From: a virus
Length of the DNA: 64,000 nucleotides
IMG/VR virus record: IMGVR_UViG_3300022752_002410
Location: 1-64,000 of that record
Strand: one strand, 5' to 3'
Shown: positions 1 through 64,000 of the stretch, one piece after another
Layout of the letters: the number at the start of each line of letters is the position of its first letter
Position numbering within the stretch: position 1 is the first letter of the stretch
Made by a program: the position numbers and the translations under genes
Notes under the pieces: model-generated
The model's input: only the letters and a program-made list of their open reading frames with translations
The model's database searches: none
Told to the model about the DNA's origin: nothing

Positions 1-2
1 AT

Positions 3-92
3 ACAGTATCACAAAACCAAGACGGAAGTTATAGCCTACGATTCCCACGCTTCTTACGCTTCCGTGGATTTGAGGCAGGAGAAAAACTTTAA
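3..92 (+). CDS. C-terminal end of upstream gene, possibly ATP-dependent DNA ligase (partial)
   Basis: The only sensible reading frame at the left edge ends at TAA 90-92 and reads as 29 residues containing DGSYSLRFPRFLRFRGFE. The pattern S-(L/I)-R-F-P-R-F-(L/I)-R resembles the OB-fold end of ATP-dependent DNA ligases, which T4-like phages carry as gp30. Only this tail is visible, with no catalytic motif, so the identification is tentative. Confidence 0.4.
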   Translation, partial: TVSQNQDGSYSLRFPRFLRFRGFEAGEKL

Positions 93-106
93 ATCGTATT
101 TTATAG

Positions 107-136
107 TTAAATACATATATAAACATTTATAAGGAG
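107..136 (+). promoter_or_regulatory. Possible late promoter and Shine-Dalgarno of the BI-1-like gene
   Basis: TTAAATA at 107-113 resembles the T4 late element TATAAATA. AAGGAG at 131-136 is a strong ribosome binding site 7 bases before ATG 144. The promoter call rests only on the motif and its position. Confidence 0.3.
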
Positions 137-143
137 AAATCAT

Positions 144-842
144 ATGTTTGGTTCATCATACTTTGATACCAGTGTATCTTACCGTAGCGCCAGTGCTATT
201 AATGAGGCTATGGGTAGGGTATATATGCATATGGGTTTGGCCGTATTGACCTCTATGGTGGTCAGTATGTTAGTGGCCAGTAGCCCAGCACTAATGACTT
301 TTTTGTTTACTGGTGCTATGAAATGGGTCGTAATGTTTTTACCCTTAGTAGCAGTATTTGGCGTAGGATATGCTCTTGCTAATAACCCTCCAAAAGAACT
401 GGCTATTTTAATGTTACACGGTTTTGCCGCTATCATGGGCTTGAGTTTTGCTACAATATTCATAGTATTCAAGATTGGTAGCATTATCAGTGCCTTTATG
501 GGTGCGGCAGTTTTATTTGGAGTAATGAGTATATATGGGTACTTTACTAAGAGGAGTCTTGATAGTATTGGCAAGTTTATGGTTATTGGCCTTATTGCCC
601 TTATTATTGCCAGTATTATTAATATCTTTATTGGTAGTACCGCTTTTGGTATGGCTCTTAGTGCTTTGGCTATTATTATCTTTCTTGGATTGACTGCCTA
701 TGATACTCAACGTATTAGAGAGACTTTACAATATGATGATGCCAGCACTGCCGCAGAGATCAGTGGAGCATTGAGTTTATACTTAAACTTTATCAATATC
801 TTTTTAAGTCTATTAAATTTAACTGGAAGTAGAAACGAATGA
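144..842 (+). CDS. Bax inhibitor-1 (BI-1/YbhL/YccA)-like membrane protein
   Basis: This 232-residue protein has six to seven hydrophobic segments from about residue 30 to 228. Near its C-terminus it carries the BI-1 family signature GLTAYDTQRIRE followed by ALSLYLNFINIFLSLL. Length and layout match bacterial YbhL/YccA (about 235 residues). Family members sit in the inner membrane; some act as pH-sensitive calcium leak channels and YccA modulates FtsH proteolysis. AAGGAG 7 bases upstream fixes the start. It overlaps the next gene by four bases (ATGA). A phage copy might influence ion leak or membrane proteolysis during infection, but that role is inference. Confidence 0.85.
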   Translation: MFGSSYFDTSVSYRSASAINEAMGRVYMHMGLAVLTSMVVSMLVASSPALMTFLFTGAMKWVVMFLPLVAVFGVGYALANNPPKELAILMLHGFAAIMGLSFATIFIVFKIGSIISAFMGAAVLFGVMSIYGYFTKRSLDSIGKFMVIGLIALIIASIINIFIGSTAFGMALSALAIIIFLGLTAYDTQRIRETLQYDDASTAAEISGALSLYLNFINIFLSLLNLTGSRNE

Positions 843-1282
843 ACACGTTGAGAGAATATATCAACATTGTAGAAGGTATGGCCATTACTGATGCTTGGTT
901 TAAGGATGGCGGGTTCAAATGCTACAAGCGGCCCGCCAAAGAAAAGTATCGAATTGCTGACGAACCTGGCGTTATTCAAACACTTGAGGGTCCGGTAAAA
1001 TACCCAGCAGGGTATTATATTATGACTGGACCAAAAGGAGAAGAATATCCTATTAGCCCAGAAAAATTCGCAGACCTAAAAGACGATTTAGGCAATGGTG
1101 TTTGCCAGCCCAAAAAGATTATCAAAATAGCAAAGGTGGCGGATCATTCCGGAACAGTTGACACAAGTTGGGGGGAGAAGTTACACTATAATCCTAAAGA
1201 AGATATTATTGTTAGGCACGGTGAAAATGACTATGGTGTTGTTAAACAGGACATTTTTGATAAAACTTACGAGAGGGTATGA
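839..1282 (+). CDS. Hypothetical protein with capsid-targeting-like N-terminus
   Basis: This 147-residue protein has no recognised fold. Its first residues, MNTLREYINIVE followed by G, match the short N-terminal tag shared by about a dozen proteins of the 39.5-51.7 kb cluster and end in I-V-E, an (I/L)-x-E site of the T4 gp21 protease type. The rest is soluble, with PAGYYIMTGPKGEEYPI and a C-terminal NDYGVV stretch. It overlaps both neighbours by ATGA-type junctions. It may be packaged in the head like the cluster proteins although it is encoded far from them; that is inference. Confidence 0.6.
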   Translation: MNTLREYINIVEGMAITDAWFKDGGFKCYKRPAKEKYRIADEPGVIQTLEGPVKYPAGYYIMTGPKGEEYPISPEKFADLKDDLGNGVCQPKKIIKIAKVADHSGTVDTSWGEKLHYNPKEDIIVRHGENDYGVVKQDIFDKTYERV

Positions 1283-2133
1283 TGGGCTTTAGAAGTGAAT
1301 ATTGGAGTTGTAGTCCCTTCGCAGATTGGCTTCGCGGTACGCCAAAACCCAGTGCGGGTACTAGCGAACAATGGGATGCTTGGAATAAGGCTGCTGAAAC
1401 TAAGCATCCTATTCGTTATTGGCTGGCTGAAGAAGCATTGGACCGAATACAAAAATTCATCAAATGGCCCTTGGATCGACTATATGACATTAAGTACTAT
1501 ATTAATAATCGTTGGGTCACTAGGACTCATAGTCTCACTGCTCATCCACGTGATATTAAACCGGGTGCCTGGTGCGACGTGGGCAACCGCTTTTTACCTT
1601 GTCTGTTTAATGAGCTCGTTGACTTTGTAGAAGTTGAACTAGCCTGGTGGCACATTGCTTGGGAAGGCAAAGAAGAAAGAGCCAAATATAACGCACCATT
1701 TTATGCCACTGGTTGGTTCCGTTGGCGCACTTGGCGTTGTCCACAAGCAGGTTTGGATAACTTGGCTTGGCAAAGTAGTCTCATTGCCAAAGAGGATTAT
1801 GGACTTGCTCCTGGTGACAAGGGCTATGGAGAACCTACTCATCAAGCCCTAGGCGCTATGGAAGTATTGGCTCTGTACAAATGGTGGAAGGAAGTTTATC
1901 CAAACCGTCCAGATCCACACGATGCCAGTGGCTGGAGGGAATATTGCAATCGTCAACGTGAAATGAACAAAGAACTTGGTATCAGTTTCTTCAGTGAAAA
2001 CGGTGACAAGGAACTAGCCAAACTGCGAGACAAGGCACTTAAACTAAGCACCAAAATCGAACAACAATACGAACGAGAAAATGAGCAGATGATGATTCGT
2101 CTTATCAAAGTACGCCATAAACTTTGGACCTAG
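1279..2133 (+). CDS. Conserved phage hypothetical protein, Trp-rich
   Basis: This 284-residue soluble protein is very rich in Trp and Tyr, for example WWHIAWEGKEE and FRWRTWRCPQAG. Its basic, partly coiled-coil C-terminus spans about residues 225-284. I cannot assign a function. It begins at ATGATG, overlapping the stop of the preceding gene, and is followed directly by the nucleotidyltransferase gene, so it is probably co-transcribed. Confidence 0.6.
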   Translation: MMGFRSEYWSCSPFADWLRGTPKPSAGTSEQWDAWNKAAETKHPIRYWLAEEALDRIQKFIKWPLDRLYDIKYYINNRWVTRTHSLTAHPRDIKPGAWCDVGNRFLPCLFNELVDFVEVELAWWHIAWEGKEERAKYNAPFYATGWFRWRTWRCPQAGLDNLAWQSSLIAKEDYGLAPGDKGYGEPTHQALGAMEVLALYKWWKEVYPNRPDPHDASGWREYCNRQREMNKELGISFFSENGDKELAKLRDKALKLSTKIEQQYERENEQMMIRLIKVRHKLWT

Positions 2134-2135
2134 TA

Positions 2136-2540
2136 TTGGTTAAGATACTTTTGAATGGATGCTTTGATCTTTTACACCCGGGTCACATCCAACTTTTTGA
2201 ACATTGTAGCCGATATCCAGATAGGCACGTAAAGGTTCTCATAGACAGTGATCGGAGAATAAAAGAACACAAGGGTGAATCTAGGCCAATCATCAACCAA
2301 GATAGTAGGGCCTATATGATACGCAGTTTAAAATGGGTAGATAATGTTATAATATTCGACACCGATGTTCAACTTATCACTCTGATTGCCAGTTATCAAC
2401 CTGACATTATGATCAAAGGATCTGAATATAAAGATAAAATGATCATAGGTGAATCATATTGTAAGCAAGTTGTCTTTATAGATACAGATGAAAACTATTC
2501 CACCTCCAAAATCATTTCGAGTATTATTAATAGGGGATAG
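2136..2540 (+). CDS. HldE C-domain-like (RfaE2/HldC) nucleotidyltransferase
   Basis: This protein of about 134 residues carries the cytidylyltransferase-fold signature NGCFDLLHPGHIQLFEHC (the HxGH motif) near the start and YSTSKIISSI at the end, equivalent to the ISTT/STS motif. That is the layout of the adenylyltransferase half of HldE, which makes ADP-heptose from heptose-1-phosphate, and of glycerol-3-phosphate cytidylyltransferases. There is no ATG; TTG at 2136 (MVKILLNGC) just after the upstream stop is preferred over TTG 2124. The following gene encodes the matching kinase half and overlaps by 53 bases, which supports the HldE reading. Confidence 0.75.
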   Translation: MVKILLNGCFDLLHPGHIQLFEHCSRYPDRHVKVLIDSDRRIKEHKGESRPIINQDSRAYMIRSLKWVDNVIIFDTDVQLITLIASYQPDIMIKGSEYKDKMIIGESYCKQVVFIDTDENYSTSKIISSIINRG

Positions 2541-3252
2541 TTGTACAGACAGATATGTTTATGGCAGTGTAAAACGTATCAGCCCAGAAGCCCCCATTCC
2601 TATACTAGCCACTGATAGAGAAGTCAGTAAGCCCGGAATGTGTTTGAACGTTGAGGCAAACTTGATTAACTTGGGCTGTCAAGTAACTACGCTGACCAAT
2701 ACACAGAAGATTACCAAAACTAGGTTTATTGACAGCCGAGGATATCAACTGCTTAGGGTGGATGATGAACCCGTCCTTGATCCTTGGTGTGGTAGTTTGC
2801 CCAAGCTCACTGGAATAGATGCTGTGGTCATAAGTGATTACAACAAGGGATTTTTAACCTATGAGGCTATGGAACATATCATAGCCTCATTCCCTGGGCC
2901 CGTATTTATTGATACTAAAAAACAGGATTTGGCTAGGTTTGAAGGAGCCTATGTCAAAATCAATAAGGATGAATACCTACAGGCTCGAAGTTTGAACTCA
3001 AACTTGATAGTAACTTTGGGTAAAGATGGAGCCCAATATCAAAACACCTTATACCCAACCAAGGATATCGAACTCACAGATGTATGTGGGGCAGGGGACA
3101 CATTTTTGGCTGCTCTATGCTATGCGTTTTTGGCTACAAATGACCTCGCAAAGAGCATTGAGTTTGCCAATTCAGCAGCCAGTGTGACTGTACAACACCT
3201 TGGAAACTATGCTCCTACGCTTGACGAAGTGCTTGACAACAGCCAAGAATGA
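2488..3252 (+). CDS. HldE N-domain-like (RfaE1) PfkB-family heptose kinase
   Basis: At 254 residues this is shorter than the roughly 318-residue E. coli kinase domain. It shows the RfaE signature RVLLIGDSCTDRY and RISPEAPIPIL near the N-terminus, and the PfkB catalytic motif DVCGAGDTFLAAL with its anion hole and catalytic Asp. The expected role is phosphorylation of D-glycero-D-manno-heptose-7-phosphate at position 1. The ATG at 2488 lies within the preceding nucleotidyltransferase gene, a 53-base overlap in another frame. In many bacteria the two activities form one HldE protein in the order kinase-transferase; here they are separate and reversed. Confidence 0.8.
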   Translation: MKTIPPPKSFRVLLIGDSCTDRYVYGSVKRISPEAPIPILATDREVSKPGMCLNVEANLINLGCQVTTLTNTQKITKTRFIDSRGYQLLRVDDEPVLDPWCGSLPKLTGIDAVVISDYNKGFLTYEAMEHIIASFPGPVFIDTKKQDLARFEGAYVKINKDEYLQARSLNSNLIVTLGKDGAQYQNTLYPTKDIELTDVCGAGDTFLAALCYAFLATNDLAKSIEFANSAASVTVQHLGNYAPTLDEVLDNSQE

Positions 3253-3261
3253 ATATATAAT
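3233..3261 (+). promoter_or_regulatory. Sigma70-type promoter (TTGACA-N17-TATAAT)
   Basis: Consensus TTGACA lies at 3233-3238 and consensus TATAAT at 3256-3261, separated by exactly 17 bases. It overlaps the end of the kinase gene and precedes ATG 3294, so host RNA polymerase would be expected to read the gene early. Confidence 0.75.
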
Positions 3262-3293
3262 AGTTGTATTGCGTAACACAACAGGAGTTAGAT

Positions 3294-4454
3294 ATGGCCC
3301 GTAGTAAGATTGCTAAAAAATTGGCTAGTGCCGCACCAAAGAAAGATAATTCTCCAACTTGGGATGGTCACGAAGATTGGACTGACGAGGATTTTAATCG
3401 TAAGTTTAGACTGGCCCTAGAATACTACAATTTGAACTTCAGCTCCAAAGACCTTAAACCAGTAGTGGTCAAATGGATGTCAGATAATGACTACAACAAG
3501 AAACAAATTCAGGCTTTCAAAGACACCAAAGATTGGCGCTGTCATATCACCATGGGTGGTATTGCCAGTTGTCTTACTCGCGGTATGCCATCTGTTAGGG
3601 AAGGCTTTAATAACGGGCGTAGCTCGGCTCTTTGGCTACGCAACGAAATCACCAAGGTCCTAATTGAGGGCAAGTTCGATGTGGTAAAAACAGAGGCTAA
3701 GGCGACAGGTCCTGTGATCAGTATTCAAGATCGGGTGCGTGATGCTAGCATGGCCATGACCGCAGAGATCGAAGAGGCTATCGAAAGTTGGCAAGTGGAT
3801 CCAAATAGTTTTGATCCCAAGGCTTTCAAAATCAGTAGCATCCTACGGGGCAAACAGGCTAAGCCCGCTCACGCACGTTTTATCCGTGAGTTCTATGCTC
3901 GTCAATTAGAAGAACTTGAGGAGTTATCCAGTGGTAAGGCGGACCCACAACTACGTGAAGCCTATAGTCATCGTAGCCGTAAGAATATTAATAAGTTAAT
4001 TGAGTTCTTACAAAGCATACAGACTGCTTGCCAAATGCTTAACCAAGAGGCCAAGGTCAATAAGAAACCACGCAAGCCCAAGGCTATTAGCAAGGAAAAA
4101 GTAGTAGCAAGACTCAAGTACAAAAAGACTGACGAGGCACTGAAGTTAGTCAGTATTAACCCTGCTGACATTATTGGTGCCAAAGAACTTTGGATCTATA
4201 ATACTAAGACCCGTAAATTGGGTAAGTATGTGGCCGCAGAGTTCGCAGAGTTGAGCATTAAAGGTACTAGCATCACTAACTTTAATGAGACTTTGAGTGT
4301 GCAAAAAACTGTGCGTAAGCCAGAGGACAAGCTCAAAGAGTTCAAAACTGCAGGTAAAGTGGCTCTACGCAAGTTCCTAGAGGACATTAACGCTGTAGAT
4401 ACCAAGATGAATGGCCGTATTAGTGAGGATACTATACTGTTAAAAGTAGCATAG
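3294..4454 (+). CDS. Conserved phage hypothetical protein
   Basis: This 386-residue soluble, Lys-rich protein has no motif I recognise. The start is ATG 3294 because AGGAG at 3283-3287 precedes it by six bases; an upstream in-frame start at 3264 lies too close to the promoter. The gene stands alone between a consensus sigma70-type promoter and a hairpin that may end the transcript. An early or middle role is inferred from the promoter only. The central part (residues about 150-260) is predicted helical and charged. Confidence 0.6.
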   Translation: MARSKIAKKLASAAPKKDNSPTWDGHEDWTDEDFNRKFRLALEYYNLNFSSKDLKPVVVKWMSDNDYNKKQIQAFKDTKDWRCHITMGGIASCLTRGMPSVREGFNNGRSSALWLRNEITKVLIEGKFDVVKTEAKATGPVISIQDRVRDASMAMTAEIEEAIESWQVDPNSFDPKAFKISSILRGKQAKPAHARFIREFYARQLEELEELSSGKADPQLREAYSHRSRKNINKLIEFLQSIQTACQMLNQEAKVNKKPRKPKAISKEKVVARLKYKKTDEALKLVSINPADIIGAKELWIYNTKTRKLGKYVAAEFAELSIKGTSITNFNETLSVQKTVRKPEDKLKEFKTAGKVALRKFLEDINAVDTKMNGRISEDTILLKVA

Positions 4455-4461
4455 ATTGATA

Positions 4462-4500
4462 GGGGTTTTGATGTTAAATTTTAATAAATATCAAAACCCC
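4462..4500 (+). terminator. Inverted repeat hairpin with late promoter in its loop
   Basis: GGGGTTTTGAT (4462-4472) and ATCAAAACCCC (4490-4500) form a perfect 11-bp stem around a 17-base AT-rich loop, eight bases after the stop codon. There is no T-run after it, so it is not a textbook terminator. The loop contains AATAAATA (4483-4490), a T4-like late element 20 bases before ATG 4511. Confidence 0.6.
4483..4490 (+). promoter_or_regulatory. Late promoter element AATAAATA
   Basis: This is a T4-like late -10 element with one mismatch to TATAAATA, ending 20 bases before the structural gene at 4511. It lies in the loop and first arm base of the 4462-4500 inverted repeat. Confidence 0.5.
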
Positions 4501-4510
4501 AGGAAATCTT

Positions 4511-5932
4511 ATGAATCAACTACTCAGCATTGTCGATGACGCTATAGTAATTAAAAAACTCAGTGTGCAAACACTAGATGGGCCTACTCTTGTAACTGAT
4601 AATCTAACGGTACAGGGATCTTTAAAGGCTGAGGACTTAAAGGTTTCAGGCACTATAACTGTAGATACACTAAAAGTAAAAAACCTAGTAACACAACAGG
4701 AATCTGCTCCTAGTAAACGGGTGCAGGATTTTACTTTTTTAGGTAGAACTGATGACGATTTATACAATAAAGGACTAACCTACGCAGACGAAAACGGTAC
4801 TAAACAGTTTGTCTACAGAACAGGCAACAAGCTATGGAGTACAATGAACATTGAATTGAATAGAGACCTAGCCTATCAAATCAATGGTGTCACAGTGCTT
4901 AACCAAACTAGTCTTGGGCCCACTGTAACACAAAGTAGTTTAACAAGAATAGGCGATCTGCGTGAACTTAAAGTAAACGGTTATGTCAATTTTGATGATT
5001 GGGTATTCTTTAACCATAATATTAATAGATTAGGTATTAATACAGAGAGCCCAAATGGTACCCTAGGCATTGTTTTAGAAAATGCAGCTGAATTTATTGT
5101 TAATAATAACGAAGAACGAGTAGTCGTAGGAACTATCACCTCCAATGATCTAAACATAGTAACGGATAATACAGTAAGAATTCAAATAAAAAATACAGGT
5201 GAAACTGTTTTTGGAAATGAAAAATATAAAAATGCCAAGGTAAAAATTAATGGTATTTTAGAAGTTGATAAGATCATTACAGCAGGTGGAGATAAGGATC
5301 TATTACCTATCACTTATCGCACAACTGAACTGAGCAGTATACAGGGTACGGGATTTTTATGGCATCATGCAAATAAGAATCGTCAATTCACCTATAACCT
5401 AGATCCAGATAGAATATACAGTAGTGAAACAATTGACCTACATAAATCAAAATGGTACAGCATAGATGGCAGTTTAATTATCAGTAGAAGCACTATAGGC
5501 TCTTCGGTTACTGAAAGTAGTCTAGAAAAATTAGGTAAACTAAGAGAACTAGAAGTTGATGGAGTGGCCAAAATCAAAGTGCTAGAAGCAGATGAGGCTA
5601 GAATCACTCAACTAAAAACCAGCGATTCAATTAGTCTAAATGTTGATAATGAGAATGAATTAGTAATCAACAAGCAAGGACCTATTGTAATAGGTACAGA
5701 ATATAATACAGATAGAAATGTGGTCATAAATGGTCAAGTCAATATCGTAGGTGGTGTTAATATTAACAGTAAAAAAATATTTTTTGCCAGTGGTGCTCCT
5801 AGTTCTGGCAGATATTCCAAAGGTGATATTTGTTTTAATAGTAATCCTGAGGCTAGAGACTATGTAGGTTGGGTATGTTTAGAAGGTGGTACCCCAGGAC
5901 AATGGAACAAGTTTGGTGTAATTATACCATAA
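4511..5932 (+). CDS. Tail fibre or other virion surface protein with internal repeats
   Basis: This 473-residue protein is rich in beta-prone V/I/T/N residues. It has an internal duplication: a block near residues 120-165 (YQINGVTVLNQTSLGPTVTQ, then LRELKVNGY) recurs near residues 315-360 (YSIDGSLIISRSTIGSSVTE, then LRELEVDGV). The C-terminus ends WVCLEGGTPGQWNKFGVIIP, a tip-like ending common in tail-fibre-like proteins. Late promoter and AGGA precede ATG 4511. A tail fibre or baseplate decoration role is inferred. Confidence 0.6.
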   Translation: MNQLLSIVDDAIVIKKLSVQTLDGPTLVTDNLTVQGSLKAEDLKVSGTITVDTLKVKNLVTQQESAPSKRVQDFTFLGRTDDDLYNKGLTYADENGTKQFVYRTGNKLWSTMNIELNRDLAYQINGVTVLNQTSLGPTVTQSSLTRIGDLRELKVNGYVNFDDWVFFNHNINRLGINTESPNGTLGIVLENAAEFIVNNNEERVVVGTITSNDLNIVTDNTVRIQIKNTGETVFGNEKYKNAKVKINGILEVDKIITAGGDKDLLPITYRTTELSSIQGTGFLWHHANKNRQFTYNLDPDRIYSSETIDLHKSKWYSIDGSLIISRSTIGSSVTESSLEKLGKLRELEVDGVAKIKVLEADEARITQLKTSDSISLNVDNENELVINKQGPIVIGTEYNTDRNVVINGQVNIVGGVNINSKKIFFASGAPSSGRYSKGDICFNSNPEARDYVGWVCLEGGTPGQWNKFGVIIP

Positions 5933-5938
5933 AAATAC

Positions 5939-5966
5939 TTGACATTAAGCAGAATAAATATATAAT
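5939..5966 (+). promoter_or_regulatory. Sigma70-type promoter of queD (TTGACA-N16-TATAAT)
   Basis: TTGACA at 5939-5944 and TATAAT at 5961-5966 are separated by 16 bases. AATAAATA (5953-5960) overlaps as a possible late element. Transcription would begin near 5973, immediately before the AGAGG arm of the leader hairpin. Confidence 0.7.
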
Positions 5967-5972
5967 ATGTGT

Positions 5973-6048
5973 ATAGAGGACTAAGACGTTCAACCCTCTC
6001 TAAATACTCTGCATGTCATCACACTTACTCTAGAGGAGGAGGCAAGAG
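5973..6048 (+). promoter_or_regulatory. Structured leader of queD, possible translational switch
   Basis: CCTCT (5995-5999) can pair with AGAGG at 5975-5979 or with AGAGG at 6032-6036, which belongs to the very strong Shine-Dalgarno region AGAGGAGGAGG before ATG 6049. The two pairings exclude each other, a sequester/anti-sequester layout. The upstream hairpin followed by CTAAATACT is reminiscent of the short preQ1-I riboswitch, but the loop does not match its consensus well. Ligand and switching are speculative. Confidence 0.35.
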
Positions 6049-6525
6049 ATGGCTCGATATATTTCAACTAAAACATATAATCAACTTGGTCCTGTAGCAT
6101 ATCGTCAGTGGCGTGCTGATAGTCACTGTAGATTAATACATGGATACGCACTAAGCTTTCATTTTGAATTCGAATGTGATACGCTGGATGCACGTAACTG
6201 GTGTATGGACTTCGGTGGATTAAAAGATCTTAAATACAAATTAGAAGATTGGTTTGATCATACTCTGTTAGTGGCAGAAGATGATCCCCAAAAAGATGAT
6301 CTAGTAGAATTAGGTCGTAAAGGATTGGCCAAGATCACTATGGTAGAGAAAACAGGCTGTGAAGGTATAGCAGACTTTCTCTATGAATACGTAAACACTA
6401 TCTACTTACCCAGCTTTGGCCGGAGCGAGGCCGAACGTATTTGGTGCTGTCGAGTAGAAGTGCGTGAAACCAACAACAATATGGCCATGCGTGTAGGACA
6501 TAGGAGCGATAACGAATATGTTTAG
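6049..6525 (+). CDS. queD: QueD-like 6-carboxy-tetrahydropterin synthase
   Basis: This 158-residue T-fold protein has SHCRLIHGY (His26, Cys27, His31), WCMDFGGLKDLK, WFDHTLLV and a C-terminal VEVRET, matching the PTPS/QueD family (zinc-binding His, catalytic Cys, DFGDLK, DHxxL and closing Glu). QueD turns dihydroneopterin triphosphate into 6-carboxytetrahydropterin for preQ0 synthesis. The second His of the usual HGH is Tyr33 here, so one zinc ligand must come from elsewhere. Strong Shine-Dalgarno and its own promoter. A DpdA-like gene at 55915 gives a likely purpose: 7-deazaguanine in phage DNA. queE, queC and folE were not seen. Confidence 0.8.
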   Translation: MARYISTKTYNQLGPVAYRQWRADSHCRLIHGYALSFHFEFECDTLDARNWCMDFGGLKDLKYKLEDWFDHTLLVAEDDPQKDDLVELGRKGLAKITMVEKTGCEGIADFLYEYVNTIYLPSFGRSEAERIWCCRVEVRETNNNMAMRVGHRSDNEYV

Positions 6526-6531
6526 AATTAT

Positions 6532-7230
6532 ATGCTCAATGTCATCTGTGTAAAACACGGCACTAAGTATTCTGAATTTCACGTAAACAGACTGTACAAT
6601 ATGGTTAAAAGGCATGTAACAATGCCTTTTAATTTTGTATGCTTTACAGAAAATACTAAAGACTTAGACCCAAATATCAACACAATATCATTACCAACAA
6701 ATGATCAAATACAAGGTTGGTGGTGGAAAACTTATATCTTTAAAGAGGGACATTTTAAGCCAACGGATTTAAATCTCTTTTTTGATTTAGATATGGTAAT
6801 AATAAAGAATATAGATAAACTAATTTATTATGAACTAGGATATTTTGTTGGATTACAGGATGTTGGGCGTGTATTCAACAAATCTGATAAATTAGGTAGT
6901 GCAGTAATGCGCTGGTCTGGTACACAATTTTATAATATATGGACTACGATTGAAAAAAATCCTCATCTATTGAAAAAATATCCTGGAGGAGATCAAGATT
7001 ATATTTGGGATCTACATAAAGATAAGATATTATTTTTTCCAAAATTATGGATTCAAAGTTATAAGTGGGAAGTAAGAACTCAAAAAGAGTTAATTAGATT
7101 AGGCAATAAATGGATATTTAAAGATAAAGCAGATCCAAAAATAAATGAAGAAACAGCAGTACTAGCCTTCCATGGTACACCAGAAATGGAAGATGTGGAA
7201 GATAAAATCATAGTGGAGAATTGGAAGTGA
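6532..7230 (+). CDS. Glycosyltransferase, GT8-like
   Basis: This 232-residue protein carries WWWKTYIF and [14 protein letters not shown], in which Asp85-Leu-Asp87 is the DxD metal and nucleotide-sugar site of GT-A enzymes. [11 protein letters not shown] near residue 155 resembles the acceptor-side motif of GT8-like proteins, and the C-terminus has a conserved AFHGTP. It is probably cytosolic. The next genes encode a UDP-glucuronate decarboxylase and an SDR, so a phage glycan pathway is likely; the acceptor is unknown. Confidence 0.75.
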
Positions 7231-8153
7231 AAAAAATATTGGTAACAGGTGGTGCAGGATTCTTAGGCAGTCATTTGTGTAAACGATTACTGGATGAGGG
7301 TAATCACGTACTCTGTGTAGACAACTACTTTACAGGCAGTATTGAAAACATACGTGGTATGATGCTTAATCCATACTTTGAAGCAATGCGTCAGGATATT
7401 TGTATACCCTTATATGTAGAAGTAGATGAAATCTATAACCTAGCCTGTCCAGCAAGTCCCAAGTACTATCAATTAGATCCCATTCAAACAATGAAAACTA
7501 GTATATTGGGCACGTTTAATATGCTAGGACTGGCCAAACGTACGGGTGCAAAAATCTTACATACCAGCACTAGTGAAATATACGGTGACCCCAAGGTACA
7601 TCCACAAACAGAATCATATTGGGGTAATGTAAATCCTATTGGTATTCGTGCCTGTTATGATGAAGGTAAACGTGCCGCAGAAACTCTATGCTTTGACTAC
7701 AATAGAAAACACGGTGTGAATATCAAAGTAGTCAGAATATTCAATACCTATGGTCCACGTACTGGCGCAGATGATGGACGTGTGGTCAGTAATTTTATTA
7801 TACAGGCACTAAGAGGTGATCCAATTACTATATACGGTGATGGCAATCAAACTCGTAGTTTTTGCTATGTAGATGATATGATCAATGGATTGGTCTCAAT
7901 GATGCAGAGTAGTTTAACTGGACCTGTAAATTTGGGTAATCCTGGTGAATTTACTATTAAAGAATTGGCCATGATGGTATTGCGTTTGACACAGAGTTCA
8001 AGTAAAATAGTGTATAAAGACCTACCACAAGATGATCCACAACAGCGCAGACCAGATATCACTTTGGCTAGTGACAAGTTGTTTTGGGAACCTAAGGTAG
8101 ATTTGGAACAAGGTTTGAGAGAAACTATAGAATATTTTAGGACAAGAATATGA
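7227..8153 (+). CDS. UDP-glucuronate decarboxylase-like NAD-dependent epimerase (UXS)
   Basis: This 308-residue short-chain dehydrogenase has the NAD site [16 protein letters not shown] at the N-terminus, the UXS signature [15 protein letters not shown], the catalytic YDEGK (YxxxK) and [10 protein letters not shown]. These match UDP-xylose synthases, which decarboxylate UDP-glucuronate. GTG 7227 is chosen: GGAGAA at 7214-7219 precedes it and GTGA overlaps the upstream stop; TTG 7221 is the alternative. The product could feed the glycosyltransferases in this window. Confidence 0.85.
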
Positions 8154-8932
8154 TTACATTAATCGGACACGGATATGTAGGCGAAACTATCGCCAGAGAA
8201 CTATTTAAGGCAGGACAAGACTTTCTTTGGATTAGCCATAAGGATCCTATACCATCAGGTACAATCTTTATTATCAATGCTGCTGGCTATACTGGATCAC
8301 CCAATGTAGATGCTTGTGAAATATATCGTCAAGAATGTATTGATGGTAATGTAACTTGGCCCTTAATGTTGGAAAGACATAACCCAAACACACCAATCAT
8401 ACACATTAGCAGTGGTTGTGTGTATGGTGGATACCCTCCAGGTGGTTATAAAGAGACTGATCCCTGTGACTTTACCTTTAAGACTGGTAGTTTTTACAGT
8501 GGTAGCAAAGCATTGGCACAGACATTGTTAGAACCTTATATGGATAAGAGTTATCTCTTTCGTATTCGTATGCCTTTTGGACGCTTTCGTCATCCCAAAA
8601 ACTTTTTAACCAAGTTGGAAAAATACGAAAAGTTAATTAGTTTTGAAAATAGTTTAACTTTCGTAGAAGATGTAGGCAAGATTTGTGTTCATTTCATATT
8701 GACTAGACCTACTCCTGGTGTGTATAATGTGTGTAATCCAGGAAGCAGCAATGCTCGTGAGATTGTAGATATGATGAAGTTGGACAAACAGTGGTTTACC
8801 TTAGAGGAATTTAAGGCTGCTACTACTGCACCAAGAAGTAACTGCGTACTCAATACTGAAAAGTTAGAAAGTGTGTATAGTATCAAACCCATCCGAGAAA
8901 CCCTTGAAGAAGTTATTGGCACATATAAATGA
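8150..8932 (+). CDS. SDR-family sugar-nucleotide reductase/epimerase (RmlD-like)
   Basis: This 260-residue protein has a Rossmann N-terminus ([12 protein letters not shown]), an INAAGYTG segment after beta-4, ISSGCVYGG with the catalytic Ser region, and YSGSKAL as YxxxK. The fold resembles dTDP-4-dehydrorhamnose reductase and GDP-fucose synthase relatives. Exact substrate unknown. ATGA overlap with the UXS gene and with uvsE downstream indicates one transcript. Confidence 0.75.
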
Positions 8933-9951
8933 AACGAATAGGCTTTGCCTGTAAATGGATTGATCGAGCAGATCAAGTAGATGGTATTCATCCAAAAGAT
9001 GATTGTAAAAAATACAATACCGGTGCTACTACTGTGGCCTGGCTTAATAGACAAACAAAGGATAAGGCTGTAGAAAAATTATGGTCGTTGGTCAAACAAA
9101 ATATATATGCTGCCAAGTTATTGGTAGAAAAGGTAGGTAATCTAGATGGAGAACTTAGAATGGTTCGCCTATCAAGTGATATACTTCCAGTATATACAGA
9201 GCCTACTTGGTGTTGGTTTTGGCGTGAGCCTGACGTTGTTGCTTATGCTGAAAAACACTTTGCAGAAGTTGGGCGCATTGCTCGCAGCCGTGATGTGCGT
9301 CTGTCTTTTCATCCAGGCCAATTCACAGTTTTGGCTTCAGATAATCCTGGGATTGTCCACCGTAGTATAGAAGAATTTGAATATCACGCCGATATGGCAC
9401 GTTGGATGGGCTATGGCAGAGAGTTCCAAGACTTTAAGATTAATGTACACATTTCAGGTAGACAAGGTCCAGAAGGTATTAGGCGTGCTTATCAACGCCT
9501 TAGCCCCGAGGCACGTAATTGTATCACAATCGAAAATGAGGAAATAAGTTATGGACTTGATGATTGTTTGGGCATCAGTGATATTGTGCCTATTGTTCTT
9601 GACATACATCACCATTGGATTCGTGAAGGAGAATATATCCAACACAATGATGTTCGCATCAACAGGGTTATTGATAGTTGGCGTGGTAGGCGCCCTGTGG
9701 CTCATTATTCCGTCAGTCGTGAGGATGTTGTTGTAAATCACGCTGTAGATGTTAGGCCAGACCTAAAACTATTATTGGAGTCTGGCTATAAGCGTCAAAA
9801 ACTTAGGGCACACAGTGACTTTATGTGGAACACTGCCGTAAATGATTGGGCCTATACTCACTGGGAGTGGGCCGATTTAATGGTCGAAAGTAAGGCTAAA
9901 AACTTGGCTAGCTTTGCTTTACATCGCCACTTCCAACAACTGGTGCCTTAG
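8929..9951 (+). CDS. uvsE: UV damage endonuclease (UvsE/UVDE)
   Basis: This 340-residue TIM-barrel protein shows family landmarks in order: RIGFACKW, MVRLSSDILP, RLSFHPGQFTVL, KINVHISGR, ITIENEE, VLDIHHHW and HYSVSR. Conserved His, Glu and Asp residues bind the metal cluster. UVDE nicks DNA 5' of UV photoproducts and starts alternative excision repair. T4-like phages more often carry DenV, so this is a replacement seen in aquatic phages. Its last 44 bases overlap the end of a minus-strand gene. Confidence 0.92.
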   Translation: MKRIGFACKWIDRADQVDGIHPKDDCKKYNTGATTVAWLNRQTKDKAVEKLWSLVKQNIYAAKLLVEKVGNLDGELRMVRLSSDILPVYTEPTWCWFWREPDVVAYAEKHFAEVGRIARSRDVRLSFHPGQFTVLASDNPGIVHRSIEEFEYHADMARWMGYGREFQDFKINVHISGRQGPEGIRRAYQRLSPEARNCITIENEEISYGLDDCLGISDIVPIVLDIHHHWIREGEYIQHNDVRINRVIDSWRGRRPVAHYSVSREDVVVNHAVDVRPDLKLLLESGYKRQKLRAHSDFMWNTAVNDWAYTHWEWADLMVESKAKNLASFALHRHFQQLVP

Positions 9952-10249
9952 CCTTACGTGTTGCTGGTTTTTTAGCTGCTGGCTTTTTAGCTGCTGGCTT
10001 TTTAGCTGCTGGCTTTTTAGCTGCTGGTGTTTTCTCAACAGGTGGTTTTTCAGCCTTGGGTTTAGCTACCCGAGGCTTTTTTACCTTTGCTGGTGCTTCC
10101 GTAGCAGGCGCATCACTGGTTGGGAATGTTACCCAAGGTTGAGTTGAAGGTTCAGCCTTAACTTCTTTTACAGGTTCCGCGCTTTGCTTGGCTGCTGCCT
10201 GCTCTTGTTCTGTAGGAAATCCAAATAGCTCTTTAAGTTTCTTAAGCAT
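9908..10249 (-). CDS. Histone H1-like Lys/Ala/Pro-rich protein
   Basis: This 113-residue protein starts MLKKLKELFGFPTEQEQ and continues as a low-complexity Lys/Ala/Pro tail with four AAKKP units, like H1-type nucleoid proteins. ATG 10249 is preferred because GGAG sits seven bases upstream on the minus strand; TTG 10261 is a poorer start. It likely binds nucleic acid. It runs against its neighbours and its stop lies 44 bases inside uvsE, so convergent transcripts overlap. Confidence 0.65.
   Translation of the reverse strand: MLKKLKELFGFPTEQEQAAAKQSAEPVKEVKAEPSTQPWVTFPTSDAPATEAPAKVKKPRVAKPKAEKPPVEKTPAAKKPAAKKPAAKKPAAKKPATRKAKAPVVGSGDVKQS
9970..10029 (-). repeat. Four 15-base tandem repeats encoding AAKKP
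   Basis: A 15-base unit is repeated four times almost perfectly on the plus strand as TTTAGCTGCTGGCTT. On the minus strand it encodes the AAKKP units of the H1-like protein. Confidence 0.85.
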
Positions 10250-10282
10250 AATATTCTCCAATATAGTAGTATATATCCTATT

Positions 10283-10570
10283 TTATAACTTACTGATATC
10301 TTCTAGGCTACTGGCTTTCATGTCCCACTGTTTACTTTTTTGAATACGTTTTTGTTGAGCAAAGCGTTTAGGATCACAGTTAGGACATACATGAAAATAG
10401 TTATTGCTTAATCGTTTTGGATCCATTTTACCTTTTTGCCGTGTAAAAATTACACTGCAATTATCACATCTAAGCCTAATAAAAGCGGATTCTCTAGTAT
10501 AGCTATGTTCTAAACCTGTTTTACTAGCTCTAATATAAGTATTTGTCAAGTAAAATATCTCTATAAACAT
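10283..10570 (-). CDS. Small zinc-ribbon protein
   Basis: This 95-residue basic protein has CDNC (Cys35, Cys38) and CPNC (Cys62, Cys65), a four-cysteine zinc ribbon like those beside phage HNH and transcription proteins. No catalytic motif is seen. The start at 10570 lacks a clear Shine-Dalgarno. It lies back to back with the IscA-like gene, 50 bases apart. Confidence 0.6.
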   Translation of the reverse strand: MFIEIFYLTNTYIRASKTGLEHSYTRESAFIRLRCDNCSVIFTRQKGKMDPKRLSNNYFHVCPNCDPKRFAQQKRIQKSKQWDMKASSLEDISKL

Positions 10571-10607
10571 AATATATTTACTTGCATTAAGATTATAAAA
10601 AGGTATC

Positions 10608-10615
10608 GATAAATA
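10608..10615 (+). promoter_or_regulatory. Late promoter element GATAAATA
   Basis: This T4-type late element is only five bases before ATG 10621. By T4 geometry transcription would start within about one base of the ATG, so the mRNA may be leaderless; no Shine-Dalgarno is visible. Confidence 0.55.
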
Positions 10616-10620
10616 ACATT

Positions 10621-10971
10621 ATGATAAACATTACCGAATCAGCACGTACAAAAATAAGCGAATTGATTGAAGAAGAAAACAATCCAAATCTTTTTCTAAG
10701 AACATTTGTCCAAGGTGGTGGGTGTAGTGGAATGAGCTACGGCTTCACTTTTGATGAACAATCTAACGAAGATGACTTTCAAATAGATATTGGGCCTACT
10801 AGGGTGCTAATTGATGCAATGAGTATGCAGTATCTTACAGGAGCAGAGATTGATTACAAATCTAGTCTAGAAGGCGATTCATTTGTAATACGTAATCCCA
10901 ACGCCCAAACTACTTGTGGTTGTGGCAGTAGTTTTAGTATGGGTGATGATTTTTATGATAACTTAGACTAA
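10621..10971 (+). CDS. IscA/ErpA/HesB-type iron-sulfur carrier
   Basis: This 116-residue protein has the A-type carrier layout: [11 protein letters not shown] with Cys35 and [12 protein letters not shown] with Cys99 and Cys101, the three cluster-binding cysteines. Family members accept Fe-S clusters from IscU/SufB and deliver them to apo-enzymes. In a phage it may support viral or host Fe-S enzymes during infection. Length is typical. It stands between a late promoter and the giant fibre gene, one base apart. Confidence 0.9.
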
Positions 10972-10972
10972 T

Positions 10973-13900
10973 ATGGCTAGAAAAGAAATAGACATCGGTA
11001 TTGTAGGAAATGATGGTACTGGAGACAGTATTCGTGAAGCCTTCAGAAAAGTCAATGATAATTTTAAAGAAATGTACGCTGTCTTTGGTCAAGGTGGTGC
11101 TATACGATTTCAAGATCTAGACAATGTAATAACAGAACAAAGACAAATATATGCTTTGACTAACGCCACTGGTCTAATGAAAGGCATAATAGAGCCAGTA
11201 GACGGATCAGCAGGTTTCAATATCAATATTACTGCATCAGATCAGGCCACAGATCAATTCACAACTACTAGTACAGTATCATTAAAAATTAATGATAAAA
11301 TAACTTTTAGCTCAAGTGTTACAGGAGGTGGTGGTAGTATATTTGGTGGGGTCAATTCTACAACAACTTATTATATTAATACCATAGTAAGTGCTACACA
11401 ATTTACAGTAAGCCTAACTCAAGACGGTTTAGGAATTAATAGAATATTAACCAGCGATAATACTGGTCTAAACATTAAACCTAGAATAATGGAAGGTTCC
11501 CAAGGTATCCTAGTGGACAGTGCCAGTGATCCTAATAAAATCACTATAAGCAATATTGGTGGGAGATTAGTTTCAGATGGTAAACCTAGTCTACAAAGTC
11601 CATTAAATGCCAATGGTAAAATAATAGCTAATATAGGTGATCCCACAGCCAGTAATGTTCAAACATTTAATAATCTTTTTGGTAATGACGGCGTAAGCAT
11701 CACAGTGAATGATGTGGTAATTAGTAAAGGTTATGCAGATAAAAATTACATAAGAAAAACTGGTGGAGGTGGAAGTGGCCAAATTAGAGCGAGAAGTGAA
11801 CCACTTACAAGAAATGAATACATACTGACTATAGATGAATATATTAATGGTAATGCTATAATACCAAATCATGGTTTAGATAACACCGTTGACGGTAGTC
11901 CATATACATATAATAGTACAGCCACTGTTGCTTCAGGATTAAAAAATACCATATTTGTAACTGATTCATATTTTACTATTGGTAGAAGCTTTAAGATAAC
12001 AGAATTAGGTAATACAGATTTTACAACACTAGGCGCTCAAAGAAATATAGTTGGAGAAGTATTTGTATCAACAAGTACTGGTGTTGGTACAGGCAAGGTA
12101 AGACCAGTATATTTTATTAGATACTTTGATGGTAATGGTATAAGTTTTCATTTTACTGCTAATGATGCACTTAATAATGCTAATAGAATAGTGCTAACGA
12201 ATAATGATGGTACAGCAGTTGAAACTATAACAGATGCTTACTTAACCACAGAACTATTAGGCAATTGGGCCAGTAATGAAGTATTGCCTAGAAATAGTGT
12301 TGTCCGACGTCAGGGCGATGTAATGACCGGACCTTTAACATTGTTTGATCACCCAGATCCATTTGAAGGAATAGGAACACCAAATGGAGCAAGTGATCTA
12401 CAGGCAGCTACCAAATATTATGTGGACAATAGTAGCTTTGTTAGTAGAGTTAATTTATTTGTTAGCACAAGCGGAAATGATCTACAACCAAATACACCAC
12501 CTGGTAAAGAAGGAAGTAGTTGGGCCTATAGTTATGCTACTATAGGTAAAGCTTGCCAAAAAGCTGAATATTTACTAAGTGTAGCAGACGTAGAAACAGG
12601 GCCATATAGACAATTAATTGCCTACAATAACGGTGCAGAACTATCTGTTGTTACAAATTATACTCCAGGCAACGTAGCATCAATTACATTTACAAATTAT
12701 AATGGCAAACGAGTAGATCAAGGTGTACTAAACAATGAGGATATAACTCCTGGTAAACTATTAGTAGGAAGACTAAGTGGTGCCAAGGGAACTATCAGTC
12801 AATATTTAGGTGATGATGGTACTGGTGTTGGTCAAGATAAAATTGAATTGATCAATGTAAGAGGCACATTTTTAAAAGGTGAGAACTTAGAATTCGGTGA
12901 TACAGTAAAAAATCTACAAATAACTATTCATGTAGAAAGTGGTATCTATGAAGAAGATTATCCTATAAAACTGCCAACTAACACAGCCATAGTAGGTGAT
13001 GAATTTCGTAGAGTCCTGGTAAGACCTAAAGATCGTATAAGTCAAAGTCCTTGGGCTGACACTTGGTTTTTTAGAAATACTGTATTTGATGGACTAAATT
13101 TAGTCAATGTTGCTAACCCTGTAAATAAAAAACATTTCCTTGATACAGACCTACAAGGTTGGTATAGTCATCATTATTATATAAAACCAGGACTACCATT
13201 GAATCCTGGTCCTAGATATGACAATCCTGGTAACTTTATAGCTGCTGCTAATCTTATAGCCGCTGCCAAATCTACCATTCAACAGGAAATAGTAATTTAT
13301 ATCAACAATTTACCTAGTACTAATCTTAATGCAACCCAAGAAGCTAAGAGTATTAGAGATACTGGGTTTATTATTGACGCTATTGTTGCTGATCTAATAG
13401 AAGGTGGCAACGAAAAAATAGTTAACTTACAAGAAGTTTTTAGCAAAGTTACCACACTCACTACAGATTGCAAAGCAGGTATACTACAAATTGCAGTATA
13501 CATCAATTCTACAGTATTAAACTCATTACCCACTGCTGATAAAAATCAAATTACACCTATCATTACCAGCATGATGAACAGGTTATATTTTGGCTTTAAT
13601 CCTGCTTATAATACTCCGAAAAATAATAAAGATATGGATGTATTTTTATGTAACGATGCCAGTATTGTTCGTCAGATAACATGCCAAGGTCATGGTGGAT
13701 TTATGATGGTGCTTGATCCAGCTGGTCAAATTTTAACAAAGAGTCCATATTGTCAACAAAGTGGTAGCTTCAGCGGCAGTATAAACAAACAAGCATTTAG
13801 AGGTGGTCAATATATTGACGGGTTCACTGGTAATTTAAAACCTACAGTGGTCAGTAAACTAAGTGATTATAGACTGGTAATTACTGACATACCTAGAGAA

Positions 13901-16900
13901 CCTGAAATGCCCAGTAGCTTTTATATTAATGGAGAACGTTTTAAAGTTAATAGTTGGCTTCCTGGTCCTAATGCTAAAATTAATGCTGGTAAACTTATGA
14001 CCTTGAATAAAAACTTTGTCAATGAACAGAGTAAAGGTTACTTAAGCACTAGTACATTAAAATTTGATGACAGTGAATATAATTTTTATATTAATCTTAT
14101 TATAGATAGTCTAATATTTGATATGATCAATGTGGGCAATCTCAAAACTACATTGGCTGCTAGAAGACTTTTTAGATTAGATGAATTAGTTTTAAGAATT
14201 CCTCAAAATCAAAAAACACTTTTAATTGGATTAATTAATTATATAAGAGATACATTTAGTTCCGTTCTAGCACAAACTACAGTAACTACAAATCAAACCA
14301 AATATACTCAAGTTACAGATAGTGGCATTATAGCAGAAACTTTGACTACAACTTTGCTACAATCCTTGTGTTATAATTTGACAAATGTTGTTCAAAATGG
14401 TATAGAGTTAGCGAATAATTTAAATTATCCAGAATTTATTTTAAAATTAGAACCAAATGAACAGTTTGCCAGTATTAATCCTACATCAATTACTCTAATA
14501 ACTCCTGGTAATACCAGTATGTTGAGTAATGACTTTACTCAGGTAAATGACCTAGGTTATGGCATAGTGACCAATAATAAAGGTCTAGCAGAATGTGTTA
14601 GTGTATTCAGCTACTATACTTGGACCAGTATGTTCAGTGCCAATGGTGGACAAATACGTAGCTTAAACAGCAGCAGTGCCAATGGTGAATATGGACTAGT
14701 AGCACTAGGTTCAGATCCACTTGAGGTCAGTGATGCAGTTGCTCTTGCAGATAACCTAATACAAGTAGCAAAAGTTAACAAAGCAGGACCATATATCAAT
14801 GATGGCGACGTAGGTGAGTTACAATTTTATATAGATAATTTTCAATATGCACCATACAATGTTAGCGTAGTAGAGGTTAATCACGGTGGGGCAGTAGGCA
14901 TTGTAAGATATGAGATGAGCAACGTATCTGTAGCCGAAACTGATGCAAATGGTGATCCTATAGTATTAAAAATTAATTTAAACACTAGTGGAAATAATGA
15001 TTCTAGTACTAGCGGCCTTAAAGCAGCCTTGTTAGATAACCAAAATATAATAATAAGATCAGGACAAAATTTAAAATTTAACAATGTATTGGATACTAAT
15101 CCAGTAAGACCTAGTACTGCATTGACTTTTGAAGGAGATCCAGATCTGGCCAATGCTCCTGTGTATAGAGTAATTGCATATAATACAACAAGCCCCATAG
15201 GACAACCATTAAATGCAGTAGGACAGCCTAAAGATAAGGCAATATTAACTACAGACACTACCTACAATTACATAATATTAACTGTTGACAAGACAAGAAT
15301 TACAATTACAGATCCTTTGAATAGTGGTTGTACTTTGGGAAGTCAAGCCGGTGATATAAGAATAGCTATTAATCCTAAAGCAGCAGTTATAGAACTAGCA
15401 AGAATTAATACTGGGCAAATGATTACTGCTTGGGATGGTAAAATGCATCGTGTTGTTAGCTATACAAATGCTAGCGATAGTAAAGGAAATTATGGTATAG
15501 TTACTCTTACTGAATTAACACCAACTGTGAATATAAATGCTGTTCCTATAGCTACAGGAATTCAAAGTCCTCTAGTACATGCATTACCTGATGGTGTTAT
15601 TACATTAAGATTAGGTTTGCAAGCAGGTGAAATAGCCAACATTAGAGTAAGAATTAGTACATTAAGAGCTACTGGACATGACTTTTTAGACATAGGAACC
15701 GGTGGATATAACAATAGTAATTACCCAAGCAAGATATTTGGAGCTCCTAGACCTCCAAGTCAAGCCAATGAAATTGAAGAAAGAACTAGTGGTCGTGTAT
15801 TTTATGTTAGTACTGATCAAAATGGTTTCTTTAGAGTAGGACGCTTCTTTACAGTTGATCAAGGTACTGGTACTGTTAAGTTTGCTGCCAGTATTGCACT
15901 GAGTAATTTAGATGGTTTAGGCTTTAAGAAAGGAACTGAAATCAGTGAGTTCAGTGATGATGATAAATTTACTGATCTAGCCAATGACGCAGTTCCAACT
16001 GAATATGCCACTGATGCATATATTAGTTATAGATTGGGTATAACAAGAAATAACAATCTAATACCATCTAATCAAAGAATAGGCCCAGGATTTTTACCAT
16101 TAAATGGTGTAGCAGGTCCCACAGCTAATATAAGTTGGAATGGATTTAAACTGACAACTTTGGCTACTCCTACAATTAGTAGTGATGCAGCCACTAAGGG
16201 GTATGTTGACAACCTAGCAATTACATTTGATAGTTTGAGTAAGAAGGTAGATGTAATTAGCGATACTGCAAGAATAGGTGATGTGCTTGTAAGTTTTGGT
16301 AATGTTAGAGCCAGTAGCACTGTAAAAGGCTTTAGTCATGCTACAATGGCAGGGGATATAGAAACACAGTTAATAAGCACTGCTACAAGTACATTAACTG
16401 CTGCTATCCCATCTTCTGGTGTAGTAACTAATGGTATAGAATTAGCAAATGGTACTAATTTTCCAACATCTGGATACGTGCTAGTACGTACTACAAACAA
16501 AGAAGAAGTATTTTATTACGCTAGTAAATCAAATGCTAACACATTAGGTAATGTTTCACGTCTAAGTGAAAAGACTGAAATTGACAGTAAGTTCAATATA
16601 GGATTTGCTAATGCCCATGCTATAGGTACAGAAGTAATTTGTCTTAATACTTTAGAATTAAACAACCAAATTAAAGCATTGAGTATAGTAAATGGTGATA
16701 TTAGTGCAACTGCTGGTATCAATCAAAGCAAATTAAACATGAATGAAGCTAATACCTTCCCTAGTGCTGATTGGAGTCGAACAGATAAAGCACAGGCAGA
16801 CTTAGGATTAGCTAAATTTGATGCTACAGAATTTCAAACTGATAGAGGCTTCGTAAGATTAAATGCAGCAGGTATTGCACATAGTAGAATCAGCTCAGTC

Positions 16901-18091
16901 AACTCAAGATCAGTGCTAGGTAATGTTTCAGCTAGTGCATCCTCTCCTACTAATTTAAGTTTTGAAACTGTATTTCAAAAAGGACTTAGAGATAGTTTAA
17001 CAACTGCTGGTGTAAATCCTGGTCGAAGATATGTTTGGAATAGCTTACAATTAACAGCAGAAGCAGATAGTACCCAAAGTGCTGTAGAGATTACTTCAAA
17101 TGCCCTATCTAATACTCTAGTTTTAAGAAACGGTGATGGTCGTACACAATTTAATGGGATAGAAACAGATGATGGTGTTGTAGTATTAAGTTTTAGTGGA
17201 AGTCTTGATACCGCTGCCCCAGTGGTATATAAGGGTCAATGGACTCCAGGTACTAATGCTACACTACGTGCCACCGTGGCAAATTCTCTTGATGCTAGTG
17301 ATACTAGCATTGTTAGAATTGCAGGTAATCAAGAAATAACTGGTCTTAAAGATTTTAGTGGTGGTATAAGAACTCCTACAGCGTACAACTTTGGTACTGG
17401 TGCTGCTACAGGTTCGCTATATTTTATAGCGGCAAGTAATGCATATGGACTTACTAAAAATGGTGGCGGTGGTGATGTAGTAACATTCCAGCCAACTGGT
17501 ATTAATATAGATGGTGTAACCACTTTGCCCAAAGCCAATGCAAATACTACACAGTTTTTAAGAGGGGACGGTACTTGGGCATCAGTACCAGTGAATACAA
17601 ATTTAAGCGCACTTACAACAACAGTGATAACTACAGGTGCAGCAACTACAGCAGGTACTATCACAGGTGCATGGACACTTACTAGTGGTAGTACCCTACA
17701 AGCTACCTATGCTGACTTAGCAGAATGGTATACTAGTGATAAAAAATATGAACCTGGTACTGTTTTAGTGTTTGGTGGTACACATGAAACAACAACAACC
17801 GACAAGCTAGCAGACACAAGAGCAGCAGGTGTAGTCACTACCAACCCTGCTTATACAATGAATAACGAGTTAGCCAAAACTATTAACAGTGTTTGTCTAG
17901 CACTACAGGGACGTGTGCCCTGTAAAGTAATAGGAAAAGTTAATAAAGGTGATTTATTAACCACTGCTGCCAGTCCAGGATATGCTATTAGAGCAAATAA
18001 CCCAGCAGTAGGCACTATAATTGGTAAAGCGTTAGAAAGCAAAGATTATGATCAATCAGGTCTAATTGAAATAGCTGTGGGGAGAATGTAA
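10973..18091 (+). CDS. Giant tail fibre/adhesin with Peptidase_G2-like C-terminal domain
   Basis: At 2372 residues this is the largest gene of the window. The N-terminus holds a module shared with several neighbours (IGIVGNDGTGDSIREAF, then KVNDNF). The body is N/T/S/G-rich and beta-prone, with fibre-type segments such as GDVMTGPLTL and TKYYVDN and a second TKGYVDN near residue 1745. The last 130 residues begin YADLAEWYTSDKKYEPGTV and continue with AGVVTTNPAY, GRVPCKV and GDLLTTA, the pattern of self-processing Peptidase_G2/chaperone ends of phage fibres. Probable host-range determinant. Confidence 0.85.
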   Translation: MARKEIDIGIVGNDGTGDSIREAFRKVNDNFKEMYAVFGQGGAIRFQDLDNVITEQRQIYALTNATGLMKGIIEPVDGSAGFNINITASDQATDQFTTTSTVSLKINDKITFSSSVTGGGGSIFGGVNSTTTYYINTIVSATQFTVSLTQDGLGINRILTSDNTGLNIKPRIMEGSQGILVDSASDPNKITISNIGGRLVSDGKPSLQSPLNANGKIIANIGDPTASNVQTFNNLFGNDGVSITVNDVVISKGYADKNYIRKTGGGGSGQIRARSEPLTRNEYILTIDEYINGNAIIPNHGLDNTVDGSPYTYNSTATVASGLKNTIFVTDSYFTIGRSFKITELGNTDFTTLGAQRNIVGEVFVSTSTGVGTGKVRPVYFIRYFDGNGISFHFTANDALNNANRIVLTNNDGTAVETITDAYLTTELLGNWASNEVLPRNSVVRRQGDVMTGPLTLFDHPDPFEGIGTPNGASDLQAATKYYVDNSSFVSRVNLFVSTSGNDLQPNTPPGKEGSSWAYSYATIGKACQKAEYLLSVADVETGPYRQLIAYNNGAELSVVTNYTPGNVASITFTNYNGKRVDQGVLNNEDITPGKLLVGRLSGAKGTISQYLGDDGTGVGQDKIELINVRGTFLKGENLEFGDTVKNLQITIHVESGIYEEDYPIKLPTNTAIVGDEFRRVLVRPKDRISQSPWADTWFFRNTVFDGLNLVNVANPVNKKHFLDTDLQGWYSHHYYIKPGLPLNPGPRYDNPGNFIAAANLIAAAKSTIQQEIVIYINNLPSTNLNATQEAKSIRDTGFIIDAIVADLIEGGNEKIVNLQEVFSKVTTLTTDCKAGILQIAVYINSTVLNSLPTADKNQITPIITSMMNRLYFGFNPAYNTPKNNKDMDVFLCNDASIVRQITCQGHGGFMMVLDPAGQILTKSPYCQQSGSFSGSINKQAFRGGQYIDGFTGNLKPTVVSKLSDYRLVITDIPREPEMPSSFYINGERFKVNSWLPGPNAKINAGKLMTLNKNFVNEQSKGYLSTSTLKFDDSEYNFYINLIIDSLIFDMINVGNLKTTLAARRLFRLDELVLRIPQNQKTLLIGLINYIRDTFSSVLAQTTVTTNQTKYTQVTDSGIIAETLTTTLLQSLCYNLTNVVQNGIELANNLNYPEFILKLEPNEQFASINPTSITLITPGNTSMLSNDFTQVNDLGYGIVTNNKGLAECVSVFSYYTWTSMFSANGGQIRSLNSSSANGEYGLVALGSDPLEVSDAVALADNLIQVAKVNKAGPYINDGDVGELQFYIDNFQYAPYNVSVVEVNHGGAVGIVRYEMSNVSVAETDANGDPIVLKINLNTSGNNDSSTSGLKAALLDNQNIIIRSGQNLKFNNVLDTNPVRPSTALTFEGDPDLANAPVYRVIAYNTTSPIGQPLNAVGQPKDKAILTTDTTYNYIILTVDKTRITITDPLNSGCTLGSQAGDIRIAINPKAAVIELARINTGQMITAWDGKMHRVVSYTNASDSKGNYGIVTLTELTPTVNINAVPIATGIQSPLVHALPDGVITLRLGLQAGEIANIRVRISTLRATGHDFLDIGTGGYNNSNYPSKIFGAPRPPSQANEIEERTSGRVFYVSTDQNGFFRVGRFFTVDQGTGTVKFAASIALSNLDGLGFKKGTEISEFSDDDKFTDLANDAVPTEYATDAYISYRLGITRNNNLIPSNQRIGPGFLPLNGVAGPTANISWNGFKLTTLATPTISSDAATKGYVDNLAITFDSLSKKVDVISDTARIGDVLVSFGNVRASSTVKGFSHATMAGDIETQLISTATSTLTAAIPSSGVVTNGIELANGTNFPTSGYVLVRTTNKEEVFYYASKSNANTLGNVSRLSEKTEIDSKFNIGFANAHAIGTEVICLNTLELNNQIKALSIVNGDISATAGINQSKLNMNEANTFPSADWSRTDKAQADLGLAKFDATEFQTDRGFVRLNAAGIAHSRISSVNSRSVLGNVSASASSPTNLSFETVFQKGLRDSLTTAGVNPGRRYVWNSLQLTAEADSTQSAVEITSNALSNTLVLRNGDGRTQFNGIETDDGVVVLSFSGSLDTAAPVVYKGQWTPGTNATLRATVANSLDASDTSIVRIAGNQEITGLKDFSGGIRTPTAYNFGTGAATGSLYFIAASNAYGLTKNGGGGDVVTFQPTGINIDGVTTLPKANANTTQFLRGDGTWASVPVNTNLSALTTTVITTGAATTAGTITGAWTLTSGSTLQATYADLAEWYTSDKKYEPGTVLVFGGTHETTTTDKLADTRAAGVVTTNPAYTMNNELAKTINSVCLALQGRVPCKVIGKVNKGDLLTTAASPGYAIRANNPAVGTIIGKALESKDYDQSGLIEIAVGRM

Positions 18092-18387
18092 TGACTATGA
18101 GAATAGTTAATATCGGTGTAGCAGATAAAGGTAATGGTGATCCTTTACGCACAGCGTTTGATAAAATAAACAAAAATTTTGAAGATCTTAATAATGATTT
18201 TGTCAACCTAACAGCGACAGTAAGTAACATCAGTACCACTGCTAGCCTTACAGAATTTGATTTTGGCCAAATCAAACTAAATGCTGTATATGATCCGTTA
18301 CAATTATTATTTTATACAGCTAATATTGATTTAGGTCAAATCAGTGAACCACCTTTGATTGACTATGATGCAGGTGATTTTGAGTAA
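18091..18387 (+). CDS. Short fibre-associated protein
   Basis: This 98-residue protein shares the start module VNIGVADKGNGDPLRTAFDK, then INKNFEDL, with the giant fibre. Its end (FDFGQIKLNA to IDYDAGDFE) resembles the end of the next gene product. It starts at ATG 18091 in a TAATG overlap with the fibre stop. It may be an attachment or tip subunit. Confidence 0.65.
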   Translation: MTMRIVNIGVADKGNGDPLRTAFDKINKNFEDLNNDFVNLTATVSNISTTASLTEFDFGQIKLNAVYDPLQLLFYTANIDLGQISEPPLIDYDAGDFE

Positions 18388-18395
18388 ATATTGAA

Positions 18396-18950
18396 ATGGC
18401 CAATAAAATACAACTTCGTCGAGACTCAAGCATATCTTGGAATAATGTTAATCCTATTCTAAGTCAAGGTGAACCTGGGTTTGAAATTGACAGTGGAAGA
18501 GTTAAAGTTGGTGACGGTCTAAAAACTTGGTCACAATTACCATATATAAAAACTGAAAATCTGCCGCCAAATGCCATAGGATTACTTCAAAACAATGGTA
18601 ACGGACTATTAAGCTGGGTACTATTACCGCCTGGATTTAGCGGAAATTATAACGATTTATCCAATAAACCTGTGCTACATCCAGTGGCACTAAGTGGAAA
18701 TTATACAAATTTAACTAATAAACCAACTATACCTACTGATCTTAATCAATTAGCAGACTCTAGTAATTTATTAGTTAATGTCACTAAATTTAATACTATA
18801 GCTCAAAGTTTATTTGATTTTGACTTTGGCCCTATAGGTAAAATAACAGTTAATACTAAGATTGAATGGTTATTAAACAGTATTGACGTAGACAACGGAA
18901 CAATAACTTCACCTGCTAATGTGGATCATGATGCAGGTACATTGATTTAA
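18396..18950 (+). CDS. Fibre-associated protein, tail-fibre N-terminal type
   Basis: This 184-residue protein begins KIQLRRDSSISWNNVNPIL, followed by QGEPGFEIDSGRVKVGDGLK, a widespread N-terminal module of phage tail fibres. Two SGNYxxLxNKP repeats follow near residues 80-110. The end reads DFGPIG to VDHDAGTLI, paralogous to the end of the preceding 98-residue protein. Confidence 0.7.
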   Translation: MANKIQLRRDSSISWNNVNPILSQGEPGFEIDSGRVKVGDGLKTWSQLPYIKTENLPPNAIGLLQNNGNGLLSWVLLPPGFSGNYNDLSNKPVLHPVALSGNYTNLTNKPTIPTDLNQLADSSNLLVNVTKFNTIAQSLFDFDFGPIGKITVNTKIEWLLNSIDVDNGTITSPANVDHDAGTLI

Positions 18951-18960
18951 GGAGCTAGAA

Positions 18961-21837
18961 ATGGCATTTAAAATACGACGCGGAACAAACGCAGAAAGAC
19001 TAACAATAACTCCTGCACAAGGTGAGTTAATTTATACAACAGACACTAAAAAATTATATGTTGGGGATGGTGCTACAGTAGGTGGTATTCCATCTGATAC
19101 ACCATTACCCATAAATGTAGATGGAAATGACTTAGAAATAATCCCATCATCTACTATAAAACTTGGAAATAGTTCTATATCTGGAAAAGTTGAATTATAT
19201 TCAAATGACAATGCATCTAGTCCATTTACTTTTTCACAACATCATAATACCCCAGACAGTAACAATTGGGTATTTCGTCGAGGCAGAGGAACTTTTGATA
19301 CACCTCAATCTATCCAAACAAATGATGATATATTAGATGTATCTTTTAATGGATTTGATGGTACTTCATATATCCCTACTGCTTCTCTTAGTATTATTAC
19401 TGAGAATTTTGCCGGAACTGGGCGCTTAGGAGGCAAATATGTTTTTTATACTCATAACGCTGTTAATTCAGGATTATCCGGGCTTAAGATTGTTCTTGAA
19501 TTAAGCTCTAATGGTACTGCAAAAGTAAACAAGATTTCTAGTATTATTAATAATAGTGATTTAGAAATAATATCCAATGGTACTGGTGGTGTAAAAATTA
19601 ATAATATGAAATGGCCAGGTGCTGATGGAAGTGGTGGTAACGTACTAACTACAAACGGTTCTGGAGTGTTAAGTTGGGCTTCAGGCTATGCTACTCAAAC
19701 ATATGTTGATAGTGCTATCAATAATCTTGTTAACGGTGCTGGTAGTACATTAAATCAACTTAATGAATTAGCCGCTGCTCTTAATAATGATGCTAACTTT
19801 GCTAGCACAGTAACTACAGCACTGGGTAATAGAATTAGATATGATGATGTACAAACATTAACAGCGCCACAAAAACTAATAGCACAGAGTAATATTGGAC
19901 TTACTGCTGCTGCACTACAAAGTGATTGGAATCAAACTGATAATACTGCCAGTGATTTTATTAAGAATAAACCAACTATTCCAGCTGCCCAAATACAAAG
20001 TAATTGGACACAAACGACTACTACTGCTTTAGATTTTATTAAGAATAAACCAACTATTCCAGCTGCCCAAATACAAAGTGATTGGACACAGAGTAACAAC
20101 GCTGCTTTAGATTTTATTAAGAATAAACCAACTATTCCAGCTGCCCAAATACAAAGTGATTGGAATCAAAGTACAAATACTGCTTTAGATTTTATTAAGA
20201 ATAAACCCTCTATTCCTAGTTTTGCCTCAGTAGCAGAGAACATACTACCAACAACTACAGAAACTTATGACTTAGGATCACCAACAAAAAGATTTAGAGA
20301 CCTTTATCTAAAATCCAGTACCATACATCTGGGTGATAAAACATTGAGTATTACTAGTAATAAATTAGAAGTGGGCGGGTTTAGATTTGGTGAGGCAGGT
20401 AATGTAGTGGGAGTAGCATATACACAATATGAAAATGCTCTTGTAACAATTAGAGTCAGTGTTAGTACTAATGCAGAGACCATTGCCAATAGTATAACAA
20501 AAGGCGATAAATTAGTATTAGATTCGCCAGTAGGATCAATTAGTACTCTCACAGTAGTTTCAATTAGTTCACAAATAAATCCTCAAAATTCAAGTTTTAA
20601 AGATTATTCATTAGTAGTAGCAGAAAACAAAAATGCCGGAGCAGTTAATATTGAGTTTAATCTTATTAAACCCCTCTTTAGTGGTAGTTATAATGATCTA
20701 AGTGATAAACCTATTTCTGTTAAAGGTGACAAAGGTGACAAAGGTGACCCAGGTGACAAAGGTGACAAAGGTGATAAAGGTGACAAAGGTGAGCCAGGTA
20801 CTGCTAATACAGGACAAGTGACATTTTCAACTAATGTTGTAGAGGGTACAGGTTATGAACTAGGACTCAGTCCAGGACCAGATTTTACTACTGGTGATGA
20901 AACAAACCCTGGACTAGAACTTGGGCCACAATACTTTAGAGTAAGAGGTGGTGATGACCCAACGCACTTACATTTTGATACTACAAATAATAATGTATTT
21001 GACCTATATGTAGGCAACGATAGTAAGTACTTTAAATTAAGTAAAGACGGTCCAGCAGTTATTGGTACAAATAATCATACTGTAAGTTTCTACGATGGAA
21101 GTATTACATCTAATAAAACCGCTAATTTAGAAATACTAAGACCCTACGGCATAGATGCTCCAGCATCAAATGAAAATCCAGATAACGATGCTACAGACCC
21201 AGATTATGTCATATGGTTAGTCAAGGCTGATTATGCTAACTATGCTAATATCACTACAAGTTGGACTGTAGAAATGTATAGCAATGGAGTACGATATGCT
21301 ATAGCAGCAGTTGGTAATGCTGCTAATACCAACTTATATAGAATACAACTAGCAGATCAAACTGTAGTTGTACCATATAGAGCAAACTTAAAATTCTATC
21401 CACCAAATCGTGTTTGGCAGTTTAAAGATGATGGCATACTGAAACTACCAGCAAATGGCAATATTCAAGACTCCAATGGCAATAGTGTCACAGTAGGCGT
21501 ATATGAAATTATTACATCCAACTGGAATGCAGTGGCAAGAAAAATATATTGGGTTAAATATACCTCAGGTGCAGGATTTACTATGACATTACCGGCTAGC
21601 CCAAGTCTTGGCGATTGGATTAAACTTTATGACGGCGAACTTAAATTTGGTACTACTGCTCTTACAGTTAACGGCAATGGCAATAATATTAGATTACCAA
21701 ATGTCTCTAATCCACCAAATGTAACTTGGAATACATCTACTAGCACTGCCAGTATTAATCAAACTTTGTCTACTCCTCTTGGGCCTTTCCCAATTCAATT
21801 TGTATGGGACGGTAGCGTATGGTCTGTAACTATGTAA
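18961..21837 (+). CDS. Tail fibre with 26-residue repeats and collagen-like segment
   Basis: This 958-residue protein starts with the fibre module RRGTNAERLTITPAQGEL, then YTTDTKKLYVGDG. Four 26-residue repeats (DFIKNKPTIPAAQIQSxW) begin at residue 332. A Gly-X-Y collagen-like stretch spans residues 589-613. The C-terminus is beta-rich and ends QFVWDGSVWSVTM. Collagen-like triplets give trimeric stalks in phage fibres. A strong ribosome site (AAGGAG) lies just upstream. Confidence 0.8.
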   Translation: MAFKIRRGTNAERLTITPAQGELIYTTDTKKLYVGDGATVGGIPSDTPLPINVDGNDLEIIPSSTIKLGNSSISGKVELYSNDNASSPFTFSQHHNTPDSNNWVFRRGRGTFDTPQSIQTNDDILDVSFNGFDGTSYIPTASLSIITENFAGTGRLGGKYVFYTHNAVNSGLSGLKIVLELSSNGTAKVNKISSIINNSDLEIISNGTGGVKINNMKWPGADGSGGNVLTTNGSGVLSWASGYATQTYVDSAINNLVNGAGSTLNQLNELAAALNNDANFASTVTTALGNRIRYDDVQTLTAPQKLIAQSNIGLTAAALQSDWNQTDNTASDFIKNKPTIPAAQIQSNWTQTTTTALDFIKNKPTIPAAQIQSDWTQSNNAALDFIKNKPTIPAAQIQSDWNQSTNTALDFIKNKPSIPSFASVAENILPTTTETYDLGSPTKRFRDLYLKSSTIHLGDKTLSITSNKLEVGGFRFGEAGNVVGVAYTQYENALVTIRVSVSTNAETIANSITKGDKLVLDSPVGSISTLTVVSISSQINPQNSSFKDYSLVVAENKNAGAVNIEFNLIKPLFSGSYNDLSDKPISVKGDKGDKGDPGDKGDKGDKGDKGEPGTANTGQVTFSTNVVEGTGYELGLSPGPDFTTGDETNPGLELGPQYFRVRGGDDPTHLHFDTTNNNVFDLYVGNDSKYFKLSKDGPAVIGTNNHTVSFYDGSITSNKTANLEILRPYGIDAPASNENPDNDATDPDYVIWLVKADYANYANITTSWTVEMYSNGVRYAIAAVGNAANTNLYRIQLADQTVVVPYRANLKFYPPNRVWQFKDDGILKLPANGNIQDSNGNSVTVGVYEIITSNWNAVARKIYWVKYTSGAGFTMTLPASPSLGDWIKLYDGELKFGTTALTVNGNGNNIRLPNVSNPPNVTWNTSTSTASINQTLSTPLGPFPIQFVWDGSVWSVTM
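19954..20226 (+). repeat. 78-base tandem repeats in fibre gene
   Basis: Copies begin at 19954, 20032, 20110 and 20188 (exact 78-base period), the fourth partial. They encode DFIKNKPTIPAAQIQS-type units. High identity suggests recent duplication or recombination-driven length change. Confidence 0.9.
20725..20799 (+). repeat. Collagen-like GXY repeat
   Basis: The 9-base unit GGTGACAAA and variants encode eight Gly-X-Y triplets (GDK, GDP, GEP). Confidence 0.9.
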
Positions 21838-21863
21838 TATTAAAATCATTATGAGATAAAATT

Positions 21864-22355
21864 ATGCCAACAGTAAATTTACAACCAATCAACTTAGGTG
21901 GATATGCCAATGATGGTACAGGTGATGACCTACGTACAGCATTTGAAAAAGTAAATGGTAATTTTAGTGAAATAAGTGCTGCTATACCCAGTAAACTTAT
22001 AGATGATCCTGCACCTACACTGGCAGCTAATCTTAATTTAAATAATAAAAATCTTTTTAGCAATGCTCCGGTATTATTAAATATAGGTACAAATAAATTT
22101 ACCGCTTCAGGACCAATACAGGCTACTAGTTTTATAGGACAAATTACTAGTATCACTAATCATAGTTTGACCAACTTGAGTGATGTTGAATATATTAGAA
22201 ATCCTATTAATGAGGATGGACTAGTATATAGAGATGGTATATGGCAACCTGGACCAGTAAATGCAGCCTTTGCTACAGTAGATGGTGGTGCTGCTTCAGC
22301 TGTATTTAATCTAGCTGAAGGTGCTGTAGTCGACGGTGGTAGAGCTTCAGATTAA
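21864..22355 (+). CDS. Short fibre-associated protein
   Basis: This 163-residue protein has the start module INLGGYANDGTGDDLRTAFE, then KVNGNFSEI, as in the giant fibre. It ends with VDGGAAS to VDGGRASD. The end resembles short, flexible termini of virion proteins in related phages. It probably belongs to the same tail structure. Confidence 0.65.
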   Translation: MPTVNLQPINLGGYANDGTGDDLRTAFEKVNGNFSEISAAIPSKLIDDPAPTLAANLNLNNKNLFSNAPVLLNIGTNKFTASGPIQATSFIGQITSITNHSLTNLSDVEYIRNPINEDGLVYRDGIWQPGPVNAAFATVDGGAASAVFNLAEGAVVDGGRASD

Positions 22356-22367
22356 TTCGGAGGATTT

Positions 22368-23042
22368 TTGAAAGTAGCAGTAATTACCAGTTTAAGTGGT
22401 CTAAACTCTACACTACGTGATCCCAGTAACGGTGGATTCGAGGGCATAGATTATTATGCTTATGTGGATAAATTATATGATGTACAGGTTTGGAGACAAA
22501 GACCTTTAATAGAATTCAGTAAAGATCCAGTACACGCAGCAAGGCGTAATGCTAAACTACCCAAAGTGCTAGGTTTTATGATGATACCTGGATATGATTA
22601 TTATATTTGGCATGATCATTACTGTGAATTACAAACTGATCCAAAAGAAATTATACAACTTATCGGTGATGCTGATATGGGAGTATTCAAACACGCTAGA
22701 AGAGATTGTGTTTATGAAGAAATACATATTGTTGCATTAAGTAAATTTGATACGGTTGAAAGTTTAAATGCTATGCACGATGTGTTTCGTCGATGTAATT
22801 GGCCCGCTCATGCTGGATTATACGAAATGACCAGCTTTATCTATAAAAATAATCCAAAAGTACAGGCCGCAATGCTGAATTGGTGGGATATTATAGTACA
22901 AAGTAGCAGCAGAGATCAACTTAGTTTTCCCCTAGCAGCAGGTATGAATGATGTTAAGTTACATATATTACCAGGAAGTGCCCAGCCTTATGGCGGAAAT
23001 AACAAGTTCATGCCCAGTATACGAGGTAAAATAGACAGCTAG
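22368..23042 (+). CDS. DUF616-like glycosyltransferase
   Basis: This 224-residue protein has the DUF616 (TOD1/MUCI70-like) pattern: ARRNAKLPKVL, YYIWHDHYCELQTDP, ADMGVFKHARRDCVYEE and a late HAGLYEM. The start is TTG 22368, supported by CGGAGGA just upstream. It is the only enzyme in the fibre block, so it may glycosylate a fibre or a host receptor; that is inference. Confidence 0.7.
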   Translation: MKVAVITSLSGLNSTLRDPSNGGFEGIDYYAYVDKLYDVQVWRQRPLIEFSKDPVHAARRNAKLPKVLGFMMIPGYDYYIWHDHYCELQTDPKEIIQLIGDADMGVFKHARRDCVYEEIHIVALSKFDTVESLNAMHDVFRRCNWPAHAGLYEMTSFIYKNNPKVQAAMLNWWDIIVQSSSRDQLSFPLAAGMNDVKLHILPGSAQPYGGNNKFMPSIRGKIDS

Positions 23043-23071
23043 AATCCTATAAATATACTATAGGATCCTAG
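23039..23071 (+). promoter_or_regulatory. Inverted repeat enclosing a perfect late promoter TATAAATA
   Basis: Arms 23039-23051 and 23059-23071 are 13 bases with one mismatch, separated by 7 bases. TATAAATA at 23048-23055 is an exact T4 late element straddling the left arm and loop, ahead of ATG 23073. The stop codon of the preceding gene lies within the left arm. Confidence 0.65.
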
Positions 23072-23072
23072 A

Positions 23073-25535
23073 ATGCTCAATATTTGGTCACAAAATAGTG
23101 GTTATACATTTGGAACATATCAAGAAAATGTTCCTCTAAACTTGTCTTTGCCTATTAATTTAGGCATATCTAATGTAAAGTTTCAAATAATATCTGGTAA
23201 ATTACCCTTAGGACTTAGGTTAGAAAATGCCCTAATAAAAGGTACTCCAAAAGAAGTAGTTAGGACTACTACGTTTAAATTTTGTATAAGAGCCAGTAAG
23301 AATAATGAAATAACAGATCGCACATTTAATATAATAATTGAAGGTGCAGATGAGCCTAATTTTGTTACTCCTGAAGGATTATTACCTGTAGGCGAAAACA
23401 AAACATTTTTCGCCTTAGATAGAACTCCTATAGAATTTTTTATACAAGCAGAGGATTTTGATACTGCTGCTGGGCAAAAATTACGCTATTTTATCAGCAG
23501 CGGTGACGGGGAACTTCCCCCTGGTCTTACTTTAGAAGACGATGGTAGACTTCATGGACTTATTGATCCATTATTGGCTGTATTTGTTGATGATCGTAAT
23601 GGTGGATACGATACTATAAATTATGATCTATATGGCTTTGACTATGGCATCAAATCAGATAATGGTTTTGATACCCTCAATTATGACATGGTAACATATG
23701 ATTACTTTAGTCCATTAAGAGTTCCACGTAAGTTAAATCGTAACTATGAATTCATTGTCAGTGTAAATGATGGTGACACTGTAAAAAAACGTAAATTTAG
23801 AATATATGTTGTAGGTGAGGATTTCCTCAAATCAGATAATACAATTATTAAAGCAGGAACTAATTTCTATCGTGCAGATAATACTGATTTAAGAAAACCA
23901 ATATGGATGACCAGTCCAGATCTTGGTATACTCAGAGGCAATAACTATCATATTATAAAACTAGACATATACGATATGATTGCACTAGGGCAGATACAAT
24001 ATTATTTAGAACCAAGAATAGATCCTTCAGATCCTACAAGTCCTAAAAGTCAATTACCACCTGGAATGAAATTAGATATTAAGAGTGGAGAACTATTTGG
24101 TATAATCCCATTTCAAAGTAAAAGTATAGAAACATATGTGTTTACAATAACAGCCACAAGATTTGGACGTAAGGCTGATCAATCTGCAATGAGTAGGACA
24201 TTTACAGTAAAAATATTAGGTGAAATTGATAGTACTATGTCATGGTTAACAGATGCTGATCTCGGTGTACAAGATGCTAACCTGGTTTGTAATCTTAATA
24301 TACGTGCTAGCAGTACATTAAATAACGCTCAAATATTTTATAACCTTATAAGCGGTCAATTACCACCAGGTCTTACATTAGAAAAGAATGGTGAAATTAC
24401 TGGTAAAATTAGACAATACCCTAGCTCAGGTGCTGACTTTCAATTGGGTACCAGTGATGATTTAAAAGGAATGACCACAATATATGATACTTTAGGAACT
24501 ACTAGAACAAATAGTATATTTGATGGTGGTACTACTACATTTGACAAAACTTATAAATTTATTGTAAGAGCCAATGATCAAAGTGATTATAGTTCTATAG
24601 ACAGAGAATTCACTATTAATATAGGAACACCACACAATAAACTGTTTAGTAATATGTATGTTACAGCCTACATGCATGAATATAAACGAGATCTTTATAA
24701 TAATTTTTTAAACAATGAATCAGTGTTTCCTAGGGATTATATATACAGACCAGATGATAAAAACTTTGGTGTAAGAAAAGATCTAAGAGTATTACTATTT
24801 GCAGGTATAGAAACCCTTATAGCCAAAGAATATGTTAGTATGATAGGTCTTAATCATAAGAAGAAAAGATTTAGATTCGGTGAAGTTAAAAGTGCTGTGG
24901 CCAAAACACCAGGAACAAATAGTGTGGTCTATGAAGTGGTCTATGTACAAATGATAGACGGACAAGATTTTAAAGATGACAAGCTACCTTTAAGCTTGAC
25001 CATAGACGACTTTAATAGAAGAAATCTTGATCTTAAAATAAAAATGGTCAAAGCCAATAACATAATTAGTGCTGACGCTAGTAATTATATTTGGAAAACT
25101 GCCGAGCAGGATTACTATGTAAGTGACAAAGAACCATTTATTCGTAGACCGTTAGAAGCGATAACTGTTGATCGTAGTGATTTACAAGTTAGTGATTTTA
25201 GAAGTCGTAATAGATATCCTAACACTTATACTAATTGGCGTAGAAGAATAAAGGGTTGGAGCAGCGGCTCTAACAGTGTAATTAACGAACCTAAATATTT
25301 GCCTTTATGGATGCGTAGTTTTCAAGATAATAGACAAGAATTAGGCTTTACATTGGCCTTGCCATTATGTTATTGTTTAGCTGGTACTAGTAAACAAATT
25401 CTTTTAAATATAAAAAATAGCAATTTTGATTTTAAGAATTTAGACTTTACAGTGGATAGATATATTATAGACAGTGTAACTGGACTTGGACAGGACAGTT
25501 TCCTAGTATTCCAAAATAAAGAGGTTGTAGTATGA
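23073..25535 (+). CDS. Virion surface protein with putative Ig-like (He_PIG) domains
   Basis: This 820-residue protein contains four He_PIG-type motifs (LPLGLRLENALIKGTP, LPPGLTLEDDGRLHG, LPPGMKLDIKSGELFG, LPPGLTLEKNGEITG) near residues 43, 145, 330 and 430. These mark cadherin/Ig-like repeats of adhesins. The C-terminal third is different, Tyr/Arg-rich, and could dock to the tail. Late promoter immediately upstream. Confidence 0.7.
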   Translation: MLNIWSQNSGYTFGTYQENVPLNLSLPINLGISNVKFQIISGKLPLGLRLENALIKGTPKEVVRTTTFKFCIRASKNNEITDRTFNIIIEGADEPNFVTPEGLLPVGENKTFFALDRTPIEFFIQAEDFDTAAGQKLRYFISSGDGELPPGLTLEDDGRLHGLIDPLLAVFVDDRNGGYDTINYDLYGFDYGIKSDNGFDTLNYDMVTYDYFSPLRVPRKLNRNYEFIVSVNDGDTVKKRKFRIYVVGEDFLKSDNTIIKAGTNFYRADNTDLRKPIWMTSPDLGILRGNNYHIIKLDIYDMIALGQIQYYLEPRIDPSDPTSPKSQLPPGMKLDIKSGELFGIIPFQSKSIETYVFTITATRFGRKADQSAMSRTFTVKILGEIDSTMSWLTDADLGVQDANLVCNLNIRASSTLNNAQIFYNLISGQLPPGLTLEKNGEITGKIRQYPSSGADFQLGTSDDLKGMTTIYDTLGTTRTNSIFDGGTTTFDKTYKFIVRANDQSDYSSIDREFTINIGTPHNKLFSNMYVTAYMHEYKRDLYNNFLNNESVFPRDYIYRPDDKNFGVRKDLRVLLFAGIETLIAKEYVSMIGLNHKKKRFRFGEVKSAVAKTPGTNSVVYEVVYVQMIDGQDFKDDKLPLSLTIDDFNRRNLDLKIKMVKANNIISADASNYIWKTAEQDYYVSDKEPFIRRPLEAITVDRSDLQVSDFRSRNRYPNTYTNWRRRIKGWSSGSNSVINEPKYLPLWMRSFQDNRQELGFTLALPLCYCLAGTSKQILLNIKNSNFDFKNLDFTVDRYIIDSVTGLGQDSFLVFQNKEVVV

Positions 25536-26488
25536 GTCAAATAAACCCAAATAGTGTGAATCCAAACTTTCCTGTAGAGGGACAGGATAACCCAAGTCAA
25601 GGGTTTAGAGACAACTTTGCTAATATTAGAACAGCACTAGAAAGAGCTAGAGATGAAATTGATGATTTAGAATCTTTTACAGCCAAAGTAAGAGATGCTA
25701 CTAATGTAAACACTCTAGTTACAAATGATTTTAATAAAAATATAATTAACAATGCCGTTTTAGATTATACATCTACTAGATTTCAACCCGTTATAGGCAA
25801 TGTTTCAGGAGCAAGTGTGCCTATTAATTTAGAACTTGGTCTAGTACATAAGGTTCAAGTTTCAGGATCTGCAACGCTACAATTTATAAATTGGCCTACT
25901 CCTATAAATTCAACTATTAGCATATGTCATAAGATTGTTCTACATATTAAATTTAACTTTGCCTCTAATGACGAAAATAAATTTACATATAAAGTAAAAT
26001 TTACTTCAGAGGGCGGTGGTATTATCAAATCCTGTACTCCTTTACTGTATGAATTTAATCAAAACAATAGTTATAGTTGGTATCTACAACCTAGCATAAT
26101 CAGTGAAATAGCCAGTAAAGATGGTGTAATATTAAATAATATAAGTTTGTTAAGTAATAATGCTAGTTTCAGCTGTAATAGTACTAGCCTAAGTCCTGGG
26201 CAATTTGTAACTGTTTCTGGCACTAAAACTGGTTCGGCTACTATAGCCAATTATACCAATCCAACTACATATAAAATATCAAGTACCAATACTACTACTA
26301 ACTTTACCTTGGTTAATTTAAATAATTCACCAATAGTAACTAATACAGGTACACTAACAGGATTAGTGTTTAAAAAGCATGATAATATAGATCATGCTAA
26401 TGAATACGAACATGTATTTAAAGTATGGAGTTACGACCAAGGAGTCACAGTTTTTGTTAATTATATAGGGAAATTTATTGGCGTATGA
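25532..26488 (+). CDS. Fibre-associated protein
   Basis: This 318-residue protein begins VNPNFPVEGQDNPSQGFRDN, a diverged form of the module at the start of the giant fibre. The middle is S/T/N-rich and beta-prone. The end reads VFVNYIGKFIGV. ATGA overlap with the upstream gene. A tail or fibre component is inferred from context. Confidence 0.6.
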   Translation: MSQINPNSVNPNFPVEGQDNPSQGFRDNFANIRTALERARDEIDDLESFTAKVRDATNVNTLVTNDFNKNIINNAVLDYTSTRFQPVIGNVSGASVPINLELGLVHKVQVSGSATLQFINWPTPINSTISICHKIVLHIKFNFASNDENKFTYKVKFTSEGGGIIKSCTPLLYEFNQNNSYSWYLQPSIISEIASKDGVILNNISLLSNNASFSCNSTSLSPGQFVTVSGTKTGSATIANYTNPTTYKISSTNTTTNFTLVNLNNSPIVTNTGTLTGLVFKKHDNIDHANEYEHVFKVWSYDQGVTVFVNYIGKFIGV

Positions 26489-26718
26489 TACATCCTCTTG
26501 TTGATACTACTGATCTTACTGACAAACAGCTTGAAGAAAAAATCCAAGAATTAAGTAAAAAATATTTTATGGTGGGAGGAGCTGAACTTAAAAATCAAGT
26601 TGCTCTCATACTAAACATCTATAAAAATGAATTACAAAATCGCAGAATGAAAAGTTACGAAGAACAATTTGAGAAAAATAAAGAAAAAGGACTTGACAAT
26701 TTAATTAATTTTAATTAA
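26485..26718 (+). CDS. Small hypothetical helical protein
   Basis: This 77-residue, charged, probably helical protein (LTDKQLEEKIQELSKKYFM) has a Lys/Glu-rich C-terminus. It overlaps the fibre-associated gene by ATGA. No function recognised. Confidence 0.5.
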   Translation: MIHPLVDTTDLTDKQLEEKIQELSKKYFMVGGAELKNQVALILNIYKNELQNRRMKSYEEQFEKNKEKGLDNLINFN

Positions 26719-26721
26719 AAT
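26693..26721 (+). promoter_or_regulatory. Sigma70-type promoter (TTGACA-N17-TAAAAT)
   Basis: TTGACA at 26693-26698 and TAAAAT at 26716-26721 are spaced by 17 bases. The expected start of transcription is about 26728, which is the ATG of the next gene, so the mRNA may be leaderless. Confidence 0.65.
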
Positions 26722-26727
26722 ATATAC

Positions 26728-27216
26728 ATGAAAATAGATAAATTTGGTCATTGTATATACGAAGAGCAGGACTTAATCGAACTCGTATATCAAGATAAAG
26801 TGGACTTAATAAGTCAAGTATATACTGACATAGTTATTGATGGCTTAGAAACTAAGCAGATAGATCAAGATATTTACGATATAGAAATCGAAGACTATGA
26901 TAGAATATGTCAAAGTGAATGGCTAATACCAGAAGAATATAAAAACTTTGATATCGAAACTTGGCTATATAATCAAATACCGCCTTGGGATAATGCCAAT
27001 ATTCGAATACGAGAAGAATTGGATTTATTTAAAGATAAAGACATGTTAGATATATTACGCTGGCTTAAGTATCTTATTGATACTGCTAGGTCTAATAATG
27101 TTGTTTGGGGTGTAGGTCGAGGTAGTAGTGTAAGTAGCTATGTTTTATATTTAATAGGGGTGCATAAGATAGATCCGATTAAATACAATCTAGACTATAG
27201 GGATTTCCTACGTTAA
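26728..27216 (+). CDS. DNA polymerase III alpha (DnaE) fragment-like protein
   Basis: This 162-residue protein ends VVWGVGRGSSVSSYVLYLIG, then IDPIKYNLDYRDFLR, closely matching the GRGS segment of the DnaE palm. It stops just before the DFD motif with the catalytic aspartates, so it cannot be a polymerase. The first 95 residues are acidic and unlike DnaE. It might be a domesticated nucleotide-binding piece or a decoy. No Shine-Dalgarno is visible. Confidence 0.65.
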   Translation: MKIDKFGHCIYEEQDLIELVYQDKVDLISQVYTDIVIDGLETKQIDQDIYDIEIEDYDRICQSEWLIPEEYKNFDIETWLYNQIPPWDNANIRIREELDLFKDKDMLDILRWLKYLIDTARSNNVVWGVGRGSSVSSYVLYLIGVHKIDPIKYNLDYRDFLR

Positions 27217-27226
27217 GGAGAATATG

Positions 27227-27427
27227 ATGAAAGAAGGTCAAAAGAAAATATATCGTAGTGCTAATGGTAGAGAAGTTGATATTGAAAAACTACGTAGCAT
27301 GAATGAAACTGTATTGGCTGTTGGCAATGCCAAAGTTAATGCCAGGGGTGATGAACTAGGCCCAGGTGGTAAAATTATTCGTCGCCGTGAAGAAATTCAA
27401 AATGAATACTACAAAGGTAAACAATGA
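27227..27427 (+). CDS. Small conserved phage hypothetical protein
   Basis: This 66-residue basic protein ends GPGGKIIRRREEIQNEYYKG. ATG 27227 is favoured over 27224 because AAGGAG (27215-27220) is then six bases away. It overlaps the GroES-like gene by ATGA. Function unknown. Confidence 0.55.
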   Translation: MKEGQKKIYRSANGREVDIEKLRSMNETVLAVGNAKVNARGDELGPGGKIIRRREEIQNEYYKGKQ

Positions 27428-27744
27428 TCAAAGGTAAAATTACTCCAATTAGAGACAATGTGCTTGTAGCTGACATGGAATTTGACTCCAGAACAACTAA
27501 GAGTGGCGTCTTCCTACTAAATGATGATGGTAAAGATACAGGGATCAGACCACGCTGGGGCCGTGTTTGGGCCGTAGGTGATGAACAACAGCATCTAAAA
27601 GTAGGAGATTGGGTACTAGTAGAACATGGTCGTTGGACTAGAGGAGTTAAAGTTGAGACACCAAATGGTGAGGAAACTGTAATCCGTAGAATCGACAACG
27701 ATTGTATTATGGCTGTAGCCGATGAACGACCCAGCGAATTCTAA
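27424..27744 (+). CDS. GroES/gp31-like co-chaperonin
   Basis: This 106-residue protein has the GroES beta-barrel pattern: KITPIRDNVLV, a mobile loop (FDSRTTKSGVFLL), RWGRVWAVG and VGDWVLVEHG. T4 gp31 (111 residues) replaces host GroES for folding the major capsid protein. No GroEL gene is seen, so it would work with host GroEL. Confidence 0.85.
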   Translation: MIKGKITPIRDNVLVADMEFDSRTTKSGVFLLNDDGKDTGIRPRWGRVWAVGDEQQHLKVGDWVLVEHGRWTRGVKVETPNGEETVIRRIDNDCIMAVADERPSEF

Positions 27745-27886
27745 ATGTAGCATTTGTCGTAAAGAGTATAGCCCTGCCTGTGATTATAGGCAGGGACGTT
27801 GCCCACATCATCCAAGTTTTCTTGACACGCATCACTTAAGATTTTATAATCTATTCACTAACATTAAAAAACTTTTCAAGAGGTAA
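27722..27886 (+). CDS. 54-residue zinc-binding mini-protein
   Basis: A short gene from ATG 27722 to TAA 27884-27886 encodes MNDPANSKCSICRKEYSPAC and continues DYRQGRCPHHP. Cys9, Cys12, Cys20 and Cys27 plus the HH pair look like a zinc site. It overlaps the GroES-like gene by 23 bases and its 3' half contains the clamp-loader promoter. Function unknown. Confidence 0.6.
   Translation: MNDPANSKCSICRKEYSPACDYRQGRCPHHPSFLDTHHLRFYNLFTNIKKLFKR
27822..27850 (+). promoter_or_regulatory. Consensus sigma70-type promoter of clamp loader
   Basis: TTGACA at 27822-27827, 17 bases, TATAAT at 27845-27850: a perfect match to the bacterial consensus, inside the 54-residue gene and 39 bases before ATG 27889. 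AAGAGG precedes that ATG. Confidence 0.75.
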
Positions 27887-27888
27887 TT

Positions 27889-28809
27889 ATGAAAGAACTT
27901 TGGGTAGAGAAGTATAGGCCTCAAAATCTGGACGGCTATGTTTTCAGAGACGAACATCAACGCAAACAAGTCGAGAATTGGATCAAGGAAGGAACTATAC
28001 CGCATTTATTGTTTAGTGGTAATGCAGGTATAGGAAAAACTACATTGGCTAAAATACTATTAAATGAGTTAGAAATCAACGACTTAGATGTTTTAGAAAT
28101 CAATGCTAGTCGTGTTAATAGTGTAGATGATGTTAGAGGTAAAATTGTAAGTTTTGTTCAAATGATTCCTTTCGGTGATTTCAAAGTTGTACTACTTGAC
28201 GAAGCTGACTATTTAAGTGTTAATGCACAGGCAGCTCTACGTGGAGTTATGGAAGAGCATCATACTACAGCAAGATTTATTTTAACCTGTAATTATCCTA
28301 ATAGAGTTATTCCTGCTCTACATAGTCGTTGTCAAGGGTTCCATATTGAACGTGTAGATCAAACTGAATTTACTGCTAGAGTAGCCACTATTCTGGTAGA
28401 AGAAAATGTTGAATTTGATTTAGACACATTAGATACTATTGTTAAAGCCACATACCCAGACTTAAGAAAATGTATCAATACTGTACAAATGAACTGCATT
28501 AATAGCACATTATTCATGCCTGATCATAGTGACAGTATTGAAGCTGATTATAAGCTAGAAATGGTACAATTATTTAAAAATGGCAAAATTAATGAGGCAC
28601 GTAAACTGTTGTGCGGAAATGCCAGACCTGAAGAGATGGAAGATATCTATCGTTGGTTGTACGATAATATAGAATTATTTGGTGATGATGCCAAGCAGGA
28701 AAAGGCTATATTAATCATCAAACAAGGTCTGGTGGATCATACATTGGTCAATGATCCTGAAATTAATCTAGCTGCTACACTAATAAGATTGGCTCATGTT
28801 AATGACTGA
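27889..28809 (+). CDS. Sliding-clamp loader ATPase (gp44-like)
   Basis: This 306-residue AAA+ protein resembles T4 gp44 and RFC small subunits: ELWVEKYRPQNL at the start, Walker A GNAGIGKT (44-51), Walker B LLDEAD (to 107), sensor 1 LTCNYPN and SRC (146-148). It loads the gp45 clamp for the family B polymerase. A gp62 partner was not recognised nearby. Confidence 0.92.
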   Translation: MKELWVEKYRPQNLDGYVFRDEHQRKQVENWIKEGTIPHLLFSGNAGIGKTTLAKILLNELEINDLDVLEINASRVNSVDDVRGKIVSFVQMIPFGDFKVVLLDEADYLSVNAQAALRGVMEEHHTTARFILTCNYPNRVIPALHSRCQGFHIERVDQTEFTARVATILVEENVEFDLDTLDTIVKATYPDLRKCINTVQMNCINSTLFMPDHSDSIEADYKLEMVQLFKNGKINEARKLLCGNARPEEMEDIYRWLYDNIELFGDDAKQEKAILIIKQGLVDHTLVNDPEINLAATLIRLAHVND

Positions 28810-29290
28810 TAAACCCAATAGTGCCAAGGGTCGTACTAGTTATGATTCTACAGCGGGCGGAGGATTAATTAACTTCTTTAACAAGAATGTTACTCCTTAT
28901 CCCACAGATATAGGTGCTCCAAAGTTTGATCTTGTTCCTGTTGAAAAACAAAAAGATATCATGGTTAATGTAGCACGCCTACATGCTCAACAAGAATATC
29001 AACGTATTATGGATCTTGTAGCAGTGCTACAACGTCAAGCAGATCAGATCAAACGTAGACTAGAAGTTACTGATGCTGTACATGCAGCCAAATATCAGTT
29101 TCAAATTTTTCATGGAAAAACTTATTGGCTCTTGTATGATACTCAAGACAACTGTACAAGATTATCTATAATGGGTCCAGATGACTGGAGTACTGGATCA
29201 CCTAGTCAGTATGAATATATAACCCGTGTCAAATGGCTGGGCGACTACAGCTGGATAGAAGTAGACGCCCAAGGCGCGCCAGTTAATTAA
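28802..29290 (+). CDS. DUF2452 family protein
   Basis: This 162-residue protein carries the DUF2452 core VTPYPTDIGAPKFDLVPVEK, then QKDIM, then VARLHAQQEYQRIM, and ends with a beta-rich FHGKTYWLLYD segment. The role is unknown. ATG 28802 overlaps the clamp-loader stop; 28796 is an alternative. It converges with phoH, their stops overlapping by four bases. Confidence 0.8.
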   Translation: MTDKPNSAKGRTSYDSTAGGGLINFFNKNVTPYPTDIGAPKFDLVPVEKQKDIMVNVARLHAQQEYQRIMDLVAVLQRQADQIKRRLEVTDAVHAAKYQFQIFHGKTYWLLYDTQDNCTRLSIMGPDDWSTGSPSQYEYITRVKWLGDYSWIEVDAQGAPVN

Positions 29291-30003
29291 TCACCGTATA
29301 TTGATAATACCTCCTTCACGGCTTGATGGCGTTCGATATCTTTGGCTTCAAATCTAACGATATCGATATGCTCTGTTCGTTTATGTTTCCCGAGTAGGTT
29401 GCAAAATTCGACCAACCCATTGTCCTCTAGTCTATCTGCTTGTGCCAGATCACCTGTGACTACCATGCGGCTTTGGTCTCCTAATCTTGTCAGTAGCATT
29501 TTCATTTGATTTGCTGTAGCATTCTGCATCTCATCGGCTATGATCCAGGCACGTTTGAATGTGCGCCCTCTCATATAGGCCAAAGGGCTGATCTCAATCA
29601 CACCCTCACTTAACATTTCTACTATATCTTTTTGACTATAATATTCTCCTAAAACGTCAAATATGGGCTTGGTCCATGGCTCCATCTTTTGATTTAATGT
29701 ACCAGGTAAAAATCCCAAGTCCTCATCTACACTAACGGCGGGTCTTGTTACTATGAGTTTATCTACTTTGCCCTCTTGAAAAAACTTAATCCCTGCTTGA
29801 ACTGCCAGTAAAGTTTTACCTGTACCTGCTGGTCCTATAGCAAATAGTATACTATTATCTTCATTTTGAAGTTTTTGTATATATGATTTTTGGGTTTCAT
29901 TTCGAGGATACAAGTGTACCCTACAGTTTTTTTGGGGAATAAATGTGGCAAAATCTATCACATTCACATTTGAGGTAAAGCGTTTTTTCACTCTTCTGCT
30001 CAT
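29287..30003 (-). CDS. phoH: PhoH-like ATPase
   Basis: This 238-residue protein has Walker A GPAGTGKT (57-64), the PhoH signature LIVTRPAVSVDEDLGFLPG and Walker B AWIIADEMQNAT, then VVTGDLAQAD. PhoH-like proteins are P-loop NTPases, in some cases fused to RNase or helicase activity, and are very common in marine phages; their phage role is unresolved. It is one of only four minus-strand genes. A hairpin overlaps its Shine-Dalgarno. Confidence 0.92.
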   Translation of the reverse strand: MSRRVKKRFTSNVNVIDFATFIPQKNCRVHLYPRNETQKSYIQKLQNEDNSILFAIGPAGTGKTLLAVQAGIKFFQEGKVDKLIVTRPAVSVDEDLGFLPGTLNQKMEPWTKPIFDVLGEYYSQKDIVEMLSEGVIEISPLAYMRGRTFKRAWIIADEMQNATANQMKMLLTRLGDQSRMVVTGDLAQADRLEDNGLVEFCNLLGKHKRTEHIDIVRFEAKDIERHQAVKEVLSIYGD

Positions 30004-30004
30004 C

Positions 30005-30030
30005 CAGTAACTCCTACTTAGAAAAGTAGG
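30005..30030 (-). promoter_or_regulatory. Hairpin occluding the phoH ribosome site
   Basis: CCTACTT (30013-30019) and AAGTAGG (30024-30030) form a 7-bp stem with a 4-base loop. On the minus strand the downstream arm contains AGG of the AGGAG Shine-Dalgarno, about eight bases before the phoH ATG (30003). This could be a translational operator. Confidence 0.5.
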
Positions 30031-30121
30031 ACATGTAGTACCGCCCGATATCTACAGAGGTCCTACAATTTTATTTAATCTTCTACAGGATAATCATAAG
30101 GTTACACTAAAATTCTAACAC

Positions 30122-30129
30122 GATAAATA
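30122..30129 (+). promoter_or_regulatory. Late promoter element GATAAATA
   Basis: A T4-type late element 24 bases before ATG 30153, starting the plus-strand lysis-region transcript after the minus-strand phoH. Confidence 0.6.
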
Positions 30130-30152
30130 ATATAGTAAATTCTGGGCACATT

Positions 30153-30734
30153 ATGAAAGACATTTTAGACGTTATTCGCAACGTAGATACTATCTATAAC
30201 AATAATAGCAGTCTTGCTGTACTTAAAGACTTTGAACGTGTATTGGATGAAATGGATATCTATGTGTATAAAAACTGGTTAGACGGTGAGCTACTCAGTG
30301 GCCCTAAAATTAGTAGGCATTGGGTCAGTGCCGAATTCATGTGGCCTAAGAATAAAATGCCTGATCCAGATGGTGCTCGTCGTCTTATGGAAATAGGCTG
30401 TAAAGTTAAGTTTACACGGGATGAAATGGTTGAACCACGTAAAATACGTAGCCCAGATGATTTCAGACCAGGCACTAAAAAGGGCAAACTTGATGCACAT
30501 CCAGTATGGGTCGTTAAAATACTAATGCCCAAAAAATTAGTATTTGATATTTTTAATAGTTATATGGATCGGATAAGAGAAGAACGTAAGGGTGATACTA
30601 AAGAACAGCAACAACCTGCTCCAATGGCACCACCAGCTCAACCAGGAATGGCACCACCAGCTCAACCAGGAATGGCACCAGCAGCACCAGCAGCAGGAGT
30701 CCCAGCAGCACCAGCAGCAGGAGCACCAATGTAA
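30153..30734 (+). CDS. Conserved phage protein with Pro/Ala-rich tail
   Basis: This 193-residue protein has a folded part of about 148 residues (WVSAEFMWPKNKMPDPDGAR) and a low-complexity tail with two PPAQPGMA units then Ala/Pro runs. The late promoter suggests a virion or late role. Function not recognised. Confidence 0.55.
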   Translation: MKDILDVIRNVDTIYNNNSSLAVLKDFERVLDEMDIYVYKNWLDGELLSGPKISRHWVSAEFMWPKNKMPDPDGARRLMEIGCKVKFTRDEMVEPRKIRSPDDFRPGTKKGKLDAHPVWVVKILMPKKLVFDIFNSYMDRIREERKGDTKEQQQPAPMAPPAQPGMAPPAQPGMAPAAPAAGVPAAPAAGAPM

Positions 30735-31465
30735 TGCTCAACGAAACATTAATGGCCAATGATCTACAATTTTTAGTAAGTAGCGTAATTGAGATAGACA
30801 GTTATAAAAGTAAAATTGGTGACGATAGCAAAATGATCGTAATCAGTTTTAATGTAGATGATAAAGAACCTGCTGATGATTTAGTAAGGTTTTTAGAGCT
30901 TGGCTATGACTGGGTAGTGGATGCTGATGCTACAGACGGGCCTATTGACACTGGAAAATATAAAGTATTCGTAGAACTAGAGCGTAATAAACATGCTCCA
31001 GAAAGAATAATCACTATATTAGACGCTGTTAAAAAATTAACAGGAATTGAAAATTTTAGATTTAGGTATTATAAAAGTTTTAGAACACAACCAGCTGATG
31101 ATAATAATATTAGAAATACTGTACCTTTAGATAAAGAAGCATATACAATAAGCATTAAAGAAAATAGACTTAATAATTTTAGTAATTTCTTTTCACAAAG
31201 CTACTTGGATAATATTGAAATGCTAGATCATGATATTAGGTTTACTAAAATGTTTGCCGAAAGTCTACAGATGAAAATAAAAGATTTTGGCACAATTAAA
31301 CAAGTTTACGAGCGACTAGATGGACGTATTGATGTTGGTCCTAAAGCAATTAGCGAAAGTATTTTTTTAACAAAATATTTAGGAAACTACAACATAACAA
31401 AAATAGGTGATGACTTTATTCTAGAAAATGAGGGACATGCACTAGTATTGGAGAGAGCGAGATGA
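30734..31465 (+). CDS. Conserved phage hypothetical protein
   Basis: This 243-residue soluble acidic protein has no motif I recognise. It starts one base inside the preceding stop (TAATG), overlaps the endolysin start by ATGA, and is so tightly linked to both that late co-expression is likely. Confidence 0.55.
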   Translation: MLNETLMANDLQFLVSSVIEIDSYKSKIGDDSKMIVISFNVDDKEPADDLVRFLELGYDWVVDADATDGPIDTGKYKVFVELERNKHAPERIITILDAVKKLTGIENFRFRYYKSFRTQPADDNNIRNTVPLDKEAYTISIKENRLNNFSNFFSQSYLDNIEMLDHDIRFTKMFAESLQMKIKDFGTIKQVYERLDGRIDVGPKAISESIFLTKYLGNYNITKIGDDFILENEGHALVLERAR

Positions 31466-32091
31466 GTTTTACTTTTGATTTTACCAAAGAGCAACTTAAA
31501 CAGATGATACCTGGTAATCCCTATGTGGAATATTGGTACAACGCATTAAGTCAAATCCTTCCAGAATATGAAATTAATACACCACAACGTGTAGCAGCAT
31601 TTATTGCTCAATGTGCCCATGAGAGTGGTGGGTTTAAATTCCTTAAGGAAAACTTAAACTATAGAGCAGCCAGCCTACGCAAAGTGTTTCCTAAATACTT
31701 TCCAGATGATGCCACTGCTGCTGCCTATGCTAATAATCCAGAAAAAATTGCTAATCGTGTGTATGCTAATCGTATGGGCAATGGAGACGAAGCAAGCGGT
31801 GATGGTTTTAGATATTGTGGCAGAGGGCTTATTCAATTAACAGGTAAAAATAATTATACATTTTTTGCTGGTAGTTTGGATATTCCTGTAGAAGAAGCCA
31901 GTGAATATTTGGAAACATTTGAAGGCGCTGTACAAAGTGGTTGTTTCTTTTGGGAAATGAATAAACTAAATACCTGGGCAGACCAGGGAGATATACTAAC
32001 ATTAACTAAGAAAATTAATGGCGGCACTATTGGCCTAGCAGATCGTGAAAAACATTATAAGCACGCCTTACACGTATTTGGAGTATCATAA
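31462..32091 (+). CDS. GH19 chitinase-like endolysin
   Basis: This 209-residue protein has AAFIAQCAHESGGFKFLKE, with Glu54 as probable catalytic acid, and YCGRGLIQLTGKNNY, both hallmarks of GH19-type phage lysozymes that cut peptidoglycan glycan strands. There is no signal peptide, so a holin is needed for export. The spanin pair follows directly. Confidence 0.88.
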   Translation: MSFTFDFTKEQLKQMIPGNPYVEYWYNALSQILPEYEINTPQRVAAFIAQCAHESGGFKFLKENLNYRAASLRKVFPKYFPDDATAAAYANNPEKIANRVYANRMGNGDEASGDGFRYCGRGLIQLTGKNNYTFFAGSLDIPVEEASEYLETFEGAVQSGCFFWEMNKLNTWADQGDILTLTKKINGGTIGLADREKHYKHALHVFGVS

Positions 32092-32708
32092 TGATAGAAT
32101 GGATCATCACCAGTATTTTACTCAACTTACCCGGATGGTTTTGGTTAGTTAGTTCGGGTGTAGGATTCGCAGCATTTTTCTTTGCCAGTATTTTTAGTCA
32201 TATTCCTCATCTACGTCCTTATATGACATTGGTCAAACCAATAGGTGGTTTAGTAATATTGGGCAGTGTGTTTATGTATGGTGGCACTGAAATCAATAAT
32301 ATCTGGGAAGAACGTATTAAAAAGGCTGAAGCAGAGATTGCTGCTAAAGAAAAACTTGCCGACGAAGCCAGTGAAAAGTTAGCCAAGGAAAATGCAGATA
32401 AAAGACGCTTATTAGAAGAGGCTAACCAAAAACAAAAAGAACTTACTAATAAACTTGGTCAGGCTATAGCGGCTGCTAGAAGTCAGCCTGGTGGCACAAA
32501 GACTGTAACACAGATTGTGGTTGAGAATTTAGGTGATGAAGAACGTAAAAAATACGAATCTATGAACGCAGAACAAAAAGCCAAGTACGAACAACAAATA
32601 GAAGAACTGGTCAAAAATTCAAAAGATTGTCCAGTTGTTCCAAAATTTATTATTGATCAAATTAATCAAGCATCCACTAATAAACTTAAAGCAGGAGAAC
32701 AAAAATGA
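32091..32708 (+). CDS. Inner-membrane spanin candidate (i-spanin)
   Basis: This 205-residue protein has hydrophobic segments at about 6-38 and 50-64, then a long charged coiled coil (residues 70-120) and a C-terminus with DCPVVPKFIIDQINQAS, resembling the C/VP/N end of Rz-like proteins. It lies between the endolysin and a small lipoprotein, the normal place for a spanin. It would span the periplasm and disrupt the outer membrane. Confidence 0.65.
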   Translation: MIEWIITSILLNLPGWFWLVSSGVGFAAFFFASIFSHIPHLRPYMTLVKPIGGLVILGSVFMYGGTEINNIWEERIKKAEAEIAAKEKLADEASEKLAKENADKRRLLEEANQKQKELTNKLGQAIAAARSQPGGTKTVTQIVVENLGDEERKKYESMNAEQKAKYEQQIEELVKNSKDCPVVPKFIIDQINQASTNKLKAGEQK

Positions 32709-32986
32709 AAAAACTAATATTTGTTCTTCTCGTATCCAGTCTGGCAGGATGTGGAATGTTTAATAGGTTTATTCCTGTTCAACAAAAATGGCCAGAACAA
32801 AAAGATCAAACTCTATTACAGTCCTGTCCTGATTTGAAAAAAATAGAGGGTGATCAAGTGGCCATAACAGACTTGTTAAAATCCATAGTAGATAACTATA
32901 CTCTTTACTATCAATGTAGTCTAAAAAATGAAGGCTGGAATGAATGGTATAGAACACAAAAAAATCTTTGGGAGAAAAAGAAATGA
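32705..32986 (+). CDS. Outer-membrane spanin candidate lipoprotein (o-spanin)
   Basis: This 93-residue protein has a lipoprotein signal (MKKLIFVLLVSSLAGC, lipobox LAGC) and a short periplasmic part with SCPDLKKIEG and WNEWYRTQKN, typical of Rz1-like partners. It overlaps the i-spanin gene by ATGA. Confidence 0.65.
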   Translation: MKKLIFVLLVSSLAGCGMFNRFIPVQQKWPEQKDQTLLQSCPDLKKIEGDQVAITDLLKSIVDNYTLYYQCSLKNEGWNEWYRTQKNLWEKKK

Positions 32987-33966
32987 ACGTTAAACTAATC
33001 GCTCTCGTACCCGTACTAGCCCTAGCAGGTTGTGCTGCTACTGGCCCAAGTAACTATCAACTCTATGCTGAAACACAGGCAAAAATAGCACAGGCCAATG
33101 CCGTAGCAGAAACAGCAAGATACAATGCCCTTGCTGAAATCGCTAAAAATGGCGACAGTGCTGCTAGAGTAGCCGCTGTATTAAGCATACAGATGGGAGG
33201 TGGACAACAAAAACAACCACAACAGGTCGCTGCTCCACAAGATCTTAGTGATACTGCTCTTAAGTGGGCCAGTGTTTTATTACCAACATTTACACAACTT
33301 TACACCGTACAAAGAAATAGTGCTGTGGCTATGCGTCAAAGTGATAACCAGGCCGCTATTGCTATTAGCACAAATAAAGCATTTACAGATATGAACGCAG
33401 CAGGACATACTGCTAATAGTAATATTGCTGCTAGTGGGTTCACCAGTAACACTGCTGGATTCAATGCTATAAGTTCGCAAGGCACAGCAGCATTTAACGC
33501 ACTACAAGGTGTTAGCGTAGCAGGATTTAATGCTATGAAAGATACTACTAGTGCAGGACTCACAGCAGTTACTAATGTAGGTACAGCAGGTATTACAGGT
33601 GTAAACAATACTGCCCAAGCAGGTTTGACTGCTACAACTACTTTGGGCACAGCAGGTATTACAGGTGTAAGCAATACTGCCGCCGCAGGACTCACAGCAG
33701 TGACTAATGTAGGCACGGCAGGTATTACTGGTGTTAATACTGCTACTAGTGGCGCTTTAACCACCATTACCAATATTAATACTTCTAATAATGCTACACT
33801 ACAGGCATTAGGTACACAGGCAACTACTAATATTACTACATTAACCAATGCTAATAAAGATATTGTGAATAATATTGCTGATAAACTAACAGGCACAACA
33901 ACTACCACAACAACAACTACTAACACTACAACCACAAGTAGCGTTAATACTGGTGGGACACCTTAA
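32983..33966 (+). CDS. Repeat-containing lipoprotein
   Basis: This protein of about 327 residues starts at ATG 32983 (MNVKLIALVPVLALAGC, lipobox LAGC). A helical part (residues 25-130) precedes 22-residue repeats (AGLTAVTNVGTAGITGV) and a Thr-rich tail. As a phage lipoprotein it may act at the outer membrane in lysis or in blocking superinfection, as phage lipoproteins of T5 and others do; function not proven. Confidence 0.65.
   Translation: MNVKLIALVPVLALAGCAATGPSNYQLYAETQAKIAQANAVAETARYNALAEIAKNGDSAARVAAVLSIQMGGGQQKQPQQVAAPQDLSDTALKWASVLLPTFTQLYTVQRNSAVAMRQSDNQAAIAISTNKAFTDMNAAGHTANSNIAASGFTSNTAGFNAISSQGTAAFNALQGVSVAGFNAMKDTTSAGLTAVTNVGTAGITGVNNTAQAGLTATTTLGTAGITGVSNTAAAGLTAVTNVGTAGITGVNTATSGALTTITNINTSNNATLQALGTQATTNITTLTNANKDIVNNIADKLTGTTTTTTTTTNTTTTSSVNTGGTP
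33553..33750 (+). repeat. 66-base repeats in lipoprotein gene
   Basis: Three copies start at 33553, 33619 and 33685 (66-base period), encoding 22-residue units AGLTA-TNVGTAGITGVxNT. Confidence 0.85.
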
Positions 33967-34211
33967 TGTTTAAAAAGTTATTAGATTTGTTTTTAAGTCG
34001 AGAGCGTAAGATTGAATTTGCTATTGGTGAATTCAATCTTGTTTATAAACAACTAACTAAATCACAAGAACAGGCTTTAAAACTTATTGAAGAAGAATAT
34101 CAAAAAGATATTCACAGTGCTGAACAACTGGGTGTAGAAGAACGTAACATAGAACTATTGGCTGCTCAACACAAATATAACGAGTATAAAAATAGAATAG
34201 AAATAAAGTAA
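33966..34211 (+). CDS. Small hypothetical helical protein
   Basis: This 81-residue protein (MFKKLLDLFLSRERKIEFA) is predicted helical with an amphipathic N-terminus. It sits within the lysis region and overlaps the lipoprotein stop by one base. No function recognised. Confidence 0.5.
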   Translation: MFKKLLDLFLSRERKIEFAIGEFNLVYKQLTKSQEQALKLIEEEYQKDIHSAEQLGVEERNIELLAAQHKYNEYKNRIEIK

Positions 34212-34241
34212 ATACATTATGCCAATTATAAGGAGCGTGTA

Positions 34242-34547
34242 ATGGCAGAGGATAAAAAGTTATTTAAATGGCTAGCCCTATTAATAGTTTTACCACTAGG
34301 CGTAGCAGTATTTGGTGGGGATAGGTTTAGATATCCTTGTCAAGATCCTGCTAACTGGGAAAAGGAAATTTGTAAAGTGCCATTATGCGATGTAACAAGA
34401 ACTTGTCCAGAACATGTATTCAAAGGTCAAATAGATCCAAGAACATTAGGAAAGGGAAAGAATGAAATACCTAACACGGGTTCGGGCGCTCCTGTTTGGG
34501 GGCAAAACACAGCAAACAATACACAAGGAGGTAATTGTGGAAAATAA
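34242..34547 (+). CDS. Small membrane-anchored protein with Cys-rich domain
   Basis: This 101-residue protein has one hydrophobic segment (residues 9-25) and then several cysteines (YPCQDP, EICKVPLCDVTRTC). The likely topology is N-in with a periplasmic disulfide-bonded part. AAGGAG lies upstream. Possible lysis regulator or holin/antiholin component, inferred only from location. Confidence 0.5.
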   Translation: MAEDKKLFKWLALLIVLPLGVAVFGGDRFRYPCQDPANWEKEICKVPLCDVTRTCPEHVFKGQIDPRTLGKGKNEIPNTGSGAPVWGQNTANNTQGGNCGK

Positions 34548-35034
34548 TAATCAGCCACTAATCTATACCGAAGAGCAGTTGATGGCTCGATTAAAATTCT
34601 TTATTGGAATTTGCCTATCATTAACATTAACAGGTATTGTGTTTGTAGTATTATATAGTTTAATATTTGTAACACAACCTCTTAACGCTATTAGCCCAAT
34701 TGATCAAAAGTTTTTTGAACTTATTGTTCCTATTGCTACATTTTTAACAGGTACTCTATCTGGTATTATGCTAGCGGGTAACGATAAGGATCTACAGGCC
34801 AAAGCATTAGAAGCGGCTAACAGACCACCACCCCCACCAGCACCATCCCCATCAATGACCACAACAACCACAATGACAGGTGGGTTTGGCTCACCAGGAG
34901 GCTTTGGCGCACCACCAGCATTTGGAGGTGGGTTTGGCGCAGCACCAATACCTCAGATGGATAACTGGGGACAAGTAAGTAATAGTAGTCGAGGCAAACC
35001 AATGCCTGGACAACCACCATTTCCAGAACTATAA
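34537..35034 (+). CDS. Two-TM membrane protein, holin candidate
   Basis: The start is GTG 34537 because AAGGAGG (34525-34531) sits five bases upstream. The 165-residue protein has two membrane segments (about 20-48 and 62-84) and a long Pro/Gly/Phe-rich tail (GGFGAPPAFGGGFGA). Two segments beside endolysin and spanins make it the best holin candidate here, though the tail is unusual for holins. Confidence 0.5.
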   Translation: MENNNQPLIYTEEQLMARLKFFIGICLSLTLTGIVFVVLYSLIFVTQPLNAISPIDQKFFELIVPIATFLTGTLSGIMLAGNDKDLQAKALEAANRPPPPPAPSPSMTTTTTMTGGFGSPGGFGAPPAFGGGFGAAPIPQMDNWGQVSNSSRGKPMPGQPPFPEL

Positions 35035-35043
35035 GGAGCGATT

Positions 35044-35277
35044 ATGAAATATTTTTTAACAGCATTATTAGCATTAGGACTTGGATTTCAAGTGGCCGAG
35101 GCTGAAGATAAGAAACCTGAAACACGTAAAGTATGTGTTGATGTACAGGGTAAAGATGGTAAGCCAGTAATGGATCCAAAAACCAACAAGCCTAAACAAG
35201 ATTGTAAAGAAGTTAAGCAGCACGAAAAACACGAAGCCACAAAGATTGAAGACGCAAAGAAAGAAGTAAAAAAATAA
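35044..35277 (+). CDS. Small secreted Lys-rich protein
   Basis: This 77-residue protein has a clear signal peptide (MKYFLTALLALGLGFQVAEA) and a mature part rich in Lys and Asp with two cysteines (VCVDVQG, DCKEV). It likely acts in the periplasm. AAGGAG precedes it. Function unknown. Confidence 0.55.
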   Translation: MKYFLTALLALGLGFQVAEAEDKKPETRKVCVDVQGKDGKPVMDPKTNKPKQDCKEVKQHEKHEATKIEDAKKEVKK

Positions 35278-35301
35278 CAGTCTAAATCTAGTAGGTTAAA
35301 T

Positions 35302-35332
35302 ATTAAGGCTGCACACACAGCCTTAATTTTTA
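35302..35332 (+). terminator. Rho-independent terminator after the lysis region
   Basis: ATTAAGGCTG (35302-35311) and CAGCCTTAAT (35318-35327) form a perfect 10-bp stem with loop CACACA, followed by a T-run. The run abuts ATG 35332 of the DnaJ-like gene. TTAAATA just upstream may be a late promoter. Confidence 0.8.
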
Positions 35333-36174
35333 TGAACTATTACGATATATTAGGTGTTCCTAAAGAAGCAACACCACAAGACATTAAAACAGCTTTTCGT
35401 AAGCTAGCAATGGAACATCACCCTGATAGAGGCGGTGACGAAACCCAATTTCAAAAAATTAATCAGGCGTATGAAACATTAGGAGATCCTAATAAACGCA
35501 GCAGATATGATAATGAAATAAACTTAAAAAATAACTTTAATGGTAACTTCCGTAGTTTTGAAGATATACACGACGTCTTTAATGATCTATTTAGAGGACG
35601 TCATGGGTTTGATTTCGGACGTAGGCACACTAGAAATAAAAATTTAGACCTCAATATCAAATGTAAAATAACATTATTAGATAGTTATAGAGGTAAAGAA
35701 ATTGAAGCTGCTTTTCCCTTACCATCAGGACGTAAAGAAACTGTGGTAATTAATATTCCAGCAGGTGTTGAGAACGGTGATGTATTACGATTTCAAGCCA
35801 TGGGAGATGATACGTATCCCCAGTTACCAAGAGGTGATCTAAATGTAACTGTATTGGTTGCAGAAGATCTTAACTTTAATAGACGTGGCGATGATATTAC
35901 TACACTAATAGAAATAGATCCAATTGAAGCTATGATTGGTTGTAGCAAGCCTATTGAGACCATTGACGGTCATCTGCTCAATATTAAAATTAAACCAGGA
36001 ATGACTCATGGTGGTGAGTATGCTGCTCCTGGTTTAGGCTTTCAAAATCTAAAGACAGGACGCATAGGTGACTTTATAATTATAGTATACATTAGGATAC
36101 CTGCCATTAACGATAATAAAATTAAACGACAGTTAGAGGAAATAAAAAATGCAATTGATAACCTTCCCAAATGA
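35332..36174 (+). CDS. DnaJ/CbpA-like J-domain co-chaperone
   Basis: This 280-residue protein has a J domain (residues 1-62) with HPD at 30-32 and the usual YYDILGV start, then two DnaJ C-terminal beta domains. It lacks the Cys-rich zinc finger, as CbpA does. It would recruit host DnaK. It overlaps the deformylase gene by 26 bases. Confidence 0.9.
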   Translation: MNYYDILGVPKEATPQDIKTAFRKLAMEHHPDRGGDETQFQKINQAYETLGDPNKRSRYDNEINLKNNFNGNFRSFEDIHDVFNDLFRGRHGFDFGRRHTRNKNLDLNIKCKITLLDSYRGKEIEAAFPLPSGRKETVVINIPAGVENGDVLRFQAMGDDTYPQLPRGDLNVTVLVAEDLNFNRRGDDITTLIEIDPIEAMIGCSKPIETIDGHLLNIKIKPGMTHGGEYAAPGLGFQNLKTGRIGDFIIIVYIRIPAINDNKIKRQLEEIKNAIDNLPK

Positions 36175-36688
36175 TATATTAAGGGAAAATATGCCAGAAT
36201 TTGATTTTGAGAATCCTGTTATGGATCCAAAACTTCTAGAAAAACAAATGGTAGAACTAATGGTTAGACAGGGTGGTATTGGTCTAAGCGGTAATCAAGT
36301 CGGTATAAGAGCTAGAGTGATTACTATTTTTCCTAGAGATTTAAGCCTGCAAATGGGACCATTTGCTATGTTTAATCCAACTCTACAAGCAGCCAGTGAC
36401 AAACAAATAGAGGCAATAGAAGGTTGTTTAAGTTTTCCTAAAATGCTTATTCCAGTTAAAAGACCGGAAACAATCATGACAGAATATCTTGACAGTGACG
36501 GCAATAATTGTGTAATATCACTAACAGGCATAGATGCTAAATGTTTTTTACATGAATTAGATCATCTAGATGGTATATGTTTTATAGATCGTGTAAGCAG
36601 ATTAAAACAAGATTTAGCAATGAAAAAATGGAATAAAATAAGGAAACAATATGGTAGAGCCCAGCGAAAGTCTGAAAGCAGTATTTGA
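36149..36688 (+). CDS. def: Peptide deformylase
   Basis: This 179-residue protein has all three deformylase motifs: GIGLSGNQ (43-50), EGCLS with Cys93 and HELDH (135-139). It removes the formyl group from new proteins, with Fe or Zn bound by Cys and two His. Phage versions occur in many marine myoviruses. Confidence 0.92.
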   Translation: MQLITFPNDILRENMPEFDFENPVMDPKLLEKQMVELMVRQGGIGLSGNQVGIRARVITIFPRDLSLQMGPFAMFNPTLQAASDKQIEAIEGCLSFPKMLIPVKRPETIMTEYLDSDGNNCVISLTGIDAKCFLHELDHLDGICFIDRVSRLKQDLAMKKWNKIRKQYGRAQRKSESSI

Positions 36689-38915
36689 ACGTGCTATTGA
36701 ATTAGCCAAAAGTTATAAACATGAATATCTAACTATTGAGCATTTATTGTTCACCATGCTTAATGATGAACATTTTGTTAATAGTGTACAGGGGTATGGA
36801 GCAGATGTAAACTATATTAAATCCAATTTAGAACACTACTTAAAAAATAAATTAGATGATATTATTAAAGAGGATGTAGCTAAACCAAAAAAGACTATGG
36901 CCGTTGAACGTGTGCTAAATCGTGCATTTACACAGGCCTTATTTAATGGTCGTCAAACTATGGAACTTAGTGATGTATTCCTTAGTATCATGAGTGAAAA
37001 GCGTAGTTATGCTAGTTATTATATTCAGCAAGCTGGTGTAGATAAGAACAAATTTGCAGACTATCTTAACAGTGAAATTCAAAGTGAAGAGGAGGAAGTC
37101 ACTGATCATCAAGTAGATCGTGCTATAAAAGCATTTACTACTAATTTAAATGAAGCAGTTAAAAGGAATAAAATAGACCCTGTAATTGGCCGTGTAACTG
37201 AACTAGAAAATATTGCCTTGGCCATGGGTCGTCGTAATAAAAATAATGTAATGCTAGTAGGTGAGCCAGGTGTTGGTAAAACTGCTATTGCTGAAGGACT
37301 AGCATATAACATAGTTAAAGGACATGTTCCAGAATTCCTTAAAGACCACACAGTATATAATTTAGATATTAGTAGCCTATTAGCTGGTAGCAAATACAGA
37401 GGAGACTTTGAAGAAAGATTTAAACTTGTATTAAAAGGTCTACAAACTAAGGGCAAAACCATACTGTTTATTGACGAGGCACATATGATCAGCGGTGCTG
37501 GTAGTGCCGGTAACAGTGCCAACGATCTTGCTAATATGATGAAGCCAGCACTGAGCAAGGGCAATATCAAAGTAGTTGCTAGCACAACTTGGGAAGAATA
37601 TCGTAAATATTTTGAAAAAGATCGTGCTCTTATGCGTAGGTTCCAACGTATTACTATTGATGAACCTAGTTATGAAAATACTATACAAATACTTAAAGGC
37701 GTTAAAAAATATTACGAACAATTCCATAAAGTTAAAATTACAGAAGAAGCAATTCAAGCAGCAGTCAAACTCAGTGTAAAATACCAAACAGATAAAAAAC
37801 TACCTGATAAAGCAATTGATCTTATTGATTGTGCCTGTAGTCGTTTCAATCTTAAATTAGATCAAGAAAGAACAATTGGTGAACATGAAATACAATTTGA
37901 ACTAAGTCAAGCTATTCAAATGCCTGAGGAACAGATTGCTGAAACTGAGAGTAATAACTTGGCCAATCTTGAAACACAAATTAATGGAGAAGTATTTGGT
38001 CAAAATGAAGCAGTTACAGAACTAGTGGATAAGATACTTGTTGCCCGTGCTGGTCTTAAACCTGAGAACAAGCCTATCGGATCATTTGTTTTTATGGGAC
38101 CGACTGGCTGTGGTAAAACAGAAACAGCTAAGACATTGGCCAAACATCTTGGTGTCAAACTCATACGCTTTGATATGAGTGAATATCAAGAAAAACACAG
38201 CGTAAGTAAACTGATTGGTAGTCCACCAGGATATGTTGGCTTTGAAGAAAATGCTGGACTTTTAATTACCCAACTACAGGAAAATCCATATTGTGTACTG
38301 CTATTTGACGAAGTTGAAAAATCACATCCAGATGTCAGTACAATCCTACTACAGATGATGGACAATGGCTTTGTAACAGGCAGCAATGGTAAGAAAGCAG
38401 ATTGCCGTAATATCATCCTTATTCTCACTACCAATGCCGGTGCTCAAAATGCTGAGAAGAATCAGATTGGTTTTGGCAAACAGGAAAAGGATTATGATGA
38501 TAAGGATCTTAAGAAATTCTTTGCTCCTGAGTTTAGAAATAGGTTAGATGCTATTATTACATTTGGCAAACTTACAAAAGAAACTATGTATAAAATTGTT
38601 ATTAAGTTTATTGACGAGCTTAAACAACAAGTATCAGAAAAGGGCATTCGCATTAAAATTAACGATGCTGCTATAAATCATTTGATTGAAAAAGGATTTG
38701 ATAGTAAAATGGGTGCCCGTCCATTACAGCGTGTGATTGATAAAGAGATCAAACGCCCATTAAGTCGTATGATGTTATTTGGTGAACTTAAGGATGGAGG
38801 TAGTTTGGTTATTGGATTAGATGGTAGCCAAATTACATTGACTAAACGCACAAGACAAAGTAAAGTAGTTGAAGATGAACCACTTGAAACTATTACCAAC
38901 GAAGAAAACCAATAA
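36651..38915 (+). CDS. ClpA-like AAA+ unfoldase
   Basis: This 754-residue protein has the ClpA layout: Clp N-domain (1-140), AAA-1 with Walker A GEPGVGKT (204-211), AAA-2 with GPTGCGKT (483-490), PPGYVGF pore loop and a C-terminal D2 domain. It lacks the long ClpB middle domain. IGF at 606-608 sits where ClpA has its IGL ClpP-docking tripeptide, so it may direct host ClpP. No ClpP gene is seen. It overlaps the deformylase gene by 38 bases. Confidence 0.9.
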   Translation: MVEPSESLKAVFERAIELAKSYKHEYLTIEHLLFTMLNDEHFVNSVQGYGADVNYIKSNLEHYLKNKLDDIIKEDVAKPKKTMAVERVLNRAFTQALFNGRQTMELSDVFLSIMSEKRSYASYYIQQAGVDKNKFADYLNSEIQSEEEEVTDHQVDRAIKAFTTNLNEAVKRNKIDPVIGRVTELENIALAMGRRNKNNVMLVGEPGVGKTAIAEGLAYNIVKGHVPEFLKDHTVYNLDISSLLAGSKYRGDFEERFKLVLKGLQTKGKTILFIDEAHMISGAGSAGNSANDLANMMKPALSKGNIKVVASTTWEEYRKYFEKDRALMRRFQRITIDEPSYENTIQILKGVKKYYEQFHKVKITEEAIQAAVKLSVKYQTDKKLPDKAIDLIDCACSRFNLKLDQERTIGEHEIQFELSQAIQMPEEQIAETESNNLANLETQINGEVFGQNEAVTELVDKILVARAGLKPENKPIGSFVFMGPTGCGKTETAKTLAKHLGVKLIRFDMSEYQEKHSVSKLIGSPPGYVGFEENAGLLITQLQENPYCVLLFDEVEKSHPDVSTILLQMMDNGFVTGSNGKKADCRNIILILTTNAGAQNAEKNQIGFGKQEKDYDDKDLKKFFAPEFRNRLDAIITFGKLTKETMYKIVIKFIDELKQQVSEKGIRIKINDAAINHLIEKGFDSKMGARPLQRVIDKEIKRPLSRMMLFGELKDGGSLVIGLDGSQITLTKRTRQSKVVEDEPLETITNEENQ

Positions 38916-39522
38916 ACTGTTTTTGGACCTGTATAGGTATAAGATAGTTCTCGTATCTAAGCTTGCCACAACTTTTAGAGGTAGAGACATTGAGGACGCC
39001 GCAGAAAAAATCTCCCACTGGAGGGAAAATAAAACTTTTCCTGGTTGGGTTTATAACGGCGTTGCTAGTGACTTGGACCGTGCATACAATATAGTAAAAG
39101 CATTTCAAAAGGTCAGTGACTACAAACTTATGGTCAGTAGTCCTTTCTTAACCTTTTACACAGATAAGTTTGATGATTTCAAACAAGTAAGTAAAGAACT
39201 TTTTGGTTATGTAAAATACATTAGCATGCCTGAAGATGCCAATTCTGTGCTGGAAAAGAACAAGGTTTATCTTAAACGTGTTGATTATGACTTTAAAATC
39301 ACCCTAACACAACGTGTTCCCAATAACGAAAGTTTCTTTAAATGGTGTACAGGCAATGATAAAATACGTATGCCTAGGCGTTGTCGTGATCATATTAGAC
39401 GTGGTTGGCGTAGTGGTGACAGTTATTTCTATGTAAAAGACGCTAAAACATTAAGCATGGTACAAATGTTTTTGGGTTCAAATATACAACGAATTGATCA
39501 GGTAATAAAAGTAAAGGCATAG
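38875..39522 (+). CDS. Hypothetical basic protein
   Basis: This protein of about 215 residues has a basic C-terminus (RMPRRCRDHIRRGWRSGDSY). Start uncertain: ATG 38875 lies in the ClpA gene; TTG 38923 just after the ClpA stop is an alternative. No family recognised; nucleic-acid binding is possible from charge. Confidence 0.5.
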   Translation: MNHLKLLPTKKTNKLFLDLYRYKIVLVSKLATTFRGRDIEDAAEKISHWRENKTFPGWVYNGVASDLDRAYNIVKAFQKVSDYKLMVSSPFLTFYTDKFDDFKQVSKELFGYVKYISMPEDANSVLEKNKVYLKRVDYDFKITLTQRVPNNESFFKWCTGNDKIRMPRRCRDHIRRGWRSGDSYFYVKDAKTLSMVQMFLGSNIQRIDQVIKVKA

Positions 39523-39542
39523 AAGATAGCTATACAGTTAGT

Positions 39543-39564
39543 TGTAATATCGATAAATATTACA
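39543..39564 (+). promoter_or_regulatory. Late promoter GATAAATA inside an inverted repeat
   Basis: TGTAATAT (39543-39550) and ATATTACA (39557-39564) form an 8-bp stem with a 6-base loop. GATAAATA (39552-39559) spans loop and right arm. It lies 16 bases before ATG 39576 and starts the tagged-protein cluster. Confidence 0.6.
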
Positions 39565-39575
39565 TAGGAATCTGT

Positions 39576-40151
39576 ATGGCTAATAAAAGTATACTAGAAT
39601 ATATTGAACAAGTAGAATCCGAGGATGTAGACATACGTCCTGGAGATGGGTTCTATTTTGACCTCAATGATCAAGATGCTATAGAAACTGAAGTCCTTAT
39701 GGTAATGGAGGATGCAATCCTAGTTGAATTAGACCTTATGGGCATAGCTCTTCTAGAGGATACTGGGATCAGTTTTTTTGAAGAAATACTGCTAGATGAA
39801 ACCTCATGGCCATTTGCTGGTCTAGGTAAACATAAAACAGGCCGTGCAGGACAATTACGTAGTCCTGGACCTACAGGTTATCCTAAAGGCAAATTAGTAG
39901 GAGGTGCTGCTGAGGCACAGTATCAAGGTAAAAATGTTGAATTAGGTAAGCCAACTCAAGGTGATGTTAAAAAAAGTAAAGTTTATGTACGTAAACCAAA
40001 TGGTAAAGTAGTAAAGGTAAACTTTGGTGATAAAAAATTAAGCATCAAAAAACACATTCCTAGTAGGCGTAAGAATTTTAGAGCTAGACATAATTGTGAC
40101 AATCCTGGTCCAAAATGGAAAGCTCGTTATTGGAGTTGTAGGGCTTGGTAA
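39576..40151 (+). CDS. Candidate internal virion protein
   Basis: This 191-residue protein has a tag-like start (SILEYIEQVE, then SED), an acidic middle and a basic end, KKHIPSRRKNFRARHNCDNP then WKARYWSC, a C-terminal motif that I recall from other marine T4-like phages. AGGA before ATG. A core or packaged-protein role is inferred from the tag-like start and cluster position; its cleavage site is weaker than others. Confidence 0.55.
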   Translation: MANKSILEYIEQVESEDVDIRPGDGFYFDLNDQDAIETEVLMVMEDAILVELDLMGIALLEDTGISFFEEILLDETSWPFAGLGKHKTGRAGQLRSPGPTGYPKGKLVGGAAEAQYQGKNVELGKPTQGDVKKSKVYVRKPNGKVVKVNFGDKKLSIKKHIPSRRKNFRARHNCDNPGPKWKARYWSCRAW

Positions 40152-40152
40152 T

Positions 40153-40542
40153 ATGAAACTATATGAAATGTTTGGTAATGAAGAATTAAGCACAGAAGAA
40201 CTACTTAAGGTTAACGGTCCTAAAAAGATGATTCGTAGTCATGATAACAAATACGAATTTGACCTTGCTGAAGATCTAGTTTATTATATGCACCATAATG
40301 ATGACTTTTATCGTCGTCATTTCTTTCCTATACTAAAAACTTGTAAGGCACAGTTTGAAAGTGGAACACAGTTTAGTCATAGAATTTTTAAACCTTTAAT
40401 TAAAAAAGCCTATGAAGCATACAGACAAGAATTTCCTGTGCGTGAACTAGAAGAAAGTATAGAAGAAGATTTAACAGAAGAAATAGCACACGCCATATAC
40501 GAAACTGAACTACAAAATCTAAAGGATGGTCTTTATAAATGA
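40153..40542 (+). CDS. Hypothetical protein with tag-like N-terminus
   Basis: This 129-residue protein starts MKLYEMFGNEE at ATG 40153 (TAATATG junction with the upstream stop). The body is helical and acidic at the end. It resembles the cluster tag (hydrophobic-Y/R-E-hydrophobic-F) but lacks a clear (I/L)-x-E. Confidence 0.55.
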   Translation: MKLYEMFGNEELSTEELLKVNGPKKMIRSHDNKYEFDLAEDLVYYMHHNDDFYRRHFFPILKTCKAQFESGTQFSHRIFKPLIKKAYEAYRQEFPVRELEESIEEDLTEEIAHAIYETELQNLKDGLYK

Positions 40543-42431
40543 TGCTGCGTGAGTTGTTCTCTAAGGTACGTACTCCTTTGATGGAGGGTGGCAATATTTG
40601 GGACGATTGTGAACCATTCGATCAAAGTCAGGCTCCTCAAATTGAAGCACAGCTTGAAAGGTATCTCAGAGGCACAGGACTCAAAGTATATAGAATAGGC
40701 AGCGGAGCAACACCAACACCAGGTGTTATGAGCGGTGACTTGGATGTTATGGTAGACTTGGACACTGCTGCTCAATTTTTTAATGAAGAAGATCCTAAAA
40801 AAATACGGATAAATCTAGAAAAATATTTAAACGATAAAGGTTTAGAAACAAAACGCATAGCAGTAACAGTACACGTTAAACTACCATTTGGATCGACTTG
40901 TCATCAAGTAGACGTTAAGGTAGTTCGTAATGCTGCTAATGTACACAAATTCCATGTACATGAAATACCAAAAGGTAGCTCATATAAAGGTGTACATAAA
41001 CAAATGATCATGAACGCCTTGGCCAGTAGTCAAAACATGTTATGGAGTCCAGATGAAGGATTATATGCTCGTGATCAACAGGGTAAAAAAGCAGATTTGA
41101 TCAGCACTGACTTGGATGAAATAGCACGTTACTTAATTGGTCCTAGAGCTAATGCTCGTAGTTTAGGCAGTGTAGAAAGTATTATGGCAGCACTACCCGA
41201 TGCTGCAACAAGACAAAAAATTTATAGTTTAGCGACTAGCGGACAGAGTTGGAAAAGTGTTCCTCTAAAAGGTCCAGAACAAAAGTTTTTTGAAGCAGCA
41301 GCCCCTGCCATAGGTCGTAAGTATCAACACATAGAAGATCTAGTTTTTACTAATGGAGCTCAAGGTGGGCTACATGCTGTAGAACGTATGAGATATATGA
41401 GTAGCCAAGGTGGCAATATTGAACTTAAATGGGATGGAAGCCCTGTTGTATATTGGGGCAAACAAGACGGTGTGTTTATGATGATCCCTAAAAATGCCTG
41501 GGACTATATTAAACGTGGCAAAACAGAATTACAAAATGGCATAAGCACTATTCCTCGCAGTGCAGAAGATGTACAAAAATTTTTAATGGGTACTGGAAAA
41601 GCAGATCCTGAACAAATTGCACAGCGTCGTCAATATGCTAAACAAATATCTAGTCTTTGGCCATATTTTGAACAAGCTAGCCCAGAAGAAGGATTCCTAG
41701 AAGGCGGACTATTATTTTATCCTGGTGCAAAGCCTGATGGAACTACAGCCAAGCCAGTATTGAATAGTCAAACACAAGAGTATGAATTTACTCCTAATAT
41801 AACAACATTCCATATTGGCAAAAACAGTGACCTTGGTGACAGAATAAGAAGTGCCAAAGTTATGGTAGCTGCCACTGGCTATTATGAAAGCTTAGGCAGT
41901 AGTGATGAAGGCAGGTATCCAGATCCAGAAAGTTTAAGTACACAGGATACCATTGTTCAGGGAACAACATATGTTGAACAAGCCCCACAATTTACTGAAA
42001 ATAGTTTAGATAGTGTGCAAGAATATATAAAAGAAAATGCTAACTTAATTAATAATTTCCTAGCACCTAAACCAGGACTAAGCAAACCAGGTGACTTACT
42101 TTATAAATTTTATAATCAAAACTTAAGAATTCCTGGAATTAGACAAAAATTTGTTGATTGGGTAACAGCTAACACTAGTGCCAAACAAGCTGATATGATA
42201 CTTAAAGATCGTGCTGGTATGGACGCTGTTTTAACTGCTGTTGAACTTTTAACAAGAGCAAAACTTGAAATGATCAATAATTTAAGCAGCGGTACACACA
42301 GTGGTATTAGGCAAACCAAACCAGAAGGTTATGTTAGTGCTCACCCTGGCACACCTTTTCAAAATGACTTACCAGGACAATTTGTAAAAGCTATTGACCA
42401 AGCTAATTGGGCTCCTAGGAAAGGCGAATGA
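40539..42431 (+). CDS. Tagged nucleotidyltransferase fused to ligase-like domain
   Basis: This 630-residue protein begins MMLRELFSKVRTPLME, then GG: tag plus L-M-E site. Residues 50-130 are a Pol-beta-type nucleotidyltransferase: IGSGATPTPGVMSGDLDVMV with Asp67 and Asp69, and Asp125 in HQVDVKVV. Residues 294-302 (IELKWDGSP) match ligase motif I KxDG with Lys297; FLEGGLLFYPG (386-396) resembles motif III; PEGYVS (595-600) and FVKAI (Lys617) resemble motifs IV and V. This suggests a two-step end-processing and sealing enzyme. The ligase assignment is weaker than the nucleotidyltransferase one. Confidence 0.7.
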   Translation: MMLRELFSKVRTPLMEGGNIWDDCEPFDQSQAPQIEAQLERYLRGTGLKVYRIGSGATPTPGVMSGDLDVMVDLDTAAQFFNEEDPKKIRINLEKYLNDKGLETKRIAVTVHVKLPFGSTCHQVDVKVVRNAANVHKFHVHEIPKGSSYKGVHKQMIMNALASSQNMLWSPDEGLYARDQQGKKADLISTDLDEIARYLIGPRANARSLGSVESIMAALPDAATRQKIYSLATSGQSWKSVPLKGPEQKFFEAAAPAIGRKYQHIEDLVFTNGAQGGLHAVERMRYMSSQGGNIELKWDGSPVVYWGKQDGVFMMIPKNAWDYIKRGKTELQNGISTIPRSAEDVQKFLMGTGKADPEQIAQRRQYAKQISSLWPYFEQASPEEGFLEGGLLFYPGAKPDGTTAKPVLNSQTQEYEFTPNITTFHIGKNSDLGDRIRSAKVMVAATGYYESLGSSDEGRYPDPESLSTQDTIVQGTTYVEQAPQFTENSLDSVQEYIKENANLINNFLAPKPGLSKPGDLLYKFYNQNLRIPGIRQKFVDWVTANTSAKQADMILKDRAGMDAVLTAVELLTRAKLEMINNLSSGTHSGIRQTKPEGYVSAHPGTPFQNDLPGQFVKAIDQANWAPRKGE

Positions 42432-43783
42432 GACTAAGACAGCTATTTGAATTAGATCGAACAGGTCGAGGTAACACTGCTGTAGTAGGGTGGGGCAGAG
42501 GCATGGGACACAAAGGTCATATGATGTTAGCCAGTAGTGTACTAACTTATGCTGATAAACTTAATGGTGATCCCTACTTTGTGGTCAGTAGAACATATGG
42601 TCCTGATGATCCTTTACAACCTGAAGAAAAACTCAGCATCTATAAACGTGTGTTCCCTGATAGCAGTCATATATTTCAAACTGCTACAGATGAACTACCA
42701 GATCTAACAAGAGTACTAACTAATCTTAATCAACAAGGTTATAATAATGTCACAGTGGTAGTTGGTGCTGATCAGGTCACTGCGTTTCAATATCTTAAAC
42801 AATATAACGGTAAACCTAATAAGAAAGGTGAAGTTCCCTTTAACTTTGACAGTTTAGATGTTATTAGTCGTCAAGAGACTGGTGATCCCAGTGCTGGTGA
42901 AGAAGGCCCACGTGCTACACCAATGCGTCAAGTATTAACTGATCCAAGTAAGAGTGAAAGAGAACAATTCGCAGTTTGGCGTGATGCTATGAGCCCAGAG
43001 ATTGATGACGATACAGTTATGGATCTTATGCGTAAGGCTAAAGAACGTATGGCACAGATGGCTGCTGCTAAACCTAAAAAGAAGGCTAAAGAAATGAGAC
43101 TATATGAATTAGAACAGCCCAGCGGCACACTATATATTGTATTCAAACTAGACAACACAGGCAATGTACGTGTTGTAGGAGACTTTGGTACTCGTCCTCA
43201 AGAAGTTGTACAAAAGGCCAATACAGTAGGTATTAAGGATAAGAAGGGTGGAAAAGTTCGCCCTCTTAGAGTAAACTTCCTATTTACAGATGCAACTAGT
43301 GCTTTAGGTGAACTTGAAGATAGCTTACGTGATGTAGACTTTATTGGTGCTGAAAAGGCTCAGTTTGTATTTCCACCCAGTGTAATGCGTAGCGAACAAG
43401 GCCCAGAACTATATCAAATCAAAGACTATATAGAACAGGGTGGCGATGAACGCTATGAACTATATGTAAATAAAGAACCAGATGAACCAGATCGTAAGGC
43501 CAGTGGTGTAGATCATTTTGTAGTAGGTCCAGATGGTAAGAGACATCGTGTGGCCATACCAGGTAAGCCCAATACACAGATGGGTGGACACGCTGTGGCA
43601 CAACCAGATACGTTTAAGTACACATTATTGAAAACTGATCTACTCCCTAAACTACGCAGTATGGGATTTAAGTTTGATGGTAATCAAATCATACTTAGAG
43701 CAGATCAGAGAGACAAGTTAAAAAATATGTTAGGTACACAGTTCCAAAGCGTATTTGGACAGAAGGGTATGTTTAAGCAATGA
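42428..43783 (+). CDS. Tagged NMN-adenylyltransferase-like protein, two-part
   Basis: This 451-residue protein starts MRLRQLFELD (tag; L-F-E). Residues 17-200 are a cytidylyltransferase fold with GWGRGMGHKGHMML (His28, His31) and ATPMR in place of the ISxTxxR motif, as in NadM/NMNAT-like enzymes. At Met223 a second tag, MRLYELEQPSG, follows a Lys-rich linker, with AAGAAGG upstream of its ATG (43094), so the C-terminal 229 residues may also be made separately. Confidence 0.7.
   Translation: MRLRQLFELDRTGRGNTAVVGWGRGMGHKGHMMLASSVLTYADKLNGDPYFVVSRTYGPDDPLQPEEKLSIYKRVFPDSSHIFQTATDELPDLTRVLTNLNQQGYNNVTVVVGADQVTAFQYLKQYNGKPNKKGEVPFNFDSLDVISRQETGDPSAGEEGPRATPMRQVLTDPSKSEREQFAVWRDAMSPEIDDDTVMDLMRKAKERMAQMAAAKPKKKAKEMRLYELEQPSGTLYIVFKLDNTGNVRVVGDFGTRPQEVVQKANTVGIKDKKGGKVRPLRVNFLFTDATSALGELEDSLRDVDFIGAEKAQFVFPPSVMRSEQGPELYQIKDYIEQGGDERYELYVNKEPDEPDRKASGVDHFVVGPDGKRHRVAIPGKPNTQMGGHAVAQPDTFKYTLLKTDLLPKLRSMGFKFDGNQIILRADQRDKLKNMLGTQFQSVFGQKGMFKQ
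43094..43783 (+). CDS. Possible internal in-frame product with its own tag
   Basis: ATG 43094 lies in frame inside the 42428 gene, preceded by AAGAAGG with about seven bases spacing. The predicted 229-residue product starts MRLYELEQPSG, matching the cluster tag with L-Y-E. It would contain the C-terminal domain only (MGFKFDGNQIILRADQR near its end). Independent translation is inferred. Confidence 0.4.
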   Translation: MRLYELEQPSGTLYIVFKLDNTGNVRVVGDFGTRPQEVVQKANTVGIKDKKGGKVRPLRVNFLFTDATSALGELEDSLRDVDFIGAEKAQFVFPPSVMRSEQGPELYQIKDYIEQGGDERYELYVNKEPDEPDRKASGVDHFVVGPDGKRHRVAIPGKPNTQMGGHAVAQPDTFKYTLLKTDLLPKLRSMGFKFDGNQIILRADQRDKLKNMLGTQFQSVFGQKGMFKQ

Positions 43784-44010
43784 CACTGAGCGAACTTAAA
43801 AAGTTAGCAGGTATTAATGAGTTTAAGGGCTATGTTAAGTACGACCCAGTGAATCCTTACGGTGGCAGTAATATCAGTTTAAGTGGTAATGAGAAGGGTG
43901 AACTACAAAAGAAACATAATATTAAACCAGGTACTAAAGAATGGTTTCAACTATGGTTTAGCTTACCATATCTCACAGGTGAGAAGCCTATTGGAAAGGG
44001 TATGCGATGA
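43780..44010 (+). CDS. Small tagged protein
   Basis: This 76-residue protein starts MTLSELKKLAGINEFKG, with I-N-E as a possible cleavage site. The rest (NIKPGTKEWFQLWFSLPYLT) is compact. ATGA overlap with both neighbours. Confidence 0.6.
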   Translation: MTLSELKKLAGINEFKGYVKYDPVNPYGGSNISLSGNEKGELQKKHNIKPGTKEWFQLWFSLPYLTGEKPIGKGMR

Positions 44011-44414
44011 AAATACGTGAGATCATTAAAGAAGGAACAACTACGGGTAGCGGAACTAAAGCAAAGGGTCATATGGACCCAATGCCAAAAGAATACAAAG
44101 CCAGTATGAAAGATGCTAGTACTTTGGCCACGCTGAATCAAAGTTCAGGCAGTGCTTACATTGGCTATAGATATGGCATTGCTCTTGCTGGTGCTCCTGA
44201 CTTTCCTACTAAAATGGCGGCAGATAATTGGATTGGCGGTGATCCATTAGTAAGTACCTATACCGATGTCGAGTGGGATATGATTAAGTCCGCAGCCAAA
44301 CAGGTAGGCGCCGGCACTGTAAAAAATTGGAGTGGTAATCGTAGTAAAGAAGTTGCTGATGTAAATGTAGTAAGCCCTGTGGCCAAACCTAAAAGAAATA
44401 AGTACGGCGTATGA
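44007..44414 (+). CDS. Tagged protein, paralogue A
   Basis: This 135-residue protein starts MKIREIIKEG (tag; I-K-E). The core (YRYGIALAGAP to WDMIKSAAKQVG) and the end VVSPVAKPKRNKYGV are shared with the next gene product. The basic end could bind DNA. It is probably the product of a local duplication. Confidence 0.65.
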   Translation: MKIREIIKEGTTTGSGTKAKGHMDPMPKEYKASMKDASTLATLNQSSGSAYIGYRYGIALAGAPDFPTKMAADNWIGGDPLVSTYTDVEWDMIKSAAKQVGAGTVKNWSGNRSKEVADVNVVSPVAKPKRNKYGV

Positions 44415-44803
44415 AAATTTGCGATATTATATTAGAAAGTGATGCAGCATCTGGCAATGGCGGCAAGAACAGTCAAGGTGGCAAAATACACGACAATAGC
44501 AAACGTGCTACACCTGGATTAAAGACACTTCCTGGTACAGGTTCTCATTATTATGATATGTACAGAGTAGGCGTACATATGGCAGGCAGTCCAAATAAAC
44601 AAGATATGGATAAACGCAGTGCCATAGGTAATCAGTTTGTGACAGGGGCCTACACCAAAGCAGAAGCAGATATAATCTCTAAAAGTGCAAAGGCAATGGG
44701 TATGAAAACTCAAGACCTGACTAGTCAAGATAGTAAAGAACAAAAAGATACAAATAAAGTTAGCCCTGTGGCCAAGATCAAGCGTAATCAATACGGAATA
44801 TAA
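44411..44803 (+). CDS. Tagged protein, paralogue B
   Basis: This 130-residue protein starts MKICDIILESD (tag; I-L-E). The core (YRVGVHMAGSP to ADIISKSAKAMG) and the end KVSPVAKIKRNQYGI match the preceding protein. The two share no long DNA identity, so the duplication is old. Confidence 0.65.
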   Translation: MKICDIILESDAASGNGGKNSQGGKIHDNSKRATPGLKTLPGTGSHYYDMYRVGVHMAGSPNKQDMDKRSAIGNQFVTGAYTKAEADIISKSAKAMGMKTQDLTSQDSKEQKDTNKVSPVAKIKRNQYGI

Positions 44804-45031
44804 ATGAGACTTAGGGAACTATTTGAGACGGCTAGTGCAGGTGCTACAAGTGCAGGAAACATAGTTGCTGTGCCTAATCCTCATATAGCTATAGGTAATG
44901 TAAAACAATATGGTAAGGGCAGTAAACCCAAGCCACCTAAAGTAGTGACTCCTAAAAACCCTAATGGAACAGCTAAAAATGCTATAGATACTAATATAAG
45001 CTTATTTGGACAAACCGCACTTAAACGATAA
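44804..45031 (+). CDS. Small tagged protein
   Basis: This 75-residue protein starts MRLRELFETAS, the clearest form of the tag (L-F-E). The rest is low-complexity Gly/Pro/Lys-rich and basic, probably disordered. It begins directly after the upstream stop. Confidence 0.65.
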   Translation: MRLRELFETASAGATSAGNIVAVPNPHIAIGNVKQYGKGSKPKPPKVVTPKNPNGTAKNAIDTNISLFGQTALKR

Positions 45032-45034
45032 ATA
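45027..45034 (+). promoter_or_regulatory. Late promoter element GATAAATA
   Basis: A T4-type late element overlapping the end of the small tagged gene, 20 bases before ATG 45055, which has CGGAG upstream. Confidence 0.6.
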
Positions 45035-45054
45035 TACTAAATTCGGAGTAGAAT

Positions 45055-46128
45055 ATGGATCCTATTATGCAACAACAAGGCGCACTACCAAGCCCAGAAC
45101 ATGATGATGAAGGTAAGATGGCCAAGGCCGACCTTTATAAGACTGCTAGATATGCGTTAAAACTATTTAAAATGATGGACGATAACGCACAACTTGAGGG
45201 TTGGGTACAGGCTAAAATCACTAAAGCCGCAGATTATATGGCCAGTGTATATCACTATCTAGAATATGAAATGAAGTTCAGCGAGTATGGACAGAAACTT
45301 GAAATGAGTGATATGTACACTGCCGAAGAAAAACGCATCCTTAAAAATAAACTAATGGAAGCCAAAGAGAAAATGAAAAATCTTAAGAAAGCCCAGGCTC
45401 TAAAGATGAAGAAAAAGGATGAAAAGAAAGACGAAAAAGTAGAAGAAGCTAAAGATCCACCATCAGGTCATAGGGCTGGCAAAGGTGTTGGCACAGCAGA
45501 GAAAAAGGCTGCTGCCAGTACCAAATCACAATACAGCGTAAAACTAATGCACAAAGATGGTGCTAAGACTAAGAACGTTCACTATGATGCAGACGAGGGT
45601 GAAAGCGAAGGCGAAGTACGTGATCGTGCCGGACGTGATCATAAGAGCCAAGGCTACAGCGTAGATAGCATACGTAAGAAAACATCTGAGTCAAAAAAGG
45701 CCAAAAAGGATTATGATGGTGATGGCAAGGTAGAAACTCCTAAAGATGAAGTATGGGGTAGTCGTGCTAAGGCCGCTGCTAAGTCAGGTAAACCATTTAA
45801 AGAAGCAGCCAAACCAGATTATATTGACTTGGACAAAGATGGCAACAAAAAAGAGCCAATGAAAAAAGCAGCCAAGGATAAGAAGGTAAGTGAAGCAGCC
45901 AAATGTAATCATAGCCCAAAAGGTAAAAGTTGTCCAGTACATGGTTTAAAAGAATGTGGCAGTATGAGTGAAGCCAGTCATCAGGCCAAGACCACAATGA
46001 AACACGTTAAGAATCCTACAGCAGGTGAAAAAAAAGCAGCAAAAGATATTAAGCCTGGTGTAAAGGGTTATAGTGATCGTGCTGCCATGCTTAAGAGTGC
46101 TGAAAAAGATGGTCGTTTAAAATCATGA
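45055..46128 (+). CDS. Basic candidate core/internal virion protein with EF-hand-like loops
   Basis: This 357-residue Lys-rich protein has a helical N-terminal 130 residues and a disordered remainder. DYDGDGKVE and DLDKDGNKKE resemble calcium-binding DxDxDG loops. A Cys/His cluster (KCNHSPKGKSCPVHGLKECG) may bind zinc. KLMEAK and similar L-x-E sites could be cut by a prohead protease. Own late promoter. It lacks the N-terminal tag. Confidence 0.6.
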   Translation: MDPIMQQQGALPSPEHDDEGKMAKADLYKTARYALKLFKMMDDNAQLEGWVQAKITKAADYMASVYHYLEYEMKFSEYGQKLEMSDMYTAEEKRILKNKLMEAKEKMKNLKKAQALKMKKKDEKKDEKVEEAKDPPSGHRAGKGVGTAEKKAAASTKSQYSVKLMHKDGAKTKNVHYDADEGESEGEVRDRAGRDHKSQGYSVDSIRKKTSESKKAKKDYDGDGKVETPKDEVWGSRAKAAAKSGKPFKEAAKPDYIDLDKDGNKKEPMKKAAKDKKVSEAAKCNHSPKGKSCPVHGLKECGSMSEASHQAKTTMKHVKNPTAGEKKAAKDIKPGVKGYSDRAAMLKSAEKDGRLKS

Positions 46129-47492
46129 GCCTAGCCAAATATATTAAAATAGTTGAAAGGGTCAGTATAGATGACCCAGGTAGCTATAAGGTTCCTGAGC
46201 CTATAAGAAACTTAGGTGATGGGTTTGAAACTGTAAATCATAATGGGCAAAAAGGTATTAAAGATACACAAACTGGAAAACTTATTTTAATGAGTACTAA
46301 GTTACCTAATGTGTTTAATATAGTAACCGTACAGGATGGTCGAGAAGTTACAGAATATGGCTTAAATTTTAATGAGTTAGGTCCAGCTACACAAAGAGCC
46401 CTACAAAAAATAGGTGCTGGTGGTGTTCAAGAAACTTATGAAAGCAGTGAGCAGGTACGCAGTATAGTACAACGTATGATGGAAGATGCTCGTGTTCCAC
46501 AAAAACCAAGACAAGGTCCACTACGCCCACAAACAGGTGCGGGCAAACATAAGGATAAAAAGAAGGAACAGAAACAGGGTAAGGATAAACATAAAAAGCC
46601 TTTTATGGAGCAAGGTGTGGCGAAAGGCAGTGGAGCAAAATATAAAGTAAAATCTATTGGTAAAGATAATAAAGGTGAATATCATATAAGTCCAAGCACT
46701 GGTAAAAAAGTATATAAATCAGGTGCGAATAAAGGTGACCACGAAAATCCTAAAACAGGAGAAATTAAGAAAAGTGTGGCGGAAGCAGGTAGTGCTAATC
46801 AACAGGCAGCTATTGCTATAGCCATGAAAAAAGCAGGCAAAAAACCTAAGGATGTTGAAGAAGCTAAATATCAAAAATTAACACCACAACAGAAGTTTAA
46901 AAACTCTATGAAACGTGCCGGATATGATATGGATGCTGGTGCTAAAAGATTACAAGATTTACTAGACAAGCAGAAAAAAGAGCGTGAAGAAAAAGAAAAT
47001 GGTGGATTTAAGGTACATTTTGAAGCAATCCAGCGTGATCTAAAACTTCCTGATAGTTACTACCTACAACTGAGCAGCGGTGCTAAGAGTAATCTAAAAA
47101 ACTTATACATCAACTATATTTTAGAATCAGTAAGTGGTGTTAAAAAAGATACATTAGAAACAGTAAGTTATCCAGAACTAAAAAACATCGTGCGTATGAT
47201 TGAAGAAAAGCAAAAAGGTGTAGATGGTAAGGCCTGCTGGAAAGGCTACAAGCGTATGGGCACAAAGAAGAAAGGTGATCGTACGGTGGATAACTGTGTG
47301 AAGGCAGAAAGCCTACAGGAAAAAAGCCCACCTGGTTTTAAGGGCACAGTGAAGGCAATGAAAAAACACCCTGAACTTACCAAGGGTAAGACCAAAGATG
47401 GCAAGGAAAAGAATCCTTGGGCATTGGCTTGGCATATGAAAAACAAAGGCTACAAGAGTCATAAAAAAGCCGACGGTAGCGATAAGGATTAA
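46125..47492 (+). CDS. Tagged, very basic candidate internal protein
   Basis: This 455-residue protein starts MSLAKYIKIVERV (tag; I-V-E). It is strongly basic and mostly disordered, with modules FMEQGVAKG, NQQAAIAIAMKKAGKKP, KACWKGYKRMGTKKK and NPWALAWHMKNKGYKSHKK. Several possible (I/L)-x-E sites may allow multiple cuts. It probably binds DNA inside the head; inference. Confidence 0.6.
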   Translation: MSLAKYIKIVERVSIDDPGSYKVPEPIRNLGDGFETVNHNGQKGIKDTQTGKLILMSTKLPNVFNIVTVQDGREVTEYGLNFNELGPATQRALQKIGAGGVQETYESSEQVRSIVQRMMEDARVPQKPRQGPLRPQTGAGKHKDKKKEQKQGKDKHKKPFMEQGVAKGSGAKYKVKSIGKDNKGEYHISPSTGKKVYKSGANKGDHENPKTGEIKKSVAEAGSANQQAAIAIAMKKAGKKPKDVEEAKYQKLTPQQKFKNSMKRAGYDMDAGAKRLQDLLDKQKKEREEKENGGFKVHFEAIQRDLKLPDSYYLQLSSGAKSNLKNLYINYILESVSGVKKDTLETVSYPELKNIVRMIEEKQKGVDGKACWKGYKRMGTKKKGDRTVDNCVKAESLQEKSPPGFKGTVKAMKKHPELTKGKTKDGKEKNPWALAWHMKNKGYKSHKKADGSDKD

Positions 47493-47495
47493 ACA

Positions 47496-49949
47496 ATGGA
47501 CATGAGAGCATTGATAGCACGGATGGATGCTATAGAAGAAGCAAACAAACCTGCTGATAATTCAGAAACTCCTAAACCTAGTACAACATCAACTGAACCT
47601 GACAGTGATGGAGATCGTAGTAAGGGCGATGCTCCTATTATAAATAGAGATTGGGAAAAAGATGGTACACCTGGATTAAACAATACTCCTGACAGTGATG
47701 GAGATCGTAGTAAGGGCGATGCTCCTATTATAAATAGAGATTGGGAAAAAGATGGTACACCTGGATTGAATAATCCCGCCAGTGAACCTCAAGCAGCAGA
47801 TGACAAGACCAAAGCAGCACAAGATGCTACAGATCAATTAGATAAAGACAGTGGACAACCAGCACAGCCTGAAGGTGCACCTGATCCCACCGATGTTAGT
47901 AGATTTGCTGACCTACTAATGAAATGTAAAGATAGTGGATGGCGTGTACCAATTAATCCTGCAACAGCACAACAGGCAGTACAATCAGCAGAAAAATTAA
48001 GTGAAGCATTCCTTATAGAAAATCCAGCTATATTTAGATTGTTAACAGCTCCTGCAATGACTGGTCGTTTGAGATCAGCCTTTTTACAAAGTTTAGGAAT
48101 GAGTAAAAAGTTAAGAATGAAACTGTACAAAATGAATCCACAAGCATTCAAAACTGGCAATTTTACTGCACAACAAAAACAATTAATACAAAATTATACT
48201 AATAAAACACAGTCCAGCGGACGTATTACTAGAAGTAATGTAAGACAAACTGCTCAAAATCTTAGAGATGATCCAAGAATTGCACAGGATTTGACCCGTG
48301 CATCACAAGGCGGTTTATGGAGTACATTGAGTAAGGTGGCCACTATAGGTACATTAGGTTGGTTAGGCTATGAGGCTTATAAGGCCCTATTTGGTGGTGA
48401 GGAAGAATTAAGCCCAGGTGGTGGTATGGATGGAGCACAAAGTACTAAACCTGGAGCAGCGAGTCCTGGAGCAGCGAGTCCTGGAGCAGCAGGCCAAACT
48501 CAACCCTGTTTAAATCCACAAGAGATAGCTGATTTAGATAAAATGTCAGCAAGTTGGGAAAAAGTAAATGATCCTAGTATCAAAGCACTAGTCGCCGCTT
48601 GGAGTGCTGTAAAGCCAATAATGACAAAAACAACAGAATCAAAAGGAAGTCCCATGAATATGAAAAATCTTATAGCACAAATGGATGCTATTGAGAAAGG
48701 TAAAAAATATATCTCTGAGTCAGCAGCACCAGTAGTTGAATATAAGGGCGGCACTGATGCCGAAAAGATCAAGAACTGGCAAAAACATATTGATCAGTTC
48801 AAAGAAAAAGGCATGTACAAGGCAGCAGATGATGCTGAAAAGTCTGCTAAACGAGCGCAACCAGGATTTAAGCCTGCTAGATCAACAGATAAGCCAGCCA
48901 AAGAAGGTATGGGCAGTATTGCTCGTGCTCTAATGCAGGATATGGGCATAGATGAAGAAGGCGATTATGACGCAGCCACAAAACCTCCACCAGGTACAGC
49001 ATACTATGGTGATCCTAATGTAGGTGGAATAAAAGGCATTGGTAAAGCTTTTAAACAAGCTTTTTCAGGTCAAGGACCAACTGGGTATTATGATGCACAA
49101 GGCAACATGGTTCCAAAAGCTAATCCAAATGCAGTTTCAAAACAACAATATGATGCATCAGTAGATAGTGTGGATGCTGCTGCTGGAACACCCGTAAATA
49201 ACCCTCTGCCAACAGGTATGACCCAAGCACAAGTAGATCAGGCTAGAAATGCAACAGAATTTGATGTTGCTGATCCTGCTAGTGATCCGAATACTAATCC
49301 TGGGGCAACGCCAAACCCAGCAGCCCCATCAGTAGGAGATGCTGCGGCTATGGATACCCCACAAATGGCACAACAGGCAGCAGCAGTAGCAGCAGGTGCT
49401 CCACAGCCTGGTCCTCAACCTGGAACAGGTGATGCCAATGTAGCTCAAGCCGCAGCTCAGCCAGCAGCTCAACCAGACCCAAGTAAGAAATGGCCTACAA
49501 GTCCTGATGAGATCAGGGCATTTCAACGGGCTAACAAACTAACACCTGATGCATTTATAGGCAAAAATACTTTAGATGCGTTGTTGAAACAGGGGTACAA
49601 ACCTCCGCAAGGCTTCCAAATGGTAAAAGATAAAGCAACTGGATCGGGTCAAGGGGCAATGCCTGCACCAACTGCTACACAAGCATCCGTAAGATCTATA
49701 GATAATGCCACAGTAGGTGTTAATATGAGCAGACCTCCTAAGGGACAAGGGTATTCTAAAACAAAAGTTAAACCTAGACCCGCTGCTAAGCCAGAACAAT
49801 GGGATTATGACTATGGAAAGACTCACAATGCTGACGGCTCTCCAAAAGCACTTAATCCAGCAGCAGCAGCAATAGCAGCAGGACAGGCTACAGAAGCTAT
49901 TTCAGAAGATGATAGAATCCTAAATATGATTCGTGGTATTAAATTCTAA
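47496..49949 (+). CDS. Tagged multi-domain protein with peptidoglycan-binding-like end
   Basis: This 817-residue protein starts MDMRALIARMDAIEEANKP (I-E-E site). It contains a 30-residue tandem duplication, a helical central region with a hydrophobic segment (VATIGTLGWLGYEAYKALF), a second internal tag at Met387 (MNMKNLIAQMDAIE, then I-S-E), and near residues 668-700 a PG_binding_1-like segment, EIRAFQRANKLTPDAFIGKN. It looks like two tagged proteins fused. Confidence 0.6.
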   Translation: MDMRALIARMDAIEEANKPADNSETPKPSTTSTEPDSDGDRSKGDAPIINRDWEKDGTPGLNNTPDSDGDRSKGDAPIINRDWEKDGTPGLNNPASEPQAADDKTKAAQDATDQLDKDSGQPAQPEGAPDPTDVSRFADLLMKCKDSGWRVPINPATAQQAVQSAEKLSEAFLIENPAIFRLLTAPAMTGRLRSAFLQSLGMSKKLRMKLYKMNPQAFKTGNFTAQQKQLIQNYTNKTQSSGRITRSNVRQTAQNLRDDPRIAQDLTRASQGGLWSTLSKVATIGTLGWLGYEAYKALFGGEEELSPGGGMDGAQSTKPGAASPGAASPGAAGQTQPCLNPQEIADLDKMSASWEKVNDPSIKALVAAWSAVKPIMTKTTESKGSPMNMKNLIAQMDAIEKGKKYISESAAPVVEYKGGTDAEKIKNWQKHIDQFKEKGMYKAADDAEKSAKRAQPGFKPARSTDKPAKEGMGSIARALMQDMGIDEEGDYDAATKPPPGTAYYGDPNVGGIKGIGKAFKQAFSGQGPTGYYDAQGNMVPKANPNAVSKQQYDASVDSVDAAAGTPVNNPLPTGMTQAQVDQARNATEFDVADPASDPNTNPGATPNPAAPSVGDAAAMDTPQMAQQAAAVAAGAPQPGPQPGTGDANVAQAAAQPAAQPDPSKKWPTSPDEIRAFQRANKLTPDAFIGKNTLDALLKQGYKPPQGFQMVKDKATGSGQGAMPAPTATQASVRSIDNATVGVNMSRPPKGQGYSKTKVKPRPAAKPEQWDYDYGKTHNADGSPKALNPAAAAIAAGQATEAISEDDRILNMIRGIKF
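47598..47777 (+). repeat. 90-base tandem duplication
   Basis: Copies at 47598-47687 and 47688-47777 are nearly identical, encoding PDSDGDRSKGDAPIINRDW-type 30-residue units. It is a recent in-frame duplication. Confidence 0.9.
48654..49949 (+). CDS. Possible internal in-frame product with its own tag
   Basis: ATG 48654 in the 47496 gene has AAGGA six bases upstream and encodes MNMKNLIAQMDAIEKGKK, nearly a copy of the parent N-terminus, followed by an I-S-E site. A separate 431-residue product is plausible. Confidence 0.4.
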   Translation: MNMKNLIAQMDAIEKGKKYISESAAPVVEYKGGTDAEKIKNWQKHIDQFKEKGMYKAADDAEKSAKRAQPGFKPARSTDKPAKEGMGSIARALMQDMGIDEEGDYDAATKPPPGTAYYGDPNVGGIKGIGKAFKQAFSGQGPTGYYDAQGNMVPKANPNAVSKQQYDASVDSVDAAAGTPVNNPLPTGMTQAQVDQARNATEFDVADPASDPNTNPGATPNPAAPSVGDAAAMDTPQMAQQAAAVAAGAPQPGPQPGTGDANVAQAAAQPAAQPDPSKKWPTSPDEIRAFQRANKLTPDAFIGKNTLDALLKQGYKPPQGFQMVKDKATGSGQGAMPAPTATQASVRSIDNATVGVNMSRPPKGQGYSKTKVKPRPAAKPEQWDYDYGKTHNADGSPKALNPAAAAIAAGQATEAISEDDRILNMIRGIKF

Positions 49950-50263
49950 TTGTGATAGTTGCCTTGAATACAATGCAACATTTCATGACCTAGATGATCT
50001 ATAGTGAATTTCTTGGGCAATATTATTGTACAACGATTGCCCTCCCAAAAACTACAGGCCTCCATAGGTAATCCACCAAACCCACCATTACCAAGTTTTC
50101 TACTTTCTACTTCACAAACAGCCTGAGGGTTATCCACATGTCTGATAGTAACAGTAGTTTTATTGGTAAAATTGTTTTTTGAATCCCAACGAAATTTTGG
50201 ATTCTGCCAATCTGCGTAAGCAGTTTGACAAACAAATAAACTGATAAAAATAAACTTTTTCAT
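49946..50263 (-). CDS. Secreted HExxH metallopeptidase-like protein
   Basis: This 105-residue protein has a signal peptide (MKKFIFISLFVCQTAYA), several mature cysteines and a C-terminal LGHEMLHCIQG with His93, Glu94 and His97, the zincin HExxH pattern. It is very short for a protease, with no visible third ligand, so activity is uncertain. It lies on the minus strand inside a plus-strand late cluster with its own consensus promoter, as morons do. Confidence 0.65.
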   Translation of the reverse strand: MKKFIFISLFVCQTAYADWQNPKFRWDSKNNFTNKTTVTIRHVDNPQAVCEVESRKLGNGGFGGLPMEACSFWEGNRCTIILPKKFTIDHLGHEMLHCIQGNYHN

Positions 50264-50293
50264 AATTCAAATGAGTTAGTTTGTAATATTTGT

Positions 50294-50322
50294 ATTATAC
50301 AATAGCTCTTATCAGTTGTCAA
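50294..50322 (-). promoter_or_regulatory. Consensus sigma70-type promoter on the minus strand
   Basis: Read on the minus strand, TTGACA (50322-50317) and TATAAT (50299-50294) are separated by exactly 17 bases. Transcription would start near 50287, about 24 bases before the HExxH gene. The -35 lies five bases from a plus-strand late element, so the two are divergent and nearly overlapping. Confidence 0.75.
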
Positions 50323-50327
50323 ATTTT

Positions 50328-50335
50328 AATAAATA
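50328..50335 (+). promoter_or_regulatory. Late promoter element AATAAATA
   Basis: A T4-like late element four bases before GTG 50340; T4 geometry predicts a start at about 50341, giving a leaderless message. Confidence 0.45.
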
Positions 50336-50339
50336 TACT

Positions 50340-51680
50340 GTGAGTATTTTACGACAATATATTAGATTAGTTGAAGAGGAAACTATACCAGTACCTAATG
50401 AGCAACAATCTAAACAAAGAGCCAGAGAACTAGCCCAACAAATGGGCATGGATCCAAATAATATTAAAGTAAAAAGTCGTGGTGGTGTGCCTGTAGAAAT
50501 AAATGGTAAACCTGTTCCTACTAATCTATATAAAGAAACCGAAATAAGATTAATGGCCGCAGCACAACAACTATCAACTGGCAATGCTGCTCCAAGACAA
50601 ACTCCTGGTATAGTACCTCCAGATAGTCCTTATGCTCAACAATATAAACAACAACCTACAACTGCCACTCAAGCAGATGTACATAAAGTAGATAACGCTA
50701 TTGATAAACCTACACCAGGTGATCCAAAAGTAGCAGCACTACAACAAGATCTCAAGGCAGCAGGTGCTGATCTTGGTCCATTTGAAAATGATGGTGTAGA
50801 TGGGTTAATGGGCAAATATACTAGAGCTGCTATGGCTCAGTTTCCAGAAATCGCTGCTAAACATCCAGAAGCAGCTAAGATGCCTGATGCTCCTCCAGGA
50901 TCAGGTAAGGCAATAAAAGGTGGTCAACGAACAAATCCACCAGCACCAGAAACAAATACTGACGGTGATTTAGCTCCAAAACCAGAAGATACTAAGCCAA
51001 AAGATCCTAATGCTGTAAGACCTGAAGTAAAGGCTATGGCTGATCTATTAGATCAACTAGTGAAACAAGCACAATTAAAAGAGAGCCAAAGAAACGACCC
51101 AACTGAACAAATAAAACAGTACAAATCAATAGTTGAAAAAGCCGATCAAAATATAGACGAGTATACAAATAATTCTTGGATCGGTGGATCAGTAGCATCG
51201 ACACCAGCAGCAGCAGGACAAAGCTTTGGACAAAAAGCATTAGGTGGACTTAAGACTGCTGGTAATTTTGCTAAAAAAGCAGTGCCTTTGATAGGGGCTG
51301 GAGTTGGTCTATGGGGTGCTGGAGGACAGATGAGTCAAATAGAAAAAGACTTTGAAGAGGGTGATCTAGGTTCAGCAGCATTAGGCACATTAAGTGCTTT
51401 AGCCTATGGCTTGAGTATACCCTTAGCATTTGCTACAAGTTGGGCTGGGGCAGCAGGAGGTATTGGTGCAGCCGTGGCAGGATCTGCTTTAGGTTCAGCA
51501 GCCGATGCTAGACGAGCAGGTCGAGGTGGACGTAAAGTAGTTGATATGGTGGATCAAATACAGGCCAAACTAAAAGATCCAAATAATGGATTTACTCCAG
51601 CAGAATCAAAATTATTGGGTGATAAAGTAGCCCAAGTTCGAGCTCAACTGATTAGAAATAATATTCCTATTAATCTTTGA
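50340..51680 (+). CDS. Tagged protein with peptidoglycan-binding-like and hydrophobic domains
   Basis: GTG 50340 gives MSILRQYIRLVEEE, which aligns with the cluster tag (L-V-E); TTG 50316 is less likely. Residues about 130-170 resemble PG_binding_1 (VAALQQDLKAAG, then GVDGLMGKYTRAAM). Residues 310-390 are Gly/Ala-rich and hydrophobic (GTLSALAYGLSIPLAF), possibly membrane-active. This mix would suit an ejected protein that crosses the envelope. Confidence 0.6.
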   Translation: MSILRQYIRLVEEETIPVPNEQQSKQRARELAQQMGMDPNNIKVKSRGGVPVEINGKPVPTNLYKETEIRLMAAAQQLSTGNAAPRQTPGIVPPDSPYAQQYKQQPTTATQADVHKVDNAIDKPTPGDPKVAALQQDLKAAGADLGPFENDGVDGLMGKYTRAAMAQFPEIAAKHPEAAKMPDAPPGSGKAIKGGQRTNPPAPETNTDGDLAPKPEDTKPKDPNAVRPEVKAMADLLDQLVKQAQLKESQRNDPTEQIKQYKSIVEKADQNIDEYTNNSWIGGSVASTPAAAGQSFGQKALGGLKTAGNFAKKAVPLIGAGVGLWGAGGQMSQIEKDFEEGDLGSAALGTLSALAYGLSIPLAFATSWAGAAGGIGAAVAGSALGSAADARRAGRGGRKVVDMVDQIQAKLKDPNNGFTPAESKLLGDKVAQVRAQLIRNNIPINL

Positions 51681-51684
51681 TAAC

Positions 51685-51721
51685 CTAAATACTTGCTCTA
51701 GGCCTAAATAAAATATATAAT
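51685..51721 (+). promoter_or_regulatory. Promoter region of dsbA-like gene
   Basis: CTAAATA occurs twice (51685-51691 and 51704-51710, 19 bases apart), resembling late elements. TATAAT at 51716-51721 with a weak TTGCTC 17 bases upstream could be a sigma70-type promoter. AAGGAG lies before ATG 51742. Confidence 0.5.
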
Positions 51722-51741
51722 AAACAGGTCAAGGAGCTGTT

Positions 51742-51999
51742 ATGTCAACAAGAATTTACGGGCCTGAAGAAAAGGCTAAACTAGAAAAACTTATTAACGA
51801 AGGCAGTACTGTACTACGTGAAATCCAAGACCTACAAGAGGGTTTGAAAGATACAGTAAGAGCAGTGGCCGAGGAACTAAATATAAAGACCAGCATTATT
51901 AATCGTGCTATCAAAATCGCTCATAAGGGTGATTGGAGCAACTATGATAATGATTGGAAAGAGGTTGAAGCTATTTTGGATATTACCAAAAAAATTTGA
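51742..51999 (+). CDS. dsbA: DsbA-like double-stranded DNA-binding protein
   Basis: This 85-residue protein (MSTRIYGPEEKAKLEKLINE, with LKDTVRAVAEELNIK and AIKIAHKGDW) resembles cyanophage and T4 DsbA, a small dsDNA-binding protein linked to late transcription. Not the disulfide isomerase of the same symbol. Confidence 0.75.
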   Translation: MSTRIYGPEEKAKLEKLINEGSTVLREIQDLQEGLKDTVRAVAEELNIKTSIINRAIKIAHKGDWSNYDNDWKEVEAILDITKKI

Positions 52000-52214
52000 T
52001 GCTTACTGCGTTTGAATGGCTATGTTCAATAGTATTGCTAGCAGGTGTAGCATTAACCAGTTTCAATATTTTTCCTTTAAATCTTTGGGTATTATTTTTT
52101 GGAAACTTAGGATGGGTAATATTAGGTTGGATATGGCGTAAATGGAGTTTGATAGCCATGCAGGTAGTTATTACTTTAATCTATGTTGTAGGCATAATTA
52201 AAGTATATTGGTAA
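51999..52214 (+). CDS. Small membrane protein
   Basis: This 71-residue protein is almost wholly hydrophobic, with two to three membrane segments (WLCSIVLLAGVALTSF, LWVLFFGNLGWVILGW, VVITLIYVVGIIKVYW). It starts at TGATG after the dsbA-like gene. Similar small genes sit near gp43 in other aquatic T4-like phages. Function unknown. Confidence 0.6.
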   Translation: MLTAFEWLCSIVLLAGVALTSFNIFPLNLWVLFFGNLGWVILGWIWRKWSLIAMQVVITLIYVVGIIKVYW

Positions 52215-52219
52215 GGTTG

Positions 52220-52271
52220 GCGAGCCATAAGTCGCAAGTTTGGTATTTGTGAGCCTAAAATCACATAGGAG
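52220..52271 (+). promoter_or_regulatory. Tandem translational-operator hairpins before gp43
   Basis: Hairpin 1: GCGA (52220-52223), loop GCCATAAG, TCGC (52232-52235). Hairpin 2: TGTGA (52248-52252), loop GCCTAAAA, TCACA (52261-52265), one base before the Shine-Dalgarno AGGAG (52267-52271). The T4 gp43 operator also has a 5-bp stem with 8-base loop directly before its ribosome site, bound by gp43 itself. Confidence 0.65.
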
Positions 52272-52277
52272 ATTATT

Positions 52278-54947
52278 ATGTATGTCGATGCTTATTTCGA
52301 CCGAGACAATGATATTGTCAAGGTTGTGGAACGTGACCGCAAGGGTCAACGTGTTTTTAAAGAATACCCAGCTAAGTTTGTATTTTACTACGACGATGCC
52401 AAGGGAAAATATACCAGTATATATGGAACACCAGTAAGTAGAACAATTTGTAAAACACAAAAGGATTTCCATAAAGAACTAAAAATAAATTCAAACAAAC
52501 GTATCTACGAAGCTGATATTAATCAAATCTTTGTTTGCTTGAGTGAACACTACTTAAATGATGAAGCCCCAAAACTCAATGTAGTATTTTTTGACATTGA
52601 AGTAGACTTTGACCCAGAACGTGGATATGCATCACCAGATGACGCCTTTATGCCAATCACTGCTATTAGCGTACATTTACAATGGCTAAACACACTGGTC
52701 ACATTGGCAGTACCGCCTAAAACATTGAGCCTAAGTGAGGCAGAAGAACTTGTAGCTAAGTTTCCTAACACACAACTTTTTGAAAGTGAAGCAGAAATGC
52801 TGGACACTTTCTTACATTTGATTGAAGATGCTGATGTTATTACAGGTTGGAACAGTGAGGGCTATGATATTCCCTACACTGTGAATCGTGTGACTAAAGC
52901 ATTGAGTAAAGATGATACACGCAGATTTTGTCTTTGGAACCACTATCCTAAAAGGAGGGAATATGAAAAATTTGGCAAAGCAGCCACGACCTATGACTTG
53001 GTGGGACGAGTACACCTCGACAGCCTCGAACTATACCGTAGGTACACCTATGAAGAAAGGCACACCTACAGGTTGGACGCTATCGGCGAAATGGAAATCG
53101 GCGAACGTAAAACAGTCTATGAAGGTACATTAGACCAACTGTACAACAATGACTTTGCCACGTTCATTGAATATAATAGACAGGACGTGGCCTTGTTAGA
53201 TAAACTAGATCGTAAGTTAAGATTTATTGATCTGGCTAATACACTGGCACATGAAAATACTGTACTACTACAGACTACAATGGGTGCTGTAGCAGTCACA
53301 GAACAGGCTATTATCAATGAGGCACATCGTAGAGGACTGGTAGTTCCTAATCGTACTAAAAAGGCTGAGCGTGATGATGGCAGTGCCGCAGGTGCTTATG
53401 TTGCTCATCCCAAAGAAGGATTACATGATTGGATAGGCAGCGTGGATATTAACAGTCTATATCCCAGTGCTATTCGTGCTTTAAACATGGGTCCAGAAAC
53501 TATTGTTGGTCAATTACGTCAAACAATGACTGATACATATATGCAAGAACAAATGGCCAAGGGCAAAAGTTTTGCAGGTAGCTGGGAGGGACGCTTTGGC
53601 AGTATGGAATACGAAGCAGTAATGAATAAGGAAATTGGCACGGAAATAACTATCGACTGGGAAGAAGGCGGACATGATATAGTAAGTGCCGCTGAAGCAT
53701 ATAAACTAATCTTTGATAGTAATCAATCATGGATGTTAAGTGCTAATGGTACAATCTTTACCTATGAGAAAGAAGGTGTTATTCCAGGCTTGTTAGAACG
53801 TTGGTATAAAGAACGTAAAGAGATGCAGGCTAAATTAAAGGATGCTATTAATGCTGGAAATAAAATTGAAGAGGAATACTGGGACAAACGACAGTTGGTT
53901 AAGAAAATTAACCTCAACAGTCTTTATGGTGCTATTCTTAATCCTGGCTGTAGGTTTTTTGATAAACGCATTGGACAAAGTACTACTCTTAGTGGTAGGC
54001 AAATTACCAAGCACATGGCTGCTAAGATAAACGAAGTAATCACAGGAGATTATGATCACGTTGGTCGTAGCATAATTTATGGTGATACTGATAGTGCCTA
54101 TTTTAGTGCTCATCGTACATTGAAGAAAGAAATAGATAAAGGCACTATTCCTTGGACTAAGGAAACTATCATACAATTATATGATGGAGTAGCAGAAGAA
54201 GTAAACAAATCATTCCCAGACTTTATGACACAGGCTTTTCATTGTCCTAAAAGCAGAGGTGCAGTGATTAAAGCAGGACGTGAACTTGTAGCCAGTAAGG
54301 GATTGTTTATTACCAAAAAGCGTTATAGCGTCCTGTACTATGATAAAGAAGGTAAACGTCAAGATATAGAAGATAAACCTGGCAAAATTAAGGCCATGGG
54401 CTTGGATCTAAAGCGCAGTGATACTCCAGAATTTATACAGGACTTTTTAAGTCAAGTATTAGAGATGGTCTTGACTGGCAATGATGAAAAAACTGTATTA
54501 GACTATATAAGTGATTTTAGAATTAATTTTAAGTCTAGACCAGGTTGGGAAAAAGGTAGTCCTCGTCGTGCTAATAACATCACTGACTATGAAGAAAAAG
54601 AACGTAAACAAGGCAAAGCTAATATGCCAGGACATGTAAGAGCTAGTATTAATTGGAATACTCTTAAACGTATGCACGGTGACAAATACTCAATGGGTAT
54701 TGTTGATGGTATGAAGGTGGTCGTATGCAAATTAAAGCCTAACCCATTAGGCTATACTAGTGTAGCATACCCAGTAGATGAGTTAAGGTTACCACAATGG
54801 TTTAAAGACTTGCCCTTTGATCATGCTGCCATGGAAGACACTATTATAGATAATAAACTAGAAAATCTTATTGGTGTATTGAAATGGAGCATAATAAACA
54901 CACAAGAATCAAATACATTTAATAAATTATTTGAATTTGAAGCTTGA
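52278..54947 (+). CDS. Family B DNA polymerase (gp43-like)
   Basis: This 889-residue replicative polymerase is similar in length to T4 gp43 (898). Exonuclease motifs: FFDIEVDF (Asp106, Glu108), ITGWNSEGYDIPY and EYNRQDVALL. Polymerase motifs: A, DINSLYPSAI (from residue 390); B, KKINLNSLYGA; C, YGDTDSA (601-607). Proofreading and synthesis centres both look intact. It works with the gp45 and gp44 homologues. Confidence 0.97.
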   Translation: MYVDAYFDRDNDIVKVVERDRKGQRVFKEYPAKFVFYYDDAKGKYTSIYGTPVSRTICKTQKDFHKELKINSNKRIYEADINQIFVCLSEHYLNDEAPKLNVVFFDIEVDFDPERGYASPDDAFMPITAISVHLQWLNTLVTLAVPPKTLSLSEAEELVAKFPNTQLFESEAEMLDTFLHLIEDADVITGWNSEGYDIPYTVNRVTKALSKDDTRRFCLWNHYPKRREYEKFGKAATTYDLVGRVHLDSLELYRRYTYEERHTYRLDAIGEMEIGERKTVYEGTLDQLYNNDFATFIEYNRQDVALLDKLDRKLRFIDLANTLAHENTVLLQTTMGAVAVTEQAIINEAHRRGLVVPNRTKKAERDDGSAAGAYVAHPKEGLHDWIGSVDINSLYPSAIRALNMGPETIVGQLRQTMTDTYMQEQMAKGKSFAGSWEGRFGSMEYEAVMNKEIGTEITIDWEEGGHDIVSAAEAYKLIFDSNQSWMLSANGTIFTYEKEGVIPGLLERWYKERKEMQAKLKDAINAGNKIEEEYWDKRQLVKKINLNSLYGAILNPGCRFFDKRIGQSTTLSGRQITKHMAAKINEVITGDYDHVGRSIIYGDTDSAYFSAHRTLKKEIDKGTIPWTKETIIQLYDGVAEEVNKSFPDFMTQAFHCPKSRGAVIKAGRELVASKGLFITKKRYSVLYYDKEGKRQDIEDKPGKIKAMGLDLKRSDTPEFIQDFLSQVLEMVLTGNDEKTVLDYISDFRINFKSRPGWEKGSPRRANNITDYEEKERKQGKANMPGHVRASINWNTLKRMHGDKYSMGIVDGMKVVVCKLKPNPLGYTSVAYPVDELRLPQWFKDLPFDHAAMEDTIIDNKLENLIGVLKWSIINTQESNTFNKLFEFEA

Positions 54948-54972
54948 CAAAAAACTTTTTTCTAAATAAAAT
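54944..54972 (+). promoter_or_regulatory. Sigma70-type promoter of clamp gene (TTGACA-N17-TAAAAT)
   Basis: TTGACA at 54944-54949 overlaps the gp43 stop; TAAAAT at 54967-54972 follows after 17 bases. CTAAATA (54962-54968) overlaps as a possible late element. AAGGAG precedes ATG 54990. Confidence 0.65.
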
Positions 54973-54989
54973 ATATAAAGGAGATTTAG

Positions 54990-55724
54990 ATGATTAAAGA
55001 TATATTAACAGACATTGTAGCACATACACACAGCTTAGGGTTCCTACCATTAGTAAAAATTACTAATGAAGATGATTGCTCAGTAATTGAAAGTATGGCA
55101 GAAGATCGTAGTGTTATCCTTAGTGCTAAAACACACAACCCAGTAGATTCATTCGTGGGTACATTTGGTATGCCAGATTTAGACAAACTTAACCTATTAC
55201 TAAAAAGTCCAGAATATAAAGAAAACGCTACTATTGATGTAGTAGTCAACAATCGTAATGGGGAGGAAATCCCTACAGGTCTAAGATTTGAAAATGAGGA
55301 CAAGGACTTTGTCAATGATTTTAGATTTATGAGCACACAACTTATTAATGAAAAACTTAAAAGTGTTAAGTTTAAAGGCTCAAGTTGGAACATAGAATTT
55401 ACTCCTAGCATTAGCAGCACTCAAAGACTTAAATTGCAGGCGCAAGTTCATAATGAAGTAAGTTTTTTCAAAGTCAAAGTAGAAAATAAGAATTTGATGT
55501 TTAGTTTTGGAGATGCAAGTACACACGCAGGTGAGTTTATCTTTCAACCACAAGTAGAAGGAAAATTAAAACAGGAATGGACTTGGCCAATACAGCAAGT
55601 ATTAAGCATCCTAAACCTAAACGGTGACATGACTATGAAGATCAGTGACCAAGGTGCTATGATGATTGTTGTAGATAGCGGTATTGCAGAATACCAATAT
55701 ATCCTACCAGCACAAACAAAATGA
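54990..55724 (+). CDS. Sliding clamp (gp45-like)
   Basis: This 244-residue protein resembles T4 gp45 (228 residues): DILTDIVAHTHSLGFLPLVK at the start, ATIDVVVNNRNGEEI in the middle and MTMKISDQGAMMIVVDSG near the end. It forms a trimeric ring for polymerase and late transcription. Immediately follows gp43. Confidence 0.85.
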   Translation: MIKDILTDIVAHTHSLGFLPLVKITNEDDCSVIESMAEDRSVILSAKTHNPVDSFVGTFGMPDLDKLNLLLKSPEYKENATIDVVVNNRNGEEIPTGLRFENEDKDFVNDFRFMSTQLINEKLKSVKFKGSSWNIEFTPSISSTQRLKLQAQVHNEVSFFKVKVENKNLMFSFGDASTHAGEFIFQPQVEGKLKQEWTWPIQQVLSILNLNGDMTMKISDQGAMMIVVDSGIAEYQYILPAQTK

Positions 55725-55918
55725 ACCCAGAAATACAAAGTAAAGTACAAGACCTAAAGTCTACTATACAAAATCTAAATAATATACTTGGAGATTTACA
55801 TAATAGTAATGTTTTGGTTCATTTGAGTATAGATAAAAATAGTGCTATTGATCCTACACAGATTAGACTTTTACTCTGTATGCAGCACATAGATTACCTA
55901 AAAGAAGAAAACAAATGA
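55721..55918 (+). CDS. Small hypothetical protein
   Basis: This 65-residue protein has a helical N-terminus (IQSKVQDLKSTIQNLNNIL) and no recognised family. ATGA overlaps on both sides place it in the clamp-dpdA transcript. Confidence 0.5.
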   Translation: MNPEIQSKVQDLKSTIQNLNNILGDLHNSNVLVHLSIDKNSAIDPTQIRLLLCMQHIDYLKEENK

Positions 55919-57471
55919 ATCGAAACCTTTCTAATACCCAACTAGACTACGCTAAGTTTTTGCCAGCGACCAGCACCTTTTATGCTACCTTTATAGGCAA
56001 ACAGCGTTATATAAACTATGTAGATCCCGCAAGGATTCCTCCTAGTTTTACTAATGGTATGGAAAGTTTGAACTTTCTTGATCCAGTAAAAGGTCAATTT
56101 TACTATGAATGGTGCTTGTATAGTGCTGGACATGCTAGTCTTGATCTAAGCAAACCCTGCTGGAAAGAGGATATGTTTAGAAATCGTAATCGCTCAAATA
56201 GCTTTGTACTTGGCGATAGCGGCGGATTCCAGATTGGTAAAGGTCGCTGGGAAGGTGACTGGAAAGACCCTAACTGTCCTAAGGCCAGTAAAAAACGCAA
56301 ACAGGTTCTGGAATGGATGGACACATTGATGGACTATGGCATGATTCTTGATATTCCTAGTTGGGTAGGACGTATTAAAGAGAATGCTCAAAAAACTGGC
56401 ATTAGGAATTTTTCAGAAGCAGTAGCAGGTACACATATTAACAACGAATACTTTATACGTAATCGTAACGGTAACTGTAAATTTCTTAACGTACTACAAG
56501 GTGAAAATCATACCCAAGCTGATCTTTGGTATAATCAAATGAAAAAGTACAGTGATCCCAAACAATACCCTAACGAACATTTTAATGGATGGGGTATGGG
56601 TGGACAAAATATGTGTGACATTAGTCTTGTACTGCGTAGACTAGTAGAACTAAGATTTGATAATTTATTAGAACCAGGCTTACACGACTGGATGCACTTT
56701 TTAGGCACAAGTAAATTAGAATGGGCCATACTTATGACTGATATACAACGTGCAGTTCGTAAATATCATAATCCAAATTTCACCATAAGTTTTGACTGTG
56801 CTAGTCCATTCTTAGCTACAGCAAATGGACAAATATATTATCAAACTGAGACTATAGATCGTAGCAAATGGACCTATAGGATGAGTGCTGGGTTAGATGA
56901 TAAGAAATATAAACATGACACAAGACTATATCGTGATGCGGTGGTAGCAGATGGAAAATTACCTTTGTTTGAAAATAGCCCTGTAATGGATCAAATCAAA
57001 ACTAACGATATTTGTGTATATGGTCCAGGTGACTTAAACAAGTTTGGCAAAAGCAATAAGACCAGCTGGGACAGTTTTAGCTATGGTATTATGATGGCAC
57101 ATAATATTTGGCATCATATTAGTGCTGTACAAGAAGCTAATCGTCAATACGATTTAGGTAACTGTCCAAAAATGCTAGTAGCAGAAAATTTTAAAAGAGT
57201 TTATTTTAGAGATATTGTAAATGCTATTTTTGCCAGCACTAACAAAGGAGTTGCATTAGATATACTTGAAGATCATGATAGTTTCTTTAAACAAATTATA
57301 GGTACAAGAGGTGCAAGTGGTAAAAATGCAACAAATGCTTTCTCTAAATTTGAGGAACTGTTTGACATCATAGAGGAAGATAGTGTAGAATTAGATGAGG
57401 AAGAATTTACAGACACCCAAATTGATCGTTTAGAAGAACTTGAATTGGAAACTGAAGATGACACTGCCTGA
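55915..57471 (+). CDS. dpdA: DpdA-like DNA 7-deazaguanine transglycosylase (TGT fold)
   Basis: This 518-residue protein has the two TGT active-site motifs: LGDSGGFQIG with Asp101 and ISFDCASPF with Asp294 as nucleophile. NVLQGENHTQADLW and FLGTSKLEW match the substrate and glycine-loop regions. tRNA-type TGTs are about 375 residues with a CxCxxC zinc site; that site is absent and the length fits the DpdA family, which swaps guanine for preQ0-type bases in DNA. QueD at 6049 supplies precursor. The acidic tail (57420-57470) is unusual. Confidence 0.75.
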   Translation: MNRNLSNTQLDYAKFLPATSTFYATFIGKQRYINYVDPARIPPSFTNGMESLNFLDPVKGQFYYEWCLYSAGHASLDLSKPCWKEDMFRNRNRSNSFVLGDSGGFQIGKGRWEGDWKDPNCPKASKKRKQVLEWMDTLMDYGMILDIPSWVGRIKENAQKTGIRNFSEAVAGTHINNEYFIRNRNGNCKFLNVLQGENHTQADLWYNQMKKYSDPKQYPNEHFNGWGMGGQNMCDISLVLRRLVELRFDNLLEPGLHDWMHFLGTSKLEWAILMTDIQRAVRKYHNPNFTISFDCASPFLATANGQIYYQTETIDRSKWTYRMSAGLDDKKYKHDTRLYRDAVVADGKLPLFENSPVMDQIKTNDICVYGPGDLNKFGKSNKTSWDSFSYGIMMAHNIWHHISAVQEANRQYDLGNCPKMLVAENFKRVYFRDIVNAIFASTNKGVALDILEDHDSFFKQIIGTRGASGKNATNAFSKFEELFDIIEEDSVELDEEEFTDTQIDRLEELELETEDDTA

Positions 57472-57712
57472 TGAAAGATATCGTAGCCTAATAGCAACCA
57501 AATACTTTCTTGTTCAATTATGTAGCCCTAGGTTAAGTCCTAGAGTTCCACGAGCAGTTAGAAAGGAGGCTCTTAATTTGCTTAGACACTTTCCAAGCGA
57601 TTATCATTTGGACTTGATATGTGAAAGAATACCTGAAGAGTTTGCTAAAGAAATGGAACCTGTGACACGAATGTTTAAAAAATACGAACTAAGCAAAAAT
57701 GAACAAAACTAG
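57458..57712 (+). CDS. BPSL0761-like small protein
   Basis: This 84-residue protein (MTLPDERYRSLIATKYFLVQ, with RVPRAVRKEALNLLRHFPSD) resembles the BPSL0761 family of uncharacterised small proteins. ATG 57458 lies within the end of dpdA. Function unknown. Confidence 0.6.
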   Translation: MTLPDERYRSLIATKYFLVQLCSPRLSPRVPRAVRKEALNLLRHFPSDYHLDLICERIPEEFAKEMEPVTRMFKKYELSKNEQN

Positions 57713-58592
57713 TCTAGTTATTGGCTTGGGTATAGGACAACTTTATAAGGATGTCCTACAAGAATTAGGTCACGATGTTATCACTGTGGATCAGGATCCT
57801 AAAAGATTGGCTGACTACACCCTACTTCCGCAAGCATTAGAACAAGTAGATAAGTTTGATACCGTACATATTTGTACTCCAAACTATACACACGGCACCA
57901 TAGCACTAGAAGTAGAGGATAAGGCACGTATTCTCTTTATTGAAAAACCTGGTCTAGCCACTGCCAGTGCTTGGGACCTGCTGGTTGAAGGCCATCCTAA
58001 TACTAGAATAATGATGGTTAAGAATAATCAATACAGAGATGATATTCAAGAGTTTAAGGATTTGGCCAATGCCAGTGTTATTGTTAATCTTAACTGGATC
58101 AATCGTGATCGTGTGCCTAATCCTGGTAGTTGGTTCACTAATAAAGAACTAGCATTTGGCGGAGTTAGTCGTGACCTAGTTCCACATTTACTGAGCCTTT
58201 GGATGGCTATGGATCCTTGGTATGACCAAGCAGATCGTACACGTAAAATGGTCAAACAGAATTGGACATTAGCTGATCTTACAGCAACAGATTATGGTAC
58301 TGTAAATCCAAAAGGCACATATAACGTGGATGACTATTGTAGGTTGGGATTTTTAGGCAGAGAAACTATGTGGACTATTACAGCAGATTGGCGTAGTCTA
58401 CAAGAAGATAATATCGGAGTAGAGTTTGAATTATACACTGGGCACAAATACGTTAAACCATTAGGGCTATGTCCAGAGAGTGCCTACAAGCGTATGATCG
58501 AAACTGCTATACAAAAAATAGACGACCAAGAATTTTGGGACGATCAGTTCCATCAGGACAGTTGGATACACACAAAGGTGGAAAAACTATGA
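57699..58592 (+). CDS. Gfo/Idh/MocA-family oxidoreductase
   Basis: This 297-residue protein has an N-terminal Rossmann start (LVIGLGIGQLYKDV), HICTPNYTHG and the family signature FIEKP. Likely oxidises or reduces a sugar nucleotide or polyol with NAD(P). It overlaps the next dehydrogenase gene by ATGA, suggesting a shared pathway. Confidence 0.8.
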   Translation: MNKTSLVIGLGIGQLYKDVLQELGHDVITVDQDPKRLADYTLLPQALEQVDKFDTVHICTPNYTHGTIALEVEDKARILFIEKPGLATASAWDLLVEGHPNTRIMMVKNNQYRDDIQEFKDLANASVIVNLNWINRDRVPNPGSWFTNKELAFGGVSRDLVPHLLSLWMAMDPWYDQADRTRKMVKQNWTLADLTATDYGTVNPKGTYNVDDYCRLGFLGRETMWTITADWRSLQEDNIGVEFELYTGHKYVKPLGLCPESAYKRMIETAIQKIDDQEFWDDQFHQDSWIHTKVEKL

Positions 58593-59467
58593 ATAGATTA
58601 TTGATGACCTTGGGAGATGGAACTTTTTATGAAAGTTCTTATGTAATACCTGAAATGAAAAGTAATGAAATTCGTGTCAAAAACATTATGACTGGTGTTT
58701 GTCGTAGTGATGTTGATATGATGATAGGTGAGTTTGGGCCGTTACCCGCTAATATGCAGGGACACGAAGGCTTAGGCGAAGTTATTGAAGTAGGAAAAAT
58801 GGTATATGATGTTCAGATTGGTGATATTGTTGCTACTCGTGGCGAACCTGCTTACGCCGATTTCTACAACGTACGAGCAAGAGAATATGTTAAGGTCCCA
58901 GAGGCCCATCCCCGCTATATACTTGAACCAGTAGCTTGTGGTATCAACGCTGTTAATCAATTCTACTACTGCCTCAAACGTAAAGATGGTGGAAGGCTAC
59001 TACTTAATGGCTCTGGTTTTTTAGCCAGTGTGGCATATCGTACACTAAAAATCAATAACTTTAACTTTGACATAACGGTATTGGGCTATCATAACCAAGA
59101 ACTATTTGGCAGAGATCTAAAAAGTACCTACGAAGGGGAATATGACGTAATCATTGATCTTAAGGGTGATGACTTATATCCTATTGCCAATAATGGCATA
59201 TTAGTTAACTGTGTGGCCAAAGCAGCGAGTAAAAAACAAGAAGAGGATTTACTTTGGCGCAGTGTAATGACTGTGCGTCCAAGCCCACGTAGTCCAACAT
59301 TTCATAATTCTATGGAATATGCTGCTAAATGGATAGACGAAGGTAGTTTAGATGTTGACAAGTTCTGGACTCGTGCGTATAATAGAGACACAGAGTGGCA
59401 ACAAGCATTTGCAGATTCATTGAATAGACCAGAAAACTATAGCAGAGGTTATATTGTATGGCAATAG
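58589..59467 (+). CDS. Zinc-type alcohol dehydrogenase-like (MDR) protein
   Basis: This 292-residue protein starts at ATG 58589. GVCRSDVDMM (Cys38) and QGHEGLGEVIEVG (His59, Glu60) match the catalytic zinc site of medium-chain dehydrogenases; LLLNGSGFLASVA is the Rossmann site. The four-Cys structural zinc lobe is missing. Substrate unknown, possibly a sugar. Confidence 0.8.
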   Translation: MNRLLMTLGDGTFYESSYVIPEMKSNEIRVKNIMTGVCRSDVDMMIGEFGPLPANMQGHEGLGEVIEVGKMVYDVQIGDIVATRGEPAYADFYNVRAREYVKVPEAHPRYILEPVACGINAVNQFYYCLKRKDGGRLLLNGSGFLASVAYRTLKINNFNFDITVLGYHNQELFGRDLKSTYEGEYDVIIDLKGDDLYPIANNGILVNCVAKAASKKQEEDLLWRSVMTVRPSPRSPTFHNSMEYAAKWIDEGSLDVDKFWTRAYNRDTEWQQAFADSLNRPENYSRGYIVWQ

Positions 59468-59961
59468 ACACAGAAGGTAGGCAAGATGTAGATTACTTTA
59501 TTGGCACTGAAGTGGAACATACCCCAATGAAGGGCGAACGCACATTGTTCGTAGTTGGTGTTAAACCTGTTGATCTGATTGTGAGTAAGGTATACAACCT
59601 AAAACATATCTATCTTGGCACAAGTCAAAGTTTCCGTCCAGAAACTTATGGTGATTGGCAGGATTGGGACGAAATGATCATGAGTTTATTGGACTTAGGC
59701 TATTGGGTCACCTTAGACTTTGATTCAAAATACGCTGATTCTATACACGAACAAGGTTGGTGCGAAAGTAATAACTTTATTCCTGTGATCAGTGTAAAAC
59801 TTCCCTATATTAGTCTTTATAACTATAATGCTGTACTAAAAATCGACGACACTACTTGGGGTCATAGCAACCCTGGTGTATGGTGTCATTACTTACACAA
59901 CCTAAAACGTCGCAGTAACTACACTGATTGGCGTGAATATGAAGGAGATATCCCATTATGA
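59458..59961 (+). CDS. Conserved phage hypothetical protein
   Basis: This 167-residue protein (DVDYFIGTEVEHTPMKGERT, with WVTLDFD and NYNAVLKIDDTTWG) looks like a family I recall from aquatic T4-like phages, without known function. It starts within the preceding gene and overlaps the next by ATGA. Confidence 0.6.
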   Translation: MAIDTEGRQDVDYFIGTEVEHTPMKGERTLFVVGVKPVDLIVSKVYNLKHIYLGTSQSFRPETYGDWQDWDEMIMSLLDLGYWVTLDFDSKYADSIHEQGWCESNNFIPVISVKLPYISLYNYNAVLKIDDTTWGHSNPGVWCHYLHNLKRRSNYTDWREYEGDIPL

Positions 59962-60155
59962 AAGAATTCATTATTAAAAATATAGTAGACTACAGAATTA
60001 GAGTTACCAAAAAACAGTGTGACAATCCTAAAACTCTATATACTATTGAATTCGCACAGGAAACACTAAAAGAAGGCAAGGTCACTAATGTTAGTACCTA
60101 CAACTTATTTTTAACCGAAACTGAAATCGACCTACTTATCCAAGGACTAAAATGA
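59958..60155 (+). CDS. Small hypothetical protein
   Basis: This 65-residue basic protein (MKEFIIKNIVDYRIRVTKKQ) is beta-rich. No family recognised. ATGA overlaps with both neighbours. Confidence 0.5.
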   Translation: MKEFIIKNIVDYRIRVTKKQCDNPKTLYTIEFAQETLKEGKVTNVSTYNLFLTETEIDLLIQGLK

Positions 60156-60706
60156 GAAAAGTCAAAGTAACCAAGATTAAAACTAATATTGTTGACGAGC
60201 ATGTACCAGATATGACTGTTGATAACGGAGCAGCTGGTAGACACATAGAAACTCTTTTAGCTAAAGAGGGGTTTCGTGTTGATACTGCTGGCCCTGTCGA
60301 TCTTATTGACTATAATACAGAAGTTAAATCTCGACTAGAAACTTCAAAGGCTTCCTTTACTATAGGTAGTATGAATGTCGAAGATATTAAAAATACAGAT
60401 TATAAAAATTCACCTATATATCAAAAAATACAAACAGTTCTTATCGTTACTCACGATAATAAAACTGTTAAAAAGACAGAAACATATGATCTAACTGATC
60501 CTTATATCCAAGATAAAATAAAAGAGTCTTATGACTACTCTAAACAGCAACTTATAAACAAGGAAAAAATATCAACTAAAGGATATGGCTATTTTGAACA
60601 AATACACGATACGGATAGTTATAAATTTAGAATATCTAATAGTGCAATAAAAAAACTATTTACCATGTCCGGAAATAGCAAACCTTTCAATAGACTTTTT
60701 GAGTAA
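60152..60706 (+). CDS. PD-(D/E)xK-like nuclease candidate
   Basis: This 184-residue protein has GRHIETLLAKEGFRVDTAGP then VDLIDYNTEVKSR: Asp50, Glu57-Val-Lys59 and upstream Glu33 fit the D...ExK catalytic core of restriction-like nucleases. A possible role is host DNA breakdown or recombination; the phage DNA may be protected by modification. Fold assignment is by motif only. Confidence 0.5.
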   Translation: MRKVKVTKIKTNIVDEHVPDMTVDNGAAGRHIETLLAKEGFRVDTAGPVDLIDYNTEVKSRLETSKASFTIGSMNVEDIKNTDYKNSPIYQKIQTVLIVTHDNKTVKKTETYDLTDPYIQDKIKESYDYSKQQLINKEKISTKGYGYFEQIHDTDSYKFRISNSAIKKLFTMSGNSKPFNRLFE

Positions 60707-60713
60707 AACAATC

Positions 60714-61100
60714 ATGATTATTAAGCAAGATGTCAGACCTAAAAAAATGATCTGGGTAACCTTTCGTAAAGAAGGTATCCACTGTTACCCAGCAGCCGCA
60801 ACCGATCCTAAACTTAAGACTGGCGACGAATATGATGTCAGTTTTTTGGCTACTCCTCATCGTCATATCTTCCATTTCCAAGTATATATTGAAGTATTCC
60901 ATGATGATAGAGACATTGAGTTTATCCAATTCAAGCGTTGGTTGGAAAAGTTATATCAAGGCACACTTGAATTGAATTTCAAATCCTGTGAAATGATCGC
61001 AGAAGATCTCCACGCTGTGATCACGGATAGGTATCCTAATCGAGAGATTTGGATCGAAGTAAGTGAAGATGGAGAAAATGGTTGTTTTATTAAATTTTAA
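60714..61100 (+). CDS. T-fold (PTPS/QueD-like) candidate protein
   Basis: This 128-residue protein can be aligned by eye with QueD: HRHIFHFQVYIEV for the HGHxF strand, EFIQFKRWLEKLY for IDFAELK, FKSCEMIAEDL for the PTSE substrate site and WIEVSEDGENGCFI for the closing VxET strand. The first zinc His is missing. It may be a second tetrahydropterin or deazaguanine enzyme; low certainty. ATG 60714 preferred to TTG 60699. Confidence 0.45.
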   Translation: MIIKQDVRPKKMIWVTFRKEGIHCYPAAATDPKLKTGDEYDVSFLATPHRHIFHFQVYIEVFHDDRDIEFIQFKRWLEKLYQGTLELNFKSCEMIAEDLHAVITDRYPNREIWIEVSEDGENGCFIKF

Positions 61101-61121
61101 TCTTTTAAGGGAATATATAAA

Positions 61122-61361
61122 ATGGCAGCAAGTTGGCTTAACAAATACCTAACAATGAAGCCAGAGGTATCAAAAATCTTTGACGATCTTGAGGCATATC
61201 ATGATTGGTGTCGTTGGGAAATGGCGCCTTTTAATGAAGCCGATCTGTATCGTAAGAGCAGCCAAGTTTATAGTGCTTACTTAAACAGTAAGAAGCCTCG
61301 TCGCCAAACCAACTACGTGCGTAGTGGAAAAAAGCGTAATGAGCCGAATCTTTCTCATTGA
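61122..61361 (+). CDS. Small conserved hypothetical protein
   Basis: This 79-residue protein (KIFDDLEAYHDWCRWEMAPF, NEADLYRKS) has a basic tail (SKKPRRQTNYVRSGKKR). Probably conserved among T4-like phages; function unknown. Confidence 0.55.
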   Translation: MAASWLNKYLTMKPEVSKIFDDLEAYHDWCRWEMAPFNEADLYRKSSQVYSAYLNSKKPRRQTNYVRSGKKRNEPNLSH

Positions 61362-62442
61362 TTTGGAAAGTGTTTCCACTCGATATACCGTCGAGTGGAA
61401 ATGGTCACTTCCTGAAAAACTAAGGAATCTAGGACATGAAGTTGAAGTTATTTCTGGTCCGGAAGATATTCCTCGAGCCACTACTCCTGGTGCCTTTCTT
61501 AACTTTGGTGGTACTAATATCTATAAGTCTAGACAGGTTGAACAGGTCAGTAGATTATTTTGCGAGGGACGCATCTCATCTGGCGACCATTTTATTTTTA
61601 CTGATGCTTGGCATCCGGGGATCATAAACCTCAAATATATGAGTGAACTATTACAGATTCCTGTAAAAATTCACGCACTTTGGCACGCCGGTAGTTATGA
61701 TCCGCAGGACTTTTTGGGCAGGCTTATTGGAGATGCTGCTTGGGTAAGACACGCTGAGAAGAGTTTCTTCCACGCTGTGGACCATAACTACTTTGCCACA
61801 AACTTTCATATTGAAATGTTTATGCGTAATCTTCTTAACGATGGCATGGAAACAGAAAATCCATGGTTTGAAGAAGATATCCACGATGTGTTGGCAGGCA
61901 AGTATCCTAAAATCACAAGATGTGGTTGGCCCATGGAATATATGGACGCTATATTGGCTCCATATAAAGGTACACCAAAGCGTGACCTAATCCTATTCCC
62001 ACATCGTATAGCACCAGAAAAACAAGTTGATATTTTTAAAGACTTGGCCACACACTTGCCTCAATATGAATTTGTTGTTTGCCAAGAACAAAACTTAACC
62101 AAACAAGAATATCATAAACTATTGGCCCAGGCTAAAATAGTATTTTCAGCAAATCTACAGGAAACATTAGGTATTAGTTGTTATGAAGGCTGCGTACTTG
62201 ATGCTATTCCCATGGTACCAGATCGACTAAGTTATAAAGAAATGTATTTTGACGTATTCAAATATGCTACTGAAATGACTGAAGATTGGGAAAGATACAC
62301 TGTACATAGACATAAACTTTGTTATACCATAATACAACATATGTATAATTATGATACGCGGCTAAAACTCATACAACAACAAAAGGAGAGCCTCAGTGAA
62401 CGATTCTTCACAGCCCAAGGACTTTACGATAACCTCAACTGA
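61339..62442 (+). CDS. Glycosyltransferase, GT4-like
   Basis: This 367-residue protein has a GT-B layout: an N-terminal FLIDLESVSTRY domain and a C-terminal donor domain with LILFPHRIAPEKQVDIFKDL and SANLQETLGISCYEG, the Glu-x7-Glu donor motif. ATG 61339 lies inside the preceding gene. Acceptor unknown. Confidence 0.75.
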   Translation: MSRIFLIDLESVSTRYTVEWKWSLPEKLRNLGHEVEVISGPEDIPRATTPGAFLNFGGTNIYKSRQVEQVSRLFCEGRISSGDHFIFTDAWHPGIINLKYMSELLQIPVKIHALWHAGSYDPQDFLGRLIGDAAWVRHAEKSFFHAVDHNYFATNFHIEMFMRNLLNDGMETENPWFEEDIHDVLAGKYPKITRCGWPMEYMDAILAPYKGTPKRDLILFPHRIAPEKQVDIFKDLATHLPQYEFVVCQEQNLTKQEYHKLLAQAKIVFSANLQETLGISCYEGCVLDAIPMVPDRLSYKEMYFDVFKYATEMTEDWERYTVHRHKLCYTIIQHMYNYDTRLKLIQQQKESLSERFFTAQGLYDNLN

Positions 62443-62827
62443 TACTACACAAGATAATAGTTTCACAATCACTTTAGATGATATAAAAACTATTGATCTT
62501 AATAGTTATATTACTATGAATAGTTCTGGTTCAGATACTATTACATTGACTGGAACTGGTGGTACTACCAGTAACTATATATGGCCTACTCTTGGCACTG
62601 ATCAAATTGCTACATTAACTACAGGACAGATTGGCACTATTGATCCTAGTAATTGGGTTACCATACAACCTTGGAACCCTGTTGCCTTTAAGGATAACTG
62701 GCCAGAATGGTTTAAAATACAAAATATGCGTAAGCAATATCCCAGTCTTGATAAGGCCCTAACTCAACTTGAAACTGTTTATAACCTAGTTAAAGATGAT
62801 TATGATAATCCAACGCCTAAAAGATAA
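62396..62827 (+). CDS. Hypothetical virion-like protein
   Basis: The start is GTG 62396, with AAGGAGAG just upstream. The 143-residue protein has a Thr/Ser-rich beta-prone half (DTITLTGTGGTTSNYIWP) and a helical half (WPEWFKIQNMRKQYPSLDKA). Possibly a structural protein; function unknown. Confidence 0.55.
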   Translation: MNDSSQPKDFTITSTDTTQDNSFTITLDDIKTIDLNSYITMNSSGSDTITLTGTGGTTSNYIWPTLGTDQIATLTTGQIGTIDPSNWVTIQPWNPVAFKDNWPEWFKIQNMRKQYPSLDKALTQLETVYNLVKDDYDNPTPKR

Positions 62828-63281
62828 ATTAAACGAACTTATGGTCCGTTTAGATCGTAAGCGTATTATACTAGACAGACAAAGTGAGGAACCATATCTT
62901 GTGCGTTATTATGTGTTCCTAAAAGATCGTAAGCGGTTTCCTTTCAACATTTTTGTACATAAGTTTCTCAAGAGTGATCCAGACGATGTACACGATCACC
63001 CTTGGCCTTATTTTACATTGATACTTCGTGGTGGTTACTATGAATACGTTCCTATATTCGATTCTAATGAAAAGAAGGTCGGAGAAAATAAGCATTGGAG
63101 AGGACCTGGTCATTTCCGCTATAATCATTCTCATAGTTTTCATCGTATAGAATTAAAACAAGATGTAGAATGTTGGACTATGTTTATGCCCGGTCCACAG
63201 CGTAAGGAATGGGGATTTTTAGTAGATAATAAATGGATACCAAATGAGCAATACTTTCAACTCCGCAAATCAAATACTTAA
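62796..63281 (+). CDS. Cupin-like protein
   Basis: This 161-residue protein has DDVHDHPWPYFTLILRGGYY and FRYNHSHSFHRIEL, two His-containing cupin motifs, then CWTMFMPGPQRKEWGF. Possible metal-dependent sugar epimerase or dioxygenase; substrate unknown. ATG 62796 or 62802. Confidence 0.65.
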   Translation: MIMIIQRLKDKLNELMVRLDRKRIILDRQSEEPYLVRYYVFLKDRKRFPFNIFVHKFLKSDPDDVHDHPWPYFTLILRGGYYEYVPIFDSNEKKVGENKHWRGPGHFRYNHSHSFHRIELKQDVECWTMFMPGPQRKEWGFLVDNKWIPNEQYFQLRKSNT

Positions 63282-63561
63282 AATCACTAATGGTTCAGCA
63301 GGATGGGTCAGTAACGATAATGGCTATACTATCAGTCCAAATGTCACATTCAATAATGATTCTTCATCCTTAGAAGTCAAGGGTAAGATCATACATAATG
63401 GTAGAGACTTGGAAGAAAGATTACAAACTATAGAACAAGTATTACAGATTCCAGAACGTGATATAGAATTAGAAAAGAAATGTCCTAAACTTAAACGATT
63501 ATTTGAAGAGTATATTAAAGAATTAAGCAAACGCCGTATGTGGGAAGAACTAAAAAAATGA
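63244..63561 (+). CDS. Small hypothetical protein
   Basis: This 105-residue protein has a beta-prone N-terminus (GWVSNDNGYTISPNVTF) and a coiled C-terminus (IPERDIELEKKCPKLKRLFE). Possibly a fibre- or baseplate-related small protein. Function unknown. Confidence 0.5.
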   Translation: MSNTFNSANQILKITNGSAGWVSNDNGYTISPNVTFNNDSSSLEVKGKIIHNGRDLEERLQTIEQVLQIPERDIELEKKCPKLKRLFEEYIKELSKRRMWEELKK

Positions 63562-63746
63562 ATAGAGACGAAGATTTAAAACGGATGAAAGAATTGTTTG
63601 AACCTATTGACAAAACTATCATGATGTGCGATAATGTTAATGATTTATTAATGATGGCCAGTTGTATGATGGTAACTGCCAAATCCATTTATGATAATCA
63701 TTTGGGTATAGAAAATCGTAAAAAGATGTTTAAGGATCTAACATGA
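63558..63746 (+). CDS. Small hypothetical helical protein
   Basis: This 62-residue protein (MNRDEDLKRMKELFEPIDKT) is helical and Met-rich. The ATG overlaps the preceding stop (ATGA), which favours it over GTG 63540. Function unknown. Confidence 0.5.
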   Translation: MNRDEDLKRMKELFEPIDKTIMMCDNVNDLLMMASCMMVTAKSIYDNHLGIENRKKMFKDLT

Positions 63747-64000
63747 ATGACTTAGAAAGGGCATTAGATGAAAAAACTGTTCCATGGACAGAAATCGAGT
63801 TTAGAACTAAACACTTCTGGATCTTTAAAGACGCATATCCAGTTACCCCGGGGCATTTGTTATTTGTGCCTACCTATCAAACAACGGAATGCCTATATGC
63901 CTGCTTCCAAGCAGCATATCAATGGGGCTACGATGGTATCGACAACGAACACTGGGACGGATTTAACATTGGCCAAAACTGTGGGACTGCTGCTGGTCAA
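63743..64000 (+). CDS. HIT-family protein (partial, runs off window)
   Basis: From ATG 63743 the frame is open to the window end (86 codons). FWIFKDAYPVTPGHLLFVPT and FNIGQNCGTAAGQ match HIT hydrolases just before the HxHxH triad, which would lie beyond the edge. HIT proteins cleave nucleoside phosphoramidates and Ap4A-like molecules. Confidence 0.75.
   Translation, partial: MNDLERALDEKTVPWTEIEFRTKHFWIFKDAYPVTPGHLLFVPTYQTTECLYACFQAAYQWGYDGIDNEHWDGFNIGQNCGTAAGQ

What the first reader, a model, noticed from the sequence alone, without database searches (positions are those of the whole stretch)
52220..52271. Tandem hairpins that copy the gp43 operator geometry
Two hairpins with 8-base loops GCCATAAG and GCCTAAAA (related sequence) stand before gp43. 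The second has a 5-bp stem directly before the ribosome site. T4 gp43 represses its own translation by binding a 5-bp, 8-base-loop hairpin at the same position. Different loop sequence and duplication suggest a co-evolved operator with two binding sites.
Basis: partly seen in the sequence, partly recalled or inferred. Interest (0 to 1): 0.7.

Follow-up and report, generated by a model that had tools for sequence, protein, structure and literature searches.

The report
Tandem RNA pseudoknots controlling phage polymerase
Just before its DNA-polymerase gene, an uncultured, T4-related (probably jumbo) phage carries two small knotted RNA folds whose base pairs are preserved by matching mutations across hundreds of related phages; they are most likely a switch by which the polymerase limits its own production, built differently from the known switch of phage T4.

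Summary
The two hairpins are real: 4-bp stem/GCCAUAAG loop (52220-52235) and 5-bp stem/GCCUAAAA loop (52248-52265), directly before the Shine-Dalgarno of a T4-gp43-like family B DNA polymerase (52278-54947). All 80 nearest relatives keep both. Stems covary (200 of 200 cells paired, 83 two-sided changes, 0/500 shuffles). Each hairpin is half of an H-type pseudoknot: a GGU just upstream pairs with the loop's GCC. Elsewhere loop GCC always comes with upstream GGY (164/164 unique leaders) and loop GCU with AGY (46/46), with four independent compensated switches on the polymerase tree. The element occurs only in front of this gene: 238 of 238 hits read from two collection scans; in four of them an extra gene sits between element and polymerase. 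A 400-kb relative has it nowhere else; its gp32 leader lacks it. T4's operator is a plain hairpin with another loop, so the element is analogous in place and size, not a copy. Most likely it is an autogenous translational operator for the polymerase, duplicated in this clade. RNA structure and gene specificity are well supported; binding by gp43 is inferred. No Rfam match and no paper found in the searched library.

The parts
52215..52235 (+). Pseudoknot unit 1: S1a GGU 52215-52217; L1 52218-52219; S2a GCGA 52220-52223; S1b GCC 52224-52226; L3 AUAAG 52227-52231; S2b UCGC 52232-52235
   Evidence: sequence; conserved in all 80 nearest loci; unit counts; GGY always with GCC
52242..52265 (+). Pseudoknot unit 2: S1a GGU 52242-52244; L1 AUU 52245-52247; S2a UGUGA 52248-52252; S1b GCC 52253-52255; L3 UAAAA 52256-52260; S2b UCACA 52261-52265
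   Evidence: sequence; covariance-model match 26.3 bits (the model includes this clade); S2 covariation; S1/S2 counts
52236..52241 (+). spacer between the units; loop-to-loop distance held at 28-30 nt in clade A
52268..52271 (+). Shine-Dalgarno GGAG, 2 nt after S2b of unit 2; in sister clade B the last stem strand overlaps it
   Evidence: sequence
52278..54947 (+). T4-gp43-like family B DNA polymerase (889 aa), the regulated gene
   Evidence: Pfam PF00136 E 4.7e-37 and PF03104; PHROG 262 E 4e-198; T4-like DNA polymerase chains (1clq, 3kd1 etc.) are the best solved-structure matches, E about 6e-58
51996..52214 (+). upstream ORF (DUF6552, small hydrophobic protein); its stop codon 52212-52214 abuts unit 1

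Best explanation
The leader of the polymerase mRNA holds two small H-type pseudoknots (S1 GGU:GCC, 3 bp; S2 4-5 bp; L3 of five nucleotides with a conserved AA). They form a cis-acting translational operator. Shown by comparison: both helices, the conserved AA, the fixed spacing, exclusive association with this gene, and the position next to or overlapping the ribosome site. Inferred: polymerase not engaged on DNA binds the pseudoknots, recognising the fold and the AA-containing L3; this stabilises folds that are weak alone and occludes the Shine-Dalgarno, so polymerase synthesis falls when the enzyme is in excess. In the window's clade a second unit was added; two units about 29 nt apart would allow two polymerases to bind or sharpen the response.
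For: Both hairpins in all 80 nearest relatives. S2: 200/200 cells paired, 83 two-sided changes, 0/500 shuffles. S1: loop GCC with upstream GGY 164/164 and loop GCU with AGY 46/46, units chosen without requiring S1; S1 outer pair among the four strongest of 136 column pairs by mutual information, the other three being S2; four independent switches on a 275-row polymerase tree, partner changed in 4 of 4. The 400-kb relative has only the two leader sites, and its gp32 gene lacks the element. Where a gene was inserted, the element lies 173-1039 nt upstream in further loci, with 0 such matches in 296 kb of control sequence. Gp43 of T4, RB69 and RB49 binds a leader hairpin of the same place and size, with loop AC/AA bases important (PMC3014915).
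Against: No binding or expression data exist for any member. Relatives outside clades A-C that were read, including cultured Phosso, Atu_ph07, 121Q, GAP32, RaK2 and Munch, lack it, so autoregulation by this element is not general in the family. Some relatives inside clades B/C have lost it; several look leaderless. The free-energy model does not predict the conserved fold as the minimum for the window leader. S1 is only 3 bp. Four independent S1 switches are too few for significance alone (sign test p 0.125).
Confidence: 0.66

Rival explanations
1. The pseudoknots bind another factor (phage SSB/gp32, a RegA-like repressor, a host protein or an unknown phage protein) that controls polymerase translation.
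For: T4 gp32 binds a pseudoknot in its own leader (PMC535899), so an SSB reading pseudoknots has precedent; the relative encodes a gp32.
Against: The gp32 leader of the 400-kb relative lacks the element, whereas T4 gp32 regulates its own message; no downstream UUAAA repeats in the window leader; no RegA-family match found (weak negative because nothing rang in controls). A general regulator would be expected at more than one gene.
Confidence: 0.16
2. A ligand-sensing riboswitch: tandem miniature pseudoknot aptamers (for example for a nucleotide or deazapurine precursor) controlling polymerase synthesis.
For: Pseudoknots next to a Shine-Dalgarno are a common riboswitch design; tandem units occur in some riboswitches (own knowledge); a protein with a TGT-like GDSGGFQIG motif lies a few ORFs downstream of the polymerase (55915-57471).
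Against: Only the AA of L3 is invariant outside the helices in the units counted, very few fixed unpaired bases for a small-molecule pocket; no Rfam riboswitch match, best any-family E 0.28; one gene only.
Confidence: 0.07
3. A ligand-free structural element: it tunes basal initiation, protects the mRNA or processes it, without any sensing.
For: Direct contact or overlap with the Shine-Dalgarno would dampen initiation by itself.
Against: Loop residues AA and, in unit 1 and clade B, AY before them are kept while stem letters change freely, which points to recognition; one gene only; precise tandem spacing.
Confidence: 0.1
4. Chance hairpins with no function.
For: Single-sequence folding z-scores of only -1.2 to -1.8.
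Against: Covariation of both helices across hundreds of loci.
Confidence: 0.01

Closest known systems
T4 / RB69 / RB49 gp43 translational operator
   Same: Same gene; leader element a few nt before the Shine-Dalgarno (RB69: 2 nt, as here); 4-5 bp stem with 8-nt loop (T4 18 nt, RB69 16 nt; here 18 and 16); A-rich loop core (UAAC / UAAA; here often UAAA or UAAG).
   Different: Here each unit is a pseudoknot; loop consensus GCCNNAAN or GCUNNAAN; duplicated in one clade; single copy overlapping the Shine-Dalgarno in clade B.
T4 / RB69 gene 32 operator
   Same: Leader pseudoknot of a replication protein that acts as autogenous translational repressor.
   Different: Different gene; no downstream UUAAA repeats here; small helices (3 and 4-5 bp) and two tandem units.
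preQ1-I and other small H-type pseudoknot riboswitches
   Same: Compact pseudoknot close to the ribosome site.
   Different: No Rfam match; almost no conserved unpaired bases; tied to one protein gene.

Membership tests
T4/RB69-type gp43 translational operator | lies in the leader of a gp43-type family B polymerase next to the Shine-Dalgarno | tested here: met
   T4 and RB69 leaders read
T4/RB69-type gp43 translational operator | 4-5 bp stem closing an 8-nt loop | tested here: met
   (some units have a one-nt bulge or a 9-nt loop)
T4/RB69-type gp43 translational operator | loop AAUAACUC / core UAAC (RB49 UAAA) | tested here: not met
   GCC/GCU at loop positions 1-3; only the AA is shared
T4/RB69-type gp43 translational operator | simple hairpin, no pseudoknot | tested here: not met
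   S1 covariation; T4 side from PMC3014915
T4/RB69-type gp43 translational operator | bound by its own polymerase with repression of translation | not testable with these tools
   needs protein-RNA binding and translation assays
T4 gene 32 pseudoknot operator | located before gene 32 | tested here: not met
   located before polymerase; gp32 leader of the 400-kb relative lacks it
T4 gene 32 pseudoknot operator | H-type pseudoknot 5' of the ribosome site | tested here: met
T4 gene 32 pseudoknot operator | UUAAA/UAAA repeats between pseudoknot and start | tested here: not met
   UAGGAGAUUAUU only between unit 2 and AUG
any Rfam 15 family | score at or above the curated threshold | tested here: not met
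   0 matches; best weak match Mu-gpT-DE 15.1 bits against a cut-off of 49

The most novel reading that the evidence does not exclude
The tandem pseudoknots sense something other than the polymerase itself (a nucleotide or modified-base precursor, or a replication-fork factor), a new class of miniature tandem RNA sensor that sets polymerase dosage in these phages.
Probability: 0.1. Interest if true: 0.85.

Novelty: new variant of a known kind. Interest (0 to 1): 0.62.

Why it matters
It would show that the classic phage principle, a replication polymerase repressing its own mRNA, reappears in a large group of uncultured T4-related phages with a different RNA fold. It also provides over 200 natural operator variants with mapped base pairs, three clade architectures (tandem, single, lost), and compensated pair switches, so operator recognition by a DNA polymerase, for which no RNA complex structure had been solved by the 2010 review, becomes directly testable.

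Tried and rejected
(1) Single-sequence folding as evidence: not significant. (2) Alternative cross-unit helix (unit 1 S2b with unit 2 S2a) that the energy model favours in the window: possible in only 15 of 137 clade-A leaders, so not the conserved structure. (3) Rfam: no match. (4) Minus-strand model hit at 18255-18277: antisense inside a forward ORF in the tail-fibre-like region and with a mismatched S1; chance. (5) Apparent exceptions to gene specificity (L183, L505, L553, L559): each has an extra gene between the element and the polymerase. (6) gp32 as target: its leader lacks the element. (7) Element in bacterial genomes: no match to the tandem pattern. (8) Specificity inside whole B/C-type genomes could not be judged with the model, because it scores those leaders poorly (best E 0.5-3).

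Full report
OBSERVATION. The window (part of a 66.6-kb IMG/VR virus record) carries at 52278-54947 an 889-aa family B DNA polymerase related to T4/RB69 gp43 (Pfam DNA_pol_B and exo domains; PHROG 262 at E 4e-198; T4-like DNA polymerase chains, e.g. 1clq, are the best solved-structure matches). The 63 bases between the upstream stop codon and its ATG read GGUUGGCGAGCCAUAAGUCGCAAGUUUGGUAUUUGUGAGCCUAAAAUCACAUAGGAGAUUAUU. By folding energy alone they are ordinary.

CONSERVATION AND STEM COVARIATION. A scan of IMG/VR gave 80 close polymerase loci (74-94% identity). Every one keeps both hairpins. Loops read GCCAYAAN (unit 1; L037 is an exception) and GCCNNAAN (unit 2) while stems differ: GCGA/UCGC, AGUGA/UCACU, GCAG/CUGC, GAUCA/UGAUC, UCCA/UGGA and others. 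On 43 diverse units the stem pairs in 200 of 200 cells, with 83 two-sided changes (shuffle mean 26.7, 0/500 as high) and a covariation score of 0.947 against at most 0.178 for slid partners.

A SECOND HELIX: PSEUDOKNOTS. A GGU or GGC stands 1-4 nt upstream of the stem and can pair with the GCC that begins the loop. Further scans with more distant polymerases gave 449 leaders in all. In one clade the loop begins GCU, and there the upstream triplet is AGU or AGC. Taking hairpins without any requirement on the upstream bases, loop GCC goes with GGY in 164 of 164 unique leaders and loop GCU with AGY in 46 of 46. Of all 136 column pairs in 129 distinct unit sequences, the four with highest mutual information are the three S2 pairs and the S1 outer pair. 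On a 275-row polymerase tree the S1 pair switched four times and both sides changed together each time; four events alone give p 0.125, so the strength lies in the unbroken association. One leader shows AGU:ACU, a third solution. Caveats: the units were selected for S1 pairing and the short L1 was cut out, so the 100% for S1 is by construction; the two-sided GC-to-AU changes and one search are the evidence. The layout (S1 3 bp, L1 1-4 nt, S2 3-6 bp, L2 none, L3 five nt) is that of a small H-type pseudoknot. Covariation alone does not exclude that the S1 hairpin and the S2 hairpin form alternately rather than together; the pseudoknot is the simpler reading because the geometry allows both at once.

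ARCHITECTURES. Clade A (window; polymerases of 69% identity or more) has two units with loop-to-loop spacing of 28-30 nt in 136 of 137 unique leaders; in a subset unit 1 has a one-nt bulge in S2, and a few unit-2 loops have nine bases. Clade B (about 63-67%) has one unit, GGC-NNN-CCG-GCCAUAAA-CGG-AG, whose last strand often overlaps the Shine-Dalgarno, preceded by a different covarying hairpin (UCG-stem-CAUG). Clade C has the same upstream hairpin and one AGY:GCU unit. Unit 1 of clade A resembles the clade-B unit (A then Y at loop positions 4-5, GGC or GGU), so unit 2 looks like the added copy; this is inference. More distant cultured phages have intrinsic-terminator-like hairpins or none.

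SPECIFICITY. For the clade-B form 120 matches gave 117 directly before the polymerase and three with a gene between. Among leaders that seemed to lack the element, several had a match further upstream; one (L333, 47 nt) is a mis-set start codon, the others lie 173-1039 nt upstream, with zero matches in 296 kb of control sequence. In L553/L288 the inserted gene ends with UGA overlapping the polymerase's UUG start, so coupled translation could preserve control (sequence reading). A covariance model finds only the two leader sites in a 399.8-kb relative and, below E 0.05, only leader sites in seven other large clade-A contigs. The gp32 gene of the 400-kb relative has no such leader.

MECHANISM. 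T4, RB69 and RB49 gp43 bind a leader hairpin with an 8-nt loop near the ribosome site and repress their own translation when not engaged in replication; loop AC/AA bases matter (PMC3014915). Read directly, T4 is AGCCU-AAUAACUC-GGGCU and RB69 AGAC-AAUAACUC-GUCU with 2 nt to AGGA. The present element has the same gene, place and size, a conserved AA in the loop (rare exceptions such as L424), and one-gene specificity. The best reading is an autogenous polymerase operator in pseudoknot form. Shown: structure, gene specificity, position. Inferred: ligand identity, direction (repression), and a role for two sites. Since the stop codon of the upstream ORF abuts unit 1, ribosomes finishing that ORF would also disturb unit 1 (inference).

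NOVELTY. No Rfam family and no paper in the searched open library describes it; most subscription papers are not held, including the key T4/RB69 operator paper, so prior description cannot be excluded. It is filed as a new variant of a known kind: works like the gp43 operator, not shown to be homologous to it.

Noticed in passing
L293-L362 and L373-L452, about 60-30 nt before the polymerase start: Clades B and C carry a second conserved leader hairpin upstream of the pseudoknot: (U)CG-[covarying stem such as GCUC/GAGC, GUUC/GAAC, GCCC/GGGC, GUUGG/CCAAC]-CAUG, absent in the window's clade, which has pseudoknot unit 1 instead.
   Followed up: partly
L316, L317, L324, L366, L433, L438, L441 leaders: Several relatives without the element have a sigma-70-like promoter whose -10 box ends about 6-8 nt before the polymerase ATG, suggesting leaderless polymerase mRNAs.
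   Followed up: no
L183, L505, L553, L559, L296, L299, L313, L404, L412: Extra genes (in L183 a homing-endonuclease-like ORF) are inserted between the pseudoknot leader and the polymerase; in L553 the inserted gene's stop overlaps the polymerase start (UUGA).
   Followed up: partly
window 55915-57471: 518-aa protein with a GDSGGFQIG motif typical of tRNA-guanine transglycosylases (DpdA-like DNA modification enzyme?), also downstream of the polymerase in L183; no Pfam or PHROG match.
   Followed up: no
window 54990-55724: 244-aa protein directly after the polymerase, PHROG 12062 of unknown function; an ORF at about this place is annotated as sliding clamp in Sinorhizobium phage Phosso.
   Followed up: no
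window 51742-51999: 85-aa protein upstream with a weak (below cut-off) match to phage DsbA transcriptional regulator (Pfam PF11126) and to PHROG 639.
   Followed up: no
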